A stretch of DNA of 64,000 nt. Origin: Cytobacillus firmus (GTDB lineage Bacteria; Bacillota; Bacilli; Bacillales; Cytobacillaceae). This document shows, in pieces, positions 1 to 64,000 of this stretch. The translations under genes and the position numbers were made by a program. Numbering within the stretch: position 1 is the stretch's first letter; every line of letters begins with the position of its first letter. The notes below the pieces were generated by a model. It was not told where the DNA came from, made no database searches, and worked only from the letters and a program-made list of their open reading frames with translations. Where the stretch lies: contig NZ_CP098323.1 of NCBI RefSeq assembly GCF_023657595.1, positions 4,674,001-4,738,000 on the forward strand, read 5' to 3'.

Positions 1-1
1 G

Positions 2-763
2 GGCTATGCATTACCATATGGAAGAGTGACAGATGAAATTGCTGATAAAAACCTTGCTCAGATAGAGGAAGCTGCCACCAGCTTTTTCAAAGAGAAATAT
101 ATGACAGACGTAACTGTGCATAATGTGGTAGGTGCAAAGGATGGGGCCACTGTGTTTGTAGAATCAAAAGGCGAACCGCATTTCTACACCTATGCTGTAG
201 TACCAATAGATGAACTGGAAAAGAAAGTAATGACGGAAAAGATATGGGCGGACGAATTCCAGGTCGAGAATGCCATTAAAGGCGGGTTGTATGGCATGAT
301 CTTCAAAAAAGAATTTAATCAACTCGATAACTACTTTGATTCACTTGCAGCAGAAGGTCAAATTACTGGCAAAACTTATGAAGCCATTCAAAAAGTTGGA
401 GGCAAGGGTTTCTCAACCCCTTATTATTTTATTTCAATAGCCGATGAGACAGCTATCCAACCTGTATATGACCTTTTCATGAAAAATCCTGATGAAAGTG
501 CAGAAAACCTCAGGAAGGCTTTTGAGGACAATTCATTCTCGGCAGAAAACCTTTTCATTAATATTCAATTATTTATGGCTGATAAAAGTGCAAATCCAGA
601 TAAAAAGTTGTTTGATAAAATCATAAAAGACCTTGAAGAAATGACCTCAATCCCTAGAGGTTCATATAGTTTTGTGTTAAATGATAATTTTATTGATAAG
701 CAGAGCTCCAGCGGTATGGGAGATAATTCACTGGATTTACTAAAAGATATTATCAAAGAATAA
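2..763 (+). CDS. DUF1672-type protein, 5' end cut by the window edge
   Basis: The reading frame is open from base 2, so the start lies outside the window; an internal GTG at 26 has no good ribosome binding site. The visible 254 residues begin GYALPYGRVTDEI and continue with a mixed alpha/beta domain containing the stretch VFVESKGEPHFYTYAVVPID. This resembles, from memory, the DUF1672 family of Bacillus and Staphylococcus lipoproteins, whose signal peptide and lipobox would then lie upstream. The next gene starts only 13 bases after its stop, so the two are probably co-transcribed. DUF1672 genes are often found beside SA1320-type genes, which fits the neighbour here. Function is unknown, and the family call rests on recognition rather than a search. 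Confidence 0.6.
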   Translation, partial: GYALPYGRVTDEIADKNLAQIEEAATSFFKEKYMTDVTVHNVVGAKDGATVFVESKGEPHFYTYAVVPIDELEKKVMTEKIWADEFQVENAIKGGLYGMIFKKEFNQLDNYFDSLAAEGQITGKTYEAIQKVGGKGFSTPYYFISIADETAIQPVYDLFMKNPDESAENLRKAFEDNSFSAENLFINIQLFMADKSANPDKKLFDKIIKDLEEMTSIPRGSYSFVLNDNFIDKQSSSGMGDNSLDLLKDIIKE

Positions 764-776
764 AGCAGGTGAATAA

Positions 777-2891
777 ATGAATACACTTAATGGTTCACCA
801 AATATAAATGAAAATATCTCCATAAACAATGATAAAGATTTGGTTGAGCTAGCTGGCTACTATGCCTATACCTATCCCCAAAAAGGGGAAATCCTAAAAG
901 TAAATGGAATAAAATATCAGGTTCGCCACGAGCACTATGAAGATCCAACCGGGCTTGATGCAATGACAGTTGTAAATATGGAGACTGAAGAAATATCCAT
1001 CATCTATGTAGGAACAGATGCACATGGAGAATACGGCAAGCAGGATATTATTACAGATGCCCAGCTTTTAAGTGACCTGACACCTGCACAGCTAGCTGAA
1101 GCAAGAAATTATTTTAATGAAATGAATGAAAAATACAAACAATTTGGCGGCGTCCAATCGATCGCAGGAAATTCACTTGGCGGCGGTCTGGTTGGTGCAG
1201 TAGCAATTGAAAATCCAGAGGTTAAGGCCGTAACACTGAACCCTGCCCTCCTTCCTGATGGAATGATGGACCCTGATAAAACGTATGACAACATCACAAA
1301 CTACTTCAGCAGCTACGATGTGCTGACTCAGACTTTAATCGCATTGGATCTGCATGGCAGGATTCCAGGAAAACAGTATGAAATCTTCAATGGGATTCCA
1401 GAATTCTCAAAGCTTGCTACAAACCATACAGGCTATCTGAGGAATGAAGATGGCACTCAGTTTTATGTTATCGGAGAAGTCGGCAAGCCGGGTTATGGAA
1501 AAATCTATGTGGATGCAGATGCCCATATCGTATCCAGCATTTGGACGGGAGTACCGCTGTATGGCGGGCACTCAGACCGCATTGAGATTAACAAGGAGAG
1601 CCTTGATCTTCTGGCTTCCTCCCTGCAAAACCATGTAATGGAAAGACTGAATCTTGCTCACGAATACTTGGGCAATTCGGTTGCCATTGTAGACGATGAA
1701 GCCAGCCGTTATTATGAACGGCTCAGCCGTCTGCAGAAGATTTTCGAAGAGATGTTTGAAAATCTGATCAGTGAACCGCTGTTTATGGGGATTACTTCGA
1801 TCAGCAACCGATTAACAGCCGAAATTGACCATTTGGTTTCTTTGTTAAATGTGGCGGAAAGTCATGCTAAATCCCTGAACTATATACTGAATTCACCGCC
1901 TGCTGAGCTGCTTGAACATATTTTCCGGACGAACGTCAGTGTGGAAGGCATCTTTAATGAAATCCGCGGCTTTTTGTACGATTTGAAAGCAGATGTTCAG
2001 GATCTTTCCAAAAGCCTTATCCGGATTATTTCCAATAAAATCCCGGAACTTTTTGAGGGCGGAAAAGAACTTTGGTATGATGCTGTAGTCAGTGAATTAA
2101 AAGCCCATTATGGAATCGTGAACAATAACAGGGATAAGCTTCTTTCGCATATCAGCGAATATCAGAAACAAGTTCAGGATGTTGCCTCTAACTTTCATGA
2201 CCGGGACCTTTCCCTGGGACAGTCGATTAGAAGCAAATCCACCCATTCCAATTCCATATCCGTACAGGGAACGAATACGTATAAGCTGGAAGATTCCCCA
2301 TATATGGAGCTGAGGATGAAGATTAAGGAATTCCAGATGGATACGTCTTATTCTGCTTTCACTGCATCAACCCAGGCACTTCTCTTTCCTATATTGCATA
2401 AGGGCTGGGTGATTACCCTGAACATTGAAAATGCACTTGAACTCCTGTCGAGCACTATCAAAGGCGCAACCAAATTCGCCTTGGACTACACCATCCCCGG
2501 CAAGTTATTCGGCCTGTTTTCGGACTTTGACGATAAAATCCGAAACAGCGTCAACAACGCGCTGGAGCCTTTGGATGAATTTGCCGGTACGATTGAAGGC
2601 ATCAGAAAAGGATTAGACCGATTAATGGCGGAGTATCCTACTCTATTAGAGAATTTCAGGCCTTATGTTGAGACAGCCATATTCAATAACAGCGGCTACT
2701 ATAATGTCCACCTCTATAACCTTGCATCCATTGCTATTTTAAGAGAAATGGAAATGCTGTTTGATGATGTGGTGTATCAGCTTGGGAATCACAAAGCTGA
2801 AGCGATTGAGGCATTGTGTGACGTTTCTAAAAAAGTGAAGGGTAATATGGGGGTATTGTACGAACAGGTGGATCGCGGGACGATAAATTAA
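777..2891 (+). CDS. SA1320-type protein: N-terminal lipase-like alpha/beta hydrolase with long helical C-terminus
   Basis: This 704-residue protein has an N-terminal alpha/beta-hydrolase-like region with the nucleophile-elbow motif GNSLGGG around residues 131-137, so Ser133 is the candidate nucleophile. The region from about 290 to 700 is rich in long amphipathic helices and heptads and contains no metal or cofactor motif. No signal peptide is visible. The overall architecture, a lipase-like head and a long helical tail, resembles the SA1320 family and is loosely reminiscent of LXG-type secreted effectors. The AGGTGA before ATG 777 is an adequate ribosome binding site. It follows the DUF1672-type gene by 13 bases and is closed by a terminator 13 bases after its stop. 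Enzyme activity is inferred only from the motif. Confidence 0.6.
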   Translation: MNTLNGSPNINENISINNDKDLVELAGYYAYTYPQKGEILKVNGIKYQVRHEHYEDPTGLDAMTVVNMETEEISIIYVGTDAHGEYGKQDIITDAQLLSDLTPAQLAEARNYFNEMNEKYKQFGGVQSIAGNSLGGGLVGAVAIENPEVKAVTLNPALLPDGMMDPDKTYDNITNYFSSYDVLTQTLIALDLHGRIPGKQYEIFNGIPEFSKLATNHTGYLRNEDGTQFYVIGEVGKPGYGKIYVDADAHIVSSIWTGVPLYGGHSDRIEINKESLDLLASSLQNHVMERLNLAHEYLGNSVAIVDDEASRYYERLSRLQKIFEEMFENLISEPLFMGITSISNRLTAEIDHLVSLLNVAESHAKSLNYILNSPPAELLEHIFRTNVSVEGIFNEIRGFLYDLKADVQDLSKSLIRIISNKIPELFEGGKELWYDAVVSELKAHYGIVNNNRDKLLSHISEYQKQVQDVASNFHDRDLSLGQSIRSKSTHSNSISVQGTNTYKLEDSPYMELRMKIKEFQMDTSYSAFTASTQALLFPILHKGWVITLNIENALELLSSTIKGATKFALDYTIPGKLFGLFSDFDDKIRNSVNNALEPLDEFAGTIEGIRKGLDRLMAEYPTLLENFRPYVETAIFNNSGYYNVHLYNLASIAILREMEMLFDDVVYQLGNHKAEAIEALCDVSKKVKGNMGVLYEQVDRGTIN

Positions 2892-2903
2892 TAGGCATAA
2901 ATA

Positions 2904-2930
2904 AACCGAGCTGAGTGGCAGCTCGGTTTT
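2904..2930 (+). terminator. Factor-independent terminator of the DUF1672/SA1320 pair
   Basis: A 9-bp perfect stem AACCGAGCT/AGCTCGGTT with a 7-base loop is followed by TT and a pyrimidine-rich run. It sits just after the stop at 2891. Confidence 0.85.
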
Positions 2931-2960
2931 CCTTTTATATAGGCTGTATTTGATAGTTTT

Positions 2961-3296
2961 TTTGCAGAATTTAATTGTCTATTTGCAAATTGATTATTCT
3001 ATTTGCAGGTTTCCAGCAGCTATTTGCAATTTTCATTTCTCTATTTGCAAGTTTCAGGCTCCTATTTGCAAGCCCATTGTTTATTTGCAGGTTTCCAGCG
3101 GCTATTTGCAAATTTGATTGCTCTATTTGCAAGTTTCCGGCTCCTATTTGCAAGCCCATTGTTTATTTGCAAGTTTCCAGCGGCTATTTGCAAATTGATT
3201 GCTCTATTTGCAAGTTTCCGGCAGCTATTTGCAGGTTTCAGGCTCCTATTTGCAAATTTAATTCCTCTATTTGCAGATTCCATAATTCTATTTGCA
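2961..3296. repeat. Tandem array of 17 TTTGCA words, about 21-bp pitch
   Basis: The word TTTGCA, mostly within CTATTTGCAAGTTTC-like units, occurs at 2961, 2982, 3002, 3023, 3044, 3065, 3084, 3105, 3126, 3147, 3166, 3187, 3207, 3228, 3249, 3270 and 3291. Spacings are 19 to 21, mostly 21. The bases between the words vary much more than the word. The array fills the space between two convergent genes and starts 31 bases after a terminator. Because 21 is a multiple of three, long spurious open frames of low complexity run through both strands. Confidence 0.95.
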
Positions 3297-3378
3297 AATT
3301 CGCCAAACCGCCAAAGGCCTGCTCTTTATGCAGCCGCTGGTAAGTGTAGTGTACGATTTAAACAAACGTTAGATTGAA

Positions 3379-3876
3379 TTATTCTGCCCTCTCAAGATAC
3401 TCCCCTAACAGCTCTTTAAAAAGCTCATTCAATTCCTTATTTTTCTGCTCCTTCAGCCATTCCACCTGGTTAATGGGCAGGTTTAATTTAAGTGTGATTT
3501 TTTCATTGGGCATCTCCACTTTTCGAATCTGTTCCAGGGTAATGCCAGCTTCAATATCGGGAAAATCCGGAGCATCCTCTCTTATTCTTAAGAGCCCTTC
3601 ATATGACTCTTCCGGATCTATTTCGCAAAATAAGCTCAGCCGGGGCAGCTTTCCTGGCACAGCCTTTAGAAACATAAAGGAGCTTATCTGCCTGCCGTCC
3701 TCCAATACAACTTCTGTGATCAGACTGTCCCTGTCCTGATATTTTCTTAGAGTAACTTCGCTAACAATCATGTCTACTTCCAGCGTACTTCCGGATGACG
3801 ATTCAAAAATATAGATGGCACTGTTAAACACATATATTTCTTCTCCATCAAGATTTATAAACTTTATAGCAGACAT
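3379..3876 (-). CDS. Hypothetical protein, 165 residues
   Basis: I do not recognise this family. The ATG at 3876 is chosen because GGGAGG lies about 9 bases upstream; an upstream in-frame start adds 19 residues of unlikely composition (MLRQCYCLMQ) and has no binding site. The protein has an N-terminal beta-rich half (residues 1-90, alternating hydrophobics such as IYVFNSAIYIF) and an acidic helical C-terminus (VEWLKEQKNKELNELFKEL). No signal peptide or membrane segment is seen, so it should be cytoplasmic. It stands alone, converging on the SA1320-type gene across the repeat array. The size and acidic, beta-then-helix make-up resemble the immunity-like proteins at 30-35 kb, but no homology is claimed. 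Confidence 0.6.
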   Translation of the reverse strand: MSAIKFINLDGEEIYVFNSAIYIFESSSGSTLEVDMIVSEVTLRKYQDRDSLITEVVLEDGRQISSFMFLKAVPGKLPRLSLFCEIDPEESYEGLLRIREDAPDFPDIEAGITLEQIRKVEMPNEKITLKLNLPINQVEWLKEQKNKELNELFKELLGEYLERAE

Positions 3877-4343
3877 CCTTGTTCCTCCCATATTCCATAA
3901 AAGCTGCATCAAACAATAGCATTGTCTTAGCATATTTAATAAAGCGCAAAGCTGCTGAGTCTAATTTCAACATTTGCTTTAATAGGGTCAGCATTCAATG
4001 TAAATCTATAAATATAATGTAACATACGAAAGCATAGCCCACTATATATACGTACCCTTTACATGTTACTAAATTCGGAGCAAGGCTTTGCTAAAGAAAT
4101 TTCAGGAGAAGTTCTGAGGAACTAGGGTGTGCTCTCTTCCAGCACTAATTTTTCAATATATCTTAAACAAAGAAAAACACTCTAGATGCTGGCATCTACA
4201 GTGCTTGACTTTTTGTTTGAAATTTTTTGTGGGGGGTTTAGCAATAACCAAAGAAGAGAAAAAGAGGGGAAAATATAAACTTTGCTGTGTAAATGATCTG
4301 TTAAATTACACTTTGAGTTTTAATTTCAAAGGAGATTGACTTT
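3877..4343. other. 467-bp intergenic region, no convincing gene
   Basis: The region is AT-rich. A 70-codon frame at 4127-4339 on the plus strand lacks a ribosome binding site and has cysteine-rich, unprotein-like composition, so it is not called. The only structure noted is the hairpin at 4178-4203. Confidence 0.6.
4178..4203. terminator. Hairpin with flanking A and T tracts, possible terminator
   Basis: An 11-bp stem with one mismatch, CACTCTAGATG/CATCTACAGTG, has a 4-base loop. AAAGAAAAA lies on its left and CTTGACTTTTTG on its right, so it could stop transcription from either side. No gene obviously ends here. Confidence 0.4.
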
Positions 4344-4664
4344 TCAAGTAAGCTGTCTTTTGATATTGCCGATATCTCTTTCATTTCTTGCGGTTTTCTC
4401 CCATATAAAATCCTGGTCTCTTTCAAGGACTTTAAAGTGCTCTAAGATCTCTTGATGGCGCTGATCACTTTTAGTTTCCAGTTCCTTCAGCTTGTTTTGA
4501 ACCTCTTTGAGTTCCCCCTGCATACTCTGCTGGGTGTACTTCATTCCTTGCTGCTCTATTTTCATTTCTAGTTGTTCTTTTTTCATTTCCTGCATATCAG
4601 ATTGAAGACTGCCAACCATTTTTATTAATTGGGCAAGCATACTTTCCATTTTTGCTTCGTTCAT
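4344..4664 (-). CDS. Small coiled-coil protein, 106 residues
   Basis: The protein is almost entirely predicted coiled coil: regular heptads of Met, Leu, Gln, Glu and Lys run from residue 5 to about 85, with repeats such as EMKKEQLEMKIEQQGMK. It has no signal peptide, no membrane segment and no known catalytic motif. AGAGGAGG seven to eight bases before ATG 4664 is a strong ribosome binding site, which makes the gene credible despite its simplicity. Proteins of this sort are common in Bacillus and are usually left as hypothetical; oligomerisation is the only property I can infer. It is separated from the GH13 gene by 147 bases that hold a long palindrome. Confidence 0.7.
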   Translation of the reverse strand: MNEAKMESMLAQLIKMVGSLQSDMQEMKKEQLEMKIEQQGMKYTQQSMQGELKEVQNKLKELETKSDQRHQEILEHFKVLERDQDFIWEKTARNERDIGNIKRQLT

Positions 4665-4731
4665 TGTTCACACCTCCTCTATTATAGTATATAACAAATT
4701 TCCTAAGGTAAATGTGACAATTTTGGGTGAA

Positions 4732-4758
4732 CATGGGGACGGTTCAACCGTCCTCATG
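4732..4758. repeat. REP-like palindrome GGACGGTTCAACCGTCC
   Basis: The central 17 bases are an almost loopless palindrome, and pairing extends to a 13-bp stem (CATGG.../...TCATG) with one G-T pair. It follows the GH13 operon on the minus strand but lacks a T run. GGGACGGTT/AACCGTCCC palindromes are, as I recall, widespread REP-like elements in Firmicutes. Confidence 0.6.
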
Positions 4759-4811
4759 CTTTCCAGCTTACTGGGAAGAATAACTTTATACTATGCAAGA
4801 GGTTCATCATT

Positions 4812-6458
4812 TCACCGCTTGTTCAAAATTCTATAAATCCTTGCTTCATAAGGGCGCATAACTAGCTTTTCTGCAGAATCTCCTACTGGAATTTCAGCAT
4901 AATTGCCAAGCAGAAGTTCTTTCCCGGTACCATGTGCAATCTCCGGTAATTTGACCTCATTTGTTCTTTCACTTTGATTAAGGACTATCAGCCATGTAAC
5001 TTCCCCCAAAGACCGGGTATAGATATATAATTCTTCCTGGCCATCAGAGTGATCCGCATAGTCACCGTAAACCATAACTTCATTTTCTTTCCGCAATGCT
5101 ATCAGCTTTTTATAATAATGGAAGACGGAGTCCGGAGTTTCAAGCTCCCTTTTAACATTGATTTCTTTGTAATTCGGGTTTACTTTTATCCATGAAATAC
5201 CGCTTGTGAAACCGGCGTTTTTGCTGTCATCCCACTGTACAGGTGTTCGTGAGTTGTCTCTGCTTAGCGGCTGCAGATCTTTAAGGACCTGAACAGGATC
5301 TTCACCCCGTCTTACCAGCTCATTGTACTTATTTTTCATAGCGATGTCCCGGTAATCTGAGATATTTTCGAAACATACACCGGTCATTCCTATTTCTTCC
5401 CCTTGAAAAATATAGGGAGTTCCCGGCATGGTATGAACTAGCGTACCGAGTAATTTAGCCGATTCTACCCGGTATTCCCCATCATTTCCATATCTGGTTA
5501 CCTGCCGTGTATGATCGTGGTTATTTAAAAACTGCGAGTTCCAGCCTTTCCCCTTTAACCCTTCATACCACTGCTTCTGAATTTCCTTGTATCGAAGCAT
5601 ATCCCAGGATGGCATATCATCAGCCACCTGAAAATGGAATAAGGTATGGAGTTCATTTCGATCTTCTCCAACGTATAATAAGCCATCTTCAGGCGTGACA
5701 AATGGGATTTCCCCCACCGTCATGATGTCATAGTGTTTAAGGACTTCATGGTTCATTTCCTGCAGGTATTCATGTATTCCCGGGTTATTGCCTAAGTAGG
5801 AGAGGTCATACGGGTTAGCCGCATCTCTATAGTCCTTCTGTTTTGCCAGCAGATTGATAACATCCATACGGAATCCGTCTATTCCTTTATCGAGCCAAAA
5901 ACGCATGATCCTGTAGATTTCTTCACGCACTTCGCGATTTTCCCAGTTCAGGTCAGGCTGTTCTGCAGCAAAAGAATGGAAATAATATTGGCCCGTTTTC
6001 TCTTCCAGCGTCCACGGTGAGGGGGCAAAGTAGGAGCGCCAATTGTTTGGTTCTTTTCCATCTTTAGCATCTTTCCAAATATACCAGTCTCTTTTCGGGT
6101 TATCCTTCGAAGACCTGGACTCCAGAAACCATGGATGCTGATCAGACGTATGATTAACGACTAAGTCCATAATTATTTTCATACCAAGGTTATGAACTTC
6201 AGAGATTAACCGCTCGACAGTTTGCATATCCCCTGCCTTTTCCATTACCCCATAATAATCCGAAATATCATATCCATTATCTTTGTCAGGAGATTGATAC
6301 ATAGGATTCAGCCAGATGACGTCCGCCCCAAGATCTTTAATGTAATGCAGCTTTAACAGAAGGCCTTCCAGGTCACCGATCCCGTCTCCATTGGAGTCAT
6401 AGAAACTTCTCCAATATACCTGATAGACCACCGATTCTTTCCACCATGTTTTTTTCAA
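4812..6458 (-). CDS. malL: GH13 alpha-glucosidase, probably oligo-1,6-glucosidase
   Basis: This 548-residue protein is full length for GH13 subfamily 31. The catalytic triad is visible as Asp199 (GFRMDV), Glu250 (VGEIP) and Asp315 (NNHD), and the first conserved region is DLVVNH near residues 98-103. Val200 directly after the nucleophile is the residue associated with alpha-1,6 preference, whereas alpha-1,4 enzymes usually carry Ala or Thr. The sequence PLSRDNSRTPVQWD is typical of the group. Translation starts at TTG 6458 behind GGGGGA. There is no signal peptide, so it cleaves oligosaccharides in the cytoplasm. It is the last gene of the LacI-ABC-oxidoreductase operon, which suggests that the imported compound contains an alpha-glucosidic bond. 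A dextran-glucosidase activity is the main alternative. Confidence 0.88.
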   Translation of the reverse strand: MKKTWWKESVVYQVYWRSFYDSNGDGIGDLEGLLLKLHYIKDLGADVIWLNPMYQSPDKDNGYDISDYYGVMEKAGDMQTVERLISEVHNLGMKIIMDLVVNHTSDQHPWFLESRSSKDNPKRDWYIWKDAKDGKEPNNWRSYFAPSPWTLEEKTGQYYFHSFAAEQPDLNWENREVREEIYRIMRFWLDKGIDGFRMDVINLLAKQKDYRDAANPYDLSYLGNNPGIHEYLQEMNHEVLKHYDIMTVGEIPFVTPEDGLLYVGEDRNELHTLFHFQVADDMPSWDMLRYKEIQKQWYEGLKGKGWNSQFLNNHDHTRQVTRYGNDGEYRVESAKLLGTLVHTMPGTPYIFQGEEIGMTGVCFENISDYRDIAMKNKYNELVRRGEDPVQVLKDLQPLSRDNSRTPVQWDDSKNAGFTSGISWIKVNPNYKEINVKRELETPDSVFHYYKKLIALRKENEVMVYGDYADHSDGQEELYIYTRSLGEVTWLIVLNQSERTNEVKLPEIAHGTGKELLLGNYAEIPVGDSAEKLVMRPYEARIYRILNKR

Positions 6459-6494
6459 GACTATCCCCCGCCTTCACACATCCTGATAAATAGG

Positions 6495-7763
6495 TCAGCT
6501 TGATGAAATACTTTCCCTGATAAAGCAATTTTCTTTTAATAGATTGCTTCTTAACTCTTCCGTATTAAGTGCTTTAGGATGGATGCCCTTATCGACAGAC
6601 AGTGCTGCTGCCATGCCTGCTGCCTGGCCCATTGCATAGCATGTCGGCTGAATACGGAGGGAAGAATGAGCTTCATGTGTAGAAGAAATACATCTCCCCG
6701 CTACCAGAAGGTTATCGAAATCCTTTGGAAGCAGGCAGCGGTAAGGAATGTCATACCATTGACCCTTCGGCAGAATCACCTTCTCAGTCCCGGCCCCTGT
6801 TGGATTATGAATATCAATCATATAGGAGCAGGAAGCAATAGCATCATCAAACTTTCGGCATTCCAGTACGTCCTCAGCAGTTAAAACATATTCACCCATA
6901 ATCCGGCGTGATTCACGAATGCCAATTTGCGGACCTGTCGTAACCAGGTAAGAGTTTTCAAACCCTTCCACGTTTTCTTGCATATATTCAACAATCTCTT
7001 TGACTTGCTTTCTGCCTTCGATTTCTGCTCTTGTTAAATCATCCACATCCAGGGCATCCACGTTGACGATGCGGGTCATATTAATCATGACCTCTCCTTC
7101 ACGCGGCATCTTAAAAAATAATACCCTTCCCTGTGGAAGCCTTTCATCTTCAACTGCATACTCACAAGCCTTTTTCCGGTTTGTGACTCCACCCATTTTG
7201 AACATAATGCTTGCAGGCTGACACTGGCCATCAGACTCACGTCCAATCTTGAATTCCGCTCCTGCTCTGGCTGCCAGATCGCCATCCCCAGTACAATCAA
7301 TGAATGTTTTTGCTTTTAACAGCTGACGTCCTGATTTGCTTTCAATGATTATCCCTGAAATCAGATTCCCCTCTGTCACCGCATCGACCACAAAAGAATG
7401 GAATTGAAGCCGGACCCCGCTTTCGAGAGCCATTTCATTCAGGACATATTTATAAACTTCAGGATCAAAGGACCAGGCATGCCCTCCTCCTCCAAATGCT
7501 CCCGCGTCCTTCAGACGATCAATCATTTCCTGAAAGATGCCTTTCACCAGCTGGGTTTTCCCTGAGGAAAAACTCATGAACGGATTTACAAGTGCAGCGG
7601 AGCCCATTCCTCCTAAAAAACCATTGCGTTCAAGTAGGATGGTATCTGCTCCCTGCCTTGCTGATGCAATGGCAGCCGCAATCCCGGCAGGGCCGCCGCC
7701 AGCTACGATTACATCTGCCTGTTTTGAAATCTCTATATTTTTTATCTGAGTATACATTTCCAT
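6495..7763 (-). CDS. FAD-dependent oxidoreductase (FAD_oxidored type)
   Basis: The N-terminus holds a dinucleotide-binding motif, GGGPAG, followed by LLERNGFLGG, and the FAD-contact motif DCTGDGDLA lies near residue 160. The C-terminal LLVAGRCISS and AMGQAAGMAAA match the flavin-binding end of this family. The start at ATG 7763 has AGGAGG eight bases upstream; an in-frame TTG six bases earlier is less well placed. The 422-residue protein has no export signal. Members of this group occur in polysaccharide and glycoside utilisation operons, where the substrate is rarely known. It sits between the sugar permeases and the alpha-glucosidase, 36 bases before the latter, so it probably oxidises or isomerises the imported glycoside before or after cleavage. 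The exact reaction is unknown. Confidence 0.8.
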   Translation of the reverse strand: MEMYTQIKNIEISKQADVIVAGGGPAGIAAAIASARQGADTILLERNGFLGGMGSAALVNPFMSFSSGKTQLVKGIFQEMIDRLKDAGAFGGGGHAWSFDPEVYKYVLNEMALESGVRLQFHSFVVDAVTEGNLISGIIIESKSGRQLLKAKTFIDCTGDGDLAARAGAEFKIGRESDGQCQPASIMFKMGGVTNRKKACEYAVEDERLPQGRVLFFKMPREGEVMINMTRIVNVDALDVDDLTRAEIEGRKQVKEIVEYMQENVEGFENSYLVTTGPQIGIRESRRIMGEYVLTAEDVLECRKFDDAIASCSYMIDIHNPTGAGTEKVILPKGQWYDIPYRCLLPKDFDNLLVAGRCISSTHEAHSSLRIQPTCYAMGQAAGMAAALSVDKGIHPKALNTEELRSNLLKENCFIRESISSS

Positions 7764-7775
7764 CTCCAATTCCTC

Positions 7776-8609
7776 CTATCCCTTTACCCCTGATGATGCG
7801 ATTCCTTCTACCAAATAACGCTGAAAAACAATAAAGATTAAAGCAATCGGAATCATGGATAAGGCAGATGCCGCCATTAAAAGATTCCATTTCACCTCAT
7901 ACTGTCCCTGGAACTGAGTTAAAGCGACTTGGAGCGTCATCATATCCGGTGAATCCAGCATAATTAATGGCCATAAAAATTCATTCCAGGCTCCAAGAAA
8001 CGTTAAGATTCCCAAGGTGACCAGTGCCGGTTTGGTTAAAGGCAAAATAATCTGCCAGAAAATCCGGAATTCCGAGCATCCGTCAATTCGGGCCGCTTCC
8101 ATAAGCTCAGTTGGAATAGTGCTCATAAACTGCCTCATCAGGAAAACCCCATAAGCGTTTGCCACCAGCGGCAGGATAACAGACCAATAAGAATTTAATA
8201 AACCGATTTTTGACATCATCAGAAATATCGGAATCATAATGACTTGCATGGGGATCATCATCGTTCCCAGAAATAACAGAAAGAGCAGCTTCTTTCCCAT
8301 AAAGTTAAATTTCGCAAACGTATAGCCCGCCAAAGAACAGATAAATAAGGTAATGACTGTTGTTAATACTGATATAATCGAAGTGTTAATAAAATATTGA
8401 GTGAAGTCTCCCGAGTTCCATGCTGCTATAAAATTCCCCCAATTTGCATCCTTGGGCAGGAATGTAGGAGGACTTGTAAAGATTTCATTATTGGGCTTCA
8501 AAGCACTTGAAATCATCCAGACAAATGGAACAAGCATCCCAATTGAACCGAATATCAAAAATGCATATAAAGGTATTCGCTTTAACATCTCTCTGCGTCT
8601 ATTGCTCAT
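7776..8609 (-). CDS. Carbohydrate ABC transporter permease, MalG type
   Basis: The 277-residue protein has about six membrane segments and the permease loop EAARIDGCSEFRIFWQIILPLTKPA, the EAA motif that docks onto the ATPase. The C-terminus VEGIASSGVKG is typical of MalG/UgpE-like permeases. AGGAGGGA precedes ATG 8609. It lies 12 bases before the oxidoreductase start and 12 bases after the partner permease. With that partner and the lipoprotein it makes a CUT1-family sugar importer. No ATP-binding subunit is encoded in the operon, so a shared ATPase of the MsmX/MsmK type elsewhere on the chromosome is expected. Confidence 0.92.
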   Translation of the reverse strand: MSNRRREMLKRIPLYAFLIFGSIGMLVPFVWMISSALKPNNEIFTSPPTFLPKDANWGNFIAAWNSGDFTQYFINTSIISVLTTVITLFICSLAGYTFAKFNFMGKKLLFLLFLGTMMIPMQVIMIPIFLMMSKIGLLNSYWSVILPLVANAYGVFLMRQFMSTIPTELMEAARIDGCSEFRIFWQIILPLTKPALVTLGILTFLGAWNEFLWPLIMLDSPDMMTLQVALTQFQGQYEVKWNLLMAASALSMIPIALIFIVFQRYLVEGIASSGVKG

Positions 8610-8621
8610 AGAAAGTCCCTC

Positions 8622-9545
8622 CTAGAATTCACTGTCGGATTTAAACACTCTCATTTGAACCAGCGTTAAAATAAATAGAATGATAAAGAATACATATGCT
8701 GCCGCAGATGCATACCCCATATCAAATCGCTGGAATGCCTCCTGATAAATATAATGAACAAGAACCATTGTGCTCGTGCCAGGTCCGCCGCCTGTTATGA
8801 CATACGCCAGATCAAATATTTTAAATGAACCGATTAACGTAATGATGAGTACAAATAGTGTTGTAGGCTTCAGGAGCTGTACGGTAATATGCCAAAATTT
8901 CTGCCAGGAATTAGCACCATCGATTTCTGCAGCTTCATATACACTGCTCGGAATGGCTTGTAAACCGGCAAGAAATAACAACAGGTTGCTCCCCAGTCCT
9001 TTCCAGATACTTACAATAATCAAAACAATCATTGCCTGATCTGAATCAATCAGCATATTCTGCAGCGGCAAGCCAAGCTTTTCTAATACATAGTTGATAA
9101 AGCCGTAGCTTGGACTGAACATCCATTGCCAGACCAATCCGACGACAACCATGGAAAGAACTACCGGGAAGAAAAAGGCAGCCCGGTAAAATCCTAAGCC
9201 CCTTATCTTCTGATTCAAAAGCACCGCAATAAATAAAGCGATGGCCACCTTTAAAGGAACAGAAAGAGAGAAGATTAGAGTGTTCTTAATCGAAATCCAG
9301 AAAAGCGGGTCTTTGAATAGACGCACATAGTTTTCAACGCCTACAAATTCGGGCGTTCCAATCATTCCCCATTGGTGGAAGCTCATAAAGAAAGCAAATA
9401 AAACCGGGAAGAATAAAAATAGGGAGAAAATAAGAAGAACAGGTGACATAAATCCAATCGGAGTTAATTTTTGTTTCCATTTATATCGTTTTGCCGCCAG
9501 ATGATTGCGTCCCTCTTTCACTTCTATTGACTTGACCAAATCCAT
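8622..9545 (-). CDS. Carbohydrate ABC transporter permease, MalF type
   Basis: This 307-residue integral membrane protein has a basic N-terminal tail, six membrane segments and the EAA loop YEAAEIDGANSWQKFWHITVQLLKPTT. The VITGGGPGTSTMVLVHYIYQEAF segment near the C-terminus is characteristic of MalF/UgpA-like permeases. GGGGTGA is the ribosome binding site for ATG 9545. It is encoded between the substrate-binding lipoprotein and the MalG-type permease, the usual order for CUT1 importers. Together the two permeases form the translocation channel; substrate choice is made by the binding protein and cannot be read from this sequence. Confidence 0.92.
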   Translation of the reverse strand: MDLVKSIEVKEGRNHLAAKRYKWKQKLTPIGFMSPVLLIFSLFLFFPVLFAFFMSFHQWGMIGTPEFVGVENYVRLFKDPLFWISIKNTLIFSLSVPLKVAIALFIAVLLNQKIRGLGFYRAAFFFPVVLSMVVVGLVWQWMFSPSYGFINYVLEKLGLPLQNMLIDSDQAMIVLIIVSIWKGLGSNLLLFLAGLQAIPSSVYEAAEIDGANSWQKFWHITVQLLKPTTLFVLIITLIGSFKIFDLAYVITGGGPGTSTMVLVHYIYQEAFQRFDMGYASAAAYVFFIILFILTLVQMRVFKSDSEF

Positions 9546-9598
9546 GTAATATCACCCCTGGAATTAGAAAGGAGGGGATGCTGCCCCTCCATCCTTCA

Positions 9599-10867
9599 TT
9601 ATTTTTTTAGCACCGAATTGTTTATTTGCTTTTCCATAGATTCAGCAGCTTCTTGCGGAGACTTTTCGCCTAAGATCACCGATTGCATTTCGCTTGTCAG
9701 AATTGATTTATAGCCTAAGTATTCAGGAATTGAAAAATCTTTCACTGCAAATTCAGGAACACTATTAATCTCGTTAATAATGATTTGCATTCCTTCATCA
9801 ATAGCCCCATAATCTACAGATTCCTGTGCACTCGTCCGGGTAGGAACGACCCCTTCTTTAGCTGCAAACTCAGCCATTTTCTCTTCGCTTGTTAAGTATT
9901 TCATCAGTTTGACTGCTTCTTTTGGATGCTTTGTCTCATTAAAAGAAACAATGTTCGCCCCGCCCAGCTTCGTTGCCGTTACTTCTTTTTTCGGCAAGTA
10001 TGTCACACCATATTCAAACCCTTGAATATCTTTTTCAAATGAATTGATCAGTCCAGAGAAAGTGATAACCATTGGAAGCTGTCCCTGCTTGAATAGCTCA
10101 TCTGATTTTTCTGACCCGATAAAGGACTCTTTGGAAGCCAGACCTTTATCAAATAATGATTTGAAAAATTCGATGGACTCAATGGAGGAATCAGAATTGA
10201 TTCCAGCAGATTTTTGGTCTTCACTTAAGACAGTTCCTTTATTTTGATAAAGGAATGGAAGAAATTGTGATACATCACTTCCTGTGCTGACACCATATTT
10301 TAAGTTGTTGGCACTTTTTACTTTTTCCGCAGCTGCAGTGAATTCTTCCCAGTTCCATGTTGTTTCAATGGATTCAGGTACTTTCACGCCAGCTTTTTCA
10401 AAAAGATCTTTATTATAGAAAACAGCAATGCTGTCTGTAAAATGAGGAACTCCCACTACTTTATCTCCATTCTTTACACTTACAAGAGTAGAAGGGAGAA
10501 AATCATCCTTCTCTTCCTTAAGATCGCCGGAAACATCCAAAAGCAGATCCATATTGGCATATCGCTGAGTTGCTAGTACTGGAGTGTATAATAAGTCAGG
10601 TGTTCTGCCTCCAGCAATCATTGTTTCAATTTTTTCAAAGAATTGATCTAAAGGAACTTTTTCAACATTTACTTTAATGTCGGGATTTTCTTTTTCAAAT
10701 TCCTTAATTTGTTCTACAAGAGTTGGGCTGTCATTATTAAGGATGAAACGGAGTTCAACTTTTCCGTCTTCGCCGCCCCCGTTCTCAGATCCACCGCAAG
10801 CGCTTACAAACAGGGATAAAATAAGGACGAATGCGAACAGCAAAGACATTTTACTTTTTCTTAACAT
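9599..10867 (-). CDS. Sugar ABC transporter substrate-binding lipoprotein
   Basis: The start at ATG 10867 is fixed by GAGGAGG a few bases upstream; an in-frame start five codons earlier would bury that site. The 422-residue product begins MLRKSKMSLLFAF and has the lipobox VSAC at about residue 24, so the mature protein is a lipid-anchored extracellular binding protein. The fold is family 1 (SBP_bac_1): ELRFILNNDSPTLVEQIKEFEKENPDI in the first lobe and GANIVSFNETKHPKEAVKLMKYL in the second. It is the first structural gene after the LacI-type regulator and is followed by the two permeases. An oligosaccharide ligand is inferred from the GH13 enzyme in the same operon. Confidence 0.92.
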   Translation of the reverse strand: MLRKSKMSLLFAFVLILSLFVSACGGSENGGGEDGKVELRFILNNDSPTLVEQIKEFEKENPDIKVNVEKVPLDQFFEKIETMIAGGRTPDLLYTPVLATQRYANMDLLLDVSGDLKEEKDDFLPSTLVSVKNGDKVVGVPHFTDSIAVFYNKDLFEKAGVKVPESIETTWNWEEFTAAAEKVKSANNLKYGVSTGSDVSQFLPFLYQNKGTVLSEDQKSAGINSDSSIESIEFFKSLFDKGLASKESFIGSEKSDELFKQGQLPMVITFSGLINSFEKDIQGFEYGVTYLPKKEVTATKLGGANIVSFNETKHPKEAVKLMKYLTSEEKMAEFAAKEGVVPTRTSAQESVDYGAIDEGMQIIINEINSVPEFAVKDFSIPEYLGYKSILTSEMQSVILGEKSPQEAAESMEKQINNSVLKK

Positions 10868-10893
10868 CTTAATCCTCCTCAAAAAATATGAAT

Positions 10894-11910
10894 TTATAAC
10901 TTTTTACATGAACTATTTTTCATAAAGTGAAGATCTATAAAATTGGCCTTAGGCGTTTCATTTCCTTCCAGTAAAGATATCGCCATCCTTGCTGCCTCCC
11001 TGCCCAGCTCCACCTTAGGGATTCGGATAGTGGAAAGCTCCAGCCCAATAAAGTCATTAAACTGTTCATTAAGCTCCTGGTTATCATCAAATCCAATAAC
11101 GGAGATATCCTCCGGAATCTGAAGGCCTGCTTCCTTAATGGCAGTCGTTGCCCCAATCGTTGCATACGTGTTGTTAATAATCACAGCTGTGGGCTTTTGC
11201 TTCAGCAATTCTTTCATGGCGTTATAGCCATCCAATTGTGTCTGGCTTTCTTCGAAAACAAGCTGAGGATTATAGACAACATGGTGCTTAAACAGAGCTT
11301 CCTGGTATCCGAGCAATTTATCATAGTCAGGTTCAATGATTCTTGATTGTCCTATGAATCCTATTTTCGTGTGCCCCAGCTCAATTAAGTGTTCAGCTGC
11401 CATCCTCGTGCCTTTCACGTAATCAGGCGATATGAAATAAGGCTGAATTCCTTCAATCTCTCTCTTTCCAATAAAGACATAAGGAAACCCTTTTTCATGT
11501 ACATTCCTGATATCATGCTGATTAATCTTTACGCCCATAAATATTACACCGTCAACAAAGCTCGAATGAGTGATCCGGTCACTGTATGATTGATCTTCAC
11601 GATTTGCGAAAACCAGCAGATCATACCCTAATTCGGATGCCCCCTTCTGAACTCCGTTAATAATCTCATTGTAAAAAGCAGGGTGGACGCCTTTATCGGT
11701 GTACACGACAAGCCCAAGGATGTTCGTTTTTTTCCTTGCAAGACTTCTGGCAATTAAATTGGGCTGATAATTAAGCTCTTTTATTGCCTTTAATACTTTT
11801 TGCCTGGTTTTCTCTGACACATTTCCGCTATTATTGATGACTCTGGATACGGTCATGTTAGAGACTCCGGCAGCTTTTGCGACTTCTATTAAATTTGAAC
11901 TTCGAGTCAC
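10894..11910 (-). CDS. LacI-family transcriptional regulator
   Basis: The N-terminal helix-turn-helix reads LIEVAKAAGVSNMTVSRVINN, with the hinge LNYQPNLIARSLA, and it is followed by a periplasmic-binding-protein-like effector domain (GLVVYTDK to the C-terminus). A GTG at 11910 with AGAAGG nine bases upstream is preferred because it gives a typical LacI N-terminus; ATG codons at 11919 and 11916 are too close to that site. The 339-residue protein heads the operon and lies 26 bases before the binding-protein gene. Two palindromes of LacI type flank its transcription start, so autoregulation of the whole operon is likely. The effector is expected to be the imported sugar or a product of it. Confidence 0.9.
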   Translation of the reverse strand: MTRSSNLIEVAKAAGVSNMTVSRVINNSGNVSEKTRQKVLKAIKELNYQPNLIARSLARKKTNILGLVVYTDKGVHPAFYNEIINGVQKGASELGYDLLVFANREDQSYSDRITHSSFVDGVIFMGVKINQHDIRNVHEKGFPYVFIGKREIEGIQPYFISPDYVKGTRMAAEHLIELGHTKIGFIGQSRIIEPDYDKLLGYQEALFKHHVVYNPQLVFEESQTQLDGYNAMKELLKQKPTAVIINNTYATIGATTAIKEAGLQIPEDISVIGFDDNQELNEQFNDFIGLELSTIRIPKVELGREAARMAISLLEGNETPKANFIDLHFMKNSSCKKL

Positions 11911-11936
11911 CAGCATCATCCTTCTTACTCTTTTCG

Positions 11937-11956
11937 AAATGTTAACGTTAACATTT
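11937..11956. promoter_or_regulatory. Operator 1, LacI/cre-type palindrome in the leader
   Basis: TGTTAACGTTAACA at 11940-11953 is a perfect palindrome around a central CG and continues with AAA/TTT on both sides. It fits both LacI-family operators and the CcpA cre consensus TGWNANCGNTNWCA. Its centre is 53 bp from that of operator 2. Confidence 0.75.
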
Positions 11957-11990
11957 TTGCGTTTAAAAAAAACACTCTTAAATGAAATAT

Positions 11991-12008
11991 TATGTTAGCG
12001 TTAACATA
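11991..12008. promoter_or_regulatory. Operator 2, LacI/cre-type palindrome at the transcription start
   Basis: TATGTTAGCGTTAACATA is a palindrome with one mismatch around a central CG. It abuts the -10 box at 12009-12014 and so covers the expected start of transcription, a position suited to repression. Confidence 0.75.
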
Positions 12009-12037
12009 ATAATAGACTTTTCGAAAATGACTGTCAA
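12009..12037 (-). promoter_or_regulatory. Sigma-A promoter of the LacI-ABC-GH13 operon
   Basis: On the minus strand TTGACA (12037-12032) is followed by 17 bases and TATTAT (12014-12009). The start should fall near 12002, inside operator 2. Confidence 0.8.
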
Positions 12038-12109
12038 TATAAAATTTACTCTTTTTATTTATTACCTTTCCCACTTGGTTTAACAGAGTATTGAACCCCA
12101 ATACAACAG

Positions 12110-12135
12110 AAAAATACCGGCCACACAGGGCCGGC
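12110..12135 (-). terminator. Terminator of the nucleotidase gene
   Basis: On the minus strand the GC-rich 6-bp stem GGCCGG... pairs across a 6-base loop and is followed by TATTTTTC. It lies 14 bases past the stop at 12149. Confidence 0.75.
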
Positions 12136-12148
12136 ATCAAATTACTAC

Positions 12149-14128
12149 TTATTTAATAGTAAGCTTCTTAATATTCTCTGCTCCTCGAAGCTCCACTAAA
12201 TCACTTTTCTCAATAATGACTTCCTTCACTTCTGCACCGCTAAAGTCCACGATGATTGGCTCTTTCTTTGGCGTTACACGGACACTCACATTCTTAAGGC
12301 CATCACCCTGCAATACAGCAGAGTTTTTCAGCCAGATGCCATTTTTAATCTCTGCTGTTTCTTCCACATTAATAAAGGAAACCTTGTTCACTACTAATTT
12401 CTTCTTTTTATCATCAGTAAGATTATATTCCTTTTCAAAATCTAGCTCTGTTACTGGAGGCAGGCTGTCAACATCTATGATACGCCCTTCCACCGCCGGT
12501 TTGATTGTGCCCAGGCTGGATAGGTGATCCGCGAAGTTTTCCCAATCGGAAAGTCCAAGATCTGTTACTCTGCCCTCCTGGTAAGCTTTTGCGAAGACTG
12601 TATATCCATCTCCGCCTTTAGCAGTGAAAGCATTCGTAGCGATTGTGTAGGTTTGATTGTCCTGGATTTCAGTGTAAGTGCCCTGTTCATTTTTATATTC
12701 AATCGAAACAATCCGCTCACCGGCAGGTTTAGTCGAATCGAATTTTACTTTTGCACCGGACACGTGCAGGAAGCCGCCATTTTCTGCAGGATATTGTCCT
12801 ACGCTGATTTCAAAGGCCTCTTTTAATTCAGCTCCCGTTACCTCCATAGTGGCTAATGTATTGCCAAATGGAAGAACAGTGATTACTTCGCCAACTGTGA
12901 TTGGCCCTGCATCAATCCCTGCACGAATGCCGCCTCCATTTTGGAGTGCCATGATGACATTGCTGTTATACTGCTTTGCTTTTGCCAGCATTCCGTCTGT
13001 AATCAGGTTGCCCAGGGCGGTTTCATTTTTCCGTACACTTGGTCCTGTGCTGTCTCCGCTTGTACGCGGATTCTCAAGGGCAGCCAGCGTTTCTGCTCCG
13101 ATTTCCGTGTTCTTTAATTCTTCTATCTGTGAAGAGTATTTTTCAAGCAGCACTGCTGCCTCAGGGTCCTCTGCTTTATCCGCTACTTTAATAAGCTGGC
13201 CAGCATGCCCGACTACTTTTCCTGCCTCGTCAAACTGCACATCCAGCGTTCCGAGATAATTATTGTACTGGCCGGCTTGTACAATAACTGTAGGATCCTT
13301 TGCCGTTCCTGTTTCGTCAGCTACCACAACTACTGGGGCATTTAATTGCGTATGGCTGTGTCCGCCAACAATCACATCAATTCCATCTACTTGAGCCGCC
13401 AGGTTTAAGTCATTATCCACATTCGGGTTATCATCATAGCCAATATGTGTGACAGCTACTATTTTATTAATACCCATGCCCTCGAAAGCTTTTACTGCTT
13501 TTTCTGCTTCTTCAAGATAATCTTCGAATGTTACATTACCCGGACTTGAAATGCTGGCTGTTTCAGCTGTAGTCAAGCCAAAGAATCCTACTTTTTCTCC
13601 GTTAACTTCTTTGATGATGCCATTATATATTTTACCATCAGCAGGTTCGCTCGATATAAGATCACTGAACAGTCCCTGCAGGTTGGCATCTTGAGAAAAG
13701 TTCACGTTTGAACTGACGAATGGGAATTGTGCTCCTTTTACAAAGTCAGCCAGTGCTTTATGTCCTTCCGCACTTGAACCCAAATCGAACTCATGATTAC
13801 CGAAAGTCATAATGTCATAGCCCATGAGATTCATAAATTCAAGATCAGCTTGTCCAAGGAATTTATTAAAATATAAAGTTCCGGAAAAAACATCTCCTGC
13901 ATCAACTAGCAGGGCATCCGGCTTTGCTTCTCTTACTTCCTTTACCGCCGTCACTTTCTTTGCGGCGCTGTCCATATTTGCGTGTGAGTCATTGGTATGC
14001 ATTAACGAAAGTGTGAAATCTGAAGCTGAAGTCTCATTTGCTGAAACCAGGCCTGCCGGAATGGCTGCAGAGATGGTTAATGCTGCTGATAAGGCTACTG
14101 TAGATAATACTTTAATAGGTAATTTCAT
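12149..14128 (-). CDS. Secreted 5'-nucleotidase / 2',3'-cyclic phosphodiesterase-like protein
   Basis: The start at ATG 14128 has AAGGAG nine bases upstream. The 659-residue product has a signal peptide (MKLPIKVLSTVALSAALT, cleavage near ISAAIPAGLVSA). The metallophosphatase domain shows HTNDSHAN, DAGDVFSG, FGNHEFD and GGHSHTQL, the usual metal ligands. The 5'-nucleotidase C-terminal domain carries NGGGIRAG, the substrate-binding motif, near residue 395. An extra beta-rich domain of about 95 residues at the C-terminus matches the end of the neighbouring nuclease. There is no LPXTG sorting signal. It lies downstream of the nuclease on the same strand, though a hairpin separates them, and a joint role in turning extracellular nucleic acid into nucleosides and phosphate is inferred. 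Confidence 0.88.
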   Translation of the reverse strand: MKLPIKVLSTVALSAALTISAAIPAGLVSANETSASDFTLSLMHTNDSHANMDSAAKKVTAVKEVREAKPDALLVDAGDVFSGTLYFNKFLGQADLEFMNLMGYDIMTFGNHEFDLGSSAEGHKALADFVKGAQFPFVSSNVNFSQDANLQGLFSDLISSEPADGKIYNGIIKEVNGEKVGFFGLTTAETASISSPGNVTFEDYLEEAEKAVKAFEGMGINKIVAVTHIGYDDNPNVDNDLNLAAQVDGIDVIVGGHSHTQLNAPVVVVADETGTAKDPTVIVQAGQYNNYLGTLDVQFDEAGKVVGHAGQLIKVADKAEDPEAAVLLEKYSSQIEELKNTEIGAETLAALENPRTSGDSTGPSVRKNETALGNLITDGMLAKAKQYNSNVIMALQNGGGIRAGIDAGPITVGEVITVLPFGNTLATMEVTGAELKEAFEISVGQYPAENGGFLHVSGAKVKFDSTKPAGERIVSIEYKNEQGTYTEIQDNQTYTIATNAFTAKGGDGYTVFAKAYQEGRVTDLGLSDWENFADHLSSLGTIKPAVEGRIIDVDSLPPVTELDFEKEYNLTDDKKKKLVVNKVSFINVEETAEIKNGIWLKNSAVLQGDGLKNVSVRVTPKKEPIIVDFSGAEVKEVIIEKSDLVELRGAENIKKLTIK

Positions 14129-14166
14129 AATAAATGCTCCTTTCAATTTTTAATCAAAGGGATTGA

Positions 14167-14192
14167 AAGCCGGAGCTGCTGCACTCCGGCTT
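14167..14192 (-). terminator. Hairpin after the secreted nuclease gene
   Basis: A perfect 9-bp stem AAGCCGGAG/CTCCGGCTT with an 8-base loop lies 7 bases past the nuclease stop. The T run that follows on the minus strand is short, so read-through into the nucleotidase gene is possible. Confidence 0.6.
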
Positions 14193-14198
14193 CAATTG

Positions 14199-16979
14199 TT
14201 ATGCCGCTCCTTCTTCCTCATAAGGAGACTCCATTACTTCCCCATCCGAATCTTTGAAAATGATATGAGATGGATCAGCCTTTTTCCCAAGTGTCCACTT
14301 CTGCACATTTTCAGCACCGCGGATTTCCACGACTTTGTCACTTTCGATCATGACTTCTTTAATTTCTGATCCTGTTAGATCCACAACTGCCCCTTTGTTG
14401 GCGGAGCTGATGACCACTTTTGTATGTTTCAGGCCTTCGCCTTTAACGGCAGCTGATTTCTTCAGCCATAGACCCTGCGAGAGGCTGGAAGTGCCATCCA
14501 TCACAACTAATGCATTATGCGGTCCTACTACGAATTTCTTCGCATGGTGGTTTACCAGATTGAAAACATGATCATATTTAGGCTCTTCCGGTTTTACTGC
14601 CGGCTTTAAGCTTGTCTGAATCAGGACAGGGTCATGGTCACTTGCACGGCCGTGCTCTTCCATGAAGCCCGAGTTGATATGAAGAATATCTACTTCTGTT
14701 TTCTTTGCCAGGTTGTTGGATACTAAAATATGATCGAGCACCTGTGCATTTCCCTGGTACGTATAGGTGTATCGCTCTTCAGCCGGCACTTTTTCAATCA
14801 TATTAGTCAGTTCATCGCCCTTTAGTGCCTGTAAAGGATTGGAGAACTCAAAATCGTTAAAGTCGCCAAGCAGGACGACATTGGCATCAGGGTCTTCCGC
14901 TTTTACATTCTTTACAAAACCGTTAATAACGTTAGCGATTTTCATGCGTTGGATTTCACTGCTTAAGACTGGCGGCTGCTCTTTTCCGAATAACGGAAGA
15001 TCTCCGCCTTTCGAGTTAAAATGGTTAGCTACGACAATAACGCTTTCGCCCTGGAATTCGAACTGGGCTGCCAATGCTTTACGGCTATCTTCAAAAGCTT
15101 CGTTTGTTGGATCAATACGCCCTGGGTTCAGCGTTAATTGGCCGTTTTCGAAATCAACAGCATCGGTTGCTGATCCCTTTTCTCCTTGGGTTAATGTCAC
15201 CCGTTCAGCATTATAAAGGAAGCCGACACGGATATTTCCTCCCGGCTGGCCGCCATCCTGTTTATCTTCCGGTGCAATGTCTGTGTATGTGTAGGCTGGC
15301 CCGCCAAGCTCTTTAATTTTTTCAATTAATAATGCTGCACTTTGATCTGCTGCTGTTGTGCCGCTATCAGTTGGTCCGTCATTGTCCTGTACTTCTGTCA
15401 GGCCAATGATATCCGGCTGCTTCATTTTATCTGTGATTGCTTCTGCTAATCTCGTAACCTTTTCCGCATCTGTTTTTGTTGAGAAGTTTTCAACATTATA
15501 AGAAGCGATCGTTAGTTGATCCTCTTCAGGGACAAGGCTTGTTTCTTCTCTTGTCGCAGAGCCTTCCACGAATTCCGGTAGGGAGTCTGCGTCACTTAAC
15601 ACTTTATAGTTACTGAAGCCGTAGCTGACAACACCCTGAATGCTGCCTTTAAAGCTGTCACCCATTTTGGCAACAAAATCTTCATCGTTAATATCAAGCG
15701 TGATTCTCTCTGGATTAAAATCGTTTTCTGAAATGCGCAGTCCGCCTGCCGTTGTGTTCGTATCCACATCTCCTGGCACAACTACAAGCTCGCCGTATTT
15801 CTGCGGGGCAACTACTTTAGCGTTGTCCACTTGAACCAGCATGCCTTCCAGGCTTTCGTAAAAATCGATTCCATCCTGCTCTGGATTAAATTCTGTTAAT
15901 TCATCATTATCAATAGTTTCAGTCGGAAGATTTTCTTTGTTAATAACCACCGGAGCAGGAAGTTCCTGACCGGAAGCAATGATTTCGATCGATGCTGCAT
16001 TGATTTCTGTCACAGGAAGGTCTGTTTTCAGCTTGTCTGAATAGCCGTCAAGCACCCACTCTTTAACCTGGCCCGAAGCGGATACCAGATCTCCAGCCGT
16101 TACACCGTGGCCCTTTTTATAAATGAGGATACCTTCAGATGTATTTTCATCATCATCCGGCTGCTGATCCTGCATGTAGAAATTGCTGTTATCCACTACC
16201 TTAGTGACAATTCCTTCAACATCTGAAACCTGCTGGTTCGCATATGGGGAATAGTGGCCTGCACCTTGAATATCATGAATGCGCAAATCTTCCAGCCCAA
16301 TCATGTACTGAAATACAGACACCTTGCTGTCTGTTAAACCGTCTTTGACCGCTATCGCTTTAATCGTTGTCTCTTCATTAATAACGATGTGATCGGAATA
16401 TACTGTGCTTTCAGCAGTCGGTTCTGATCCATCAACTGTATAATGAATTACAGCGCCATCAGTGGAGGTCGATAGTTCTACTTCTGTTCCAGCTTTAACA
16501 GGGCCCGCCTCAGGGGAAGCTGTGACAGCTGAAACCTGTGGTGTGCCAGTATCTTCTACAAATGTGTAAGCTGTTGGGCTTTTTAACCCCGGGACTGAAA
16601 AGTATGCTTCAAGAGAGCCTGTAATCTGGATTTTTTTCCCGAGATGATCCGGGTTGTCCTTTAAATTCAGATCTGTCCTGATGGAATTATTCGGTAATTG
16701 AACCGGCAGTATTTTACTGGGGTCTGTTTCACTTGGGGAATCGGCAATGGCCAAATTTGTATTCACAGAAAATGGGCCGGTATGGGTATATTTCGGTCCA
16801 TTTGCGGTCGTTCCCACAATATATCCTTCAACCGTTGCTGTGCCGTTATTATCCGCAATCGCTTCTGCCACAGACTTCACTTCTTCTGCACTCGCCGCGG
16901 CAAAGGGACTGAATAGACTAAGAATTAATGCAAAAATACTCATAAAGCTAATGAACTTTATGCGCTGCTTTTCTATCAT
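14199..16979 (-). CDS. Secreted modular endonuclease/exonuclease/phosphatase-family nuclease
   Basis: The start at ATG 16979 follows AGGAGAGG; an upstream in-frame start adds seven residues and overlaps that site. The 926-residue protein has a signal peptide ending near AAASA. Modules in order are an OB-like DUF6359-type domain (about 35-145), a chitobiase C-terminal-like domain (about 150-230, IHYTVDGSEPTAESTVYS), a second OB-like region (about 235-470) and an EEP catalytic domain (about 490-790). The catalytic domain shows ASYNVENF, GLTEVQDNDG, ANHFNSKGG, LLGDFNDF and the final RASDHDPV, all expected for active enzymes. The last 100 residues match the C-terminal domain of the nucleotidase. 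B. subtilis YhcR joins a nuclease and a nucleotidase in one chain; here they are two genes. Confidence 0.88.
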   Translation of the reverse strand: MIEKQRIKFISFMSIFALILSLFSPFAAASAEEVKSVAEAIADNNGTATVEGYIVGTTANGPKYTHTGPFSVNTNLAIADSPSETDPSKILPVQLPNNSIRTDLNLKDNPDHLGKKIQITGSLEAYFSVPGLKSPTAYTFVEDTGTPQVSAVTASPEAGPVKAGTEVELSTSTDGAVIHYTVDGSEPTAESTVYSDHIVINEETTIKAIAVKDGLTDSKVSVFQYMIGLEDLRIHDIQGAGHYSPYANQQVSDVEGIVTKVVDNSNFYMQDQQPDDDENTSEGILIYKKGHGVTAGDLVSASGQVKEWVLDGYSDKLKTDLPVTEINAASIEIIASGQELPAPVVINKENLPTETIDNDELTEFNPEQDGIDFYESLEGMLVQVDNAKVVAPQKYGELVVVPGDVDTNTTAGGLRISENDFNPERITLDINDEDFVAKMGDSFKGSIQGVVSYGFSNYKVLSDADSLPEFVEGSATREETSLVPEEDQLTIASYNVENFSTKTDAEKVTRLAEAITDKMKQPDIIGLTEVQDNDGPTDSGTTAADQSAALLIEKIKELGGPAYTYTDIAPEDKQDGGQPGGNIRVGFLYNAERVTLTQGEKGSATDAVDFENGQLTLNPGRIDPTNEAFEDSRKALAAQFEFQGESVIVVANHFNSKGGDLPLFGKEQPPVLSSEIQRMKIANVINGFVKNVKAEDPDANVVLLGDFNDFEFSNPLQALKGDELTNMIEKVPAEERYTYTYQGNAQVLDHILVSNNLAKKTEVDILHINSGFMEEHGRASDHDPVLIQTSLKPAVKPEEPKYDHVFNLVNHHAKKFVVGPHNALVVMDGTSSLSQGLWLKKSAAVKGEGLKHTKVVISSANKGAVVDLTGSEIKEVMIESDKVVEIRGAENVQKWTLGKKADPSHIIFKDSDGEVMESPYEEEGAA

Positions 16980-17003
16980 GCGATCCTCTCCTATATCCAT
17001 ATT

Positions 17004-17017
17004 TTAAAGCGTTTACA
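17004..17017. promoter_or_regulatory. cre-like site in the nuclease leader
   Basis: The minus strand reads TGTAAACGCTTTAA, which matches the cre consensus TGWNANCGNTNWCA at all but one fixed position. It stands 25 bases before the start codon, where a bound repressor could block transcription. Confidence 0.4.
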
Positions 17018-17322
17018 CATACTACCACTCTAGTAAATCACTCTTCTTTTTAGCGTACAATCTGATATTTGTAAAAATTGAGTAAACTATAAAAAATAAG
17101 CAAATGTGCATATATAATCATCAGGCATTAAGACCCTAAAACGGGACTCCCACTAATCTTTTAGCACTAGTTTTCTGTTTTGCAGATATAATTTTATAAT
17201 TTTGTAATCATAGTAACCTTTTACTAAAATGTATCTGGATATACGCTTGCGGAGCTTACACAGGTGGCATTCCGAATGTGACATTTTTAGAGAAATGGCC
17301 ATCGCGAGGCTTTTTTTAGCTT

Positions 17323-17454
17323 TTTGCATGAGTGGAATTATTTTATTTGCAGTTTTCGGGATTCTATTTGCAGTTTTGGAGATCTATTTGCAAGTTTAGG
17401 GATTCTATTTGCAACTATGATGTTTGATTTGCAATTTTATTCCTTTTATTTGCA
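17323..17454. repeat. Second TTTGCA tandem array, 6-7 copies
   Basis: TTTGCA occurs at 17346, 17367, 17387, 17408, 17428 and 17449, with a possible outlying copy at 17323. Spacings are 20 or 21 apart from the first (23). The word and pitch are those of the array at 2961-3296. It begins 18 bases beyond the terminator of the LysM-3D gene and lies upstream of the nuclease gene. Confidence 0.9.
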
Positions 17455-17471
17455 GTGTTCACAATTGGGAA

Positions 17472-17501
17472 TAAAAAAAGAACCTCCATCAGGGAGATTC
17501 T
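17472..17501 (-). terminator. Terminator of the LysM-3D gene
   Basis: On the minus strand a 9-bp stem AGAATCTCC/GGAGGTTCT (one T-G pair, 5-base loop) is followed by TTTTTT. Confidence 0.9.
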
Positions 17502-17513
17502 CTCAAGTTTATG

Positions 17514-18080
17514 CTACTTATAAACTTTTATAGTAACCGTTTTGCTGCCCCATTGCAGGGCTTTCTGTTTATTTGGAATGAAGACGTCAATTTTGTTGCC
17601 TCTTACAGCAGAACCTTTGTCCGCGGCAATTGCTTCCCCGTAACCTGGAACATATACTTTTGAACCCAGTGGGATGACTTTCGGATCGACTGAAATAACC
17701 TTGGCGTTCGGATTTTTTTTCAGGTTGATTCCTGTATAGGTAATGCCGCTGCAGCCTTTGCAGCTGGCAGTGTAGGCAGTCGCTTTCACTTTAATTTCTT
17801 TATAAGCTTTCTTTGATGCAGCCTTTACAGCTGTCTTTTTAGGTGCTGCAGCTTTCGCTGAAGCTCCGGTAACTTTAAGCACTTGCTTTGGTTTAATTGT
17901 ATCTGAAGATAATTTATTCCATGATTTGATTTGCTTTACGGTAACGTTATGTTTTTTAGAGATGGCCCAAAGCGTATCTCCCTTTTTTACTGTATACGTA
18001 TTTCCTGCGGCTGAAGTGACATTGGAAAATCCAAACGATAGAAAAACAGCTGTGATTAAATAGATTACTAATTTCTTCAT
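17514..18080 (-). CDS. Cell-wall protein with LysM and 3D domains (YocH-like)
   Basis: The 188-residue protein has a signal peptide (MKKLVIYLITAVFLSFGF, cleavage near SAAG), one LysM repeat at about 28-72 (YTVKKGDTLWAISKKHNVTV), an Ala/Lys linker, and a C-terminal 3D domain. The 3D domain shows ATAYTAS, a PLGSKVYVPGYG stretch and ADKGSAVRGNKIDVF, the last being the conserved acid motif of this double-psi barrel. Such proteins bind peptidoglycan and are thought to act like lytic transglycosylases during wall turnover. AAGGAG precedes ATG 18080. It is a single-gene unit closed by a strong terminator. B. subtilis YocH has two LysM repeats, so this is a shorter relative rather than a proven orthologue. 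Confidence 0.88.
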   Translation of the reverse strand: MKKLVIYLITAVFLSFGFSNVTSAAGNTYTVKKGDTLWAISKKHNVTVKQIKSWNKLSSDTIKPKQVLKVTGASAKAAAPKKTAVKAASKKAYKEIKVKATAYTASCKGCSGITYTGINLKKNPNAKVISVDPKVIPLGSKVYVPGYGEAIAADKGSAVRGNKIDVFIPNKQKALQWGSKTVTIKVYK

Positions 18081-18310
18081 GATATCTCCTTTATGTCCCT
18101 TGATAGGAACATATTAACACCATTAGATAACAGAAAGATGTCAGTAAAACTCTTTTTTTGTTACAAATTAAGACGTTTTTAATATATTTGTAATAAAAAT
18201 TACCAGATTTGCATTTGAAATTCATTATGCGTATTAATATTCTTTTGGATTTGCAGCTTAATGTGCCAGGAAAATAGTAAATTTAAAACTCTGTACCATT
18301 TTCTAACTAT

Positions 18311-18339
18311 TTGAACTATTGTTTATATCTCTTTATAAT
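18311..18339 (+). promoter_or_regulatory. Sigma-A promoter of the YfcC-type transporter
   Basis: TTGAAC (18311-18316), 17 bases and TATAAT (18334-18339). The expected start near 18346 leaves too short a leader for ATG 18360, which supports the downstream start at 18414. Confidence 0.75.
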
Positions 18340-18413
18340 AGACAGCAACTTCCTTTTACATGGTAATACTGCAGTTGTATAAAGGAAAAAACGAATGGAG
18401 GGATTTAAGAATA

Positions 18414-19835
18414 TTGAGAGCAGAGACATCGCAAGAAACAGGATTAGAAACTAATAAGAAAAGAAAATGGGAGATGCCGGATACTTATGTTATCCTCTTC
18501 GCTGTTTTATTAATGGCAGTAGCAGCTACTTATTTTGTGCCGGCCGGAGCTTTTGAAAGAGAAACCGTCGATGAGGTAGAACGAGTTGTACCAGGTACAT
18601 ATTCAGAAGCGGAAGGGAATCCGACTGGTTTTATGGATATATTCCTGGCACTTCAGGAAGGAATGGTCCAGTCTGGCGGCTTGATTTTTCTTGTTCTTTT
18701 TGCAGGCGGAGCCTTTGAGGTAGTTGAACGGTCAGGTGCTATCAAAGGAGGTATTCTACGTGCTGTTACCAAAACACAGGGAAAAGAATTCTGGCTTATC
18801 GCTGTTGTTTCTATCTTATTTGCATTAGGAGGGGCCGTCGGGGCTGTGGCCAATTCGGTTATCCCTTTTGTCGCAATCGGACTGATCATCACCCGGGCCC
18901 TCAAGCTTGATGCTCTTGTAGCAGTTTCCATTACGTTCGGGGCCACTTTTGCCGGCTTTAATGTCGGGTTCCTGAATCCCTATACGGTTGGCATCGCTCA
19001 ATCGATTGCCGATGTCCCCTTATTCTCCGGAATGGCCTTAAGGCTTATCGCATTTGTTGTAATCGTAGGTGTAACCATCCTCTACACCTGGCGCTATGCC
19101 AGGAAGGTCCTTGCTGATCCATCTAAAAGCCTGGTCGGAGTATCCAATGCAACATCCTCTTTAGATGACAATCTTGAAGCACCTTTCACAGGGCGGCATA
19201 AACTGATTCTCAGCTTTGTCGGATTGTCACTGCTATTTTTCATTTTTGCCACCATTCAATTCCAATGGACAATTAATCATATGGCTGCCTTTTTTATAAT
19301 CATTGGTCTCATTTCGGGTATTATTGCAGGCATGAATTATAATCAAGTGGCTTTAACCTTTTTGGAAGGCTGCCAAAAGCTTGTATACGGAGCATTAATT
19401 ATTGGTGTTGCCAGAGCCATTCTGATTGTCATGGAAAACGCAAGTATTCTCGATACATTTGTCCATGCACTTTCCGTTCCACTGGAAGGGCTATCCCCTA
19501 TCCTGGCGACAATCGGGATGTTTGTTTCCAATGCCATTCTAAATTTCCTTGTCCCATCGGGAAGCGGGCAAGCGATGATATCGATGCCTATCCTCGCTCC
19601 TCTGGCAGATATGATTGGGATTACCCGCCAGGTTGCGGTGCAGGCCTACCAGTTTGGTGATGGATTCACCAACAGTATCTTCCCGACATCAGGTCCGCTC
19701 ATGGCCAGCCTTGCCGTAGCCGGTGTACCTTGGATCAAATGGGCCAAGTGGATGATGCCGCTCTTCCTGATTTGGTGTGTGATTGCTGTTGTCATGCTTA
19801 GTGCCGGGGTTCTGATTAATTGGGGGCCTGTTTAA
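18414..19835 (+). CDS. YfcC-family membrane transporter (DcuC/ArcD-like)
   Basis: The TTG at 18414 is chosen because GGAGGG lies 11 bases upstream; ATG 18360 has no binding site and nearly coincides with the promoter. The 473-residue product has about 12 hydrophobic segments, beginning with WEMPDTYVILFAVLLMAVAATYFVPAGAFER, a phrase typical of the C4-dicarboxylate/basic amino-acid antiporter family (PF03606). The re-entrant motif FLVPSGSGQAMISMPILAPLAD is also conserved. Relatives carry amino acids, dipeptides or organic acids, and the sequence alone does not choose among them. The gene is alone between its own promoter and a terminator, so regulation is probably local. Confidence 0.85.
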   Translation: MRAETSQETGLETNKKRKWEMPDTYVILFAVLLMAVAATYFVPAGAFERETVDEVERVVPGTYSEAEGNPTGFMDIFLALQEGMVQSGGLIFLVLFAGGAFEVVERSGAIKGGILRAVTKTQGKEFWLIAVVSILFALGGAVGAVANSVIPFVAIGLIITRALKLDALVAVSITFGATFAGFNVGFLNPYTVGIAQSIADVPLFSGMALRLIAFVVIVGVTILYTWRYARKVLADPSKSLVGVSNATSSLDDNLEAPFTGRHKLILSFVGLSLLFFIFATIQFQWTINHMAAFFIIIGLISGIIAGMNYNQVALTFLEGCQKLVYGALIIGVARAILIVMENASILDTFVHALSVPLEGLSPILATIGMFVSNAILNFLVPSGSGQAMISMPILAPLADMIGITRQVAVQAYQFGDGFTNSIFPTSGPLMASLAVAGVPWIKWAKWMMPLFLIWCVIAVVMLSAGVLINWGPV

Positions 19836-19846
19836 TAAGAAGATTT

Positions 19847-19877
19847 AAGGCACCTTTACATGGGGTAAAGGTGCCTT
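19847..19877. terminator. Bidirectional terminator between transporter and cortex hydrolase
   Basis: A perfect 13-bp stem AAGGCACCTTTAC/GTAAAGGTGCCTT with a 5-base loop stands between two convergent genes. Confidence 0.88.
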
Positions 19878-19881
19878 ATAT

Positions 19882-20499
19882 TTAATAGGCAAATTTATGA
19901 TTGCCAATCTGTTTTATCACTGGACGAGTGAAAATCCATTGATCTGTCGCCGTATAAGGGTTGTAATAGTATGTAGCACCATTTGTGGGGTCCCAGCCAT
20001 CAAAAGCATCTTTTACTGCCTGGTAAGCTGTAGCATCCGGCTGCAGCCAGTACTGTCCGTCATTCACAGCTGTAATGGCATTCTTTTGGAAAATGACATT
20101 GGAGAGTGTATCCGGAAATTCATTTGACTCCATACGATTGAGAATGACAGCGGCAACTGCCACCTGGCCTTCATAGCTCTCTCCGCGCGCTTCCCCATAA
20201 ACGACATGAGCCAGCATGTCCACATTCCGAAGCATTTCTGCTGTGTTAACTCCTACGATGCCATCAGCCGCTAAACCGAAATCATATTGAAAGTTTCTAA
20301 CCGCGTTCTCTGTTACCATTCCATAATACCCTGTATGGTCTGTATTAAAATAACCAAGCTTTTGCAATGCTGATTGAATATATGTAACTTCCGGGCCTGC
20401 AGAGCCATTCTTTAAAACAGCAGCATCTGCTTTCGGCTGACTGAAGCTCAGCACAAATACCATTGCGGCAACGGCCGTAATCCACTTTATGTAATTCAT
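19882..20499 (-). CDS. SleB-like cell-wall (cortex) hydrolase, short YkvT-like form
   Basis: This 205-residue protein has a signal peptide (to about residue 27, ADAA), an N-terminal peptidoglycan-binding domain (about 30-90, SAGPEVTYIQSALQKLGYF) and a C-terminal Hydrolase_2 domain (about 95-205) with VVYGEARGESYEGQVAVAAVILNR. The Glu of YGEARGE is the expected catalytic acid of SleB/CwlJ germination enzymes. Full SleB proteins are longer and are normally followed by ypeB. Here there is no ypeB and the linker is short, as I recall for B. subtilis YkvT. AGGAGTG precedes ATG 20499. A role in spore cortex or vegetative wall breakdown is inferred from the family. Confidence 0.85.
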   Translation of the reverse strand: MNYIKWITAVAAMVFVLSFSQPKADAAVLKNGSAGPEVTYIQSALQKLGYFNTDHTGYYGMVTENAVRNFQYDFGLAADGIVGVNTAEMLRNVDMLAHVVYGEARGESYEGQVAVAAVILNRMESNEFPDTLSNVIFQKNAITAVNDGQYWLQPDATAYQAVKDAFDGWDPTNGATYYYNPYTATDQWIFTRPVIKQIGNHKFAY

Positions 20500-20642
20500 T
20501 TGGACACTCCTCTTTATGTTTTTTAGAACTCAACTGCCCTCCTTTTGATAAGGGTAATAAGAGTACCTTTGCTTGTTTCCCTATATGATCCATTAGAAAA
20601 CTCGGTCAAATGGTTTAATTTTCCGGATAGGTCAAAGGGATA

Positions 20643-20671
20643 GAAAAAGCCGCTCTCTATAAAGAACGGCT
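20643..20671 (-). terminator. Terminator of the chemoreceptor gene
   Basis: On the minus strand a stem AGCCGTTCT/AGAGCGGCT-like (9 bp with one wobble) is followed by TTTTTC, seven bases past the stop. Confidence 0.8.
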
Positions 20672-20677
20672 CCCCAT

Positions 20678-22414
20678 TTATAATTTAAACTTCTCCACCG
20701 ACTGTTCCAGCTGTTTAGAAAGACTGCTCAGCTGAAGAGTCAGTTCTGAAATCTTTTCTACCGCATTCTCCTGCTGGTCTGTTGAGGCTGCGACCTCCCG
20801 GGAAATTTGCGCTGTGTCTTTAGATAGACCCGCAAATTCATCAATGGATGCAGAGATCTCTTCTGATCCGGCTGATAACTCTTCTGTTACAGCAGAAACC
20901 TCCTGAATTTCCCCGGTAACTCCTTCAACCGCATGCAGAATCTGATTGAATTTCTCGCCGGCGCTATTAACCAGAACTGTGCCTTCTTCCACTTTGCCGG
21001 AGCTCGCATGCATATTTCCGACTGCCTGTTCAATAGACGATCTAAAGTGATTTAGCTTTTCGGCAATTTGTGCAGCTGATGCTTTTGAACCTTCAGCCAG
21101 CTTTTTAACCTCCTGGGATACAACCGCGAAGCCTTTGCCATGTTCTCCTGCCCGTGCAGCTTCAATGGCTGCATTTAATGCAAGCAGATTGGTTTGCTCC
21201 GCTATGCCGGATATCAGGTTCACGATATCCTCAATTTCAATAGCCTGCGTACCCAGCTCTTCTATAAATAGAGATGAATCATTTACGGTCTTTTTAATCT
21301 CATTGATCTGCCGGATGATGGACTGAATTTCATCAAATCCTTCTTTTACCTGATGTGTAACTGTATTGGATTGTTCGCTCACATCTGTGGAAGCCTCCGC
21401 AATGCGCTGAATGCCTATAGCCATTTCTTCTATTGCTTTTGCAGATTCCTCGCTTCTGATCAGCTGTGTATCAGTAGCCCCTGCCACTTCCTGAATCCCT
21501 CTGACAATCAGGCTGCTGGCCTGGCTGATTTCTTCCATCTTGTTTTCTATTTTCCCTGAGGAAACCAGGAGTGCTTCTGAGGATGATTTTATGTCTTCAA
21601 CCATCTCCTTCGTAGATTGTGTCATTTTTTTGAAAGACTCTGTCACATGTCTAATTTCGTCATTTCCTTTTACTTTAATCGAACTTGCCTTCTCTTCTGC
21701 TCCGCGAAGATCGCCATCAGCCATTAATTGAGCGGCTGAACTGATGCTTTGCAGCGGGTGCAGTCTTTTTTTGACGAACCAGGCCAGAATGGTAACCACA
21801 ACAAGGATTAACAGTATATTTATCACCAGGTTCATCGGCAGCACTTCCAGGAGTACTTGATCTGAAATGCTGTTAACATTCTCTGCATTAATATCGACAC
21901 CCAATATCCCGATTACTTTTCCATCTGATTTAATGGGTACGAATGCTGAAAGATAGTCTCCATATTCCGGATCATGAACGATCGGTGAACTTGATCCTTT
22001 TCCATCCAGGACAGGAGAAATATCTTCATATGTTGTAGCCGTTGTCGGTGTTTTAATGTCTGCAGCAATATCGGAGTCCTTCGGCAGGCCATCAACCATT
22101 ATAAAGAGTTCTTTCTTGTCGGAATCAGCCATTAACGTATATACGTAAAACGCGCCTGTCTTCTCGCGAAAATCATTCAGCTGCTCCCGAAGGTCCCAAT
22201 AGGTTTCCGACTGATTGGGATTCTTTAAAAAATCATCATATTTTTCGGTATCCATCTTTGAAGCTATATTATCTGCAATGCTTAAACTAAAATTTTCAAT
22301 AGAGGACTCTACTGAATTTTTCGTGCTCAAGTAGAGCATAGCAATATTGCCGAGTAATACAATTGCCATTCCAAGAGCCATGACCAATGCAATTCTAGCG
22401 CTGAGTTTTTTCAT
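20678..22414 (-). CDS. Transmembrane methyl-accepting chemotaxis protein
   Basis: ATG 22414 is the start, with GGAG eight bases upstream; the in-frame GTG nine bases earlier overlaps that site. The 578-residue protein has two membrane helices (about 10-30 and 193-215) bracketing an extracellular sensor domain of about 160 residues, which contains [23 protein letters not shown] and [14 protein letters not shown] and looks like a Cache-type ligand domain. A HAMP segment follows. The signalling domain carries the hairpin tip [30 protein letters not shown] that contacts CheA and CheW. Glu/Gln-rich methylation helices flank it. No other chemotaxis gene is nearby. The ligand is unknown. Confidence 0.92.
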
Positions 22415-22535
22415 ATATTTCACTCCATTAGTAAATATTTCATATATGAATTATAACTTTTAACCTAGTTAAATAGCACTAGAAAAATCAGGAAAAACAA
22501 AAAATACTGAAACCATTCCGGCTCCAGCATCTCTC

Positions 22536-23729
22536 TTAATCTATCATCATCTTCAAAAAACTCTTGCCTTCCTCAGTGGCAGGCAGTCCAAAAAACTCGC
22601 TGAATGTCGCCCCAACGTCCGCCATCGAATTGCGCTTTCCGATGTTAACCGGTTTTATCCGCTTACCGGCAGCGAGGATCGGAACGTATTCTCTCGTGTG
22701 GTTGGAGTGTCCGATGGTCGGGTCGTTGCCATGGTCAGCCATGATAATTATTAGATCTTCCTCTGCCATCTTGGGCAGGAATTCTCTGAGCCACTGGTCG
22801 GTTGTATTGAGCAGACTCGCATACCATTCTGTATCTTCCGCATGGCCTGCCAAATCTGTCTCTTGTACATTTACCAGAAACGCGGCATCCTCTTTTTCTT
22901 TTAAATAGGAATTCTCTAAAGCTTGCAGAACCTTTTCAGTATCAACGATAGGGTCTGCCGGCCCCTCGCCATGCAGGACATCTGCCGTTTTGCCAATCCG
23001 ATGGACTTTGAGCCCATGCCGGGCAGCGATCATCGGAAATTGTCCGTCTATGTTTACGCCGTAGCCCATGTGATAGACTTCATAGCCTTTTCCGTACACC
23101 TTGGCCTTCGGGGCATCCACTCCCCACTGGCCTGGATTTTTTTCATGTACAACTGACAGGATATGTCCAATGGTTGTATAGGGTCCTCCAAAAGCAATGA
23201 CCCGGCTGGTATCTACATTCTGGCGGACAATTTTCCCGACTTCCTTTAACTCCTGGAAAGGCATTTTATTAAAATCAGCAGTTAGATTGATGATATTTCC
23301 CAGTGAGGACTCAAGATTATCCCCGATGACACAGGCACCATTTACTAATAGAACCGGCCGGTCATTCCATGGGTATTCAACCTGATAGCCTGCTTTAGTT
23401 AATGCCTTGGCCAGATCTGGATGAATATCTTTCATCAGTCTTTTATTCGAGCGCTTCGGGCAGCTCCCGGCAATTTCCTGGTGCCCGAGGTACGTGTCTG
23501 CCCCGTGATGTGCCAATGCCGAGAAGCCGTAAGCATTGGCAGGGGCTTTCTTCCCATCCACAAGCGCTCCCAGCCCAAGCTTATATAGAGTCGGTATTTC
23601 TAAAAAATCAGCCGATTCCCGAATATGCTTATAGGTATTGGCCCTGCAGTCAGAAGGGCTGAACTCTCCGCAATCCTCCATTGCACCGATGCCAAAGCTG
23701 TCAATCACCAGCAGAATTGCTTTTGCCAT
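22536..23729 (-). CDS. yhfW: YhfW-type phosphopentomutase-like enzyme
   Basis: ATG 23729 is preferred because AGAGGAAG lies about 9 bases upstream; a GTG at 23738 sits only two bases from that site. The 397-residue protein belongs to the alkaline-phosphatase superfamily branch that includes DeoB: LLVIDSFGIGAMED holds the first metal Asp (residue 10), LIIIMADHGNDPTIGHSNHTREYVPIL holds the second metal cluster, and GADTYLGHQEIAG corresponds to the phospho-Thr region of DeoB (DTTTGHWE-like). It is the last gene of the yhf cluster and starts two bases after the yhfX stop. A phosphomutase role on an unidentified sugar phosphate is inferred; true DeoB is unlikely because of the altered active-site loop and the context. 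Confidence 0.82.
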   Translation of the reverse strand: MAKAILLVIDSFGIGAMEDCGEFSPSDCRANTYKHIRESADFLEIPTLYKLGLGALVDGKKAPANAYGFSALAHHGADTYLGHQEIAGSCPKRSNKRLMKDIHPDLAKALTKAGYQVEYPWNDRPVLLVNGACVIGDNLESSLGNIINLTADFNKMPFQELKEVGKIVRQNVDTSRVIAFGGPYTTIGHILSVVHEKNPGQWGVDAPKAKVYGKGYEVYHMGYGVNIDGQFPMIAARHGLKVHRIGKTADVLHGEGPADPIVDTEKVLQALENSYLKEKEDAAFLVNVQETDLAGHAEDTEWYASLLNTTDQWLREFLPKMAEEDLIIIMADHGNDPTIGHSNHTREYVPILAAGKRIKPVNIGKRNSMADVGATFSEFFGLPATEEGKSFLKMMID

Positions 23730-23731
23730 CC

Positions 23732-24892
23732 TTACCACTTCCTCTCAAAGTGAACCAATTCCGGCTTTCCGCTTTGAATTCCTTTAACCAGGGCAATATG
23801 GGCCCTTGTGACGAACACCTGGGTGCGGAAAGAGAAAACAGCTGTATCGCCTTCAGAAACCTGAAAGCCGTTCGGTTTCTCAATCGCACCATAGTAATCA
23901 ATTGCTTCAGGAGCCGGTTCGATTGCTTTTACATACTGGTTAAGTATGTCTTTTTCATTATTACCGACAAGACACCCGGTTAAATGGGAACGGCCGTAAT
24001 AGCCCCCGCCGATGACGTAATACTGCTCCTGGTCCTGGTGGGACACTTCGGTTACATATACAATGGCAGGTTTCTCGTGGAGATCCCGGTACGCGTGCAG
24101 CGGGGTCGTTCCGGTAAGGGCATGTCCCGGTTCTCCATGTGTTACACCCTGTTCTGCCAGGAACGGTATGGTTTCACAGCTGGTCGCACTTGGACCGTTT
24201 ACCTGTTTTACAGTAATGCCCTTTTTCTCCAGAATGCCTTTTGCTTTTAAAAGGGTTGTAAAGTTAGGAGTCGGTTCCATGCTTTTCTTATCTTCAGATA
24301 GCTGAAAGTTCGGAAAGGTTGTGACGCCTGCTACGTTAATCCCGGGAAGCCCGGCCAGTTCGGGAAGCTCTTCATCCAGCTTTTCCAATCGAAATCCGCC
24401 CTGCTGTCCGGGATAAATCATATCGCCTTCTGCATATACCCTGAGAAGTACATCCTGCACCCTTCCTGATTGAACAGCCGCATCAGACAGCTGTCTGGCA
24501 CGCGCTAGGGAAAATAGGGTAATGACCTCAGGATTCCATGACAGCACTTCCGGCCACTGATTTTTCCCCGGCTGGACCAGGTGGCCGACGTTCCCCATTT
24601 TTACGCCGCCTTCTGCCAGTGTTTTGGCTTCATCGAATTCAACAGCAACCGCCTTTTCAATGCCGTGCTCTGCAATAAACTTTCCTATAAATGGAAGCCT
24701 TCCAAGCTGCTTGCTCATGAAATAAAGCGTAAAGTCATGATTTTTTGCCGTTTCTGCCAGAGCTGCCACATTCTCTCCGAGTATATCGAGGTCAATCACG
24801 TACGTATTCGGGGGTATCTGCCCACTTTGATGCAGGGTGACACCTGATTGAATCAGCTTAGGATTTCTGCGCTTTGTTACATCTAAAAACAT
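23732..24892 (-). CDS. yhfX: YhfX-type PLP protein, alanine-racemase-like fold III
   Basis: This 386-residue protein starts with a TIM-barrel domain of the alanine racemase N-terminal family. The PLP lysine is Lys61 in LYFMSKQLGR. Further barrel motifs include VAVEFDEAKTLAEGG, GGFRLEKLDEELPELAGLPGINVAGVTTFPNF and NGPSATSCETIPFLAEQGVTHGEPGHALTGTTP, the last a typical phosphate-binding and dimer region. GGGGGAAA precedes ATG 24892. The gene lies between yhfS and yhfW in a single transcript. The E. coli homologue is annotated as a racemase-like protein of unknown substrate. Racemisation or decarboxylation of an amino-bearing intermediate is possible. Confidence 0.82.
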   Translation of the reverse strand: MFLDVTKRRNPKLIQSGVTLHQSGQIPPNTYVIDLDILGENVAALAETAKNHDFTLYFMSKQLGRLPFIGKFIAEHGIEKAVAVEFDEAKTLAEGGVKMGNVGHLVQPGKNQWPEVLSWNPEVITLFSLARARQLSDAAVQSGRVQDVLLRVYAEGDMIYPGQQGGFRLEKLDEELPELAGLPGINVAGVTTFPNFQLSEDKKSMEPTPNFTTLLKAKGILEKKGITVKQVNGPSATSCETIPFLAEQGVTHGEPGHALTGTTPLHAYRDLHEKPAIVYVTEVSHQDQEQYYVIGGGYYGRSHLTGCLVGNNEKDILNQYVKAIEPAPEAIDYYGAIEKPNGFQVSEGDTAVFSFRTQVFVTRAHIALVKGIQSGKPELVHFERKW

Positions 24893-24919
24893 GGAAGTTT
24901 CCCCCTTTATTTACGGGTA

Positions 24920-26062
24920 TCAACGATGCTGCACTTCTTTTGCAATAGGAATCACTTTTTCGAGAATGCCGATAATCGTGTCTGCTCCTGATTTCATCGG
25001 ATTGATGCGCAGGCCATATTCCTTCAGCTCGGGCTGTGCTTCCAAAAAGCTGCCGGAAACGCGGTAAATCATCGGTATGATTTCATATTTTGATTCCGCC
25101 CCAACCGGATGGGTGGCCGCTCCATGCTCGTCACTGATGCTGATCACGCTTTGGGCAATCGGATTTTCCAGCTCTACAATGACGTTTTTGGATTGGGCAT
25201 TCGTCATGTAAGCGGCACGAATTCCGTTCACAGCGCCTTCATTCAGACGGCGGCAAAGTTCTTCCACCTGCTCATTCTGAATAGCCAGCGAGACAGGCGC
25301 GAAGGTCATCATTCTTAATAGCTCCATGGCTTCGTAGCCCTGTACCTGGCCGCCTCCCGAGTAGTTATTGTGATGCACCCGTTCGATGGCGTCTTTTTTG
25401 CCGGCTATGACGGCAATTCCTTCCGGCCCGAGAAGCTTAAATCCCGAAAAGGTTGAGTAATCCGCTCCTAATTCCACGCCAATTCCCTTTGTCTTCAATG
25501 CACAATAATTGTCATCCACGACAATTGGAAGATCCGGGCGTTCTTCCTTCACAGCTTTGATGACTTCGGCCAATTGGTAATGATCTGCAGGCTGCTGGCG
25601 GGCATGCTGAATATAGAAAACTTTAGGACTTTGATTAGTTCTGATGGCTGTTCTGACTTCCTCAAGATGGTTGTAATCTGCCTGGACTGTTTTGATGCCT
25701 AAGATTCTTAACGTTTCCTTTGTCGTCGTATAAACAGGGGCCGTGTGAATGAACATTTCATCTCCAGGAGACAGAAGCATGCTTAGAATATTGCGGATCG
25801 CGCCTGTTCCGGCTCCCCTGACAAGGGCACAGTCTTCTGTTTCAAAGAAATCAGCCAGAACTCTTTCAACAAGATACGTTTGTTCCGGACGCTTATATAT
25901 GGGGGAAACTCCAAGGTCTCCCATCGAAAGAAATTGCCTGCCCTTGAAATGGCGGCTCATACTGTCAACCAGTTTGAATTGTTTTTCCTGTGCTTCCTGT
26001 ATGGATAAGCTTGGCAAAACTGAATTTGCGTACTTTAATTGGGCTCGGTTGTATGTGGACAC
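24920..26062 (-). CDS. yhfS: YhfS-type PLP-dependent aminotransferase/lyase (fold I)
   Basis: The 380-residue protein has the fold-I PLP signature: the phosphate loop VRGAGTGAIRNIL near residue 85, the Asp that contacts the pyridine nitrogen in VVDDNY near residue 183, and the Schiff-base Lys209 in SGFKLLGPEG. Translation starts at GTG 26062, whose first base overlaps the last base of the php stop codon (TAGTG). AAGGGAG about ten bases upstream serves as binding site, which implies translational coupling. Relatives of YhfS resemble cystathionine-type or selenocysteine-type lyases as well as transaminases, so the reaction is uncertain. It belongs to the yhf/php pathway. Confidence 0.82.
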   Translation of the reverse strand: MSTYNRAQLKYANSVLPSLSIQEAQEKQFKLVDSMSRHFKGRQFLSMGDLGVSPIYKRPEQTYLVERVLADFFETEDCALVRGAGTGAIRNILSMLLSPGDEMFIHTAPVYTTTKETLRILGIKTVQADYNHLEEVRTAIRTNQSPKVFYIQHARQQPADHYQLAEVIKAVKEERPDLPIVVDDNYCALKTKGIGVELGADYSTFSGFKLLGPEGIAVIAGKKDAIERVHHNNYSGGGQVQGYEAMELLRMMTFAPVSLAIQNEQVEELCRRLNEGAVNGIRAAYMTNAQSKNVIVELENPIAQSVISISDEHGAATHPVGAESKYEIIPMIYRVSGSFLEAQPELKEYGLRINPMKSGADTIIGILEKVIPIAKEVQHR

Positions 26063-26979
26063 TATGATCGCTCCCTTATTGAAAAAGCTCTGGATGGATT
26101 AACGGTCAAAAATTGATGAAGGATGCTTTCCGGCACTCCGGATTTCTTCAATTTTGGAATAAACGTCTCAAGCACAAGACCGTAGCCCGGGCCTCCGTTC
26201 TTCTTCCAATGGGATTTGCGGGTTAAGTCAGCTGACAGAAGAATTTGCTTCTCATATCCGCGGTTTATAAAATCAATAAGAAAGTCAGCTCTATCTTCAT
26301 CGGGACGGTAATTATTTTTTCCAATCGTATCAAACGCGATATAGGCTCCTGTTTCCAAAACAGCGAGAACTTCGTCTTTATTCGGGTTGAGGTCCTGATG
26401 GCCGATGATGATCTGATCAGCCGGCAGGCCATGCTTCGTCAGCAGCTGCACCTGCTCAAGCCCGAGTGTTCCGAGCGTTGTATGAGTGGTCACCGGAAGG
26501 CCGGTTTCGGTACCGGCCATGGCGGCACCAATTAACAGCTCACGTTCGATCGGCTTCATTTCATTTTTGCTTGTGCCCACTTCCCCGATGACACCCGGAA
26601 GTATGCCCGTATCAGCAATCCCTTCCTTGGCTTCTTTTATAAAATGCTGTGCAAACTGCTCCGCTTTCCAGCCGTCTGCAAAATCCGGGATATAAGGATC
26701 TTTATAAAAGCCTGTGCATGTAATAAGGTGAACCCCGGTTGCCTCGCTCAGCCTTTTTAGCACAAGAGCATCCCGGCCCATGCCGTCATTTGTCACTTCC
26801 ACCATTGACCTTCCGCCGAGACGATAGAAATCCTCCAGTTCCTCACGCATGCCCTGTTCATCATCCAGAATCGTATCCGGATCTTTTTTCACTCGCGAAA
26901 GATCAATGGAGAGATGCTCGTGAGCCGAGCAAATCCCCAATTCTTCCGGAGCAATTTTTCCAAGTACGGTTTGTATCAT
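26062..26979 (-). CDS. php: Phosphotriesterase homology protein (Php), amidohydrolase superfamily
   Basis: The metal centre of this 305-residue TIM-barrel protein can be read off: His20 and His22 (AHEH), Glu133 in GVIGEVG replacing the carbamylated lysine of classic phosphotriesterase, His166 (TTHT), His194 (IGHQD) and Asp251 (SADLT). A Glu bridge is, as I recall, the state found in E. coli Php. ATG 26979 follows GGAG. The gene is translationally coupled to yhfS. Members of this COG1735 group include lactonases for phosphorylated sugar lactones, so ring opening of a lactone is a fair hypothesis, but the substrate here is unknown. Confidence 0.87.
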   Translation of the reverse strand: MIQTVLGKIAPEELGICSAHEHLSIDLSRVKKDPDTILDDEQGMREELEDFYRLGGRSMVEVTNDGMGRDALVLKRLSEATGVHLITCTGFYKDPYIPDFADGWKAEQFAQHFIKEAKEGIADTGILPGVIGEVGTSKNEMKPIERELLIGAAMAGTETGLPVTTHTTLGTLGLEQVQLLTKHGLPADQIIIGHQDLNPNKDEVLAVLETGAYIAFDTIGKNNYRPDEDRADFLIDFINRGYEKQILLSADLTRKSHWKKNGGPGYGLVLETFIPKLKKSGVPESILHQFLTVNPSRAFSIRERS

Positions 26980-27009
26980 GGCTGTCCGCTCCGTTCTCTT
27001 TAATGTTTT

Positions 27010-28302
27010 TTACTGAGGTATGTTCATGATTCCAATTGCAACCAGGATATTGGCTATGATTCCGACTGCAATGGCACCCACAGGGCCAACCGCAATGCGG
27101 ACAATCGGGCGTCCTGCCGCTTCATTAAGCAAGTAGAAGCCTGCAATAAAGAAGAATCCAAACCCTGGTGCAATCGCATTGGCAGCGTTCGCTCCACCGA
27201 TTAATAGTGCTACTTCCAGAAGCTTGGTCATCGCACTGCGGATATTTTCCCCGGAATTACGGACACCGGGATATTTATCAAGGAATCTTGCAATTGAGCT
27301 TAATAGCATAACTTCAATGAAAATAATAATGACACCGCCGATTAAGGCTACCCAAACATTCGGGGAGAAAAATCCGACGACGAAAATGAGTGTGAATCCG
27401 ACCGGGCTGTATACACCTGTTGCGATCGCTGTACTGGCGACAAGCGGAATAAAGCCGAGCGCACGGGCAGCCGCAGCAATTCCGGCATCTGTTGCTTTGC
27501 CCTCTGCTAATAGATTTAGAGAGATCGGGTCTCCTGCCATAATCCATAGATTCGTAGCAGCTGCAATAAGACCGCCAATAATCATAAAGAACACAACATT
27601 TTTTCTGATTTTAGCCACTTTATCACTGAATACAGCGGCAAGGTCGATGGATGAGCCTTCTTCAGCTTTTTCCTTCATGGCAAAAACAAGCAGGAAGATC
27701 ATTCCTGTAATAAGGGCCATTCCTTCCTGGTTCAGTGTTACTGTCGTGCCTGAAATCGTCAGAACTCCGCTTTCATTCAGCCAGACAGCAAGCTGTCTGA
27801 TCAATGCGGATACGATAAACGTAATAACCCCTTTTTTTACGCTGAATTGCATGGCCACCGCAAGTGCCGGGAATGCCATAAATGTAACGACGACCGGTGT
27901 TCCGACCGCTCCCATAGCTTCAAGGAAATTAAGCGGAAGATAATCGAACAGCTTCACAAAGCCTTCGAGCCCGATTAAAAGCCCTGCTCCATAAGCACCG
28001 CCAATTACTGCCGCAAGCGGGGTTCCCCATTTATTTTTCGGCGTCAGCAAACCGATAATATCTGTTCCCAGCAGGATACTGTGAACGAGGATGATACTCG
28101 CCGAGAGTGTAAAAGGTATTCCAAATCCGATTACAAGTCCGAAACTCATTGCAAAGGCAGTAAAGGCCAGGTCCCTTCTCGTCATTCGCCCTTCCACATG
28201 TTCGGAGACAATTGGACGGAGCCCATCATTAAAAACGGCAATATTCATATTGGCCAAAACAGCAGCAACGGCACCGATCAGGATAATTAATGTCATTTCC
28301 AT
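27010..28302 (-). CDS. yhfT: YhfT-family membrane transporter
   Basis: This 430-residue, very hydrophobic protein has about 11-12 membrane segments. It begins MEMTLIILIGAVAAVLANMNIAVFNDGLRPI and contains Gly-rich loops such as KNKWGTPLAAVIGGAYGAG and the C-terminal PGFGFFFIAGFYLLNEAAGRPIVRIAVGPVG. This matches my recall of the YhfT family, found in php-containing clusters and without a characterised member. GAGGGGGA precedes ATG 28302. It lies 27 bases after yhfU and 30 bases before php. It is the only transporter of the cluster and so is presumed to import the starting substrate, possibly with the small YhfU protein. Confidence 0.82.
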   Translation of the reverse strand: MEMTLIILIGAVAAVLANMNIAVFNDGLRPIVSEHVEGRMTRRDLAFTAFAMSFGLVIGFGIPFTLSASIILVHSILLGTDIIGLLTPKNKWGTPLAAVIGGAYGAGLLIGLEGFVKLFDYLPLNFLEAMGAVGTPVVVTFMAFPALAVAMQFSVKKGVITFIVSALIRQLAVWLNESGVLTISGTTVTLNQEGMALITGMIFLLVFAMKEKAEEGSSIDLAAVFSDKVAKIRKNVVFFMIIGGLIAAATNLWIMAGDPISLNLLAEGKATDAGIAAAARALGFIPLVASTAIATGVYSPVGFTLIFVVGFFSPNVWVALIGGVIIIFIEVMLLSSIARFLDKYPGVRNSGENIRSAMTKLLEVALLIGGANAANAIAPGFGFFFIAGFYLLNEAAGRPIVRIAVGPVGAIAVGIIANILVAIGIMNIPQ

Positions 28303-28329
28303 TTCTTTTTCCCCCTCAATTAAAATGGA

Positions 28330-28689
28330 TTAGCTTTTATTCTTTAAAGCTTTGATAATCATAGGCACTGCGGCTTCTTTGTGGTCAGCTGTAAAACCGA
28401 ATGCTTTCTTCCCTTCGCTGACAGCGGTTACAATTTTCTCCTCAACAGGCTTTTTCCCCGGCATGGAAACTGTCTCGCAGTTTGGCTTGCCGAGAAGGGC
28501 GATCGCCATGGCTAAAGCACCGCCGCCGCCTGTATGGCAGGCTCCTACATAATAATCTGCCTGTCCCGTCTTAACAGCCATCGCTGCTTCCAGATCGGAC
28601 TTGACCATCGTCGTTATGCTGCTATCAATCTCTTTTATTAAGCTCTCAATCTCTTTTTTATCCACCTGTCCGCCAACTACAATTTTCAT
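28330..28689 (-). CDS. yhfU: YhfU-family small protein (DUF2620)
   Basis: The true start is ATG 28689, one base after the stop of the PRD gene (TAAGATG), with GGAGGAAA immediately before. The 119-residue protein begins MKIVVGGQVDKKEI and has a glycine-rich loop YYVGACHTGGGGALAMAIALLG, which looks like a nucleotide- or phosphate-binding turn in a Rossmann-like fold. It resembles the DUF2620/YhfU family. The partner position before yhfT suggests a role with the transporter, much as small IIB-like proteins work with membrane permeases. That is inference; no catalytic residues are known. Confidence 0.8.
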   Translation of the reverse strand: MKIVVGGQVDKKEIESLIKEIDSSITTMVKSDLEAAMAVKTGQADYYVGACHTGGGGALAMAIALLGKPNCETVSMPGKKPVEEKIVTAVSEGKKAFGFTADHKEAAVPMIIKALKNKS

Positions 28690-28690
28690 C

Positions 28691-29065
28691 TTAATTTCCT
28701 CCTTTGTTGATTTGCAGTACATTTGTGTAATGTATAAGCAGAAAATCGATTTCCTCTTGGGGGAGCTGATTCTTCCATTGCTGCTGTACAAAATCGATTT
28801 CCTTCATTGCTGTGGATGCTTCCGGTGACTGTTTGACTTCATCCAGCAGGGCAGGATGCGGAGCCTCCACCTGTTCGCCATTTTCAATTCTCGTCAGAGC
28901 TGTCGGCAAATGGGTGAAAAGCATTTCCGCCCCTTCTATAGCATCCTTTTTCAAGTGTGACTGCAGGTGCATAAAAGCCAATGTCGTTATATCAGCGGCT
29001 ATTGTGCTGACAACTGATGAGCTTAATAGGATATCCATTCTTTCTTGCAGTTGGTTTAGATCCAT
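28691..29065 (-). CDS. yhfY: YhfY-type PRD-domain protein
   Basis: This 124-residue all-helical protein has the layout of a single PTS regulation domain: conserved histidines occur in LAFMHLQSHLKKD and FLLIHYTNVLQINKGG. There is no DNA-binding domain, unlike full antiterminators. GGAGGGAT precedes ATG 29065. It is the first gene of the structural operon, downstream of the candidate operator at 29081-29102, and its stop is one base from the yhfU start. The E. coli cluster has an equivalent PRD-only gene. It may sense phosphorylation state or bind YhfU or YhfZ; no function has been shown that I know of. Confidence 0.78.
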   Translation of the reverse strand: MDLNQLQERMDILLSSSVVSTIAADITTLAFMHLQSHLKKDAIEGAEMLFTHLPTALTRIENGEQVEAPHPALLDEVKQSPEASTAMKEIDFVQQQWKNQLPQEEIDFLLIHYTNVLQINKGGN

Positions 29066-29080
29066 AATTTTAATCCCTCC

Positions 29081-29102
29081 AAAATACAGTATTTAGTATA
29101 TT
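29081..29102. promoter_or_regulatory. Candidate YhfZ operator B, before yhfY
   Basis: AAAATAC-N8-GTATATT on the plus strand, 22 bp. Spacing and arms equal those of site A before yhfZ. It overlaps a TATACT sequence that could be the -10 box of the yhfY-W operon. Confidence 0.6.
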
Positions 29103-29133
29103 AATAGTGCTAAGAAACTAGAACTTCAGTTTC

Positions 29134-30066
29134 TTAATAGTGCGGATATTTTTTCCCTTCCTCTACCAGCATTTGGATCTCTTCCACTTTATTGAACTGG
29201 AGGAGCTCGATTTGTTCCCTGATATTTGTTCTTTCACTTTCAATGACAATGGCTGCTCTGGTTGCTTTTACGGCCAGTTCCTTTGCTCTTTTCGATTTAA
29301 AATCAGAGGAAGCAAACGTTTTTAGTGCTCTCGCTTCATCTGCGTTCCAGACAGCTGCATCAATACTGCCGTTTTTCAGCATATTGAAAAGCTGCATATA
29401 GTCCACCTTTATCAATTCAACCTTGTGTTCTTCACATTCAAGGAGGGTGATATTGGCCTGGTCAGCAGATGAATAGTCAATTCCAATTTTCATGCCATCT
29501 GTAATCTCGCTGTTTTTGCTATCTGAAAAAAAGACTTTATGGGACGTGACATAAGTCTCCGGTCCAAGAGTATGGAGTATTTCCAGGCCATCAAACTCCT
29601 GTACGGCCTCTTCTGCCGCCAGCTGGGACATGATAGCAAAATCGTAGCGCCGGGTTTTTAATGATTCAACCCGCCTTCGGGCTCCTCTCATATAAGCGAG
29701 GCCAGACTTCTTGTTAATCTCTTCAAACCCTTCGACAATGCCAGTCGCCAATCCCTCATACTTGCGGGAATAAGGCAGCGGCATTACGCCCATAACCGGC
29801 CCGATGCCAGCAATCTCATACAGCAGGTTGATGTCCCTTTTTTTCAGAAACGTTCCCAGATGCCCTCTGGATTCAAGCGAGATGGCATGCAGATCCTCCA
29901 GCACCCTTAACGCCCCCTGCACAGTCCCGCGGCCCAGGGATAGCTTGTCTGTAAAATCACTTACCCGGGGGATTCTCTCTCCCTCTGAAAACTGAATAAG
30001 CTCCTTTGCAATAAACTTGGCAGCCAGCCCATTCTTTGAATATAAACTTTCCCAAATACGGCTCAT
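29134..30066 (-). CDS. yhfZ: YhfZ-type transcriptional regulator of the yhf cluster
   Basis: ATG 30066 with AGAGG upstream is the chosen start. The 311-residue protein has an N-terminal winged helix (about 10-75) with ERIPRVSDFTDKLSLGRGTVQGALRVLEDLHAI, a GntR-like recognition arrangement, and a C-terminal domain (about 95-300) that resembles a periplasmic-binding-protein fold, as described for YhfZ. It lies upstream of the yhfY-to-yhfW genes on the same strand with a 68-bp gap. Matching 22-bp inverted repeats stand before yhfZ and before yhfY, which supports autoregulation and control of the pathway. The effector is presumably a pathway intermediate. Confidence 0.85.
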   Translation of the reverse strand: MSRIWESLYSKNGLAAKFIAKELIQFSEGERIPRVSDFTDKLSLGRGTVQGALRVLEDLHAISLESRGHLGTFLKKRDINLLYEIAGIGPVMGVMPLPYSRKYEGLATGIVEGFEEINKKSGLAYMRGARRRVESLKTRRYDFAIMSQLAAEEAVQEFDGLEILHTLGPETYVTSHKVFFSDSKNSEITDGMKIGIDYSSADQANITLLECEEHKVELIKVDYMQLFNMLKNGSIDAAVWNADEARALKTFASSDFKSKRAKELAVKATRAAIVIESERTNIREQIELLQFNKVEEIQMLVEEGKKYPHY

Positions 30067-30091
30067 ATTGTAATACCTCTTTACTTTGATC

Positions 30092-30113
30092 AATATACGG
30101 AAAACTGTATATT
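30092..30113. promoter_or_regulatory. Candidate YhfZ operator A, before yhfZ
   Basis: AATATAC-N8-GTATATT, a perfect inverted repeat of 7-bp arms, 26 bases before the yhfZ start. It pairs with site B at 29081-29102. Confidence 0.65.
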
Positions 30114-30219
30114 ATGAGTGTAGCGTTTTTATTTAAGTAATTCAAGCTAAAGTTTTTTCATTTGTTTGTTTATTTAGTCTATAAAGGATTCATATTTTGT
30201 TAAATTTCTGCTTATGTGA

Positions 30220-30681
30220 TTAAGGTGTCCAATAAGCAATACGGTTACCCGGAACAGCTGCAATTAACCATTCCTCCTCGCCTTGACGGCAACCATCGCC
30301 AGCCTGCCAGCACTCATACATTTCATGAGATCCGTTCACAGATAATATTTTTCCTGATTGAAAAGCTACATACAAATGCGGCATGTTTTCACCTAACCAA
30401 ATATCCACAACTTCCTCATTTAAAAGACTATCTATAGACATGGTATTCTCTTTAATTGTTATAGTCTTTTCATGAAAGTTCACCGCCTGGTCAAAAACTG
30501 TCCATTTAGGATCCTCAATATGAAGCCAGGATTGGGATTGATTAGACGGATGTTTCAAAGAGAAATAGAGATAGAAAGAATCTGGCCCAGCAGATTTTAT
30601 TCTGATGACCATTCCTTTTACAAAGATCTGCTTTAAAGCTGCTTCAGCAAATTCCTTATCTTTTTTATCCAAAGAAACCAT
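30220..30681 (-). CDS. Hypothetical protein of the immunity-like island, 153 residues
   Basis: I do not recognise the family. ATG 30681 follows AGGAGAAG and starts MVSLDKKDKEFAEAALKQIF; the longer reading of the frame runs back into the previous gene and has no binding site. The protein mixes beta strands with acidic loops (GPDSFYLYFSLKHPSNQ, VVDIWLGENMPHLYVAFQSGKILSV) and ends GNRIAYWTP. No signal peptide or membrane segment is visible. It is the last of seven leftward genes at 30.2-35.0 kb, several of which belong to immunity-type families, so an immunity role is possible but only by association. Confidence 0.65.
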   Translation of the reverse strand: MVSLDKKDKEFAEAALKQIFVKGMVIRIKSAGPDSFYLYFSLKHPSNQSQSWLHIEDPKWTVFDQAVNFHEKTITIKENTMSIDSLLNEEVVDIWLGENMPHLYVAFQSGKILSVNGSHEMYECWQAGDGCRQGEEEWLIAAVPGNRIAYWTP

Positions 30682-30719
30682 TTTTCTTCTCCTAAACCAG
30701 TTCACATTCCATCCCCTTA

Positions 30720-31376
30720 CTATATTGTAATAACCCCAACCCACTGGCTTGATTTCGATGCTACTTGAAAGGTGCGATGATCCACCCACTCCGGTTTTCC
30801 TAAAAATCTTCCATAAACGACATGGCTTGGCACCTCTTCAACAAGGACTTCTTCCTTAACCATCAGGCCGCTTTTGTGATAAATTTTGGCCATTAGCTTA
30901 AAGGAAGCAACCGTATGGACTCCGACAACATAGGCAGTGTGTTCTTTATCAGTGCTCTTTTTGGGAGTGCCTTTTAATAAAAACTCTACCGAATACTTGT
31001 GTTCTTTAATTTTTTCAAGAGCATCCTTAACCGGAGTATAATTCCAGCTCTTTTCCTGAAAAACAGGAGAAATAAATTCATTGAATACTCTGCAATACTC
31101 GATATATTTTTCTTCTGGATCACGTAAATCCAAAAATTCCTTTGGATTATATGGGATCTTGATGGTTAAACCATTCTCGATTGTATAGGAATCCACGATG
31201 GTTTCCTTCATATCTGCCAAACAGTAAACCATCAAAGATTCCACTTCATCAGTTAATGCCCCTTGCAAGTAACGGCTTACTATCAGTGAAAAAACATTCG
31301 TCTGGAGATTAAAGCCAACTTCATTCTTCTTTTGTCTATTGGTTGCATCGTGTAGAATAATCTCTTTTAATTCCAC
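30720..31376 (-). CDS. Hypothetical protein of the immunity-like island, 218 residues
   Basis: Translation begins at GTG 31376 behind GAGGGG. The 218-residue product has no signal peptide and no recognised motif. It starts with a basic-acidic helical part (MELKEIILHDATNRQKKNEVGFNL), then alternates strands and helices, and has a central segment LTIKIPYNPKEFLDLRDPEEKYIEYCRVFNEFI. The C-terminal half is beta rich (YVVGVHTVASFKLMAKIYHKSG). It lies 49 bases after the SUKH-type gene and 38 bases before the next gene, consistent with one transcript. I cannot assign a function. Confidence 0.65.
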   Translation of the reverse strand: MELKEIILHDATNRQKKNEVGFNLQTNVFSLIVSRYLQGALTDEVESLMVYCLADMKETIVDSYTIENGLTIKIPYNPKEFLDLRDPEEKYIEYCRVFNEFISPVFQEKSWNYTPVKDALEKIKEHKYSVEFLLKGTPKKSTDKEHTAYVVGVHTVASFKLMAKIYHKSGLMVKEEVLVEEVPSHVVYGRFLGKPEWVDHRTFQVASKSSQWVGVITI

Positions 31377-31425
31377 CTAAATTCCCCTCTGCCTAACGTG
31401 ATCGAAAGAACTCAATATCATAAAT

Positions 31426-31992
31426 TTACTCAAATTCATAAAATATCCTATTTGCTAAATTGTTTTTTCCCTCCAAAATCACTTCCCTAAAAAAGATTTC
31501 CAGATTTTTATAGGATTTCAGGATTTTTTTGGATCTATATTCTATCTCCAATATATTCTCGTTAAGCATATCAATCACATAGTACGTATTTTTCACAAGC
31601 GAATCAGCAAAAATAAAATGATTTTCCGGGGTTCCTTTTTTTCGGTATAAGTCCTGCATAACTTCTAAATCAAATGCCTGGTGAACCTGTTCTTCATAAC
31701 TTAGCCCTCTGTAAGTCTCCGGGCCTATTCCTGACACTCTAAGGATGTCAAATAAGTAACAGCCATTGCAGTTTCTTAGAAATTCTTTATAAACTGATGG
31801 AAAGTGAACCTTTGTTTTTGTTTCATAATCCACGATCGCCTTAAGTAATAGGCCTGGCTGTATGTGGGTATGCCAGCGGCCTTCTCCTAAATGGCCATAT
31901 AGGACAGTATTGGTTCGAAGCTTTTTCTTATCTGTCTCATAGATTTGATCTAATTCTTTTTTTAGAACATCAGCTTTGACTATTTTTGACAT
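31426..31992 (-). CDS. SMI1/KNR4 (SUKH) family protein, probable immunity protein
   Basis: The 188-residue protein shows the SUKH core: an N-terminal helix, then IVDYETKTKVHFPSVYKEFLRNCNGCYLFDILRVSG, where the PSxYKEFLxxxNG pattern is the family hallmark, followed by beta strands ENHFIFADSLVKNTYYVIDM. AAAGGGGA precedes ATG 31992. SUKH proteins commonly neutralise nuclease or deaminase toxins of polymorphic toxin systems. No toxin gene is visible within the window next to it, so it is an orphan immunity-type gene. Its neighbours on both sides are unassigned or YwqG-type proteins on the same strand. Confidence 0.78.
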   Translation of the reverse strand: MSKIVKADVLKKELDQIYETDKKKLRTNTVLYGHLGEGRWHTHIQPGLLLKAIVDYETKTKVHFPSVYKEFLRNCNGCYLFDILRVSGIGPETYRGLSYEEQVHQAFDLEVMQDLYRKKGTPENHFIFADSLVKNTYYVIDMLNENILEIEYRSKKILKSYKNLEIFFREVILEGKNNLANRIFYEFE

Positions 31993-32126
31993 GTTTAATC
32001 CCCTTTTCCGAAAGACTGTATCAATAGGAATTAAATTTTCATTGTTTTAATGTATTATTCGCAAAGGCTCACATTCATAAAAACTTTCAGACTGATAAAC
32101 ATGATACGGGAATGTACCAGGTTCAC

Positions 32127-32933
32127 CTAACAGCAATCCCAATTATAAAGAACATTAGTGAAATTCCTGTTTTTTAAATCTTCTTCTTTTATAAAGAAGT
32201 TTGCAACCCCGCTGTCCCCGAACATCAGGTCAATATCATCGTCCGTATCCGCCTGGAATAGCAGTATGGTATATTCTCCTGTTGGATCACTTTTTTCTCT
32301 CGGATCCTGCTGGGTGAAGTAAGGATAACCGCCTATTTTATGGCCCTCTGCACCTAACTCCTCAAAGTAGAGTTCATGTAAATCTTCATAGTCCGGATGA
32401 TCGATGGATTCGAATAAGTCGATATTGACCATGTCCTCAAAACGGAAGTCATCAGCAGGTACAGGAGCGATCTTAAGCTGGAAACTCATCTTTGCTTCCT
32501 GGACTATCGGATCATATTCATTACTTAAATCAGGTACATACGAAAAGTCTGTCACCAGGTCTTCCTCATCTTTTACAATACTTGGATGATAAATAACCCG
32601 GAAGTTTCTTTGAGCAGTCGGGTTATCAAAATCAAGCCCGTACACATCATCAGCCGGCGAGAGATAGAATTGAAGAATCCCGCTTTCAGGCAACGGCTCA
32701 ATGCGGGGAACTTCTTCGAAATTAATCTGTGCAAATAGATTCATATAATTCCCCTGCTCATCCTTTGGGTGATCGCTCAACTTTGGAAGGTAGGGATGTC
32801 CTCCAAACTTACTTTCAAAAAGGGTGGTCTCCCCTCTTTCTGCTTGGATACTGACAAACGGTTTAGCTGTTTTTTCTAATTCGGCCCGATATTTTTCAAA
32901 TTCCTTCGGCAGCTTTAATACTAAACTGGTCAT
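32127..32933 (-). CDS. YwqG-family protein (DUF1963)
   Basis: The 268-residue, very acidic protein matches the YwqG/DUF1963 pattern: KFGGHPYLPKLSDHPKDEQGNYMNLFAQINFEEVP near the N-terminus, ESGILQFYLSPADDVYGLDF in the middle, and GHKIGGYPYFTQQDPRE with LLFQADTDDDIDLMFGDSGVANFFIKEEDL at the end. AGGAGGAT precedes ATG 32933. B. subtilis ywqG lies in the ywq toxin-immunity neighbourhood. The biochemical role of the family is unknown, and the repeated presence beside toxin and immunity genes suggests defence or protection. It is part of the leftward island, 33 bases after the preceding gene. Confidence 0.82.
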   Translation of the reverse strand: MTSLVLKLPKEFEKYRAELEKTAKPFVSIQAERGETTLFESKFGGHPYLPKLSDHPKDEQGNYMNLFAQINFEEVPRIEPLPESGILQFYLSPADDVYGLDFDNPTAQRNFRVIYHPSIVKDEEDLVTDFSYVPDLSNEYDPIVQEAKMSFQLKIAPVPADDFRFEDMVNIDLFESIDHPDYEDLHELYFEELGAEGHKIGGYPYFTQQDPREKSDPTGEYTILLFQADTDDDIDLMFGDSGVANFFIKEEDLKNRNFTNVLYNWDCC

Positions 32934-32966
32934 AAGATTCTATCCTCCTAATTCTATTCAATCCAC

Positions 32967-33389
32967 CTATTTAGTCTCTTCTGTTAAAATTTCATCCATA
33001 TATTCCTTTAATTCTATGCTTATTTCTTCCGGCGATTCATCCAGGAGCTCTCCGGCCACTTTGGAACCAGGGAATTTCCGTAAGACTGGCATGCCTAAAA
33101 GGATGCGTTCGCATTCCCAAATTTTAATAATCTTTAAGTCTATGAGGTCACCGTTCTTGTCAGTAAATCCTACTGAAATGGAGGAACTGTATCCAGGCTG
33201 AAAGACATCATTGCCCTCTTGGTCAAAGGCAGCTTCCAATTTGAGGCCTTTCTTTGAAAAAGCGGTTTTATGCTCTTTTTGGAGTCTTTCAGCCTGTTCT
33301 TTGAGTTTCTGTTCAATATCTTCAATCTTCGTTTTTAACTGTGGGGTAAAGTCTTTATCCTGAATTCTCATACCATCAGCTACTCTCAT
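32967..33389 (-). CDS. Hypothetical protein of the immunity-like island, 140 residues
   Basis: The start is uncertain: ATG 33389 and ATG 33371 are both in frame and neither has a clear ribosome binding site. The protein begins with a charged coiled-coil segment (TPQLKTKIEDIEQKLKEQAERLQKEHK), then has a beta-rich part with SSISVGFTDKNGDLIDLKIIKIWECERILLG, and ends in an acidic helix. Proteins of this design, a short coiled coil followed by a sheet with an IKIWE phrase, recur in Bacillus immunity-like loci in my recollection, but no family name is given with confidence. It lies 33 bases upstream of the YwqG-type gene. Confidence 0.62.
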   Translation of the reverse strand: MRVADGMRIQDKDFTPQLKTKIEDIEQKLKEQAERLQKEHKTAFSKKGLKLEAAFDQEGNDVFQPGYSSSISVGFTDKNGDLIDLKIIKIWECERILLGMPVLRKFPGSKVAGELLDESPEEISIELKEYMDEILTEETK

Positions 33390-33410
33390 TATTCTTTAAA
33401 AAAGCTCAAC

Positions 33411-33773
33411 TCACCGATACTGCTCTTTAAAAATCAGCTTAAACTTGGGCCTTAACGTTATTTCTATAATGTTTTCATATAAATCTGATTCACCATGAAA
33501 CAATCGAATGATCGCATATTCCTTTTCGTCCGCGGCAATTTCTATTTTCCTTACAGATAGCAGCTTCATATAGGAAAGAACTTCATTAGAGTTTTTTTCT
33601 TTTACATCCATTATAAATTCATCATAAAAAGGAGATAGCCTGACCTCCATTACTTCATTTTCGTTTTCAAAAATAAAAGATGAAGTGTCATAATAAAAAT
33701 TCTCCGTCTCATCTTTTCTCCCCGGCAATGATTCAAACACCGATATTAGGTCAGCTTCTTCTGGAATCTCCAT
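33411..33773 (-). CDS. Hypothetical acidic protein, 120 residues
   Basis: AAAGGAGG eight bases before ATG 33773 makes this a secure gene. The small acidic product is beta rich (FYYDTSSFIFENENEVMEVRLSPFYDEFIMDVKEK) and ends IEITLRPKFKLIFKEQYR. There is no signal peptide, membrane helix or metal motif. The family is not recognised. Size, acidity and position, immediately after the LRR-type gene and before the coiled-coil gene, are those of a small immunity protein; this is association only. Confidence 0.65.
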   Translation of the reverse strand: MEIPEEADLISVFESLPGRKDETENFYYDTSSFIFENENEVMEVRLSPFYDEFIMDVKEKNSNEVLSYMKLLSVRKIEIAADEKEYAIIRLFHGESDLYENIIEITLRPKFKLIFKEQYR

Positions 33774-33801
33774 GATTAAAACCTCCTTTCAAAAACAGCT
33801 A

Positions 33802-34977
33802 TTACCATTCCCTCCACTCCTCTGTGATGTCCCCGTCAAACTCCAAACCCGCTATGCCTGCAGCTTCCATAATGTATTCACAGAGCTCTTCTCTTTCAAG
33901 TGTTTCAATAAAGTAATCATACTTTTCATTTAGCTTGTTCAGCTTTAGAGTCACTTGTTTTACATATTTCTTGATCTCTTTTTCCGTCAATCCGCTATCT
34001 TGGGTCAGATTTTTCATAAACGAATCAAGAACCTTATTGGCAGCTCTTATATTTTCTTTTGTGAACAGATCATCACCATCTGCCATTCTCGTTTCCCACT
34101 CTTTTGTAGGCAGAGCCAGATCCCCCAGCTTCATATCCTTTTCCGGATCCCTATTCTTAATTTTCTGCTTGGTGTAATACACTTCCTCAATGTTTTCACA
34201 CACAGAGAGATCGCCATCTTGTACATGCGTATCGGGAAAGATAACAGCCTTCAGCTTAGGCAGATTTTCAGTAAAGCGAATTGAGGGTATATCCCCACAA
34301 TTAATCAGCTTTAATTGTTCCAAATGCATCAACTCACCAATAGATGAAAAATCTTCAACCCCCTTGCAGCTCTCAAACTCCACATCAATCAGCGGAGCCT
34401 TCACTTTGCGAAGCGCACTAACATCTTTTAAACTCCTAAGATAATTCAACTGAAGCATTTGCAGGCTCACTATCTCTTGGATTCCTTCAAGTGTGACAAT
34501 ATTTGATTGTGTTAAAATAAGCTCTTTTAAGCTTTTTAACCCACTAAATTCAGTGAGATTCCTGGCTTTCGGCTTATAGCTCCACAGCTGGGCTCTGGTT
34601 AGCTTACTTAATTCATTCAGTCCGGCCGTTTTACTCGGCAGTTGCCCGTATACTTCTTGCAGATTCTTAAGTTCTCCTATTTTAAAAACATTTTTAGTGG
34701 TTGTTTCATTTATCGATAGAATCCTTAGGTCCCTTAAGCTATAGATGCCGCTCAAGTCTTTTATAAAAGAATTAAAAACATCCAAATGTTCAATACCCGG
34801 GCATTCATTCAAAAAATAAACATCTGGAGAATCAAAATCTGACACACCCACATGTTTAATGCTATGTTTATTGATATATTCCACACTCTCATTTATAGCG
34901 GCCGGATTTTCAAAGATTACCTTCTCTCCAGTTTCACTCCTGCGGATATAGACATTCCCTTCATAATAAAATGGCAT
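33802..34977 (-). CDS. Leucine-rich-repeat protein, immunity-like
   Basis: The 391-residue protein holds about eight irregular leucine-rich repeats between residues 40 and 260, with phrases such as LRDLRILSINET, LKNLQEVYGQLPS, LKSLKELILTQSNIVTLEGIQ and LMHLEQLKLINCGDI. The C-terminal 90 residues form a separate helical domain (FTKENIRAANKVLDSFMKNL to GITEEWREW-like acidic end). AAGAGG precedes ATG 34977. No export signal is present, so it acts in the cytoplasm. It is the first gene of the leftward island. Similar LRR proteins occur among immunity genes of Bacillus polymorphic toxins, where they may bind a toxin by the repeat face. Confidence 0.72.
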   Translation of the reverse strand: MPFYYEGNVYIRRSETGEKVIFENPAAINESVEYINKHSIKHVGVSDFDSPDVYFLNECPGIEHLDVFNSFIKDLSGIYSLRDLRILSINETTTKNVFKIGELKNLQEVYGQLPSKTAGLNELSKLTRAQLWSYKPKARNLTEFSGLKSLKELILTQSNIVTLEGIQEIVSLQMLQLNYLRSLKDVSALRKVKAPLIDVEFESCKGVEDFSSIGELMHLEQLKLINCGDIPSIRFTENLPKLKAVIFPDTHVQDGDLSVCENIEEVYYTKQKIKNRDPEKDMKLGDLALPTKEWETRMADGDDLFTKENIRAANKVLDSFMKNLTQDSGLTEKEIKKYVKQVTLKLNKLNEKYDYFIETLEREELCEYIMEAAGIAGLEFDGDITEEWREW

Positions 34978-35050
34978 ATGTATACCTCTTTTTCATTTAA
35001 CTTACTGCATACTATAGAATTTCTCCGCCGCCATCCATTTTTCCTATCAA

Positions 35051-35079
35051 CAAAAAAAGAGCTGCTATAAAAGCAGCCC
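35051..35079 (-). terminator. Terminator of the soluble chemoreceptor gene
   Basis: On the minus strand an 8-bp stem GGGCTGCT/AGCAGCTC (one wobble) with a 5-base loop is followed by TTTTTTT, 25 bases past the stop. Confidence 0.85.
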
Positions 35080-35103
35080 CATCATAACGTTTTATACGTT
35101 TTC

Positions 35104-36033
35104 CTATAAAATACCCTTAAAACCTTTCGCCTGCTCATCCAGCTTTTTTGCTGCTTCCCCGATATCTTTAAATGCGGATACCGCCTGTTCATTAAGAACC
35201 TGATTTTCAGAGATGCCTGACTGCGATTGCAGGGTGGCGTCACTAATTTTGTTGATTTCACTTGATATTCCTTCAATATGGGCGTTGACTTCCTGAATGG
35301 AGTCCTGCACCCGGTTTGCGAGCTTTCGCACTTCCCCGGCAACGACGTTGAAGCCTCTGCCATGCTCGCCTGCACGCGCGGCTTCTATGGCTGCATTTAA
35401 GGCGAGCAGGTTGGTTTGCGCCGCTATTTCCCGGATCGTTTTTACGATGCTGCCGATGGATTGCGCCTGTGATTTTAGAGAATGGAGGATTTCCAGGTTT
35501 CCTTTGGACTCATGAACGAGCTTGCCTATTGCCTGAGCGGCCTCTTCACTTCTCTCAATTCCAGCTTTTGCTTTTTCACTAAGGGCTTCTGACATTTCCT
35601 GAAGCTGGTATGCCACCTGTGCTGTATTCGTTTCCCGTTCTGTTATATCTGTTGCAATCTTCACGACACCAGCGACCTTGCCGTCATTCCCGAAGACCGG
35701 TGTGTATGTAGCCTCGAGCCAAATAAGGTTTCCCTTTTTGGTCACACGCTGGATTTTTTCCTGAAAGCTTTTGCCATTGCGCAGATTTCTCCAAAGCTCC
35801 TGGTATTCCCTGCTGGCGGCAAATTCTCGGGTGCAAAATTGCTTATGCATCATATTTGGCATCTCTTCTGCCCGATATTTCACAGTGCGGGCAAAATTTT
35901 CATTTGCCCAGAGCACTTTCCCATTCCCATCAAATTCAATCATCGCCAGAGAATTTTCAATTGCAGCCAAAACAGCTTCTTTTTCTAGGACCTGTGTGCT
36001 TTTAACATGATTAGGCTGATACGTTGTAAGCAT
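35104..36033 (-). CDS. Soluble PAS-domain chemoreceptor
   Basis: ATG 36033 behind AGAGGAAG gives a 309-residue protein without membrane segments. Residues about 25-135 are a PAS domain ([22 protein letters not shown], then [38 protein letters not shown], the PAC end). A short signalling domain follows, with the tip [27 protein letters not shown]. The chain ends soon after the descending helix and has no C-terminal CheR/CheB tether. Such short cytoplasmic receptors sense internal signals such as redox state or energy taxis cues through a bound cofactor, which cannot be identified here. It is a single gene with its own terminator, and resembles YfmS-type soluble receptors in size. Confidence 0.88.
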
Positions 36034-36320
36034 GCTCTTCCTCTTTTCAAAAAAAGTTTGTAAGAACATATCCTTACAAAAGAACTGTTCCCCTGTAAGT
36101 GCTGGCCGGTTGCGCTACTAGCTCGAATTCATTCAAGCGCCCAAATTACCTTGAATTCTCATTGCTTCCAACTTGTTCTATTTATATGTCTATAGTACTA
36201 GTATCGGTTTGGTATCACAATTTTAAATGCTCTGCTTTTTCATATGCTGAAAATTCTAATAATTAAACATTAAGACCCATGATTCCCATAATTAGTAAAA
36301 GTAGAATAGAACTGTAAGAA

Positions 36321-37871
36321 ATGATGAAGAAGGGATGGATTTATCTGAAAAATAAGCTGATTGCATTATCTTTGGCTTCTGTTTTAAGCTTTTCACTTTT
36401 TCCGGAAAGTAGTTTTGCGGAGCAAACTGCTGTGGAAAACCAGGCGATCATACCTGGTGCGCACACAGTAACAGAACAATACTTTGACGGCGCCGGCAAC
36501 AACTGGCTCACAACAAAGAATCCCCTGCAATATCAGCAGGCAACCCTTTACGGTAATATCGGCCTGGTTCCTTATCTATGGGGAAATGCAGCGGAAGGAA
36601 CCGGATGGCATCAAATGTACAAGCCGGCTTCTGTAACGGGAACACAGGTAAATGGTATTTTTGAAGATGCACAGTTTGTCATAAGGGTTCCGGATCACTG
36701 GAATGGCCGGCTGGTTGTTTCGGGAATCCCGGCGACACGAAATGAAACATCGACCGATCTGCTTTTCAGCGATTATGTATTGGAAAAAGGATATGCTTTT
36801 GCTGCGATCGATAAAGGCACCCAGGGTGAGACTGATTCGGATGATCCATTTGCAAAAGTAAAAAATGCTTTGGTCAATGAAGATGATATTGTAGCAGAGT
36901 GGCATCAGCGGTTCCGCCAGGTTACGAAAGCCGCACAGCAGTACTTAGCCAGCTCACATTCGGATGGGCTGATCGATCCGGCGGATTCTTCTGACCCTGC
37001 GAGTGATTTAGTATCCGCACAGCATAAGATTCCTACATATGCGATGGGAATTTCCAATGGCGGATACGTCGTGCGTTATGCTCTTGAAAATGATGATCCG
37101 GTGAAAACCGGAGAACCGCGGCTTTTTGATGGAGGAGTCGACTGGGAAGGTGTTCTCTGGACGGAGAAAAAAGAAAACTTGATCAGTTCCCTGACCACTG
37201 TTGTGAATAATGCTGAGGAAGCTTTGTACGGCAGCGGCAAAGACCAGCAAAAAGCGGTTAAAGAGCTATATAAAGCAGGTTTGCCAAAAGGGTCGGAAAA
37301 ACTGTGGGCCTACCATGATCAGGTATACTGGTTTATCTCGCTGAATATCTATCGGGACCATTTCGATCCTGAAGCACCAGGCCGGACGGATTGGAGCAAT
37401 TACCTGAACTTCGTTAATGGCGTGAGAGATCGTTCCTATGATCCTATTTTTGAAGATTATAAGTATGTGACCCGTCCGAAGGAAGTGAAAGAAAATATTA
37501 AGGCGGTGGCCAATACGGGCGATATTGATGTGCCGCTCATTTCTTTTACAGGTTCCCTTGATTCGCTTATTTTCCCGGAGATCCATGCAAAGGGATATCA
37601 AAAGCTGGTCAAGAAAGCCGGAAAGCAGGACCTGCACAGAATGTATACGATTGAGAACGGCAACCATGTTGACAGCCTTGTCTGGAACCCGGGCACTGAT
37701 CCGGATCAAGAGCTTCAGCCTCTGCTGCCTTATGCTCATCAATCATTTGACCTGCTAGTTGACTGGGTGGAAAACGGAAATGCGGCTCCTGCGAGCAAAA
37801 CGGTTGATGCACCGGAGAACCCGGTTAAGGTCATTGATTTGAAAACTGGGCTGGAACGGGACCCTCGTTAG
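36321..37871 (+). CDS. Secreted alpha/beta hydrolase, tannase/feruloyl-esterase-like
   Basis: The 516-residue protein has a signal peptide ([21 protein letters not shown], cleavage near residue 33). The nucleophile elbow is GISNGG with Ser245, and the remaining triad candidates are the Asp of TGSLDSL and the His of NGNHVDS. The central text [24 protein letters not shown] followed by [17 protein letters not shown] is typical of tannase-like and polyester-degrading esterases. The start is ATG 36321 or 36324; neither has a strong binding site. It is transcribed alone, probably up to the hairpin at 38060-38083, which puts the CCGCAC repeat array in its 3' untranslated region. An ester substrate outside the cell is inferred. 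Confidence 0.78.
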
Positions 37872-37910
37872 AGTGGCGGAGATGTGGTTCGGAAATTGGA
37901 CAAATGCCTT

Positions 37911-37998
37911 CCGCACAGAAAAATTTCTATCCACACAGAAATTTGGGTTAAAAGCACAGAAAAAATCTTATCCGCACAGAAATTGAGGCTATCCGCAC
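37911..37998. repeat. CCGCAC tandem array, 5 copies, 20-21-bp pitch
   Basis: TATCCGCACAGAAATT-like units have the word CCGCAC (or a one- or two-base variant) at 37911, 37931, 37952, 37972 and 37993. The complementary word in the opposite orientation forms the array at 62369-62456. It starts 40 bases after the hydrolase stop and precedes the hairpin at 38060. Confidence 0.85.
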
Positions 37999-38059
37999 AT
38001 AATGATTTTTATGAATGCATCTAGTTGCAGTTTTAGATAAAATATCTTCTAAATATGCT

Positions 38060-38090
38060 GCCCCAGTCGTTTTTGATTGGGGCTTTTAAG
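38060..38090 (+). terminator. Probable terminator of the secreted hydrolase gene
   Basis: A 9-bp stem GCCCCAGTC/GATTGGGGC (one wobble, 6-base loop) is followed by TTTTAAGAGTTTTTT. It is 189 bases past the stop. Confidence 0.75.
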
Positions 38091-38118
38091 AGTTTTTTGG
38101 TTAATAAGCAGTTCTTTC

Positions 38119-38590
38119 CTGCTTCGGGTTTGTGCTGGAGGGCAAATTAGAGGCGAAGGTTACCCCCGGGTTCGGACTGTATCTGGCGCTTTCCTGCTTT
38201 TTGTGTCTGAAGTTGGACCGGGTTCGGACTCTAACTCGGGCGCTCGTACATTCTGTGTCCGAAGTTCTCCCGGGTTCGGACTCTAACTGGCGCTTTCCTG
38301 CATTCTGTGTCCGAAGTTACCCCAGGTTCGGACTCTAACTGGCGCTTTCCTGCATTCTGTGTCCGAAGTTACCCCAGGTTCGGACTCTAACTGGCGCTTT
38401 CCTGCATTCTGTGTCCGAAGTTCTCCCAGGTTCGGACTCTAACTGGCGCTTTCCTGCATTCTGTGTCTGAAGTTCCCCCGGCTTCAGACTCAAAGTGGAT
38501 AATTTCTGCTTTCTCTGTCTGAAGTTGCTCCAAGTTCAGACTCAAACTCCATCATTTCTTCTCATTCGGTCCGAAGTTACCCCAGATAAA
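38119..38590. repeat. Tandem array of about nine 52-bp units with inverted words
   Basis: TTCGGAC or a close variant recurs at exactly 52-base intervals: 38171, 38223, 38275, 38327, 38379, 38431, 38483 and 38535, with a degenerate copy near 38119. In each of the central units GTCCGAA lies 18 bases before TTCGGAC, so every unit can form a 7-bp hairpin with an 11-base loop. Central copies are nearly identical (CTAACTGGCGCTTTCCTGCA) and the outer ones decay. The array fills the gap between convergent genes. Confidence 0.95.
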
Positions 38591-38622
38591 TCCGCTCATC
38601 CCTCCCAAAACACCCTATCATT

Positions 38623-39834
38623 TCAGCGAAGAACCTTCCTGCTTCCTGCCAACAGCCACACCACCACCGGAATCAGTCCAAAGGAAACCACGGTAATCCC
38701 CGTCCAGCCTCCGGTCTGCCATACCAGACCGGCAAGCGTCCCACCGGTTGCGACTCCAAGATAATAGCTTACGAGATAGAGGCTCGAAGCACCGGCTTTG
38801 TGATGGGCAGCGCGCTCATTTACAATAGCCGCCATTAGTGAATGCGCCACAAAGAACCCCAGGCAGGTCAGGCATAGGCCTATCACAATTACCGATAAGG
38901 ATTGCACATTTGTAAGCAAGGTCCCTCCTATTAAAATGACAGTTCCAACCGAAACCAGTGTGGTTTGCCTAAAATAAGAGGATAACCTTCCGCCAAGAAT
39001 GGAGCCTACTATACCAAAGCTGTACGCCAGGTAGGTAAAAGAAATATTTTTTACAGAGAGATTAAAGGGGTCCTGTTCCAGATAAAAGGCCAGGTACGTC
39101 CATACTCCTGTAAACGAGAATTGGAGGAGGATCCCCATCGCGAATGCAGGGAAAAGCTTCGTATTTTTCAGATGTGAGGCCATTCCTGACAGGTCTTTTT
39201 GTACAGATCTTTTACTGGGACTAAAATAATGAGATTTTGGCAGAGTTATAAAATAAATGATGAATAGCAAAATGGAAAATCCAAACAGGCAGTAGACAGA
39301 AGTCTGCCAGCTGGCCATATCTGCAATGTACCCGACGAAGATGCGGCCGGCCATTCCGCCAATGGCATTCGCTGCAATATACATGGTGATGCCTAGGCTG
39401 ATGCTGCCTGGAGCGAGTTCCTCCCCTAAATAGGCGATGGCTGCTGCGGGCAGGCCCGCTATACAAAAGCCCTGCAGGAAGCGAAGCACCAGAAAGGTTT
39501 CAAAGTTAGGTGCAATCGGCAATAGCACCAGCGGAATCATGGTGCAGACAAGTGTGAAATTCATAATGGAAACCCGTCCGATTCGATCAGACAGAAATCC
39601 GAAAAATAATAATCCGAAAATCATAGAAACTACAGCAGCAGACAGTGATAAACCGGCTGCTGCTGATGTGACGTCAAATGAATCTGCCAGCAGCGGCATA
39701 ATCGGCTGCACAAAGTATAAATTGGCAAATACTAAAATGGATGCACTTGTCATTGCAATCATCATTTTTTTGAAGCCTGCATCCTGCAGCGAATATTTAT
39801 TTGATTCCTGTTGTCGAGCTTGTACGGCAGTCAT
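38623..39834 (-). CDS. Major facilitator superfamily transporter
   Basis: ATG 39834 with AGGGTGA is chosen over an ATG six codons upstream that has no binding site. The 403-residue protein has 12 membrane segments. The motif between helices 2 and 3, FFGFLSDRIGRVSI, is the MFS hallmark, and helix 4-5 carries RFLQGFCIAGLPAAAIAYLGEEL. The central loop is short and basic (SPSKRSVQKDL). The whole resembles the YnfM/YgaY group of drug:H+ or arabinose efflux-like carriers, whose substrates are mostly unknown. It stands alone, converging on the secreted hydrolase across the repeat arrays. Export of a small hydrophobic compound is the general expectation. Confidence 0.85.
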   Translation of the reverse strand: MTAVQARQQESNKYSLQDAGFKKMMIAMTSASILVFANLYFVQPIMPLLADSFDVTSAAAGLSLSAAVVSMIFGLLFFGFLSDRIGRVSIMNFTLVCTMIPLVLLPIAPNFETFLVLRFLQGFCIAGLPAAAIAYLGEELAPGSISLGITMYIAANAIGGMAGRIFVGYIADMASWQTSVYCLFGFSILLFIIYFITLPKSHYFSPSKRSVQKDLSGMASHLKNTKLFPAFAMGILLQFSFTGVWTYLAFYLEQDPFNLSVKNISFTYLAYSFGIVGSILGGRLSSYFRQTTLVSVGTVILIGGTLLTNVQSLSVIVIGLCLTCLGFFVAHSLMAAIVNERAAHHKAGASSLYLVSYYLGVATGGTLAGLVWQTGGWTGITVVSFGLIPVVVWLLAGSRKVLR

Positions 39835-39982
39835 TTTTTCACCCTGTTCCATTAAAGCGTTAAATTCATCATACCATTTCCTTTAAAAGGAATCGAAAAT
39901 TTCCCCCTCTCGATTCCCATTAAAAACTTCCCTCAACTTTTTTTGAAACAGTGCGCACCTTCATTCCAGCTGTCCTAAATGT

Positions 39983-39988
39983 TATAAT
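39983..39988 (+). promoter_or_regulatory. Possible -10 box for the ywqB-ywqA operon
   Basis: A perfect TATAAT lies 107 bases before the ywqB start. The -35 region, TTCATT with an 18-base spacer, is weak. Confidence 0.35.
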
Positions 39989-40046
39989 AAAGGAATGTAC
40001 TTTACAGGGTCGACTAACCCGTTTTACGGGAGCCTTGTTCTAAATA

Positions 40047-40079
40047 GATTCGACAAAATTCGGTGGTGCCTGTTACCAA
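40047..40079. repeat. Dispersed element ATTCGACAAAATTCGG...GCCTGTYACCA, copy 1
   Basis: The segment aligns with 45528-45560 over about 33 bases with few differences, and more weakly with 59310-59337. It lies in the leader of ywqB, just before the ribosome binding site. Confidence 0.7.
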
Positions 40080-40094
40080 TTAGGAGGTATGAAT

Positions 40095-41711
40095 ATGATT
40101 CCGGAGCGGTTTTTGGAGCCTTTGGAGTTTGCAGCGAATGAGCTGAAGGGGCTGCTGCGGGCTGAGGATGAGGAGGATGCGCGCCTGGTGCAGAAGGGAC
40201 TGATGCTTTTTCGGCAGGGGCTTGTGTATCAGCTTCGCTTTGAAGGTGATAAGGTGTTGGCGACCGTACAGGATGTGACTCCCGCAAAGGTAGAACTGGA
40301 TCTTGAGTACATTCATTTAAGTGAGTGTTCCTGTCCGGCCGAAGGCTTTTGCCGCCATCAGACCGCGGTCTTTCTGCAGCTTCTTTCCAAGGCCAGGAGT
40401 GTGTCCACGTGGATTGAAGAGTGGCGGAAGCCGATTAAGGAAAAGCAGACCGCCAAGAATTGGGGACTTCAAAAAGCGAAGGATCTTTTAAAATCCTCCG
40501 GCCAGATGAAGGCGGATTATGATCTCTGGGCTGCTTCATTCGACGAAAGCTTTACCGAGCTGATGGAAAAACAGGGAGAGCCTCGTCCTTATGTCCTGCC
40601 TGAGCTTTTCCATGTGTATCTGCGCCGCATGAAAGCGGGAGCACCGGTGGAGCAGGAATGGAAGCTTCTTTACCTTCTGATCGGCTATGTTTTTTCATTC
40701 AAAAAGCTAATGGCGCTGAGCAGGAAGTACGGCCATGGCAAGGAATTGATTGACCGCTATTACCGCCATCTCTATCAGTCCCTGATGGAGGATTCCGTTG
40801 AGATCATGAATAAACTGTCGGTGCACTCCCTCCCGTTCGCGTTCGATCAATTTATCGAAAAGCTGAAGGATGATTCTGCCGGACTGATCACCGGTTCTTT
40901 TGGGATGGAATATGAACGAACACATTTATACCGGCTGCTATGGACGCATTTTTTCAAAAAGAAAGAATGGCGTGAAGCGGAGATCGAGAACCTGAAATCC
41001 TCCATAGAAGAGGAGCCTAACCTGCCGATATTGGCTGGCTATGTGCACCTTCAGATTCTTGAACGCAATGATGAACAGGCACTTAGTGTTTTAAATGTGC
41101 CAAATGTCTTAATGACACCTTACATGCTTTACTGGCTCGATTACTTTTCAGCCAATAAGGACTGGAATCGGATGGGCCCGTATGCAGAAGCATTTATCCA
41201 TAAATTACGTGATTATCTGAAAGAAATTGATGACTATTACGCCTGCATGGATTTTACCCGGATGTCCATAAAAGCTATTTCTCCTTATTGCCTGGAGAGC
41301 AGCAAAATGGATTTATACGAAAAAGCCTTGATGGAGACGCTGCCGTACAGCTACAGTGACTATGAATATCTGCTTTTCGAAAAAGGTGAATTCATGAAAT
41401 GGGCGGACTTGCAGGCGTTTATTGGCTTTGATCTTGATTCTCTTGGCAAGGACCGGATCAGGGAAATCAGCAAAAAGGAGCCCTCCATCCTCCTGCCGCT
41501 TTATCATCAGTCCATCACAGGCCATATTAATATGAAAAACAGAGATCATTACCGCGAGGCCGTCCGGAAAATGAAAAAGCTTCGCACGCTGTACAACAAG
41601 CTGAAACGCCAGGAAGACTGGCAGCTTTTTCTTGAATTGCTGCTTGAAAAAACGAAACGTCTCCGCGCCTTTCAGGAAGAATGCAAAAGGGGTAAGCTAA
41701 TCGATGCTTAA
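40095..41711 (+). CDS. ywqB: SWIM zinc-finger protein YwqB
   Basis: The ATG at 40095 has AGGAGG seven bases upstream; ATG 40089 is only one base from that site. The 538-residue protein carries a SWIM zinc finger, Cys78-x-Cys80-x5-Cys86-x-His88 (CSCPAEGFCRH). The rest is helical and resembles TPR-like solenoids, with no catalytic motif. The stop overlaps the ywqA start by eight bases, so the two are co-translated. SWIM proteins paired with SNF2 helicases occur widely in Bacillus; a role as nucleic-acid-binding partner of the helicase is inferred. The same pair is present in the B. subtilis ywq region. Confidence 0.88.
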   Translation: MIPERFLEPLEFAANELKGLLRAEDEEDARLVQKGLMLFRQGLVYQLRFEGDKVLATVQDVTPAKVELDLEYIHLSECSCPAEGFCRHQTAVFLQLLSKARSVSTWIEEWRKPIKEKQTAKNWGLQKAKDLLKSSGQMKADYDLWAASFDESFTELMEKQGEPRPYVLPELFHVYLRRMKAGAPVEQEWKLLYLLIGYVFSFKKLMALSRKYGHGKELIDRYYRHLYQSLMEDSVEIMNKLSVHSLPFAFDQFIEKLKDDSAGLITGSFGMEYERTHLYRLLWTHFFKKKEWREAEIENLKSSIEEEPNLPILAGYVHLQILERNDEQALSVLNVPNVLMTPYMLYWLDYFSANKDWNRMGPYAEAFIHKLRDYLKEIDDYYACMDFTRMSIKAISPYCLESSKMDLYEKALMETLPYSYSDYEYLLFEKGEFMKWADLQAFIGFDLDSLGKDRIREISKKEPSILLPLYHQSITGHINMKNRDHYREAVRKMKKLRTLYNKLKRQEDWQLFLELLLEKTKRLRAFQEECKRGKLIDA

Positions 41712-44523
41712 AACGAGATTTCTTCATGTGAAAGTGAAACCAATAAACAATGACCGCTACCTGATTTTTGCTGTTGATGAAGAGGGGCGCCTGCTTTCTC
41801 CGAAGGAATGGAAGCCGCTTCTTTTTAACCACCACAGGGAAAGCTTTTTCGGAAGCATGCTTGATGCTGCCGAGTCAGACGGGATCACAGGGATCTCTGT
41901 AAGCGGCTGGCAGCTGGTTACCCTGTTTGCGGCAGAGCAATTCAACCGTTTGATTGATTGGAGCTGGGATGAAACGGCAGAAATTCTGCTGGCCTCCTCT
42001 CCTGCTCTTTATGACTCGATCGTGGACCAGGAATGGATGCCGGACTTTGCCGCCTGGGAACAGGATCAATTCCGCTGGGCACTGCCGGAAAGTGTGATCA
42101 CCGAATTCGGCACAAGCTTTTGGGAGCAGACAGTAGAGGGCTCTCCAGTCAGGGAGTTTATCGGGGATTTATTCCACCTGTCCCTTGATGGCTATATGAA
42201 TCAAAACCAGGACGCAAAATCACAGTTCGGTGAGAAGCTTGAAGCTTTGCGAAGTGAGCATCTCTCACCGCGTGACCTTGCCGCTTATTTTGATGAACAA
42301 AGCTGGCAGGAATGGATCGGGGTCAAAGCAAATGAAGCTCCTTTTTCAATCGGACTTAAGCTGGAAGAACCCGGCGATATCGATACCAGCTGGGATTTGA
42401 CGATTTTTCTGCGCGGAAAAAAGAACCCTGATGTATTTGCCGACTACAAGGATTATTCGAATTATCCGCATGACTGGCATGATTATGAAGACTCAATTGA
42501 AAAAGAAATCCAGCGCTGGCTGGAGCTTTTCCCTTGGCTTGAAGGCAAGCCTGGCGAGATTTCGACTATGCTGACGGAAGATGAAGCCTGGACTTTTCTG
42601 ACTGAGGCGAGCGAAACCATGCTGGCACTTGGCGTGGAAATTCTGCTTCCATCCTGGTGGCAGGCAATGAAGAACGCAAGCCTCAAGGTAAAAGCAAAAG
42701 TGAAAGGAACAGGAGGCCATCGCCCCTCGTTTGTCGGGCTGCAGTCCATGCTTGATTATGATTGGCGCTTCAGCATGAATGGCGTTGACTTAACAGAGGA
42801 AGAATTCCGGGGCATGGTAGAGGAAAAAAGACGGCTCGTATACGTTCGCGGCCGCTGGATTAAGCTGGACCCCCACTTCGTCCGCCATATCCAGGATTTA
42901 ATGAAGAAAGCGGAAAAAGAAGGTTTGCATGTCCGCGATTTGATTGAGCAGGAGCTTATGGCTGACGGGAGCCCTCAGGAAGATGATCTGGATAACCCTA
43001 AAACATTTGCCCGGATTCAGATCGAGCTTAACCGCCAATGGAAACAGATGGTGAAGCAGCTCCGCGATATTAAAAACCTTCCGCTTGAAGAGGTCCCGGC
43101 AAGCTTCAAGGGTGATCTCCGCCCTTACCAGAAGCTCGGGATGAGCTGGCTGCTGTTTTTGCGCCGGTATGGTTTCGGCGCCATTTTGGCAGATGATATG
43201 GGTCTTGGAAAAACGATTCAGCTGATCTCCTATCTTTTAAAAGTTAAAAAAGAGGAAGACAGCGGCCCATCTCTCATCGTGTGCCCTACATCTGTCCTCG
43301 GCAACTGGCAAAAGGAAATCGAGCGCTTTGCCCCCGGCATGAGCGTATATCTCCATTACGGATCCAACCGCCTGAAGGGAGAAAGCTTTTCTGAAAAAGT
43401 AATGGAGTCTGATATTGTGCTGACCTCCTATGGACTAACCCATATGGATCTGGAGGATTTTGAAGCAGTCCAGTGGAGCTCCATTTCGATTGATGAAGCC
43501 CAAAATATTAAAAATGCCCAGACAAAACAATCGAGGGCTGTCCGGAAGTTAAAGGGCAAGCATCATATTGCTCTCACCGGCACGCCGATGGAAAACCGTT
43601 TGACCGAACTCTGGTCCATTTTTGACTTCACGAACCACGGCTATCTTGGCAGTCTCGGTCAGTTCCAAAAGCGCTATGTTCTGCCGATTGAGAAGGATGA
43701 CGACAAAAATAAAGTTAAGCAGCTGCAGGCCTATATTCGCCCCTTCCTGCTCCGCCGCACGAAGAAGGATGAAGATGTGGCCCTGAACCTGCCTGATAAG
43801 CTTGAGCAGAAGGAGTATTGTCCGCTGACTGCTGAACAGGCTTCCCTATATGAGCAGCTTGTCCAGGATACATTCGCACAGATCGAAAAGCTTTCAGGGT
43901 TTGAGCGCAAAGGACTGATTCTGCAGTTATTAAGCCGCTTAAAGCAGCTGTGCAACCATCCGGCCCTTTATTTAAAAGAAGAGAAGCCTAAGCATGTCCT
44001 TGAGCGTTCTGTAAAGCTTGAGAAATTAAGCGAACTCGTCAGTGCTGTTCATGAACAGGGCGAAAGCTGCCTGATTTTCACCCAATATATCGAAATGGGG
44101 AATATGATCGCCCGCCTGCTGAAAAAACAATTCGGATTCGACGTGCCGTTTTTAAACGGAAGCGTGCCAAAGCAGGAGCGGGATTCTATGATCAGCCGTT
44201 TTCAGAATCATGATTTCCCGGTATTCCTGCTGTCGCTTAAAGCCGGCGGAACCGGTTTGAATCTGACGGCAGCAAACCATGTTATCCATTATGACCGCTG
44301 GTGGAATCCTGCTGTGGAAAATCAGGCGACTGACCGCGCCTACCGGATTGGGCAAAATCGCTTTGTTCATGTGCATAAAATGATTGCCACCGGCACACTC
44401 GAGGAAAAAATTGATGCTATGCTTGAAAAAAAGCAATCCCTTAATGACCAGATCATTACGAGCGAGAACTGGATTACCGAGCTTTCAACAGATGAGCTGC
44501 GGGATCTGGTTCACCTGACATAA
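41704..44523 (+). CDS. ywqA: SNF2-family helicase YwqA
   Basis: The 939-residue protein has an N-terminal SNF2-associated region (about 1-440) and two RecA-like lobes. Walker A is DDMGLGKT at about 497-504, the Walker B/motif II box is DEAQ near 596, motif III is ALTGTPMENR, and the C-terminal lobe has GTGLNLTAANHVIHYDRWWNP and ATDRAYRIGQ, the motif VI arginine finger region. It is therefore expected to be an active double-stranded DNA translocase. The start overlaps the end of ywqB. Bacterial SNF2 proteins of this type are linked to transcription recycling or DNA repair, but the function of YwqA is not established. Confidence 0.93.
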   Translation: MLKTRFLHVKVKPINNDRYLIFAVDEEGRLLSPKEWKPLLFNHHRESFFGSMLDAAESDGITGISVSGWQLVTLFAAEQFNRLIDWSWDETAEILLASSPALYDSIVDQEWMPDFAAWEQDQFRWALPESVITEFGTSFWEQTVEGSPVREFIGDLFHLSLDGYMNQNQDAKSQFGEKLEALRSEHLSPRDLAAYFDEQSWQEWIGVKANEAPFSIGLKLEEPGDIDTSWDLTIFLRGKKNPDVFADYKDYSNYPHDWHDYEDSIEKEIQRWLELFPWLEGKPGEISTMLTEDEAWTFLTEASETMLALGVEILLPSWWQAMKNASLKVKAKVKGTGGHRPSFVGLQSMLDYDWRFSMNGVDLTEEEFRGMVEEKRRLVYVRGRWIKLDPHFVRHIQDLMKKAEKEGLHVRDLIEQELMADGSPQEDDLDNPKTFARIQIELNRQWKQMVKQLRDIKNLPLEEVPASFKGDLRPYQKLGMSWLLFLRRYGFGAILADDMGLGKTIQLISYLLKVKKEEDSGPSLIVCPTSVLGNWQKEIERFAPGMSVYLHYGSNRLKGESFSEKVMESDIVLTSYGLTHMDLEDFEAVQWSSISIDEAQNIKNAQTKQSRAVRKLKGKHHIALTGTPMENRLTELWSIFDFTNHGYLGSLGQFQKRYVLPIEKDDDKNKVKQLQAYIRPFLLRRTKKDEDVALNLPDKLEQKEYCPLTAEQASLYEQLVQDTFAQIEKLSGFERKGLILQLLSRLKQLCNHPALYLKEEKPKHVLERSVKLEKLSELVSAVHEQGESCLIFTQYIEMGNMIARLLKKQFGFDVPFLNGSVPKQERDSMISRFQNHDFPVFLLSLKAGGTGLNLTAANHVIHYDRWWNPAVENQATDRAYRIGQNRFVHVHKMIATGTLEEKIDAMLEKKQSLNDQIITSENWITELSTDELRDLVHLT

Positions 44524-44530
44524 AAATGGT

Positions 44531-44917
44531 TCAGTCTTCAAGTCCTTGATATGCATAAAGGCTTGAAGGCTGTTCTTCTATTTTCGCATATTCCGGCTTA
44601 TTGGGCATTTGCGTCAGGAAAGTGACTTTGCTTCCTTCCTTTATAATGAAACAGGATAGCAGCTGGTATGTAGGTTTCTTGTCCCCGGCGTTAATTGCCA
44701 CCTGACTTAATAAGAAGTTAAACTTGTAGTGAATAGTTCGTTCCGTATCGTTGAACATAAGTGAAGTATGGCTTCTAAGAGGAATTCTTTGATAGGATTT
44801 ATTATTCTGGAGCTTAATGAGCTGAAGCGCATCAAAGAAGCTTGGCTGATGATTGGTATTTAGATTTTTATTTTCTGTTTGAAAATACAGGTACCCGGTT
44901 TTATCTCCTTTACCCAC
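44531..44917 (-). CDS. Hypothetical protein, 128 residues
   Basis: The gene starts at GTG 44917 behind GGAGGGG. The protein has no recognised family. It is basic to neutral, with beta-strand-like stretches (TIHYKFNFLLSQVAINAGDKK and TYQLLSCFIIKEGSKVTFLTQM) and a Pro/Glu-rich C-terminus; no signal peptide is seen. It converges on ywqA with only seven bases between stops, and it is divergent from the XRE-type regulator gene, with two inverted repeats between them. This suggests that the regulator may control it. Confidence 0.65.
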   Translation of the reverse strand: MGKGDKTGYLYFQTENKNLNTNHQPSFFDALQLIKLQNNKSYQRIPLRSHTSLMFNDTERTIHYKFNFLLSQVAINAGDKKPTYQLLSCFIIKEGSKVTFLTQMPNKPEYAKIEEQPSSLYAYQGLED

Positions 44918-45015
44918 TAAATCCCCTCCTTTTTATTATTTTCAAAAAATATATTCGACATATTCCGTGAAAATCCTCCCTGGTACTTAATACCTATGCA
45001 GCAGTATTTATTATC

Positions 45016-45032
45016 CGTGAATAATAATCACG
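45016..45032. promoter_or_regulatory. Inverted repeat CGTGA-N7-TCACG, candidate operator 1
   Basis: A 17-bp repeat with 5-bp arms in the divergent region before the XRE regulator gene. The same spacing recurs at 45041-45057. Confidence 0.5.
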
Positions 45033-45040
45033 TTTATTAG

Positions 45041-45057
45041 TGTGACCACCGTTCACA
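45041..45057. promoter_or_regulatory. Inverted repeat TGTGA-N7-TCACA, candidate operator 2
   Basis: Same design as operator 1, with centres 25 bp apart. A lone CGTGA half-site lies at about 44966. Confidence 0.5.
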
Positions 45058-45122
45058 AACAGCCTTTTTACACTTTATTCCCGCTAAGTTAAAGGAAAGA
45101 AAGCAAACGGCGGTGAAAAAGG

Positions 45123-45524
45123 ATGTCTTTACCTGAAATACTGAAAAAGTTAAGAACAGACCGAAAGTGGACTCAGGATTTTGCAGCAGAAATGCTGAAA
45201 GTGGATCGCTCAACCATCAGCAAATACGAAACAGGCAAGGTCACCCCCACTTACCAAACCCTCGTACAAATGGCAGAAGTATATAAAGTGAATAAGACCT
45301 TATTGACTGATGAATTGGAGAGCCCGTCCTCCTACTCAGCGGCGGACAAGTCCGTTTTAAAAGAAAACCCGGATGATAAGGATATGGAAATGATCCGGGA
45401 GATCATCAGCCATTATCCGGACCTGAAAAAAGCCCTCCTGGATATATACACCTTTAACGAAAAGAAAAAAGCCCTCGCTGTGAGAATGATTAAGAACAAC
45501 ATTCATGCATTGAAGGAATTTTAG
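45123..45524 (+). CDS. XRE-family helix-turn-helix regulator
   Basis: The 133-residue protein has an N-terminal Cro/CI-type helix-turn-helix (about 5-60): LKKLRTDRKWTQDFAAEMLKVDRSTISKYETGKVTPTYQTLVQMAEVY. A short charged linker and a helical C-terminus (IISHYPDLKKALLDIYTFNEKKKA) follow, the latter probably for oligomerisation. GGCGGTG is a fair binding site for ATG 45123. The gene is divergent from the hypothetical gene at 44531-44917. Inverted repeats of matching spacing in the intergenic space are good candidates for its binding sites. The signal it responds to is unknown. Confidence 0.88.
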   Translation: MSLPEILKKLRTDRKWTQDFAAEMLKVDRSTISKYETGKVTPTYQTLVQMAEVYKVNKTLLTDELESPSSYSAADKSVLKENPDDKDMEMIREIISHYPDLKKALLDIYTFNEKKKALAVRMIKNNIHALKEF

Positions 45525-45527
45525 GTT

Positions 45528-45560
45528 ATTCGACAAAATTCGGGCGATGCCTGTCACCAT
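45528..45560. repeat. Dispersed element ATTCGACAAAATTCGG...GCCTGTCACCA, copy 2
   Basis: It aligns with 40047-40079. It follows the regulator gene at once and is followed by a terminator hairpin. Confidence 0.7.
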
Positions 45561-45590
45561 AAAAATAACCCGGCACATGAGTACCGGGTT
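45561..45590. terminator. Terminator after the ssbB unit
   Basis: A perfect 7-bp stem AACCCGG/CCGGGTT with a 10-base loop; on the minus strand it is followed by ATTTTTA. It may also stop the regulator gene. Confidence 0.75.
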
Positions 45591-45670
45591 CCAATTTGGG
45601 GAGGTTTTGGGGATATGATTGATTCTCTATATGGAAGGAAAATGTGTGGACAGCTGGATGGGGGATGCCG

Positions 45671-45871
45671 TCAATTCATGATGGAGAAGCGTTTAGCTGT
45701 TTGAAGCTTTTGTGTATGGCCGTTTAACATGACCGTTTCACGGATGAGCGCTTCAAGCTGGAGGACTCGTTTGTTCAGATCATCGACTCTGTGGTTTGAT
45801 TTTCCGAGCATTTTGATGAGGCTTTCGAGCATATATTCCAATGCCTTTTCTCTTTCAGACACTTCATTCAA
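45671..45871 (-). CDS. Small coiled-coil protein coupled to ssbB, 66 residues
   Basis: The start is TTG 45871, overlapping the ssbB stop as TTGA. AAGGAGGAG lies about seven to nine bases upstream inside the end of ssbB, so the unusual start is well supported. The product is a short helix-rich protein with a heptad pattern (HRVDDLNKRVLQLEALIRETV), like a small coiled-coil dimer. No family is recognised. Translational coupling suggests it is made in proportion to SsbB and may act with it, for instance in DNA uptake, but nothing in its sequence shows a function. Confidence 0.65.
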   Translation of the reverse strand: MNEVSEREKALEYMLESLIKMLGKSNHRVDDLNKRVLQLEALIRETVMLNGHTQKLQTAKRFSIMN

Positions 45872-46236
45872 AACGGAAGCTCCTCCTTGGTTACAGTCAC
45901 CGAAATGTCCTCTGTCTTCTTCCGTTCAAGAAAGCGGACGGATTCCGCTACCACCTCTGTTACGTAAATGCGCTTCTTTTCCTGATTATCATAATGCCTT
46001 GTCTGGATCCGCCCGGTTACTCCAATCAGGGTTCCTTTCCGGCAATACTGAGATGTATTTTCAGCCGTTTTCTTCCATAAGGTGCACTGCACAAAATCTG
46101 CATCGATTTCACCCTTCTGGTTGCGGTACTGGCGGTTAACTGCCAGTGTCACATTTGTTACCGGAATTCCCTCCTGTGTCCTTTTCAGCTCAGGATCCTT
46201 TGTCAGCCTTCCGACCAGGGTCACTTGATTGATCAT
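45868..46236 (-). CDS. ssbB: Single-stranded DNA-binding protein SsbB
   Basis: The start is ATG 46236, nine bases after GAGGAG; an ATG three codons earlier is too close to that site. The 122-residue OB-fold protein shows INQVTLVGRLTKDPELKRTQEG, NVTLAVNRQYRNQKGEIDADFVQCTLWKKTAEN and GTLIGVTGRIQTRHYDNQEKKRIYVTEVVAESVRFLE. It is shorter than SsbA and lacks the glycine-rich tail and the DDDLPF tip, though it ends EELPF. In B. subtilis SsbB (YwpH) is the competence-induced paralogue that coats incoming DNA. A ComK-type box and a promoter precede the gene, which supports the same role here. Confidence 0.9.
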   Translation of the reverse strand: MINQVTLVGRLTKDPELKRTQEGIPVTNVTLAVNRQYRNQKGEIDADFVQCTLWKKTAENTSQYCRKGTLIGVTGRIQTRHYDNQEKKRIYVTEVVAESVRFLERKKTEDISVTVTKEELPF

Positions 46237-46265
46237 GGTATTCATCTCCTCTCTTTGATAGCCTT

Positions 46266-46295
46266 ATCATAGCCGGAACTTCTTCACTATGTAAA
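46266..46295 (-). promoter_or_regulatory. Promoter of ssbB
   Basis: On the minus strand TTTACA (46295-46290), 18 bases and TATGAT (46271-46266). The ComK-like box lies six bases upstream of the -35. Confidence 0.55.
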
Positions 46296-46301
46296 AAAGC
46301 G

Positions 46302-46356
46302 AAAATGTGTTTTTCACAGTGCTTTTTCGGCAATAACACCGTTAAAATTTAATTTT
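46302..46356. promoter_or_regulatory. ComK-like K-box upstream of ssbB
   Basis: Two perfect AAAA-N5-TTTT words lie at 46302-46314 and 46344-46356, separated by 29 bp. Known K-boxes use spacers of 8, 18 or 31 bp, so the spacing is near but not equal to the longest class. Confidence 0.55.
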
Positions 46357-46458
46357 CCGCCCCTTTTCGGCAAAAAACTGCCTCGATAATGCGATTTTCA
46401 GCATTAATAAAAAGAAAATTCGACAAACTGTCAAATTCGCTTTCAGTTTGGGCTGTGT

Positions 46459-46464
46459 TATAAT
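46459..46464 (+). promoter_or_regulatory. Extended -10 box for the ywpF-like gene
   Basis: TGTGTTATAAT holds a perfect -10 with an upstream TG; the -35 region is poor. A TTCGACA word, as in Spo0A boxes, lies about 27 bases further upstream. Confidence 0.45.
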
Positions 46465-46501
46465 TTTTTAAAACAACTTATTTTAGAGATGGAGGTAAGC
46501 C

Positions 46502-46960
46502 ATGAAAACATTTAAACTTGTTTCTCTGCAATTGGTGGAAGAAAATGGCCTGATTGATATTGAACTGGATGATGGATTGATTATCAATAAAGAAGATGAG
46601 AAGAGCAGCTGGCTTCTGGAGGCATTTATTGATAAATCCTATCTTGAGTATTTCAAAAAGCGCGCTGATGATAATGATGAGCTGACCATCCAAGTTGTTA
46701 TTACCAAAAAAGAAAACGATCCAGCCGCATTCCAAACTAAAATTACCTCTATCAGCGAACTGGAAAACCATATCAGCATCCTTTTTGAGGGATCACTCAA
46801 AAGAACGAAAAATGATTACGCCGAATTGCTGCTTCAGGACCTCTTGGACAAGGGCTATATCGGCGACAATCTCCTCGATGAATTCAAGGTTAAGATGCAA
46901 AGCAAGCCGCGCCTTGCCACTGCTAAAAAGGAAAATAAAGAAACTCCCGCTCAGTCATGA
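46502..46960 (+). CDS. ywpF: YwpF-like protein
   Basis: The 152-residue protein begins MKTFKLVSLQLVEENGLIDIELDDGLIINKEDE, which matches the YwpF family as I recall it. It has an alpha/beta body with an acidic surface, and a lysine-rich tail (TAKKENKETPAQS). No signal peptide or membrane helix is seen, and no catalytic motif. GATGGAGG precedes ATG 46502. It is a single gene between its own promoter and a terminator that begins inside the last codons. The location beside ssbB agrees with the B. subtilis ywp region. Its function is unknown. Confidence 0.75.
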   Translation: MKTFKLVSLQLVEENGLIDIELDDGLIINKEDEKSSWLLEAFIDKSYLEYFKKRADDNDELTIQVVITKKENDPAAFQTKITSISELENHISILFEGSLKRTKNDYAELLLQDLLDKGYIGDNLLDEFKVKMQSKPRLATAKKENKETPAQS

Positions 46961-46969
46961 CGGGAGTTT
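46941..46969 (+). terminator. Terminator of the ywpF-like gene
   Basis: A perfect 9-bp stem AAACTCCCG/CGGGAGTTT followed by TTC; the left arm overlaps the last codons of the gene. Confidence 0.85.
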
Positions 46970-46979
46970 TTCTTAACTA

Positions 46980-47270
46980 TTACTGATCTTTATTATCCTC
47001 ATCCTGCATATCAAGCTTATCTTCCACAGCATCTTCGCCCGGCTCGTTGTTGTCTTCCATCATGTCGCCGTCGTCATCTGTGTTGATGTCGTTGTCATCT
47101 GTGTTTTCATTCAGATCATTCGTCATATCGCCATCATTTACATCACCATTATTATCCTCAGTGATTGTATCATCTTCCGGCGGCGGCTCCTGGTTGTCAG
47201 TAGCACAGCCTGCCAGTAGCATGGCGGAAAGAGCGGTTCCTCCGATAAGTGTTAAAAGCTTTTTATTCAT
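46980..47270 (-). CDS. Small acidic lipoprotein, 96 residues
   Basis: ATG 47270 behind AAAGGAG is the start; the longer frame upstream has no site. The signal peptide MNKKLLTLIGGTALSAMLLAGC ends in a lipobox with Cys22. The mature part is extremely acidic and Asp/Asn rich (NDGDMTNDLNENTDDNDINTDDDGDMM) and so probably unfolded and cation binding. The low-complexity sequence prevents a family call. It is encoded downstream of fabZ on the same strand, though a terminator separates the two. A role at the cell surface is all that can be stated. Confidence 0.75.
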   Translation of the reverse strand: MNKKLLTLIGGTALSAMLLAGCATDNQEPPPEDDTITEDNNGDVNDGDMTNDLNENTDDNDINTDDDGDMMEDNNEPGEDAVEDKLDMQDEDNKDQ

Positions 47271-47365
47271 CGTTAAAGCTCCTTTCAAAAGATGTATTGT
47301 TGACCTGATGCATTGGTCTTCCTTTATATTTCCCAAAAACCGAAACAACTTGCATCTTTTTTTAC

Positions 47366-47396
47366 AGAAAAAATCCCGCACATTGTGTACGGGATT
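47366..47396 (-). terminator. Terminator of fabZ
   Basis: On the minus strand a 7-bp stem AATCCCG/CGGGATT with an 11-base loop is followed by TTTTC, nine bases past the fabZ stop. Confidence 0.85.
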
Positions 47397-47404
47397 ACCA
47401 ACTC

Positions 47405-47833
47405 TTATCTTTCAATCGCAAACATAATTTCCGCTTCCATCGCGACTTCGCCATCAACGGTCGCACGGGCTTTGCCTTTTCCTATTCCTCTGCGGACGGA
47501 GAGCAATTCGACTTCCATGATGAGTGTATCGCCGGGCCGCACCTGGCGTTTCCAGCGGCATTTTTCCACACCGGCAAAAAAGGCGAGTTTGCCTTTATAT
47601 TCATCCAGTGACAGCAGTGCCACAGCACCTGTCTGCGCACAGGCTTCAAGCGTCAGGCATCCCGGGAATACATTGTAATTAGGGAAATGCCCATTGAACA
47701 CTTCCTCGTTGGCACTTATATTTTTTTTGCCGACAGCTCTTTTTCCAGGCTCAAGCTCTTCAATGGAATCCACGAACAGGAATGGATATCGGTGAGGGAT
47801 GATTTCTTTGATTTCTTCTACATTTAATTTCAT
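47405..47833 (-). CDS. fabZ: 3-hydroxyacyl-ACP dehydratase FabZ
   Basis: ATG 47833 with GGGAG upstream yields a 142-residue hot-dog-fold enzyme. It shows [10 protein letters not shown] near the N-terminus, the catalytic His49 in NGHFP and Glu63 in LEACAQ, exactly at the positions known from other FabZ proteins. The reaction is dehydration of 3-hydroxyacyl-ACP in fatty acid elongation. The loop after GHFP reads NYNVFPGCL where most FabZ proteins have xxPVMPGVL, a mild deviation. The gene lies between flhP/EpuA-like genes and ywpF, as in B. subtilis, and has its own terminator. Confidence 0.92.
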
Positions 47834-47921
47834 ATGTATCGCTCCCATGCATTATTTAGTACCAGATACTAATAGCTTATATTTATTTTACTAAAAAATT
47901 GATGATACGCAAAGTGCCAAC

Positions 47922-47947
47922 AAAAAAAGAAGGGTTTTGAGCCCTCC
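47922..47947 (-). terminator. Terminator of the mbl-flhO-flhP-epuA side
   Basis: On the minus strand a 6-bp stem GGAGGG/CCCTTC (one wobble) with a 7-base loop is followed by TTTTTTTG, 11 bases past the stop of the small membrane gene. Confidence 0.8.
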
Positions 47948-47957
47948 TTTCCATTTT

Positions 47958-48227
47958 CTATTCTTTTTCCACCAGTTCAACTATATGCATCCAGGTGGAC
48001 TTTGAAAAAATATCCTTTACTTCGCCGCCGCCAATGACACCATACCCGACCGCGGCTCCTGCCGTAACGCTCAGGAAAATTAAAAGCACGACAATAATAA
48101 TCCGAAGCCAGATCGGAATGAGACGGATGCGAACCCGCCCTTTACGCGGTGACTCATCTTTGCTGCGTTCATTTTTCAGTTGTTCACGCGTCTTGACTGC
48201 TTCTTGATTACTGTTGTTTACTGACAT
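47958..48227 (-). CDS. EpuA-like small membrane protein
   Basis: The 89-residue protein has a charged, basic N-terminal half (NSNQEAVKTREQLKNERSKDESPRKGRVRIRLIP), one membrane helix (IWLRIIIVVLLIFLSVTAGAAVGYGVIGGG) and a short extracellular tail. This layout matches the EpuA family (PF11772), often mis-annotated as RNA polymerase beta subunit in Firmicutes. AAAGGGGA precedes ATG 48227. It follows flhP by 18 bases and ends the transcript at a strong terminator. A structural or regulatory role at the membrane is possible; no function is established. Confidence 0.75.
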   Translation of the reverse strand: MSVNNSNQEAVKTREQLKNERSKDESPRKGRVRIRLIPIWLRIIIVVLLIFLSVTAGAAVGYGVIGGGEVKDIFSKSTWMHIVELVEKE

Positions 48228-48245
48228 TTTATTTCCCCTTTTTAT

Positions 48246-49073
48246 CTAACGTATTCCATTGACCAGTCCCATCATTTGATCAGCCATGGAGACGGATCTG
48301 GACTGAAACTGATAAGCCCGCTGGAGGTTGATTAATTCTGTCATTTCCTTGGACAAATCCACATTGGACTGTTCCAGGGAACCCTGGGCCATTCCAATCT
48401 GTCCGCGAAGTGCACCGTTCAGCTCTGTAAAAATCCCCTCGCCGTCTATTCCATCCGGCAGGCCAAGAAGATTATCGCCTTTTTGCTCCAGGAATTGAGG
48501 CTTGTTGATCAGGACCACTCCAAGATTGTATTCCTGGATGGCACCATTGGCTGCTTCTGCCAAAAAGCTCCCTGTATCAGTTAGTTTAAAATTTTTAGCC
48601 TGTCCATTTATTATAATCGAATTATTATTTTCATCAAGAACCGGCAGTCCGTCCGCTGTCACAAGCATGGTCTCATTATCTGAAACCGGTGTTAAATAAA
48701 AAGCGCCTGCTCTGGTAAAACGCACCGCTGCTCCATCTTCCGTCTGCTCCAGCACACGGAAATACTGGCCTTCCTTTGTGAAAGCAAAGTCGAGCGGCCG
48801 GTCTGTTGCCTTTAAAGAACCCTGCTGCATGACGATTTGGGACTGCGCCATCTTTGCACCCACGCCCTGCCTGATGCCTGCCGGTGTCAGTCTTCCTGCC
48901 TCGGCAGCCGGATTCCGCTGATTATTGAACTGCTGAAAAAGCAAATCAGTAAAATTGGCTTCCCGTCTTTTAAAGGCCGCTGTATCAATGTTGGCCACAT
49001 TATGGCTGACAATATCCATCTGCTTCTGCAGCTGGGCCAGAGTATTTGTTGCCGTGATCATCGTACGATTCAT
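48246..49073 (-). CDS. flhP: Flagellar hook-basal body protein FlhP
   Basis: The 275-residue protein has the FlgG/FlgF-type layout: an N-terminal helix with the rod signature QKQMDIVSHNVANIDTAAFKRREANFTDL, a beta-rich central domain (LDFAFTKEGQYFRVLEQ, FTRAGAFYLTPV), and the C-terminal LEQSNVDLSKEMTELINLQRAYQFQSRSV helix that assembles into the distal rod or hook. AAGGGGGA precedes ATG 49073. It is paired with flhO upstream, downstream of mbl as in B. subtilis, outside the main flagellar operon. Together with the chemoreceptors it indicates a motile organism. Confidence 0.92.
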   Translation of the reverse strand: MNRTMITATNTLAQLQKQMDIVSHNVANIDTAAFKRREANFTDLLFQQFNNQRNPAAEAGRLTPAGIRQGVGAKMAQSQIVMQQGSLKATDRPLDFAFTKEGQYFRVLEQTEDGAAVRFTRAGAFYLTPVSDNETMLVTADGLPVLDENNNSIIINGQAKNFKLTDTGSFLAEAANGAIQEYNLGVVLINKPQFLEQKGDNLLGLPDGIDGEGIFTELNGALRGQIGMAQGSLEQSNVDLSKEMTELINLQRAYQFQSRSVSMADQMMGLVNGIR

Positions 49074-49107
49074 TGTTTTTCCCCCTTAGCGGGTCTGCGG
49101 CAGGTCA

Positions 49108-49947
49108 TTACCCGATCCGCCCGATTTCATTTGCGGCTTTCTCCATACTGCGGTCATATGCCTGCAGAACCTTTTGGTTTGCTTCAAAAAAGCGATAGGC
49201 GGCCATCATATCCGTCATTGTACGGGAAGCATCCACATTGGAACGCTCCAGATAGCCCTGCTGAAGCTTGAATTGGACATTCTGTGCATTATAGGCATTT
49301 TCGAGGATGCTCTCTTCTGTCGCTGCATAAAGTCCGTCGCCTTCTTTTCTCAGACTTTCGGGATTTTGGGCAAAAGTGATGCCTAGTCTGGCTGTTTCAC
49401 CCGCCTCACCGGTAATCACACCATCTTCACTTACTGTAAAACGGTCACTGGAGAGCTGAATCCGCTCACCCGCATCATCTAAAATATATAATCCGCCTGC
49501 TGTCGTTAAATAGCCCCCGGCATCGATGGTAAAATTCCCATTCCTCGTATAGCGGGGTTCGCCGTCGTTTCCAGCTGCGTTATAAAAAACAGTCCCTCTT
49601 AAGCCTGTTTCCGGATTCACCGGCAAATTAAGATCCAGCAATGCCAGGTCAGTACCGAGGCCAGTTTCCTTCATATCTCCCTGCATGAAGGACGGAAGCG
49701 TCTCCTGCATATAAACCCCCGTAGTCAGTCTGCCGACTTCATTATTAAAAGGAAAGTTTAGTCCATTTTCAGTCGGCACGGTCTGCTGGCCCATGCGCTT
49801 GAGAAGCATTTCCGGAAAAGACCTCAGGCTCGTCTGATCTGCTTTAAAGCCGGGTGTATTGGCATTCGCCATATTATTTGTCAGTACTTCCGTTCTCCGC
49901 TGCTGTGCAAGCATTCCGGAAGCAGCCGTGTAGAAACCTCTAAACAT
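49108..49947 (-). CDS. flhO: Flagellar hook-basal body protein FlhO
   Basis: ATG 49947, eight bases after AGAGG, is the likely start; a GTG three codons earlier overlaps the binding site. The 279-residue protein begins MFRGFYTAASGMLAQQRRTEVLTNNMANANTPGFKAD, the rod-protein signature with the ANANTPGFK phrase. It ends with GYLERSNVDASRTMTDMMAAYRFFEANQKVLQAYD, the paired C-terminal helix. The middle is beta rich (PRYTRNGNFTIDAGGYLTTAGG). It lies 34 bases upstream of flhP and is probably transcribed with it. Export by the flagellar secretion apparatus is expected, and no Sec signal peptide is present. Confidence 0.92.
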   Translation of the reverse strand: MFRGFYTAASGMLAQQRRTEVLTNNMANANTPGFKADQTSLRSFPEMLLKRMGQQTVPTENGLNFPFNNEVGRLTTGVYMQETLPSFMQGDMKETGLGTDLALLDLNLPVNPETGLRGTVFYNAAGNDGEPRYTRNGNFTIDAGGYLTTAGGLYILDDAGERIQLSSDRFTVSEDGVITGEAGETARLGITFAQNPESLRKEGDGLYAATEESILENAYNAQNVQFKLQQGYLERSNVDASRTMTDMMAAYRFFEANQKVLQAYDRSMEKAANEIGRIG

Positions 49948-50129
49948 CTTTTTCACCTCTATTTATTCCGAACAATCTTTTCTAGCTCTATTATAAAAAA
50001 CTTTCCGACAATAAACATTAAAAATTTGAAGAATGGAGTCAGATTTTGAAAAAAGCTGTACCTTTTTTTCATCGGCTGAAATGGAAAAATGTTTACAGAT
50101 AAAACCTTTCAGATGAGCCTAAAAGAAAA

Positions 50130-50146
50130 ACCCGCCAATGGCGGGT
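50130..50146 (-). terminator. Terminator of mbl
   Basis: On the minus strand ACCCGCC/GGCGGGT, a perfect 7-bp stem with a 3-base loop, is followed by TTTTC, eight bases past the mbl stop. Confidence 0.88.
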
Positions 50147-50153
50147 CCCTAAG

Positions 50154-51155
50154 TTATACAAGCTTCTTCTTCGGAAGCTTATCAATATTATCAAGCATAA
50201 TGCCAGTTCCGACAGCTACGCAATCCATCGGATTTTCGGCAATTAAGACAGGGACTTTCAGCTCTTCCGCCAGAAGCTGGTCGATTCCGTGAAGAAGTGC
50301 GCCGCCTCCTGTTAAAATTACCCCGCGGTCAATGATGTCTGCAGACAATTCAGGCGGTGTGCGTTCCAGCACGCTTTTAGCAGCCTGGATGATGACATCA
50401 ACGGATTCTGCCAAAGCACCCTGAACTTCCTCTGACCGAACTGTAATGGTTCTTGGAAGACCTGACACCATGTCGCGGCCGCGGATTTCCATTTCTTCGT
50501 TTTTGCCGCCAGGGAATACAGTCCCAATCGTTACTTTAATGTTTTCAGCTGTTCTTTCGCCGATTAAAAGCTTGTACTCTTTTTTGATGTATTGAAGAAT
50601 TTCGTTGTCAAACTTATCTCCGGCCATTTTTATGGATGAAGACGTCACAATGTCTCCCATTGATAATACCGCGACATCCGTTGTTCCGCCGCCGATATCG
50701 ACAACCATGTTACCGCTCGGCTGGAAGATGTCCATGCCTGCTCCGATAGCTGCAACCTTTGGCTCTTCTTCGAGGTAAATCTTTTTGCCGCCGCTTTTTT
50801 CAGCCGCTTCCTTGATCGCTTTCTGTTCAACACCTGTCACATTTGTCGGGCAGCAGATCAGAATGCGCGGCTTTGATAAGAAGCCTTTAACATTCAATTT
50901 GTTGATAAAATGCTTCAGCATCGCTTCTGTTACATCAAAGTCGGCAATAACCCCGTCTTTTAGCGGTCGGATTGCCACGATGTTCCCCGGCGTACGACCA
51001 ACCATGCGGCGTGCTTCTTCTCCTACGGCCAGCACCTTGTTTGTATTTCGGTCAATTGCCACTACCGATGGTTCATTCAGCACAATACCGCGGCCTTTAA
51101 CGTGGATTAGCACGTTGGCTGTTCCTAAATCAATCCCAATATCCCTAGCAAACAT
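50154..51155 (-). CDS. mbl: Rod-shape actin homologue Mbl
   Basis: ATG 51155 behind AAGGAGG starts a 333-residue MreB-type protein. The actin-fold nucleotide motifs are visible: GIDLGTANVLIHVKGRGIVLNEPSVVA (phosphate 1), MVVDIGGGTTDVAVLSMG (phosphate 2) and GVILTGGGALLHGIDQLL (adenosine). The text LICCPTNVTGVEQKAIKEAAE separates Mbl from MreB, which usually reads VCVPSGITxVE. Mbl filaments guide the cell-wall elongation machinery along the membrane. The gene is followed by flhO and flhP and preceded by a long leader below spoIIID, the B. subtilis order. Confidence 0.93.
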   Translation of the reverse strand: MFARDIGIDLGTANVLIHVKGRGIVLNEPSVVAIDRNTNKVLAVGEEARRMVGRTPGNIVAIRPLKDGVIADFDVTEAMLKHFINKLNVKGFLSKPRILICCPTNVTGVEQKAIKEAAEKSGGKKIYLEEEPKVAAIGAGMDIFQPSGNMVVDIGGGTTDVAVLSMGDIVTSSSIKMAGDKFDNEILQYIKKEYKLLIGERTAENIKVTIGTVFPGGKNEEMEIRGRDMVSGLPRTITVRSEEVQGALAESVDVIIQAAKSVLERTPPELSADIIDRGVILTGGGALLHGIDQLLAEELKVPVLIAENPMDCVAVGTGIMLDNIDKLPKKKLV

Positions 51156-51673
51156 TTCTTTTTTTCCTCCTTGCAACATGGCCAGCTTCTGTCCGCACCT
51201 TTGAAGGCTCTCTCTATTTAGGCATTCTTAAAGCGAACTTCGCTTATTAATTTTTAGTTAGATGATCAAATCATTATTCGCAACAGCAGTTCAAGCCACG
51301 CAAAAAAATCAGTTCTTTAATAAAAGAAATGATTTTGCCTGGCGTCTCTTTAGGAGTCCTAGTCTTTACGAACCAAGTTCTATCCTAATTTTATATTTTA
51401 TCACATTCCTTGTGAAAGCAGTAACATTTTGACAGAATTTGTGAGACTTTTTGCGGGTTTTTGTCGAAATGGGGAAAAGGATGCAGGCGACTTGAAAAGG
51501 GGCTTAAATCCATAGAGCAAAGCCAAGGTTTCAGGCTATGGAAACAGCTTATGAGCTTTTAGCCCCCGGAGCCGCAATTGAGGTTCATGTACAGCTTTGA
51601 AAATTAGCCGTGACACTTTTTAAAATGGCAGTCTTTAACCTTTGACGCCTTTATCGGCGCCATTTGTTTCATT
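51156..51673. other. 518-bp region between spoIIID and mbl, no gene
   Basis: No credible gene. A weak promoter-like pair for mbl is TTCACA, 17 bases and TAAAAT on the minus strand near 51390-51420. A TGTCGAA word occurs near 51467. Nothing else was identified. Confidence 0.5.
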
Positions 51674-51946
51674 TCATTTAACTGGCTCTTCTTCCATTTC
51701 TTCTTTTTTATACTTCATTTTAGTGGCTTCACCGCCGCGAAGATGGCGGATCGATTTATGATAATCCAGGATTTCCTTTACTTCGTTTGCCAGTTCAGGA
51801 TTGATTTCAGGCAGTCTTTCCGTCAAGTCTTTATGGACTGTACTTTTGGATACGCCAAACTCCTTCGCGATTACGCGAACCGTTTTTTTCGTCTCCACGA
51901 TATACTTTCCAATCTTGATAGTTCTCTCTTTGATGTAATCGTGCAC
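51674..51946 (-). CDS. spoIIID: Sporulation transcription factor SpoIIID
   Basis: The start is GTG 51946 behind GGAGGGCGAG; the in-frame extension of 27 codons upstream has no counterpart in known SpoIIID. The 90-residue protein begins VHDYIKERTIKIGKYIVETKKTVRVIAKEFGVSKSTVHKDLTERLPEINPEL, almost the textbook SpoIIID helix-turn-helix, followed by the basic region HKSIRHLRGGEATKMKYKK that makes extra DNA contacts. It switches mother-cell genes during SigE-directed sporulation. A good SigE promoter lies about 220 bases upstream. In B. subtilis translation depends on a leader ORF (usd); a clear counterpart is not visible here. Confidence 0.95.
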   Translation of the reverse strand: MHDYIKERTIKIGKYIVETKKTVRVIAKEFGVSKSTVHKDLTERLPEINPELANEVKEILDYHKSIRHLRGGEATKMKYKKEEMEEEPVK

Positions 51947-52637
51947 ACCACTCGCCCTCCCCAATTTGGATGTGAGAAGTGTGAAATGAGACTCGCTTTC
52001 TGTCTGGATTTTAACTGTATTCCGCATGGATTCCTGATTAATTGAAGTTAATCGTACATGCGCCTGAAATGCTTGCTTTCAGTTTGCGATAATTAAACAT
52101 GTCCTCAACATATTCATTAGTTTAGTAAAACGATCCCTCACCTCATACATTCTCTTTGTAAGGTTTGTAACAGTTTATTAGCTTGGTTGAGGGAATATGC
52201 ACGAAAAACGCAATAAGGACAAGGTTTTGTTTAAATTTTTTGAAAATAGGACATCTGGAAGTCAAAATAAGAAATGTTTTCAAAAAATTCTATGGGGTAT
52301 TTAAAAAATAAGCAGTCTAAAGACCAGTGACAACTTTCCTAATTTCAATTGTTCCATGGATAAGATCCAGGACTTTCCCCGCACATTCGACAAAATTCTT
52401 CATTCCCTGTTAATTCATTTCGATGTCAGCAAACTATTTCATTTGCATCAGATAATTGCATATATCTAGGAATTACCGAGCGCATTGAACTATATGGATT
52501 TTCGGAAACAAGGGAAAAGAGCCAGGAACTCCTCCCTATTGTGAAGCGGATCGTTATCCCGTACTATTTTTTTCGGAAAACAATTCATTTAATTGGTTAT
52601 GAAACCATAATATTCCAAAGGATAGGATGAATATAGA
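51947..52637. other. 691-bp region between spoIIID and the LysM gene
   Basis: It contains the spoIIID leader and SigE promoter (52172-52200) and, to the right, about 400 AT-rich bases with no gene. A partial ATTCGACAAAATTC word occurs at 52384-52397. Confidence 0.55.
52172..52200 (-). promoter_or_regulatory. SigE-type promoter of spoIIID
   Basis: On the minus strand GCATATT (52200-52194) is a perfect SigE -35, followed by 14 bases and AATAAACT (52179-52172), which agrees with CATACAnT at five of seven fixed positions. Confidence 0.6.
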
Positions 52638-53270
52638 ATGCTAACACGCAAGGAAAGAATTCAAAATGATAAAAGAAAGAAGATGAAAGCTAGAGGAATG
52701 ACGGCAGCCAGCACTGTTTTTGCGGCAGTAATTGCGTCAGCGGGTTTTAGCGCTTCAGCAAAAGAAGCCCAAGCTTTGACAGGATTCTATAAAGTGAAGC
52801 AGGGAGATACCTTATACAAAATCTCCAGAGACCATGATATGACTGTTAAAGAATTGAAAGCGGTTAACAACCTTAAGTCTGACAAGATCCAGCCCGGCCA
52901 AAAATTGGAGGTTCGGATTGAACGACATACAGAAGATTCCTTTGAGACAGCCGTTTATACCGTGGTGCCTGGCGATACACTTTGGGGAATCGCAAAGCGC
53001 TACCGTATGAGTGTCAATGAACTGAAAACATTGAACAAATTAAAAAGGGATATGGTCCTCATCAATCAAAAATTGACCATTAAAGGGGATATTTCCAGAA
53101 CAAACGCAATCATCACCGGTGCTGCAGACAATTTTACGGTGGAATTTAAAAACGGAGATGATTATTTCACATTAAAGGTACCGTATGGAACAGCAACGTC
53201 TTATCAGAAAATGTCAGGAAAAAAAATCCTTGTGGTTTACAAGGACGATGCTCTGATCAATATTCAATAA
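52638..53270 (+). CDS. Exported protein with two LysM repeats
   Basis: The 210-residue protein has a basic N-terminus (MLTRKERIQNDKRKKMKARG) and a signal peptide-like segment (TAASTVFAAVIASAGFSASA). Two LysM peptidoglycan-binding repeats follow at about 50-92 (YKVKQGDTLYKISRDHDMTVKEL) and 106-149 (YTVVPGDTLWGIAKRYRMSVNEL). The last 55 residues form a small beta-rich domain (DNFTVEFKNGDDYFTLKVPYGTAT) with no catalytic motif. AAAGGATAGG precedes ATG 52638. It is monocistronic with a terminator right after the stop. A spore-coat or wall role is possible given the location next to spoIIID, but this is not shown by the sequence. Confidence 0.8.
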   Translation: MLTRKERIQNDKRKKMKARGMTAASTVFAAVIASAGFSASAKEAQALTGFYKVKQGDTLYKISRDHDMTVKELKAVNNLKSDKIQPGQKLEVRIERHTEDSFETAVYTVVPGDTLWGIAKRYRMSVNELKTLNKLKRDMVLINQKLTIKGDISRTNAIITGAADNFTVEFKNGDDYFTLKVPYGTATSYQKMSGKKILVVYKDDALINIQ

Positions 53271-53278
53271 AGGGATGG

Positions 53279-53300
53279 AAAGCCGGATTCAGCCGGCTTT
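53279..53300 (+). terminator. Terminator of the double-LysM gene
   Basis: An 8-bp perfect stem AAAGCCGG/CCGGCTTT with a 6-base loop and TCC after it, nine bases past the stop. Confidence 0.8.
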
Positions 53301-53359
53301 TCCTCGTTACCCACATCACCCACCCGCTCATCAACATTCCAACCACATATGTCTGACGC

Positions 53360-54025
53360 TTAATAATGCAGTGACCTCATTTGACTGTCAGTTGCTTTAA
53401 TCAACTCCCCCCAGGTTTTATGGCCCCTCTGCTGAAATTGATAAAGCAGCTCAACAAATAGATAAGCGGTCGTCAAAGCATCCCCGGCGGCACGATGCCG
53501 GTCATAAATGCGGGTGCCGAATGCCATGGCATACCTCTCAAGGTCGCGCATATCGCAGGACGGAGCGATAAAGCCAATCAGATCCAGCGTATCAATGGTC
53601 AGGAAATTTTTTAACGAAAGCTTTTCACGTTTACATTCACTTTTAACAGCCAAGGCATCGAAGCTTACATAATGCCCAATCAGGCATACCGCCTCCCTTG
53701 ATTCGACATACTCAAAAAAACTCTGAATAGCTTCCAAGGCCTGCGGGGCATCCTTTACCAGCTCATCGGAAATAGAGGTTAATTCTTTTATTTCCCGAGA
53801 AATTTGTCGTTTTGGGTTAACATATGTCTGAAAAAGGTCCTTTTCCTGCACTTGAAATCCTTTTACCGGGACGGCGCCAATTTCAATGATTCGGTCTGCC
53901 GCAGAAACCTGAAATCCTGTTGTTTCCGTATCAAAGACAATAAAATTCAGGTCTTCCAGGGGAGTGGATAACGGAATAGTTTCATACCTTAACGAACATG
54001 ACACATTTTTTCTGAGAAAAAACAT
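53360..54025 (-). CDS. DnaQ-type 3'-5' exonuclease
   Basis: The 221-residue protein is a DEDDh exonuclease with all metal and catalytic residues visible: VFDTETTGF (Asp and Glu of motif I), IGHYVSFDALAV (Asp of motif II) and DRHRAAGDALTT (His and Asp of motif III). It is much shorter than PolC and has no other domain, so it is a stand-alone proofreading-like or RNase T-like nuclease. AAGGAGG precedes ATG 54025. It is the last gene of a conserved four-gene cluster with the CBS/DUF294 protein and the two-subunit sodium symporter. Why a nuclease accompanies a solute transporter is not understood. Confidence 0.88.
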   Translation of the reverse strand: MFFLRKNVSCSLRYETIPLSTPLEDLNFIVFDTETTGFQVSAADRIIEIGAVPVKGFQVQEKDLFQTYVNPKRQISREIKELTSISDELVKDAPQALEAIQSFFEYVESREAVCLIGHYVSFDALAVKSECKREKLSLKNFLTIDTLDLIGFIAPSCDMRDLERYAMAFGTRIYDRHRAAGDALTTAYLFVELLYQFQQRGHKTWGELIKATDSQMRSLHY

Positions 54026-54043
54026 ACCAGCCTCCTTTTAAAG

Positions 54044-55954
54044 CTATAATGAAAATCTTGCAACTGCCTGGCTCTGCAGCTCCTTTAAGGTCTTTAAGCT
54101 TAGAATCAATTCTTCTTTTTCACGAGTAAACATTCTGGAAAATGAGACAACGGAAGATGGAGCGGCACCGTTTTGTTCCTGCTGCCAGCGCTGGGTGACA
54201 TACAACGTAAGTATAGTGCTTACAGACCCTCTCAAATCGTGTGCAAACTCCTTTGAGAATACCTGCCTTTCCTGCAGAAAATCTATTTTTTCAAGCGGTG
54301 TGCCTGATAGTTTCCCATGTATTAGGGACAGTATCTGCAGACTATGGTGATAGGGAAATAAAACTTCTTTTTTCATATCCATGCTTTTGCGCTGCAGCTT
54401 AAATAGGGACCTGAGCGGCTGATCCAACGTGGGAATAGGATGTTCCCTTTCAAGGTGTGCCAGCCGGTACAAAAAAATTCTGGACCTTTTCATCTGCTCC
54501 TGAACCATTGCTTCAAATTTTGCATTGAGCCCTTCACTCCCCGCAATGAACCGATAGGAGAAAAAGTTTTGCGCTAACAATAAATTGTCATTAGTGGATT
54601 GAAGCATCCAGGTTCGCAGCCGCTCCTCCCATACTGCCAGCGATCCCCGCCATTTCTCCTCACTGCACATCATGAGACCTTTGCACCGTGCGTAACCTGC
54701 ACTCTCCATGTTAGAAGTGATCCTTTTCCCAAGCTCTTCAAAAAAATCGCCGGCTTCCTCCGATTGGCTTTCATAAACCAGGAAATGATCCTGATCTGTG
54801 AGCATGAACTGCTCTCCACGGCCGCTGGAGCCCATATGATAGAAAGAAAATTCGCATGGCTGCTGCAAGCCTTTTTCCCTCAGTTCAGAAATAGATAGTG
54901 CTACAATTCTGCCGCTCATGCGATCGTATAGCTTTGTAACGATCTCAAGCGTTTTTAATATAGGAACACGATCTTTTATTAAAGAATCAATTAACTCATA
55001 GATGCCGGTTTTCACTTGCGGAAGGCTATCCCGATCGGCTTTTTCAATTTTTTGAACGGTCTTTATCACATTCTCATTTTTCTTTCTCAGCAAATCTGAT
55101 AACGTCACAACCCCTGCGACCTTTGAATCTTCCATTACGGGCAGGTGTTTTATTCCCTTAAAAAGAATCAGTGAAAGGGCGTCATAATAATAAGCGGACC
55201 GTGATATCGTGACTGGACCCGCTGTCATGATGGTGCTTGCTGGAGCAGTTATATCTGCCCCTTCAGCTGCCACCCCTTCCACAATGTCGCTTTCCGTAAT
55301 AATTCCTTTTAAGCTGTCCTTTTCTATAACGAGAACTGAACTAATCTTTCTGTTAAGCATGAGCCGGGCAGCTTCCTGAATGGTTGCAGCAGTGCTGACT
55401 GCGGCTGCCTCACTGCTCATGACATCCTGAACCCGGATCATGAATGCATCGTTTTCCCCATAATCTGTCGCAAGCTTGACCTGTTCTGCAAGTGATGTGT
55501 ATACATCCTTCAATCTGACGGCTACCTGAGTCAGCAGGTAATCATGAACTGCGGGATCATCCCATCTTTTTCTCACCACTTCAAACGGAATGAATATGGC
55601 TCTTACCTCACTGGAAGCCTTGACTTCAACCAACTCTCCCGGGGTCTGTTTGGAAACACCCAGGAAATCAGCGAGGCTGGAGAATCCAATCAGCTCTCCT
55701 GTTTGGACCACCTCGAGCACTTCCTCCCTCCCGCTGTGATCGTTTTTCACTAATACCTCTGAAAGACCTTCTAAAAGGAGCAGAAGGCCTTCACGCGGTT
55801 TATTTTTTTTCAGGATCATATCATTCTTTTTGTAGTGGCGTACTTCACACATGGCTAGAAGTGAAAGGGCCGTGTCAGATTCCACCCCATGAAAAAAGGG
55901 GTGAAACCGCACAGCCTCCAAATTGTACAGGTTATACAGATTTTGATCCATCAT
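54044..55954 (-). CDS. Cyclic-nucleotide-binding/CBS/DUF294 nucleotidyltransferase-like protein
   Basis: The 636-residue cytoplasmic protein has four parts: a cNMP-binding beta-barrel domain (about 15-150, LLLLLEGLSEVLVKNDHSGREEVLEVVQTGELIGFSSLADFLG), a pair of CBS domains (about 175-290, SSVLVIEKDSLKGIITESDIVEG and HLPVMEDSKVAGVVTLSDLL), a DUF294 nucleotidyltransferase-like domain (about 330-470, HMGSSGRGEQFMLTDQDHFLVYE) and a DUF294 C-terminal helical domain. The GSS...DQD pattern keeps the metal-binding acids of GlnD-like transferases. The start overlaps the symporter stop by 23 bases. It may regulate the transporter or its metabolism in response to adenine nucleotides; the actual reaction is unknown. 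Confidence 0.88.
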   Translation of the reverse strand: MMDQNLYNLYNLEAVRFHPFFHGVESDTALSLLAMCEVRHYKKNDMILKKNKPREGLLLLLEGLSEVLVKNDHSGREEVLEVVQTGELIGFSSLADFLGVSKQTPGELVEVKASSEVRAIFIPFEVVRKRWDDPAVHDYLLTQVAVRLKDVYTSLAEQVKLATDYGENDAFMIRVQDVMSSEAAAVSTAATIQEAARLMLNRKISSVLVIEKDSLKGIITESDIVEGVAAEGADITAPASTIMTAGPVTISRSAYYYDALSLILFKGIKHLPVMEDSKVAGVVTLSDLLRKKNENVIKTVQKIEKADRDSLPQVKTGIYELIDSLIKDRVPILKTLEIVTKLYDRMSGRIVALSISELREKGLQQPCEFSFYHMGSSGRGEQFMLTDQDHFLVYESQSEEAGDFFEELGKRITSNMESAGYARCKGLMMCSEEKWRGSLAVWEERLRTWMLQSTNDNLLLAQNFFSYRFIAGSEGLNAKFEAMVQEQMKRSRIFLYRLAHLEREHPIPTLDQPLRSLFKLQRKSMDMKKEVLFPYHHSLQILSLIHGKLSGTPLEKIDFLQERQVFSKEFAHDLRGSVSTILTLYVTQRWQQEQNGAAPSSVVSFSRMFTREKEELILSLKTLKELQSQAVARFSL

Positions 55955-57608
55955 CGTTCATCCATACTTCACCATCTTTATATACCATTTGCTCCGGATA
56001 GCGAAGATCCATAACTTCCTCCTGAATTTTTTGCGAAGGAGCAGCTGTCATTAGAGAAACAATGATATTAGCTGCAAATGCAGCTGTAGCACCAAACACG
56101 CCGGCACCTGTATCAATGATTCCCAGGATTGTAAATCCGCCATATTTAGCTGCAAAGATGTACGCCAAAGTAACACCTAACCCGACCAGCAGGCCGGCAA
56201 TAACACCCTGTGAGTTTGAACGCTTCCACCAGACACCCAGAACGAGCGCCGGGAAGAATGTCCCTGTTGCGAGCGCAAATGCCCAGGCAACAATTTGCGT
56301 AATGGCTCCTGGCGGGTTAAGCGCGATCACGCCGGCCAAAAGAGTCGCGATGACAATGGACCAGCGGGCAACGGAGAGACGTGTTTTTTCAGTTGAATTC
56401 GGTTTTAGCACCCGGTAAAAAATATCGTGAGCAAATGCGGAAGAAATCGCAATCATCAAACCTCCGGCCGTTGATAACGCAGCAGCCATTGCCCCTGCTG
56501 CCACCAGACCGATGACAAACATCCCAAGATTGGCAATTTCAGGTGTCGCCATAACCACGATATCATTCGAGATAATGAGTTCCTTCCATTGCAGGACTCC
56601 ATCGCCATTGCCATCCGCTACCTGAAGCTTGCCTGTATCCACCCAGGTTTTCGTCCAGGCTGGGAGCTCCGTTATTTTGCTTCCGGCAACCTGTGTCATT
56701 AAAATGAAACGGGAGAATGCTGCGTATGCAGGTGCAGACAGATAAAGCAAGCCGATGAACAGCAATGCCCATGCTCCCGACCAGCGGGCTGCCTTCATCG
56801 TTGATACCGTATAGAAACGGACAATTACGTGCGGAAGTCCTGCTGTACCAGCCATGAGTGTAAACATAAGGGCAAGGAACTGCCACTTCGTTCCATTGGT
56901 AAATGGCGCAAAGTATTCAGAGATCCCAAGCTCGCGGTCAAGCTCACCCATTTTACCGACAAGTTCACCGTAGGAAATCCATGGCATAGGGTTCCCTGTT
57001 AATTGCAGTGCCATGAAAATGACCGGAATTAAGTAAGCAATAATTAAAATGACATACTGAGCAACCTGCGTCCAAGTAATCCCCTTCATGCCTCCGAATG
57101 CAGCATAAAAGGCAATCAGAACGACACCGATCATGGTTCCAAGCTTTGCATCAATTTCAAAAAGACGGCCAATAACTACTCCGGAACCGGAAAGCTGGCC
57201 AATCGAATAGGTGAAGCTGATGATGATTGTACAAAGGGCTGCAATCACTCGTGCAGTATGGCTGTCAAAGCGGTCGCCGATGAATTCAGGAACCGTGTAG
57301 CGGCCGTATTTCCGCAGCTGTGGTGCCAGCAGGAAGGTTAAGAGCAGATACCCGCCCGTCCAGCCCATAATATAGGCAAGACCGTCATAGCCCAGAAGCA
57401 TGATTGTTCCCGCCATCCCGATAAAGGAAGCGGCACTCATCCAGTCAGCACCAATCGCCATTCCATTGAAGATCGGCGGCACTCCGCGGCCGGCAACATA
57501 GAACTCAGAAGTTTCTTTTGCCTTATTGTAAATGGCTATGCCAATATACAAAGCAAATGTAGCTAAAATGATAGATAATGAGACCAAAAACTGTGTATCC
57601 AAGAACAT
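55932..57608 (-). CDS. Sodium:solute symporter, VC_2705 type (ActP-like)
   Basis: The 558-residue protein has about 13 membrane segments of the SSS family, with FYVAGRGVPPIFNGMAIGADWMSAASFIGMAGT near the N-terminus and ITQIVAWAFALATGTFFPALVLGVWWKR later. An insertion of about 40 residues between helices contains DGNGDGVLQWKE, a perfect 12-residue EF-hand loop with Asp, Asn, Asp at 1, 3, 5, Gly at 6 and Glu at 12. The VC_2705 subfamily is always paired with a small DUF4212 subunit, present upstream here. ATG 57608 is one base from GGGGG; a TTG two codons later is better spaced. The substrate may be acetate or another organic anion. Confidence 0.85.
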   Translation of the reverse strand: MFLDTQFLVSLSIILATFALYIGIAIYNKAKETSEFYVAGRGVPPIFNGMAIGADWMSAASFIGMAGTIMLLGYDGLAYIMGWTGGYLLLTFLLAPQLRKYGRYTVPEFIGDRFDSHTARVIAALCTIIISFTYSIGQLSGSGVVIGRLFEIDAKLGTMIGVVLIAFYAAFGGMKGITWTQVAQYVILIIAYLIPVIFMALQLTGNPMPWISYGELVGKMGELDRELGISEYFAPFTNGTKWQFLALMFTLMAGTAGLPHVIVRFYTVSTMKAARWSGAWALLFIGLLYLSAPAYAAFSRFILMTQVAGSKITELPAWTKTWVDTGKLQVADGNGDGVLQWKELIISNDIVVMATPEIANLGMFVIGLVAAGAMAAALSTAGGLMIAISSAFAHDIFYRVLKPNSTEKTRLSVARWSIVIATLLAGVIALNPPGAITQIVAWAFALATGTFFPALVLGVWWKRSNSQGVIAGLLVGLGVTLAYIFAAKYGGFTILGIIDTGAGVFGATAAFAANIIVSLMTAAPSQKIQEEVMDLRYPEQMVYKDGEVWMNDDGSKSV

Positions 57609-57693
57609 CCCCCTTTTTTTCGATCGATTTTTTGACGCCCCTTTTCTCTCTCTGTATAGCGGAAGCTTGAACAGCCGCTCATTTTTTCGTTAA

Positions 57694-57996
57694 TTAATGA
57701 TCAAGAACTTTTCCTGAACTGATTTGTTCATTTTTGTTTTCATCAATTCCATATTTCCGGTCAATCGCATCTCCCATTTTTGCATTAACAAACAGCAGAA
57801 TGATAAATGTCAGTACTGCTCCCTGTGCGCCCATAAAGTAATGGAATGGGAATCCGTTAATGGTTATATCACTTAATGGTTCTGCAAAGAAGACCACGCC
57901 AAAAGAGACAAGAAAGCCAATAGCAAAATAAATGATCATATTCCGAGTCTTTTCACGGAAATAACTGTCCGCTACTTTTTTATCGATTTTCTTCAA
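57694..57996 (-). CDS. Sodium:solute symporter small subunit (DUF4212)
   Basis: The 100-residue protein has two membrane helices (MIIYFAIGFLVSFGVVFFAEPL and GAQGAVLTFIILLFVNAKMGDAID) linked by the short loop DITINGFPFHYFM, and it ends in a charged tail. The HYFMGAQGA phrase and the C-terminal DRKYGID are typical of the DUF4212 subunits that accompany VC_2705 symporters. It precedes the large subunit gene by 85 bases. A role in assembly or stability of the transporter is the accepted guess. GGGGGTGGAG before ATG 57996 is a strong ribosome binding site. Confidence 0.82.
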   Translation of the reverse strand: MKKIDKKVADSYFREKTRNMIIYFAIGFLVSFGVVFFAEPLSDITINGFPFHYFMGAQGAVLTFIILLFVNAKMGDAIDRKYGIDENKNEQISSGKVLDH

Positions 57997-58144
57997 AACT
58001 CCACCCCCGGTAAAAATGATATGTTTGCAGTTTTAATTTTGATGAAAAGATATTATTGGTCAGAAATCACTCCTTATATTGCGATATGTGCAGCCGAATC
58101 GCTGCTATTTTACCGGATCCATTTTCCGGATCCGGACAAAACCA

Positions 58145-58417
58145 TTACCTTAAACTGAAAATAAATTTGACTGTATCCATGAAAGGTGCGGGAACAAGGA
58201 TGATTTGAACGAGGAAGTAAGCAAAGATGGATAGAAATGGGACTGCCAGGAAGATTGGCCTTTTCTTCCTTAAAGCAAGAAAAAGGCAAGTACCTGTAAT
58301 GATCATCATAGCCAGTAACGGAAGCAATTCGGTTTCCCCCTTTTTAGAAAGCGCTGTCATTTTCCTGCTGCTTTCCGCTTTAAGTTTTAAAATGAATACT
58401 TCATTTTCTGATTTCAT
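58145..58417 (-). CDS. Small membrane protein, 71-90 residues
   Basis: The frame from ATG 58417 has no ribosome binding site, whereas ATG 58360 (MTALSKKGETELL) follows AGCAGGAAA and may be the real start. Either way the product has two hydrophobic helices (LLPLLAMMIITGTCLFLAL and IFLAVPFLSIFAYFLVQIILV) separated by RKKRP. No family is recognised. A hairpin CCGGATCC/GGATCCGG follows the stop without a clear T run. It lies between the symporter small subunit and pcp, on the same strand as both, with long gaps on each side. Confidence 0.5.
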   Translation of the reverse strand: MKSENEVFILKLKAESSRKMTALSKKGETELLPLLAMMIITGTCLFLALRKKRPIFLAVPFLSIFAYFLVQIILVPAPFMDTVKFIFSLR

Positions 58418-58600
58418 TTAATTTTAAGAAAATTCATACTTCATTATGTACAAAAATCTTTTTCAGGTCAAGTACATGCTGGAAAAAAATATAAATATTT
58501 TTGAAAGACTTTGATATATAAGGTTTTTTCAGCAAAAATAGTTGGTGAAGGCTTTAGGGTATTAGAGGAAAACACTATAGTAATAATGAAAAATGTCCAG

Positions 58601-58622
58601 AAAAAAAGAGCCAATTCGGCTC
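58601..58622 (-). terminator. Terminator of pcp
   Basis: On the minus strand a 5-bp stem GAGCC/GGCTC with a 5-base loop is followed by TTTTTTT, directly after the stop. Confidence 0.85.
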
Positions 58623-58623
58623 C

Positions 58624-59229
58624 TTAGTCCAATTCTTTTATGATCAGCGTAATTGCCTCCAGCAGATCGGCATCTGACCAGCTTGCCATGCTTTTTTTAC
58701 TGGCAGCCGCCAGTGCATGGGATGCAGGTATGTGCACAAACCCCGCTGGTATTTCAGTGTTTGTCGATTTTAGCAGGTGAAGCACGGAATACATAACGTT
58801 ATTGCATAGATAAGTTCCCGCTGTGTTTGAGATTGCTGCAGGATATCCTGCTTCCTTAAGTCTATTTACCATCCGCCGGATCGGCAGGGTGGAAAAATAG
58901 CCATCGGGACCACTTTCCTCTATCAGCTTGTCTTCAGGTGCGACTCCGCTATTATCCGGCTCGCCGTCCTGGCAATTGATTGCGATTCTCTCAGGAGTGA
59001 TGGCTGTCCGCCCGGCAGCCAGCCCGAGAGAAATCACTGCATCCGGCTTCTTCCCGGCCACTTCCTCTACTATTTTCTTTGGTGCACGATTAAAATCAAC
59101 CGGCAGAAGATGTCCTATAATCTCATAGTTTCCAACCGTTTTGCCATCTAATGCATTCACAATCTTTTCGGTAGGATTGATCGGAAAATCAAGAAAAGGT
59201 TCAAAACCGGTTAACAGCAGCTTCTTCAT
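58624..59229 (-). CDS. pcp: Pyroglutamyl-peptidase I
   Basis: The 201-residue cytoplasmic enzyme begins MKKLLLTGFEPFLDFPINPTEKIV, the usual start of the C15 family. The catalytic triad is Glu80 (PERIAIN), Cys142 (TYLCNNVMY) and His166 (FVHIPAS), at the positions expected from the B. amyloliquefaciens enzyme. It removes N-terminal pyroglutamate from peptides. It is a single gene, closed by a strong terminator and followed upstream by repeat-like DNA. The length is slightly below the usual 215, owing to a short C-terminus. Confidence 0.93.
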   Translation of the reverse strand: MKKLLLTGFEPFLDFPINPTEKIVNALDGKTVGNYEIIGHLLPVDFNRAPKKIVEEVAGKKPDAVISLGLAAGRTAITPERIAINCQDGEPDNSGVAPEDKLIEESGPDGYFSTLPIRRMVNRLKEAGYPAAISNTAGTYLCNNVMYSVLHLLKSTNTEIPAGFVHIPASHALAAASKKSMASWSDADLLEAITLIIKELD

Positions 59230-59309
59230 GTCTTCTCCCCCTGTATAACACTTCGTTTATCGAAATATTATACAGGATAATGGCAGAATTGTCGAAATAA
59301 TGTTTATTC

Positions 59310-59545
59310 GAAAAAAAACAGGGTGGTACCTGTCAAAAGAAAAGCGGAAGCGCCTCCCACGAACGAACGCAGACTAAGAACGCCACGTCCTCCCAAATGC
59401 TGCCGCTTTCGGTCGTGCGATGTTAAGCTGACGAAGCTTTTGTCCTGGGGGCCTCACCTCGAGGGGGTAGGCGCTCCTCCTAAAAGCTAATGCTTTTAGT
59501 CCTGCGATGTTTATGCTCCCGAAGCGTCCATTGTGGAGCTAGACA
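59310..59545. repeat. Mosaic of repeat-like segments between pcp and spoIIQ
   Basis: The left part (ATTCGAAAAAAAACAGGGTGGTACCTGTCA) resembles the dispersed element at 40047 and 45528. From 59342 the base composition rises in GC. Two related segments, TGCGATGTTAAGCTGACGAAGC (59416-59437, split here as TGCGATGTTAAGC and GACGAAGC) and TGCGATGTTTATGC-CCCGAAGC (59503-59525), form an imperfect direct repeat, and CTAAAAGC/GCTTTTAG (59480-59499) makes a hairpin. AGCGCCT words in opposite orientation lie near 59349 and 59468. No coding frame is convincing. Confidence 0.5.
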
Positions 59546-59550
59546 TCACC

Positions 59551-59579
59551 AAAAAAGAGCCTGCCATTTTGGCAGACTC
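59551..59579 (-). terminator. Terminator of spoIIQ
   Basis: On the minus strand a 9-bp stem GAGTCTGCC/GGCAGGCTC (one wobble) with a 5-base loop is followed by TTTTTT, seven bases past the stop. Confidence 0.9.
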
Positions 59580-59586
59580 CCTATTA

Positions 59587-60516
59587 TTATGCGTCTGTTG
59601 ATTCAGTTGCAGTGTCTTCTTCAACTTGGTCGTCAGTTTGACCTTCGTCTTCAGAAGTTCCAGCTGGGTCTTCTTCTGTATCAGCAGATTCGTCTTCGTC
59701 CGTATTTCCGGCATTTTCATCTGCAGATTCTTCAGAGGACTTGTCCTCAGAAGGAGCAGCCTCATCATTTTCTTCAGTTGCACCGCTGTTTTCTTCAGCA
59801 TCTGCTTTGTCAGCTGTGTCAAGCTCCTGTAAAGAGCTTAGCGGCTTATTGAAGAAATCAAGCGGATTGACCGGTGTTCCGTCTTTGCGGATTTCAAAGT
59901 GTACATGTACGCCTGCTTCTTCATTAAACAAGCTTTCGCCTGCCTTTGCAAGGACATCACCTTGTTCTACCTGGTCGCCAACCTCAACATTCATCTCTGT
60001 AACAGATTGATATTGTGTTACAATTCCTTTGTCATGCTCCACTTCAATGACATTACCCAACAGTGAATCTTCTTCTACCTTGGTAACTTTTCCGCTTAAT
60101 GCAGCAAGGACATCAAATGTTTCCCCATCCTTAGTGGCAATATCAATACCTGTGTTCGGATGGTATGTGTTATTGTAAAATACTAGAGCAGCTTCCTGTT
60201 CTTCAGCCTTGCCGTCATAGTCATAGAATTGTTTTTGAATGACAGCAGAGTCTGGGTCTTTGACAGGCATTACGAAGTTTTCCATTGCACGGTTAACTTC
60301 CAATGCTGGCTCGTCGTACTTTTTGCCGGTAATATCAGTGGCTTCGTAATCGTAGCTGTCAGTGTCTGTAGCGTTGTCGCTAGTCTGGTACCAAAGAACA
60401 CCGGTTAGAATGATTGCTGCACTTGCAATGTAGATTGCTGGGAATGCCCACCGCTTTTTCATAAAGCGTTTAAAGCTGGAATCTTGAGAAGATCGTTTCT
60501 TTTCTTCCTCTCTCAT
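59587..60516 (-). CDS. spoIIQ: Forespore engulfment protein SpoIIQ
   Basis: The 309-residue protein has a basic cytoplasmic N-terminus, one membrane anchor (about 25-42, FPAIYIASAAIILTGVL) and a LytM/M23 domain (about 100-225). In the first metal motif, normally HxGxD, the sequence is NTGID, so Asn121 replaces the metal His, while Asp125 and the later HVH (204-206) are kept. This is the degenerate form reported for Bacillus SpoIIQ, which acts as a scaffold for SpoIIIAH rather than as a peptidase. A tail of about 75 very acidic residues (Glu, Asp, Ser, Thr) follows, longer than I recall for B. subtilis. GAGGTGAT precedes ATG 60516. Confidence 0.92.
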   Translation of the reverse strand: MREEEKKRSSQDSSFKRFMKKRWAFPAIYIASAAIILTGVLWYQTSDNATDTDSYDYEATDITGKKYDEPALEVNRAMENFVMPVKDPDSAVIQKQFYDYDGKAEEQEAALVFYNNTYHPNTGIDIATKDGETFDVLAALSGKVTKVEEDSLLGNVIEVEHDKGIVTQYQSVTEMNVEVGDQVEQGDVLAKAGESLFNEEAGVHVHFEIRKDGTPVNPLDFFNKPLSSLQELDTADKADAEENSGATEENDEAAPSEDKSSEESADENAGNTDEDESADTEEDPAGTSEDEGQTDDQVEEDTATESTDA

Positions 60517-60535
60517 TTATCATCACCTCAGCAAT

Positions 60536-60565
60536 CAGTCTGAACAGATTGAGAGGATTATATAC
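60536..60565 (-). promoter_or_regulatory. Possible SigF-type promoter of spoIIQ
   Basis: On the minus strand GTATA (60565-60561), 15 bases and GTTCAGACTG (60545-60536) fit the SigF pattern at most fixed positions. The start would fall only about 14 bases before the ATG, which is tight for the ribosome binding site. Confidence 0.35.
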
Positions 60566-60659
60566 ATTTCTCAAAAAAAATTTTTTGGGCTTATTTTTCG
60601 ACAAACGTTTTTGGATTATGCATGATCTGAGAAAATATTTTTAAAGGAGTTACTGAAGA

Positions 60660-61079
60660 ATGGTTAAGTGGATAATACGGGTGCTGCCTTTCCTGTATAT
60701 GGCGCTAATATGGATCCTGTCCAGCATGCCGGCTGATGCTGTGGTGGAGCTGCCGGATTTGGCAGTAGACCGGTTTATAAAAGAATCTATGCATCTGATT
60801 GAGTTTGGTATTTTATATGTTCTTCTGGTTCTGGCAGCGTTGACTGCCGTTAAGCTGACGCCGGGAGTGAATATTCTTTTGGTTTTTTTTGCGTGCTTCT
60901 ACGGGGTTCTCGATGAGATCCATCAGTCATTTGTACCGTACAGGTCTGCTACTGTGATTGACGCTGTTAAGGATATTACAGGTGTGGCGGTGTGCTGGTA
61001 TTTTATCAGCAGGGCTCTTTTTTATGGGCGGTTTGATAGGCTTGGTAAGCTACTTGGTTTCTTTAAAAGGGCAAAATAA
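60660..61079 (+). CDS. VanZ-like membrane protein
   Basis: The 139-residue protein has four membrane helices and the VanZ family signature GVLDEIHQSFVPYRSATVIDAVKDITG near residues 81-107. AAAGGAG precedes ATG 60660. VanZ homologues confer low-level teicoplanin resistance in enterococci, but the chromosomal forms in Bacillus have no proven role. It is divergent from spoIIQ, with the two start codons 143 bases apart, so some regulatory sequence may be shared. It ends in a terminator shared with spoIID. Confidence 0.85.
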   Translation: MVKWIIRVLPFLYMALIWILSSMPADAVVELPDLAVDRFIKESMHLIEFGILYVLLVLAALTAVKLTPGVNILLVFFACFYGVLDEIHQSFVPYRSATVIDAVKDITGVAVCWYFISRALFYGRFDRLGKLLGFFKRAK

Positions 61080-61109
61080 AAGAGCTGATTCTCTATGAAC
61101 CAGCTCTTT
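61079..61109. terminator. Bidirectional terminator between vanZ-like gene and spoIID
   Basis: A perfect 9-bp stem AAAGAGCTG/CAGCTCTTT with a 13-base loop lies between the convergent genes. Confidence 0.8.
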
Positions 61110-61112
61110 CGT

Positions 61113-62144
61113 TTATTTTTTAGCCGTTACTTTCGTCAGCAGTTGGTCAGAAGCTGCAATTTCCACTCCTTTATAATAGTGGGCAACGATTTCTTTGTAG
61201 TTCTTTCCTTCAGCTGCCATGCCGTTTGCGCCGTATTGGCTCATGCCGACTCCATGGCCGTAGCCCTGAGTGTTTATAATGATATTGTCACCTTTGCGTT
61301 CCCAGGTAAAGTCTGTTGATTTCAGGCCCAGTTTCTCTCTGATGTCTTTTCCGCTGACTACTTTCCCGTTAATATCCACTTTTGAAACCCGCTGGCCGGC
61401 TGTTCGCTCAGTCACTGTGCCGATGGTGCTGTCATTTGGAAGCTTCACACCCAATTTCCTTTCAAAATCCTGTACAGAAAATACCTCTCTGCCGTTAAAC
61501 TTCGGCGACTGCAGGTCCCATTTGCTTTCTACACTCTTTAAATAAGGAACGGAATTTGGCCAGATGGCTTCGGAATTTTCGGTAAAGCCGTTACTTGTTG
61601 AAAAGAAGGAAGCTGTTATCGGCGAGCCGTCAAAGGTGAGGATCTGGCCCCTTGTTGAGTTTACGGCATCTTTAACCTTTTGAATTTTCCATTTGTAATC
61701 TGATCCCCAAATTTGCTTAAGTTCACTCTCACTTTTATAAACCTGGTGGGTTACGGTATCATACACTAATGCCCCTTCAGGAAGTTCCACGCTATCTTTG
61801 TTCATCATTTGTTTCACGATAAAGGTTCTTGCCGCTAATGCCTGCGCCTTTAAAGCTTCTTCTTCAAACTCGGCCGGCATTTCCGATGCTACCACTCCGA
61901 CAATATAATCTTCAAGCGGTACCGTCTCCAGCTTTTTCTGTGCAAGGCGGTAGACTCCTACCTCTATGGCTGGCCCCTGAGGAATTTCTGCCGCCGTCTC
62001 TTTCTTGGCATCAGTCTTAAGCTCCTCACCAAGCTTCCCGCTGACATTTCCTTCTGTAAAAGGAATCACAAGCAGGGAGGGAACGATGAGTGTGACGGCA
62101 AACAACAGTGCGGCTAGTACGATGAAAGGTTTGAATTTTGTCAT
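61113..62144 (-). CDS. spoIID: Stage II sporulation lytic transglycosylase SpoIID
   Basis: The 343-residue protein has one N-terminal membrane anchor (about 7-28) and the SpoIID/LytB domain. VPLEDYIVGVVASEMPAEFEEEALKAQALAARTF contains the catalytic Glu88, at the same number as in B. subtilis. Further conserved stretches are SFFSTSNGFTENSEAIWPNSVPYLKSVES and the C-terminal QGYGHGVGMSQYGANGMA, which holds the metal-binding His. The enzyme cleaves denuded glycan strands during engulfment in the mother cell. A SigE-type promoter lies about 45 bases upstream. It is a single gene beside murA, as in B. subtilis. Confidence 0.94.
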   Translation of the reverse strand: MTKFKPFIVLAALLFAVTLIVPSLLVIPFTEGNVSGKLGEELKTDAKKETAAEIPQGPAIEVGVYRLAQKKLETVPLEDYIVGVVASEMPAEFEEEALKAQALAARTFIVKQMMNKDSVELPEGALVYDTVTHQVYKSESELKQIWGSDYKWKIQKVKDAVNSTRGQILTFDGSPITASFFSTSNGFTENSEAIWPNSVPYLKSVESKWDLQSPKFNGREVFSVQDFERKLGVKLPNDSTIGTVTERTAGQRVSKVDINGKVVSGKDIREKLGLKSTDFTWERKGDNIIINTQGYGHGVGMSQYGANGMAAEGKNYKEIVAHYYKGVEIAASDQLLTKVTAKK

Positions 62145-62187
62145 GTTTTAAGCCTCCATAGCAAATAAATAATTCGAACTCAATTCA

Positions 62188-62216
62188 TGTTTATGGCTAT
62201 GGACAAGCTAATATGA
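62188..62216 (-). promoter_or_regulatory. SigE-type promoter of spoIID
   Basis: On the minus strand TCATATT (62216-62210) is a perfect SigE -35, followed by 14 bases and CATAAACA (62195-62188), close to CATACAnT. The start codon is about 43 bases further on. Confidence 0.65.
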
Positions 62217-62368
62217 CAATAGATTAATATTTGCTTCGGAAGTTGGGGGAAGGTGCAGAATAGGGGTAAATTTGCTGGTTTATTACTTAAAGATTTATTT
62301 TTTCCTCTTTAAAGCAGTAGATTTCCAGCTATTTTTTAACAGTGAATCCCTATGTTTTTTCTTTTTGT

Positions 62369-62456
62369 GTGCGGATAGGGACAATTTATGTGCGGATAAG
62401 TTTTTTTATGTGCGGTTAGACCTGATTTATGTGCAGATAAAATTATTTAAGTGCAC
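62369..62456. repeat. GTGCGG tandem array, 5 copies, 20-21-bp pitch
   Basis: TTTATGTGCGGATAA-like units have the word GTGCGG (or a one- or two-base variant) at 62369, 62390, 62410, 62431 and 62451. This is the reverse complement of the word in the array at 37911-37998. It lies 40 bases beyond the murA terminator and upstream of the spoIID promoter. Confidence 0.88.
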
Positions 62457-62499
62457 AATCCAAATTGATTAAGCGCTCCAACGAAAAATAGCATAGCAA

Positions 62500-62549
62500 A
62501 AACCGCAGAATCGATTTGTCAGTCTTCTGACAGCTCGATTCTGCGGTTT
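62500..62549 (-). terminator. Terminator of murA
   Basis: A perfect 15-bp stem AAACCGCAGAATCGA/TCGATTCTGCGGTTT encloses a nested TGTCAG/CTGACA hairpin, and TTTTGC follows on the minus strand. Confidence 0.92.
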
Positions 62550-62614
62550 CAGTTTGAAATGCGCGCAAGGCGACTATTTTGACGACTCTTAAAGGCCGCC
62601 TTGATTGGCATTAT

Positions 62615-63925
62615 TTAGGCGTTCATGTCAGAAACAAGGCCATTATTAACAGATGTTTCTTCCACTTCTGTCACACGTTCGATATCTGCTCCCAATCCGG
62701 CAAGCTTTTCGTGGAAGTCCACGTATCCGCGGTCAAGATGCTTCAGCTCTGTTACGCGTGTTACGCCTTCTGCCACCAATCCAGTAAGGATCAAGGCTGC
62801 AGCTGCACGAAGGTCTGTCGCAGCTACTTCTGCGCCCTGCAGATTGCTTGGTCCGTTCATGATCACAGAACGGCCTTCAATTTTAACATCGGCGTTCATG
62901 CGGCGGAATTCCTCCACATGCATGAAACGGTTTTCGAATACAGTTTCCGTAATCACACTTGTACCCTGAGCGTGAAGCAAGAGGGCCATCATTTGTGATT
63001 GCATGTCTGTCGGGAATCCAGGATGAGGCATTGTTTTAATATCAACGGCCTTCAACTTGTCTGGACCCATAACACGGATGCCTTCAGCTTCTTCAATGAA
63101 GGTAACACCCATTTCTTCCATCTTGGCGATTAATGAAGCAGAATGCTCAAGTACAGCACCTTTTACAAGAACGTCTCCGCCTGTAATGGCAGCTGCTACC
63201 ATGAAAGTTCCTGCTTCAATGCGGTCAGGGATGATGTTGTGCTCTGCACCAAACAGTACGTCCACACCTTCAATGCGGATCGTGCCCGTTCCTGCTCCCT
63301 TAACCTTGGCTCCCATTTTATTAAGGAAGTTAGCCAGGTCCACAATTTCAGGTTCCTTTGCTACGTTTTCCAAAACCGTTGTGCCTTTAGCTAATGTTGC
63401 AGCCATCATAATGTTTTCCGTAGCACCAACGCTAGGGAAATCGAGATATATTTTTGCTCCGTGCAAGCGGCCTTCAGGTGCTTCCGCTTCAATAAAGCCA
63501 TTACCAACCTTTACTTTTGCACCCATCGCTTCAAAGCCTTTTAAATGCTGATCGATTGGGCGGGAACCGATTGCGCAGCCCCCTGGCAATGCCACACGGG
63601 CACGGCCATTTCTTGCTAATAAAGATCCCATGACTAAAACTGAAGCACGCATTTTGCGTACATATTCAAATGGTGCTTCTACCTTCAACTCTCGAGATGC
63701 ATTTACTGTTACTGTATTATTTTCAAACTCCACTTCGGCGTTTAAATAGCGTAATACTTCATTAATAGTATATACATCGGAGAGTGTTGGGACATCACGA
63801 ATTACGCTTTTGCCATCACTTGCTAACAGTGTTGCGGCGATAACCGGTAAAACAGCGTTTTTTGCTCCTTCAACTTTGACAGTACCGCTTAACCTATTTC
63901 CGCCGCGGACGATGATTTTATCCAA
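62615..63925 (-). CDS. murA: UDP-N-acetylglucosamine 1-carboxyvinyltransferase MurA
   Basis: The 436-residue protein is complete. It shows the EPSP-synthase-like fold with [19 protein letters not shown] near the N-terminus and the catalytic Cys117 in [13 protein letters not shown], the residue attacked by fosfomycin. It catalyses the first committed step of peptidoglycan synthesis. Translation starts at TTG 63925 behind GGAGGGGA. Its position next to spoIID and the intact Cys site indicate the murAA copy of Bacillus. A long nested terminator closes the gene. The 75 bases upstream up to the window edge hold no other start. Confidence 0.95.
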
Positions 63926-64000
63926 AGTGTATTCCCCTCCGCGTCCAATTTCTCTATATTAATATTCAATCGTTATGATGGGTGTGCCAATAACAATGTT

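Follow-up and report, generated by a model that had tools for sequence, protein, structure and literature searches.

Rows of phased short words in Cytobacillus firmus that are built like one end of a Tn7-like transposon

Plasmid iterons and partition repeats are tandem sites, each of ~20-22 bp, at which a replication or partition protein is bound along one helical face, and they are found on plasmids next to rep or par genes. CRISPR arrays alternate repeats of ~23-47 bp with unique spacers of about the same size and are accompanied by cas genes, and the ends of IS21-family elements carry the IstA-binding repeats known as L1/L2 and R1/R2. The spacing published for the IS21 repeats is 23 bp, each repeat containing a CS1 and a CS2 sequence (PMC10122671). 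Tn7-like elements are described as generally having arrays of TnsB-binding sites, with three and four such sites at the ends of Tn7 itself (PMC8649781). In Staphylococcus, the STAR elements consist of a short conserved word separated by variable, locus-specific spacers; they are intergenic, vary in copy number, occupy loci that differ between species and have a distinct last 'anchor' spacer (PMC3532100).

Here we describe arrays of short words in Cytobacillus firmus; among named repeats, STAR comes closest to them. The analysis started from a window of 64,000 nucleotides, positions 4674001-4738000 of the chromosome (4,981,461 bp in one contig, NZ_CP098323.1), in which the main array is called A1. 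The arrays resemble STAR in all the features listed above, but STAR has a single GC-rich word of 14 bp, spacers of 40-44 bp and 1-7 copies, and neither a two-turn pitch nor a family of words. Membership of STAR was rejected, as both the array word and its spacing mismatch the consensus T(G/A/T)TGTTG(G/T)GGCCC(C/A) with spacers of at least 40 bp. The dimensions of CRISPR do not fit either, the array word being 8-9 bp long with 11-14 bp between words. Unlike iterons, A1 has no match among plasmids: a blastn search of 72,556 plasmid records and of phages at E<=1e-5 returned nothing. The initial annotation of the window knew of no named element with this design. Judged by titles and abstracts, searches of open-licence papers turned up no description of these arrays and none with this pitch, but STAR and the TnsB-site arrays share part of the design.

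Array A1 and its locus in related species

On the + strand, 17 copies of TTTGCA were counted between 2961 and 3296 (starting at 2961, 2982, 3002 ... 3291), and the 16 steps between them, of 21 bp in twelve cases and of 20 bp and 19 bp in two cases each, all fall within the 19-21 bp that had initially been noted. The wider word is (C/T)TATTTGCA, of which the TATTTGCA part is found in 16 of the 17 copies; defined by this wider word, A1 extends from 2959 to 3296 (+) with a mean pitch of 20.6 bp. Its spacers are free except for a second T-tract ~10 bp past the word start. The window as a whole is not enriched in TTTGCA (79 occurrences, compared to 81.6 expected from shuffles), and it is the phased clustering of the word, rather than its abundance, that sets A1 apart. 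Tandem Repeats Finder reported for A1 an 82-bp higher-order unit in 2.9 copies, and A1 is therefore partly a product of local duplication; the higher-order periods found within it are 61, 82 and 123 bp.

A1 lies between convergent genes and just beyond a terminator, as the initial annotation had it. The ORF on its left (777-2891, +) codes for 704 amino acids and gave only a sub-threshold match in Pfam, and the ORF on its right (3379-3933, -), of 184 amino acids, gave no match in a Pfam search. The intrinsic terminator of the left-hand ORF is located at 2903-2929 (+), A1 starts ~30 bp downstream of it, and the outer end of A1, AATTCGCCAAACCG, occupies 3297-3310 (+). ORFs also cross A1 itself, yet the pitch is not a multiple of three and the frame shifts along the array, which speaks against a coding function. 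A scan with Rfam gave no match within A1; the only match at gathering score elsewhere in the window was a c-di-GMP-II riboswitch at 36095-36178 (-), with 57.8 bits.

The A1 locus was searched across 36 congeneric genomes, which yielded 20 loci, our own included, with both flanks placed in 14. These 14 comprise our own locus and those of six relatives, with arrays of 6-17 words, one relative in which one exact word is left as a remnant, close to an extra ORF, and six relatives in which the flanking genes are separated by 100-160 bp without any word. The array is thus kept in 6 of the 13 relatives in which both flanks can be read. Six further loci were placed by the right flank only; one of them contains 22 exact words within 800 bp, or 56 units when chained, and the other five contain none. 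In one congener, the stretch upstream of the query gene (L240) contains an intergenic repeat of another type, with scattered CGGAAC and GTCCGC words in both orientations.

Across species, copy number and spacers vary at this locus, and word and pitch are constant. When pairs of units within the same array were compared, the TTTGCA columns differed in 0-15% of the pairs and the columns +12 to +18 in 58-70%, percentages that are dominated by the relative with 56 units; with the word columns nearly fixed and the spacers so different, an exact minisatellite was rejected. Among units paired by their nearest spacers in eight genomes, our own included, there were 0.034 differences per column in the word and 0.318 in the spacer, a comparison that slightly favours the word, as the unit finder allows up to 2 mismatches in it. 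These values bear out the initial view that the sequence is kept for its word and pitch and not as an exact repeat. Nor do the copies expand and contract freely without a conserved pitch, the alternative then envisaged: their number varies and the pitch is constant.

Further arrays, other words and a defined end

Besides A1, the window contains three arrays, two of them with the word TGTGCGGATA. The second TATTTGCA array, A2 (17321-17454, +), has 7 TTTGCA words at steps of 20-23 bp and is located between two - strand ORFs, adjoining what appears by eye to be a terminator-like repeat. Its end motif, TGTGAAC at 17457-17463 (-), which reads GTTCACA on the + strand, lies 2 bp outside the last word. 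Array B1 (37911-38002, -) consists of 5 copies of TGTGCGGATA (TATCCGCACAgAAA on the + strand) spaced by 20-21 bp, and array B2 (62365-62454, +) of 4-5 copies of TTATGTGCGGATA, also at 20-21 bp, with an outer unit, AAGTGCACAATCC, that reads TGTGCAC on the other strand. Beside B1, from 38154 to 38585, there are ~8 copies of a 52-bp unit in which TCCGAAGTT...GGTTCGGACTC words stand in mirror arrangement.

Over the entire 4.98-Mb chromosome, the pattern TATTTGCAN{11,14}TATTTGCA matched 156 pairs (91+65) and its reversed control none, and TGTGCGGATA formed 11 pairs at the pitch, again with none for the control. The exact TATTTGCA pairs are unevenly distributed along the chromosome, none being listed from 2.995 to 4.452 Mb. 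The stretches of this genome that were read contain 31 TATTTGCA arrays in 22 loci, and the longest array has 41 words. With regard to a replication-strand bias, all 5 loci in the interval from 0.38 to 1.88 Mb are on the - strand, and of the 17 loci from 2.28 Mb onwards 11 are on the + strand, a pattern that may be explained by gene direction. Higher-order repeats of ~200-255 bp occur at loci other than A1.

A de novo scan for chains of 8-mers (up to 1 mismatch, at least 4 copies) was run on 441 kb of the same genome. It found 23 arrays at a lag of 18-23 bp, one of which looks coding, and 6 at the double pitch of 39-43 bp, together with one array each at lags of 24-29, 29-34 and 36-41 bp and none at 10-13, 12-17, 13-17 or 30-35 bp. 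Within these 441 kb, GGCCGGTAAA and TTTTCCC(T/C)AATTT are further words repeated at about the same pitch. None of 39 word runs overlapped a predicted gene, a count in which many runs are one array listed twice and for which the gene finder called 77% of the 441 kb coding but misses genes. Many of the arrays adjoin terminator-like repeats, as judged by eye.

Eight other Bacillales genomes were scanned over 200 kb each, the stretches of G357, G271, G181, G415 and G269 being chosen at known TATTTGCA matches. At a lag of 18-23 bp they gave 34 arrays, 23 of which look non-coding by eye; these are found in six of the eight genomes, often have other words and keep a pitch of 20-22 bp. Other lags gave 2 arrays at 12-17 bp (G398), 4 at 24-29 bp (G357) and 7 at 36-41 bp (two each in G415, G357 and G271, one in G018), and the remaining lags none. 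With our own genome (G000) included, the nine genomes had 57 arrays at a lag of 18-23 bp, of which 12 were discarded by eye as coding or low-complexity (one each in G000, G398, G181, G261, G269 and G018, three each in G357 and G271). The 45 left are distributed over G000 (22), G357 (7), G269 (6), G271 (4), G415 (3), G398 (2) and G181 (1), with none in G261 and G018. Their words are TCCGCACATAAA, TGCAAATAAA and GGCCGGTAAA in G415, which is taken as C. oceanisediminis; TTGATAAA, TTCATAAAG, TTTATCAACA and TTATTTGCAGTT in G357; TATTTGCAACTT (at a pitch of exactly 20 bp), CAGTCACTTT and ATCGGGCACTTTT in G271; TTGGCTGACAAA and TGGCGGATATA in G398; TTTAATTGCACC in G181; and GGTGCAAC (at 21-22 bp), TTGAACAGAAA and GTGATAAATAAA in G269. 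Scanning relatives for phased runs, as had been suggested initially, thus shows that such arrays are present in relatives and not confined to one genome.

Across the order, at least one TATTTGCA pair was found in 37 of 397 genomes. In 24 of these 37 there are only one or two pairs, perhaps by chance, and the reversed control also matches in some genomes (e.g. G008, with 5). Within the genus, 25 of 36 genomes have a pair, 17 of them at least 10 pairs, and 11 have none. Among the matches listed, triples come from Cytobacillus, Gracilibacillus, Gottfriedia, Mesobacillus, Metabacillus, Fictibacillus and Bacillus sp., and the matches listed in other phyla include Bacteroidota, Planctomycetes, cyanobacteria, archaea and others. 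Triples of TATTTGCA at a pitch of ~20-21 bp were seen in the Bacteroidota contigs L098, L102, L137, L155 and L158 (Bacteroidales, Prevotella). In Gracilibacillus oryzae (L094) the word shifts along the array from a TTATTTGCAACTT-like form to TTCTTGCGACTT, with the pitch almost unchanged, which is possibly word evolution in progress. Arrays of the Cytobacillus type also occur in L103, L140, L142 and other records titled Paenibacillus sp. FSL R5-0490, and in L125, titled Pseudomonas sp. ISL-84; these titles may be wrong.

A logo made from the 22 loci of our own genome reads T-C-[TATTTGCA]-R-R-T-T-T, is near-random from +13 to +17 and T-rich thereafter. Its information content is 1.4-2.0 bits across the word, a value raised by the collection of words at up to 1 mismatch, compared to 0.01-0.2 bits at +13 to +17. 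The pitch over the same loci has a mean of 20.53 bp (sd 0.73, n=241), and the variance of the steps rises linearly along the array, so that there is no long-range register.

About half of the arrays have a defined end. In our own genome 15 of 29 arrays, some of which are near copies within one locus, and 11 of 20 loci have GTTCACA, with up to 1 mismatch, exactly 2 bp past the last word, compared to 1 match at 50 other offsets and 2 on the far side of the arrays; the other 14 arrays, A1 included, do not have it at the fixed offset. Among arrays in the named loci, it stands at the same +2 offset in 32 of 134 (next best offset, 6) and is absent from that position in 102. Read from outside, the end is TGTGAAC-NN-TGCAAATAG. 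Each of the 11 sites that match TGTGAACNNTGCAAATA in our genome with up to 1 mismatch is the end of an array, and GTTCACA itself is not enriched there (45 occurrences vs a median of 39 for permuted words). In 5 of 7 A1 orthologues, a GTTCACA match with up to 1 mismatch lies 1 bp past the last word; judging from these, our own copy of A1 may have lost its end motif. In G357, GTTCACA is found near the end of five arrays that have another word, with a further word outside TGTGAAC, and the motif is therefore not always at the very end. An array of G269 starts with TGTGCGCGG-TGATAAATAAA. Four arrays of G357 (6373, 6529, 119090 and 132493) show several GTTC/GAAC motifs around GTTCACA at their ends, with distances of 11 and 21 bp between those that were measured, and these ends are more elaborate than those in Cytobacillus.

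Comparison with the ends of Tn7-like and IS21 elements

Ends of Tn7-like elements were sought upstream of tnsA-like ORFs adjoining TnsB (PF09299) genes, and 5 of 20 such upstream stretches contained a clear one; L453 and L458 contained partial or separate ends, and the remainder showed no clear end. L417 reads TGTGGCTTTGAAATAAAG and then a series of words with a step of exactly 20 bp, between which the spacers are free. Those in L420 and L459 resemble it, and those in L415 and L419 are less regular. In L415, L417 and L419 the end is preceded by an ORF of 600-606 amino acids, which from its place is taken as GlmS. The separate end in L458 (G397), at 1247-1314 of the reversed stretch, has TTATCAA words at 20 bp and lies ~0.8 kb upstream of the tnsA-like ORF in the opposite orientation. 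Tn7-like ends have a 5'-TGT(G) outer end with the first word ~9 bp in, as do the capped arrays (15 of 29 in our genome, A1 not among them). They share with the arrays in general a single word orientation, free spacers and an A/T-tract in the word, and the pitch is similar (20 bp in the Bacillales loci L417, L420 and L459, 20.53 bp in the arrays). They differ in the number of words, which is ~four in the Tn7-like ends read here vs up to 41 in our own arrays, and our own arrays, unlike Tn7-like elements, are one-sided and have other words.

A profile search for TnsB (PF09299) over the whole of our own genome gave no match. Among the 11 best caps there is one inward-facing pair within 10 kb, at chromosome positions 4617590/4620021 (L031, L032), where two TATTTGCA arrays capped by TGTGAAC and 2.4 kb apart enclose a gene with a NERD domain (PF08378) and two small ORFs; L103 may be arranged similarly. 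A second inward set with weaker first sites, 4653015-4653460/4660926 (L033, L034), consists of several repeated capped arrays that face an array of 29 words at a distance of 7.5-7.9 kb. Neither set is flanked by a 5-bp target duplication, which speaks against mobile units between the inward-facing arrays.

Array words in phase were found in none of 89 IS21/TnsB loci (L324-L412), a set with one looser, chance-like match and in which most of the TnsB loci are too short to reach the element ends, and in none of 49 further loci (L413-L460, L463). When the capped end of A2 was compared to plasmids by blastn at E<=10, 64 records matched (Borreliella, Klebsiella and others), which were judged to be chance matches. 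Viral contigs gave no match to a pattern of the cap with two words; an earlier pattern scan of viral contigs had matched 10 stretches. There is no array just downstream of glmS, the classic Tn7 site, in our own genome. The arrays are built like a Tn7-like end, but since our genome has no PF09299 match, the two inward sets show no duplication and none of the elements searched shares an array word, A1 is not classed as one.

The ends of IS21 elements were aligned for 13 loci of the genus, for L337, for loci of the order up to L371 (without L372-L382) and for the IS21 of G269; the alignments were too weak to give real ends in, for example, L324, L328, L331, L337, L354, L356, L359, L370 and L371. 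IS21 ends share with the arrays a TGT end, repeated short words and an AT-rich spacer, and the word of L330, TTGCAAAATAAAAG, resembles TTGCAAATAAAG of the arrays. They differ in their pitch of 23-24 bp (six ends measured, vs 20.5 bp in the arrays), in the alternation of two half-words, in the number of repeats, which is usually two at each end, and in the presence of istAB. IS21 was rejected as the source of the arrays, the architecture being alike but the pitch different and no words shared.

Candidate explanations and their meaning

As read from the DNA, the arrays combine a word and a pitch that are kept, an end in about half of them, turnover of spacers and copies, several word families and an intergenic position. 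The base-exact conservation of the word and the two-turn pitch suggest that the arrays are bound by a protein, and the anatomy, so like that of a Tn7 end, points to a binder that would be transposase-like. The leading candidate, which we nevertheless consider somewhat less likely than not, is that a DNA-binding protein of the transposase type docks along the array, which perhaps serves as a beacon of transposition immunity. Each site would consist of the 8-9 bp word and a T/A-tract one turn further, and with sites two helical turns apart the protein molecules would line up along the same face of the helix. Such a row would correspond to one Tn7-type end, with its outer 5'-TGTGnnC, its first word ~9 bp in and words every 20-21 bp. 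As the arrays are one-sided and long (41 words in our own genome, 56 in one relative) and no TnsB gene is present, the binder, probably a DDE transposase with two HTH domains (TnsB/IstA-like), would arrive with mobile DNA or would be a tamed relative. In the least certain step, transposase sitting on the array would displace the AAA+ target selector from DNA in the vicinity, as in target immunity; alternatively, the row might soak up transposase and so spare the host chromosome.

Conservation of word and pitch would also be expected of phased sites for a host architectural or insulating protein, such as a nucleoid protein or a barrier between convergent units, with no link to transposition. 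Its molecules would be stacked along a single face of DNA that is not transcribed, and paralogues of different specificities would account for the different words. This explanation, which we consider possible though rather unlikely, agrees with the lack of overlap between word runs and predicted genes, with the many arrays beside terminator-like repeats, with the 13 of 17 array-rich Cytobacillus genomes that are without a TnsB match and with the retention of A1 in 6 of 13 relatives. It does not lead one to expect a one-sided, fixed TGTGAAC that is also found at arrays with another word, nor the patchy distribution, 11 of 36 congeners having no TATTTGCA pair and six relatives being cleanly without A1. 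A selfish or neutral repeat resembling STAR, expanding and contracting by slippage and recombination through copying that itself needs the word and without selection by the host, is improbable. The higher-order periods of 61, 82 and 123 bp in A1 and of ~200-255 bp elsewhere are signs of local duplication, the copy number ranges from 6 to more than 20 between species, and the linear growth of the step variance, without long-range register, speaks in the same sense. Plain slippage, however, predicts that spacers are kept, whereas +12 to +18 differ in 58-70% and TTTGCA in 0-15% of comparisons, and the pitch of 20-22 bp is constant over unrelated words and genera.

The initial annotation had offered phased protein binding or DNA curvature as explanations; binding is the best reading, word and pitch being kept, but curvature found no support. 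In the latter case, the words would act as phased T-tracts that bend the helix, and there is indeed T-richness every ~10 bp within the unit. In a wedge model applied to A1 and six other arrays, the value of A1 was reached by 1 of 60 full shuffles and by 2.3% of random genome windows, and that of the array at 4660359 by 0 of 40 shuffles. Yet 44 of 60 versions of A1 with shuffled spacers were as curved or more so, which argues that the spacers are untuned. One of the six other arrays was strongly above its shuffles, two were marginally so and three were not (shuffles reaching the value, of 40: 39 for G269, 22 for G271, 13 for G415, 3 for the G000 array at 4822289 and 2 for G398), and the word is fixed to single bases, including G and C, that bending does not need. 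By this model, curvature is not a shared feature of the arrays, and we hold it to be very unlikely as their explanation. The chances of an RNA-level element, in which a transcribed array would be bound or folded, are likewise slight. The + strand of A1 folds better than its shuffles (z -3.2, with 1 of 100 as good), because the word is nearly self-complementary, but the other strand is unremarkable (z -1.3), no Rfam family matches A1, A1 lies beyond a terminator, and a pitch of 20-21 is a number of the DNA helix.

For the docking row of a transposase-type protein, the use as an immunity beacon can be considered further. Among Cytobacillus genomes, those with many TATTTGCA arrays have TnsB genes less often (4 of 17, vs 12 of 19 of the others; p 0.023, phylogeny uncontrolled), although this contrast may reflect shared ancestry. 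Chromosomal TnsB sites confer immunity up to 190 kb away, as recounted in PMC4321384, which reports no immunity in its own Salmonella strain. An immunity beacon would be consistent with this behaviour of TnsB sites, with the existence of more than one word family and with the scarcity of TnsB in array-rich genomes; against it are the uneven distribution of pairs, unlike an even cover, the lack of an array at glmS and the absence of the end in about half of the arrays. A wider proposal, which we consider distinctly improbable, is that the Bacillaceae have a DNA-only defence against transposons, made of rows of transposase words in which each family is matched to one transposase and works by target immunity in trans. 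The words would have been copied from the ends of circulating Tn7/IS21-type elements or would have converged on them, and the transposase of an invader would dock on the row and drive the AAA+ selector off the chromosome, so that the element could not settle.

If this defence existed, the word families would be a record of the elements met by the lineage. In effect, each word represents the binding site of a putative protein. If the binder is transposase-like, transposition immunity, known from Tn7 and Mu, would here be a host trait without a transposon, and if it is a host protein, the arrays would represent a new way of organising the DNA between convergent genes.
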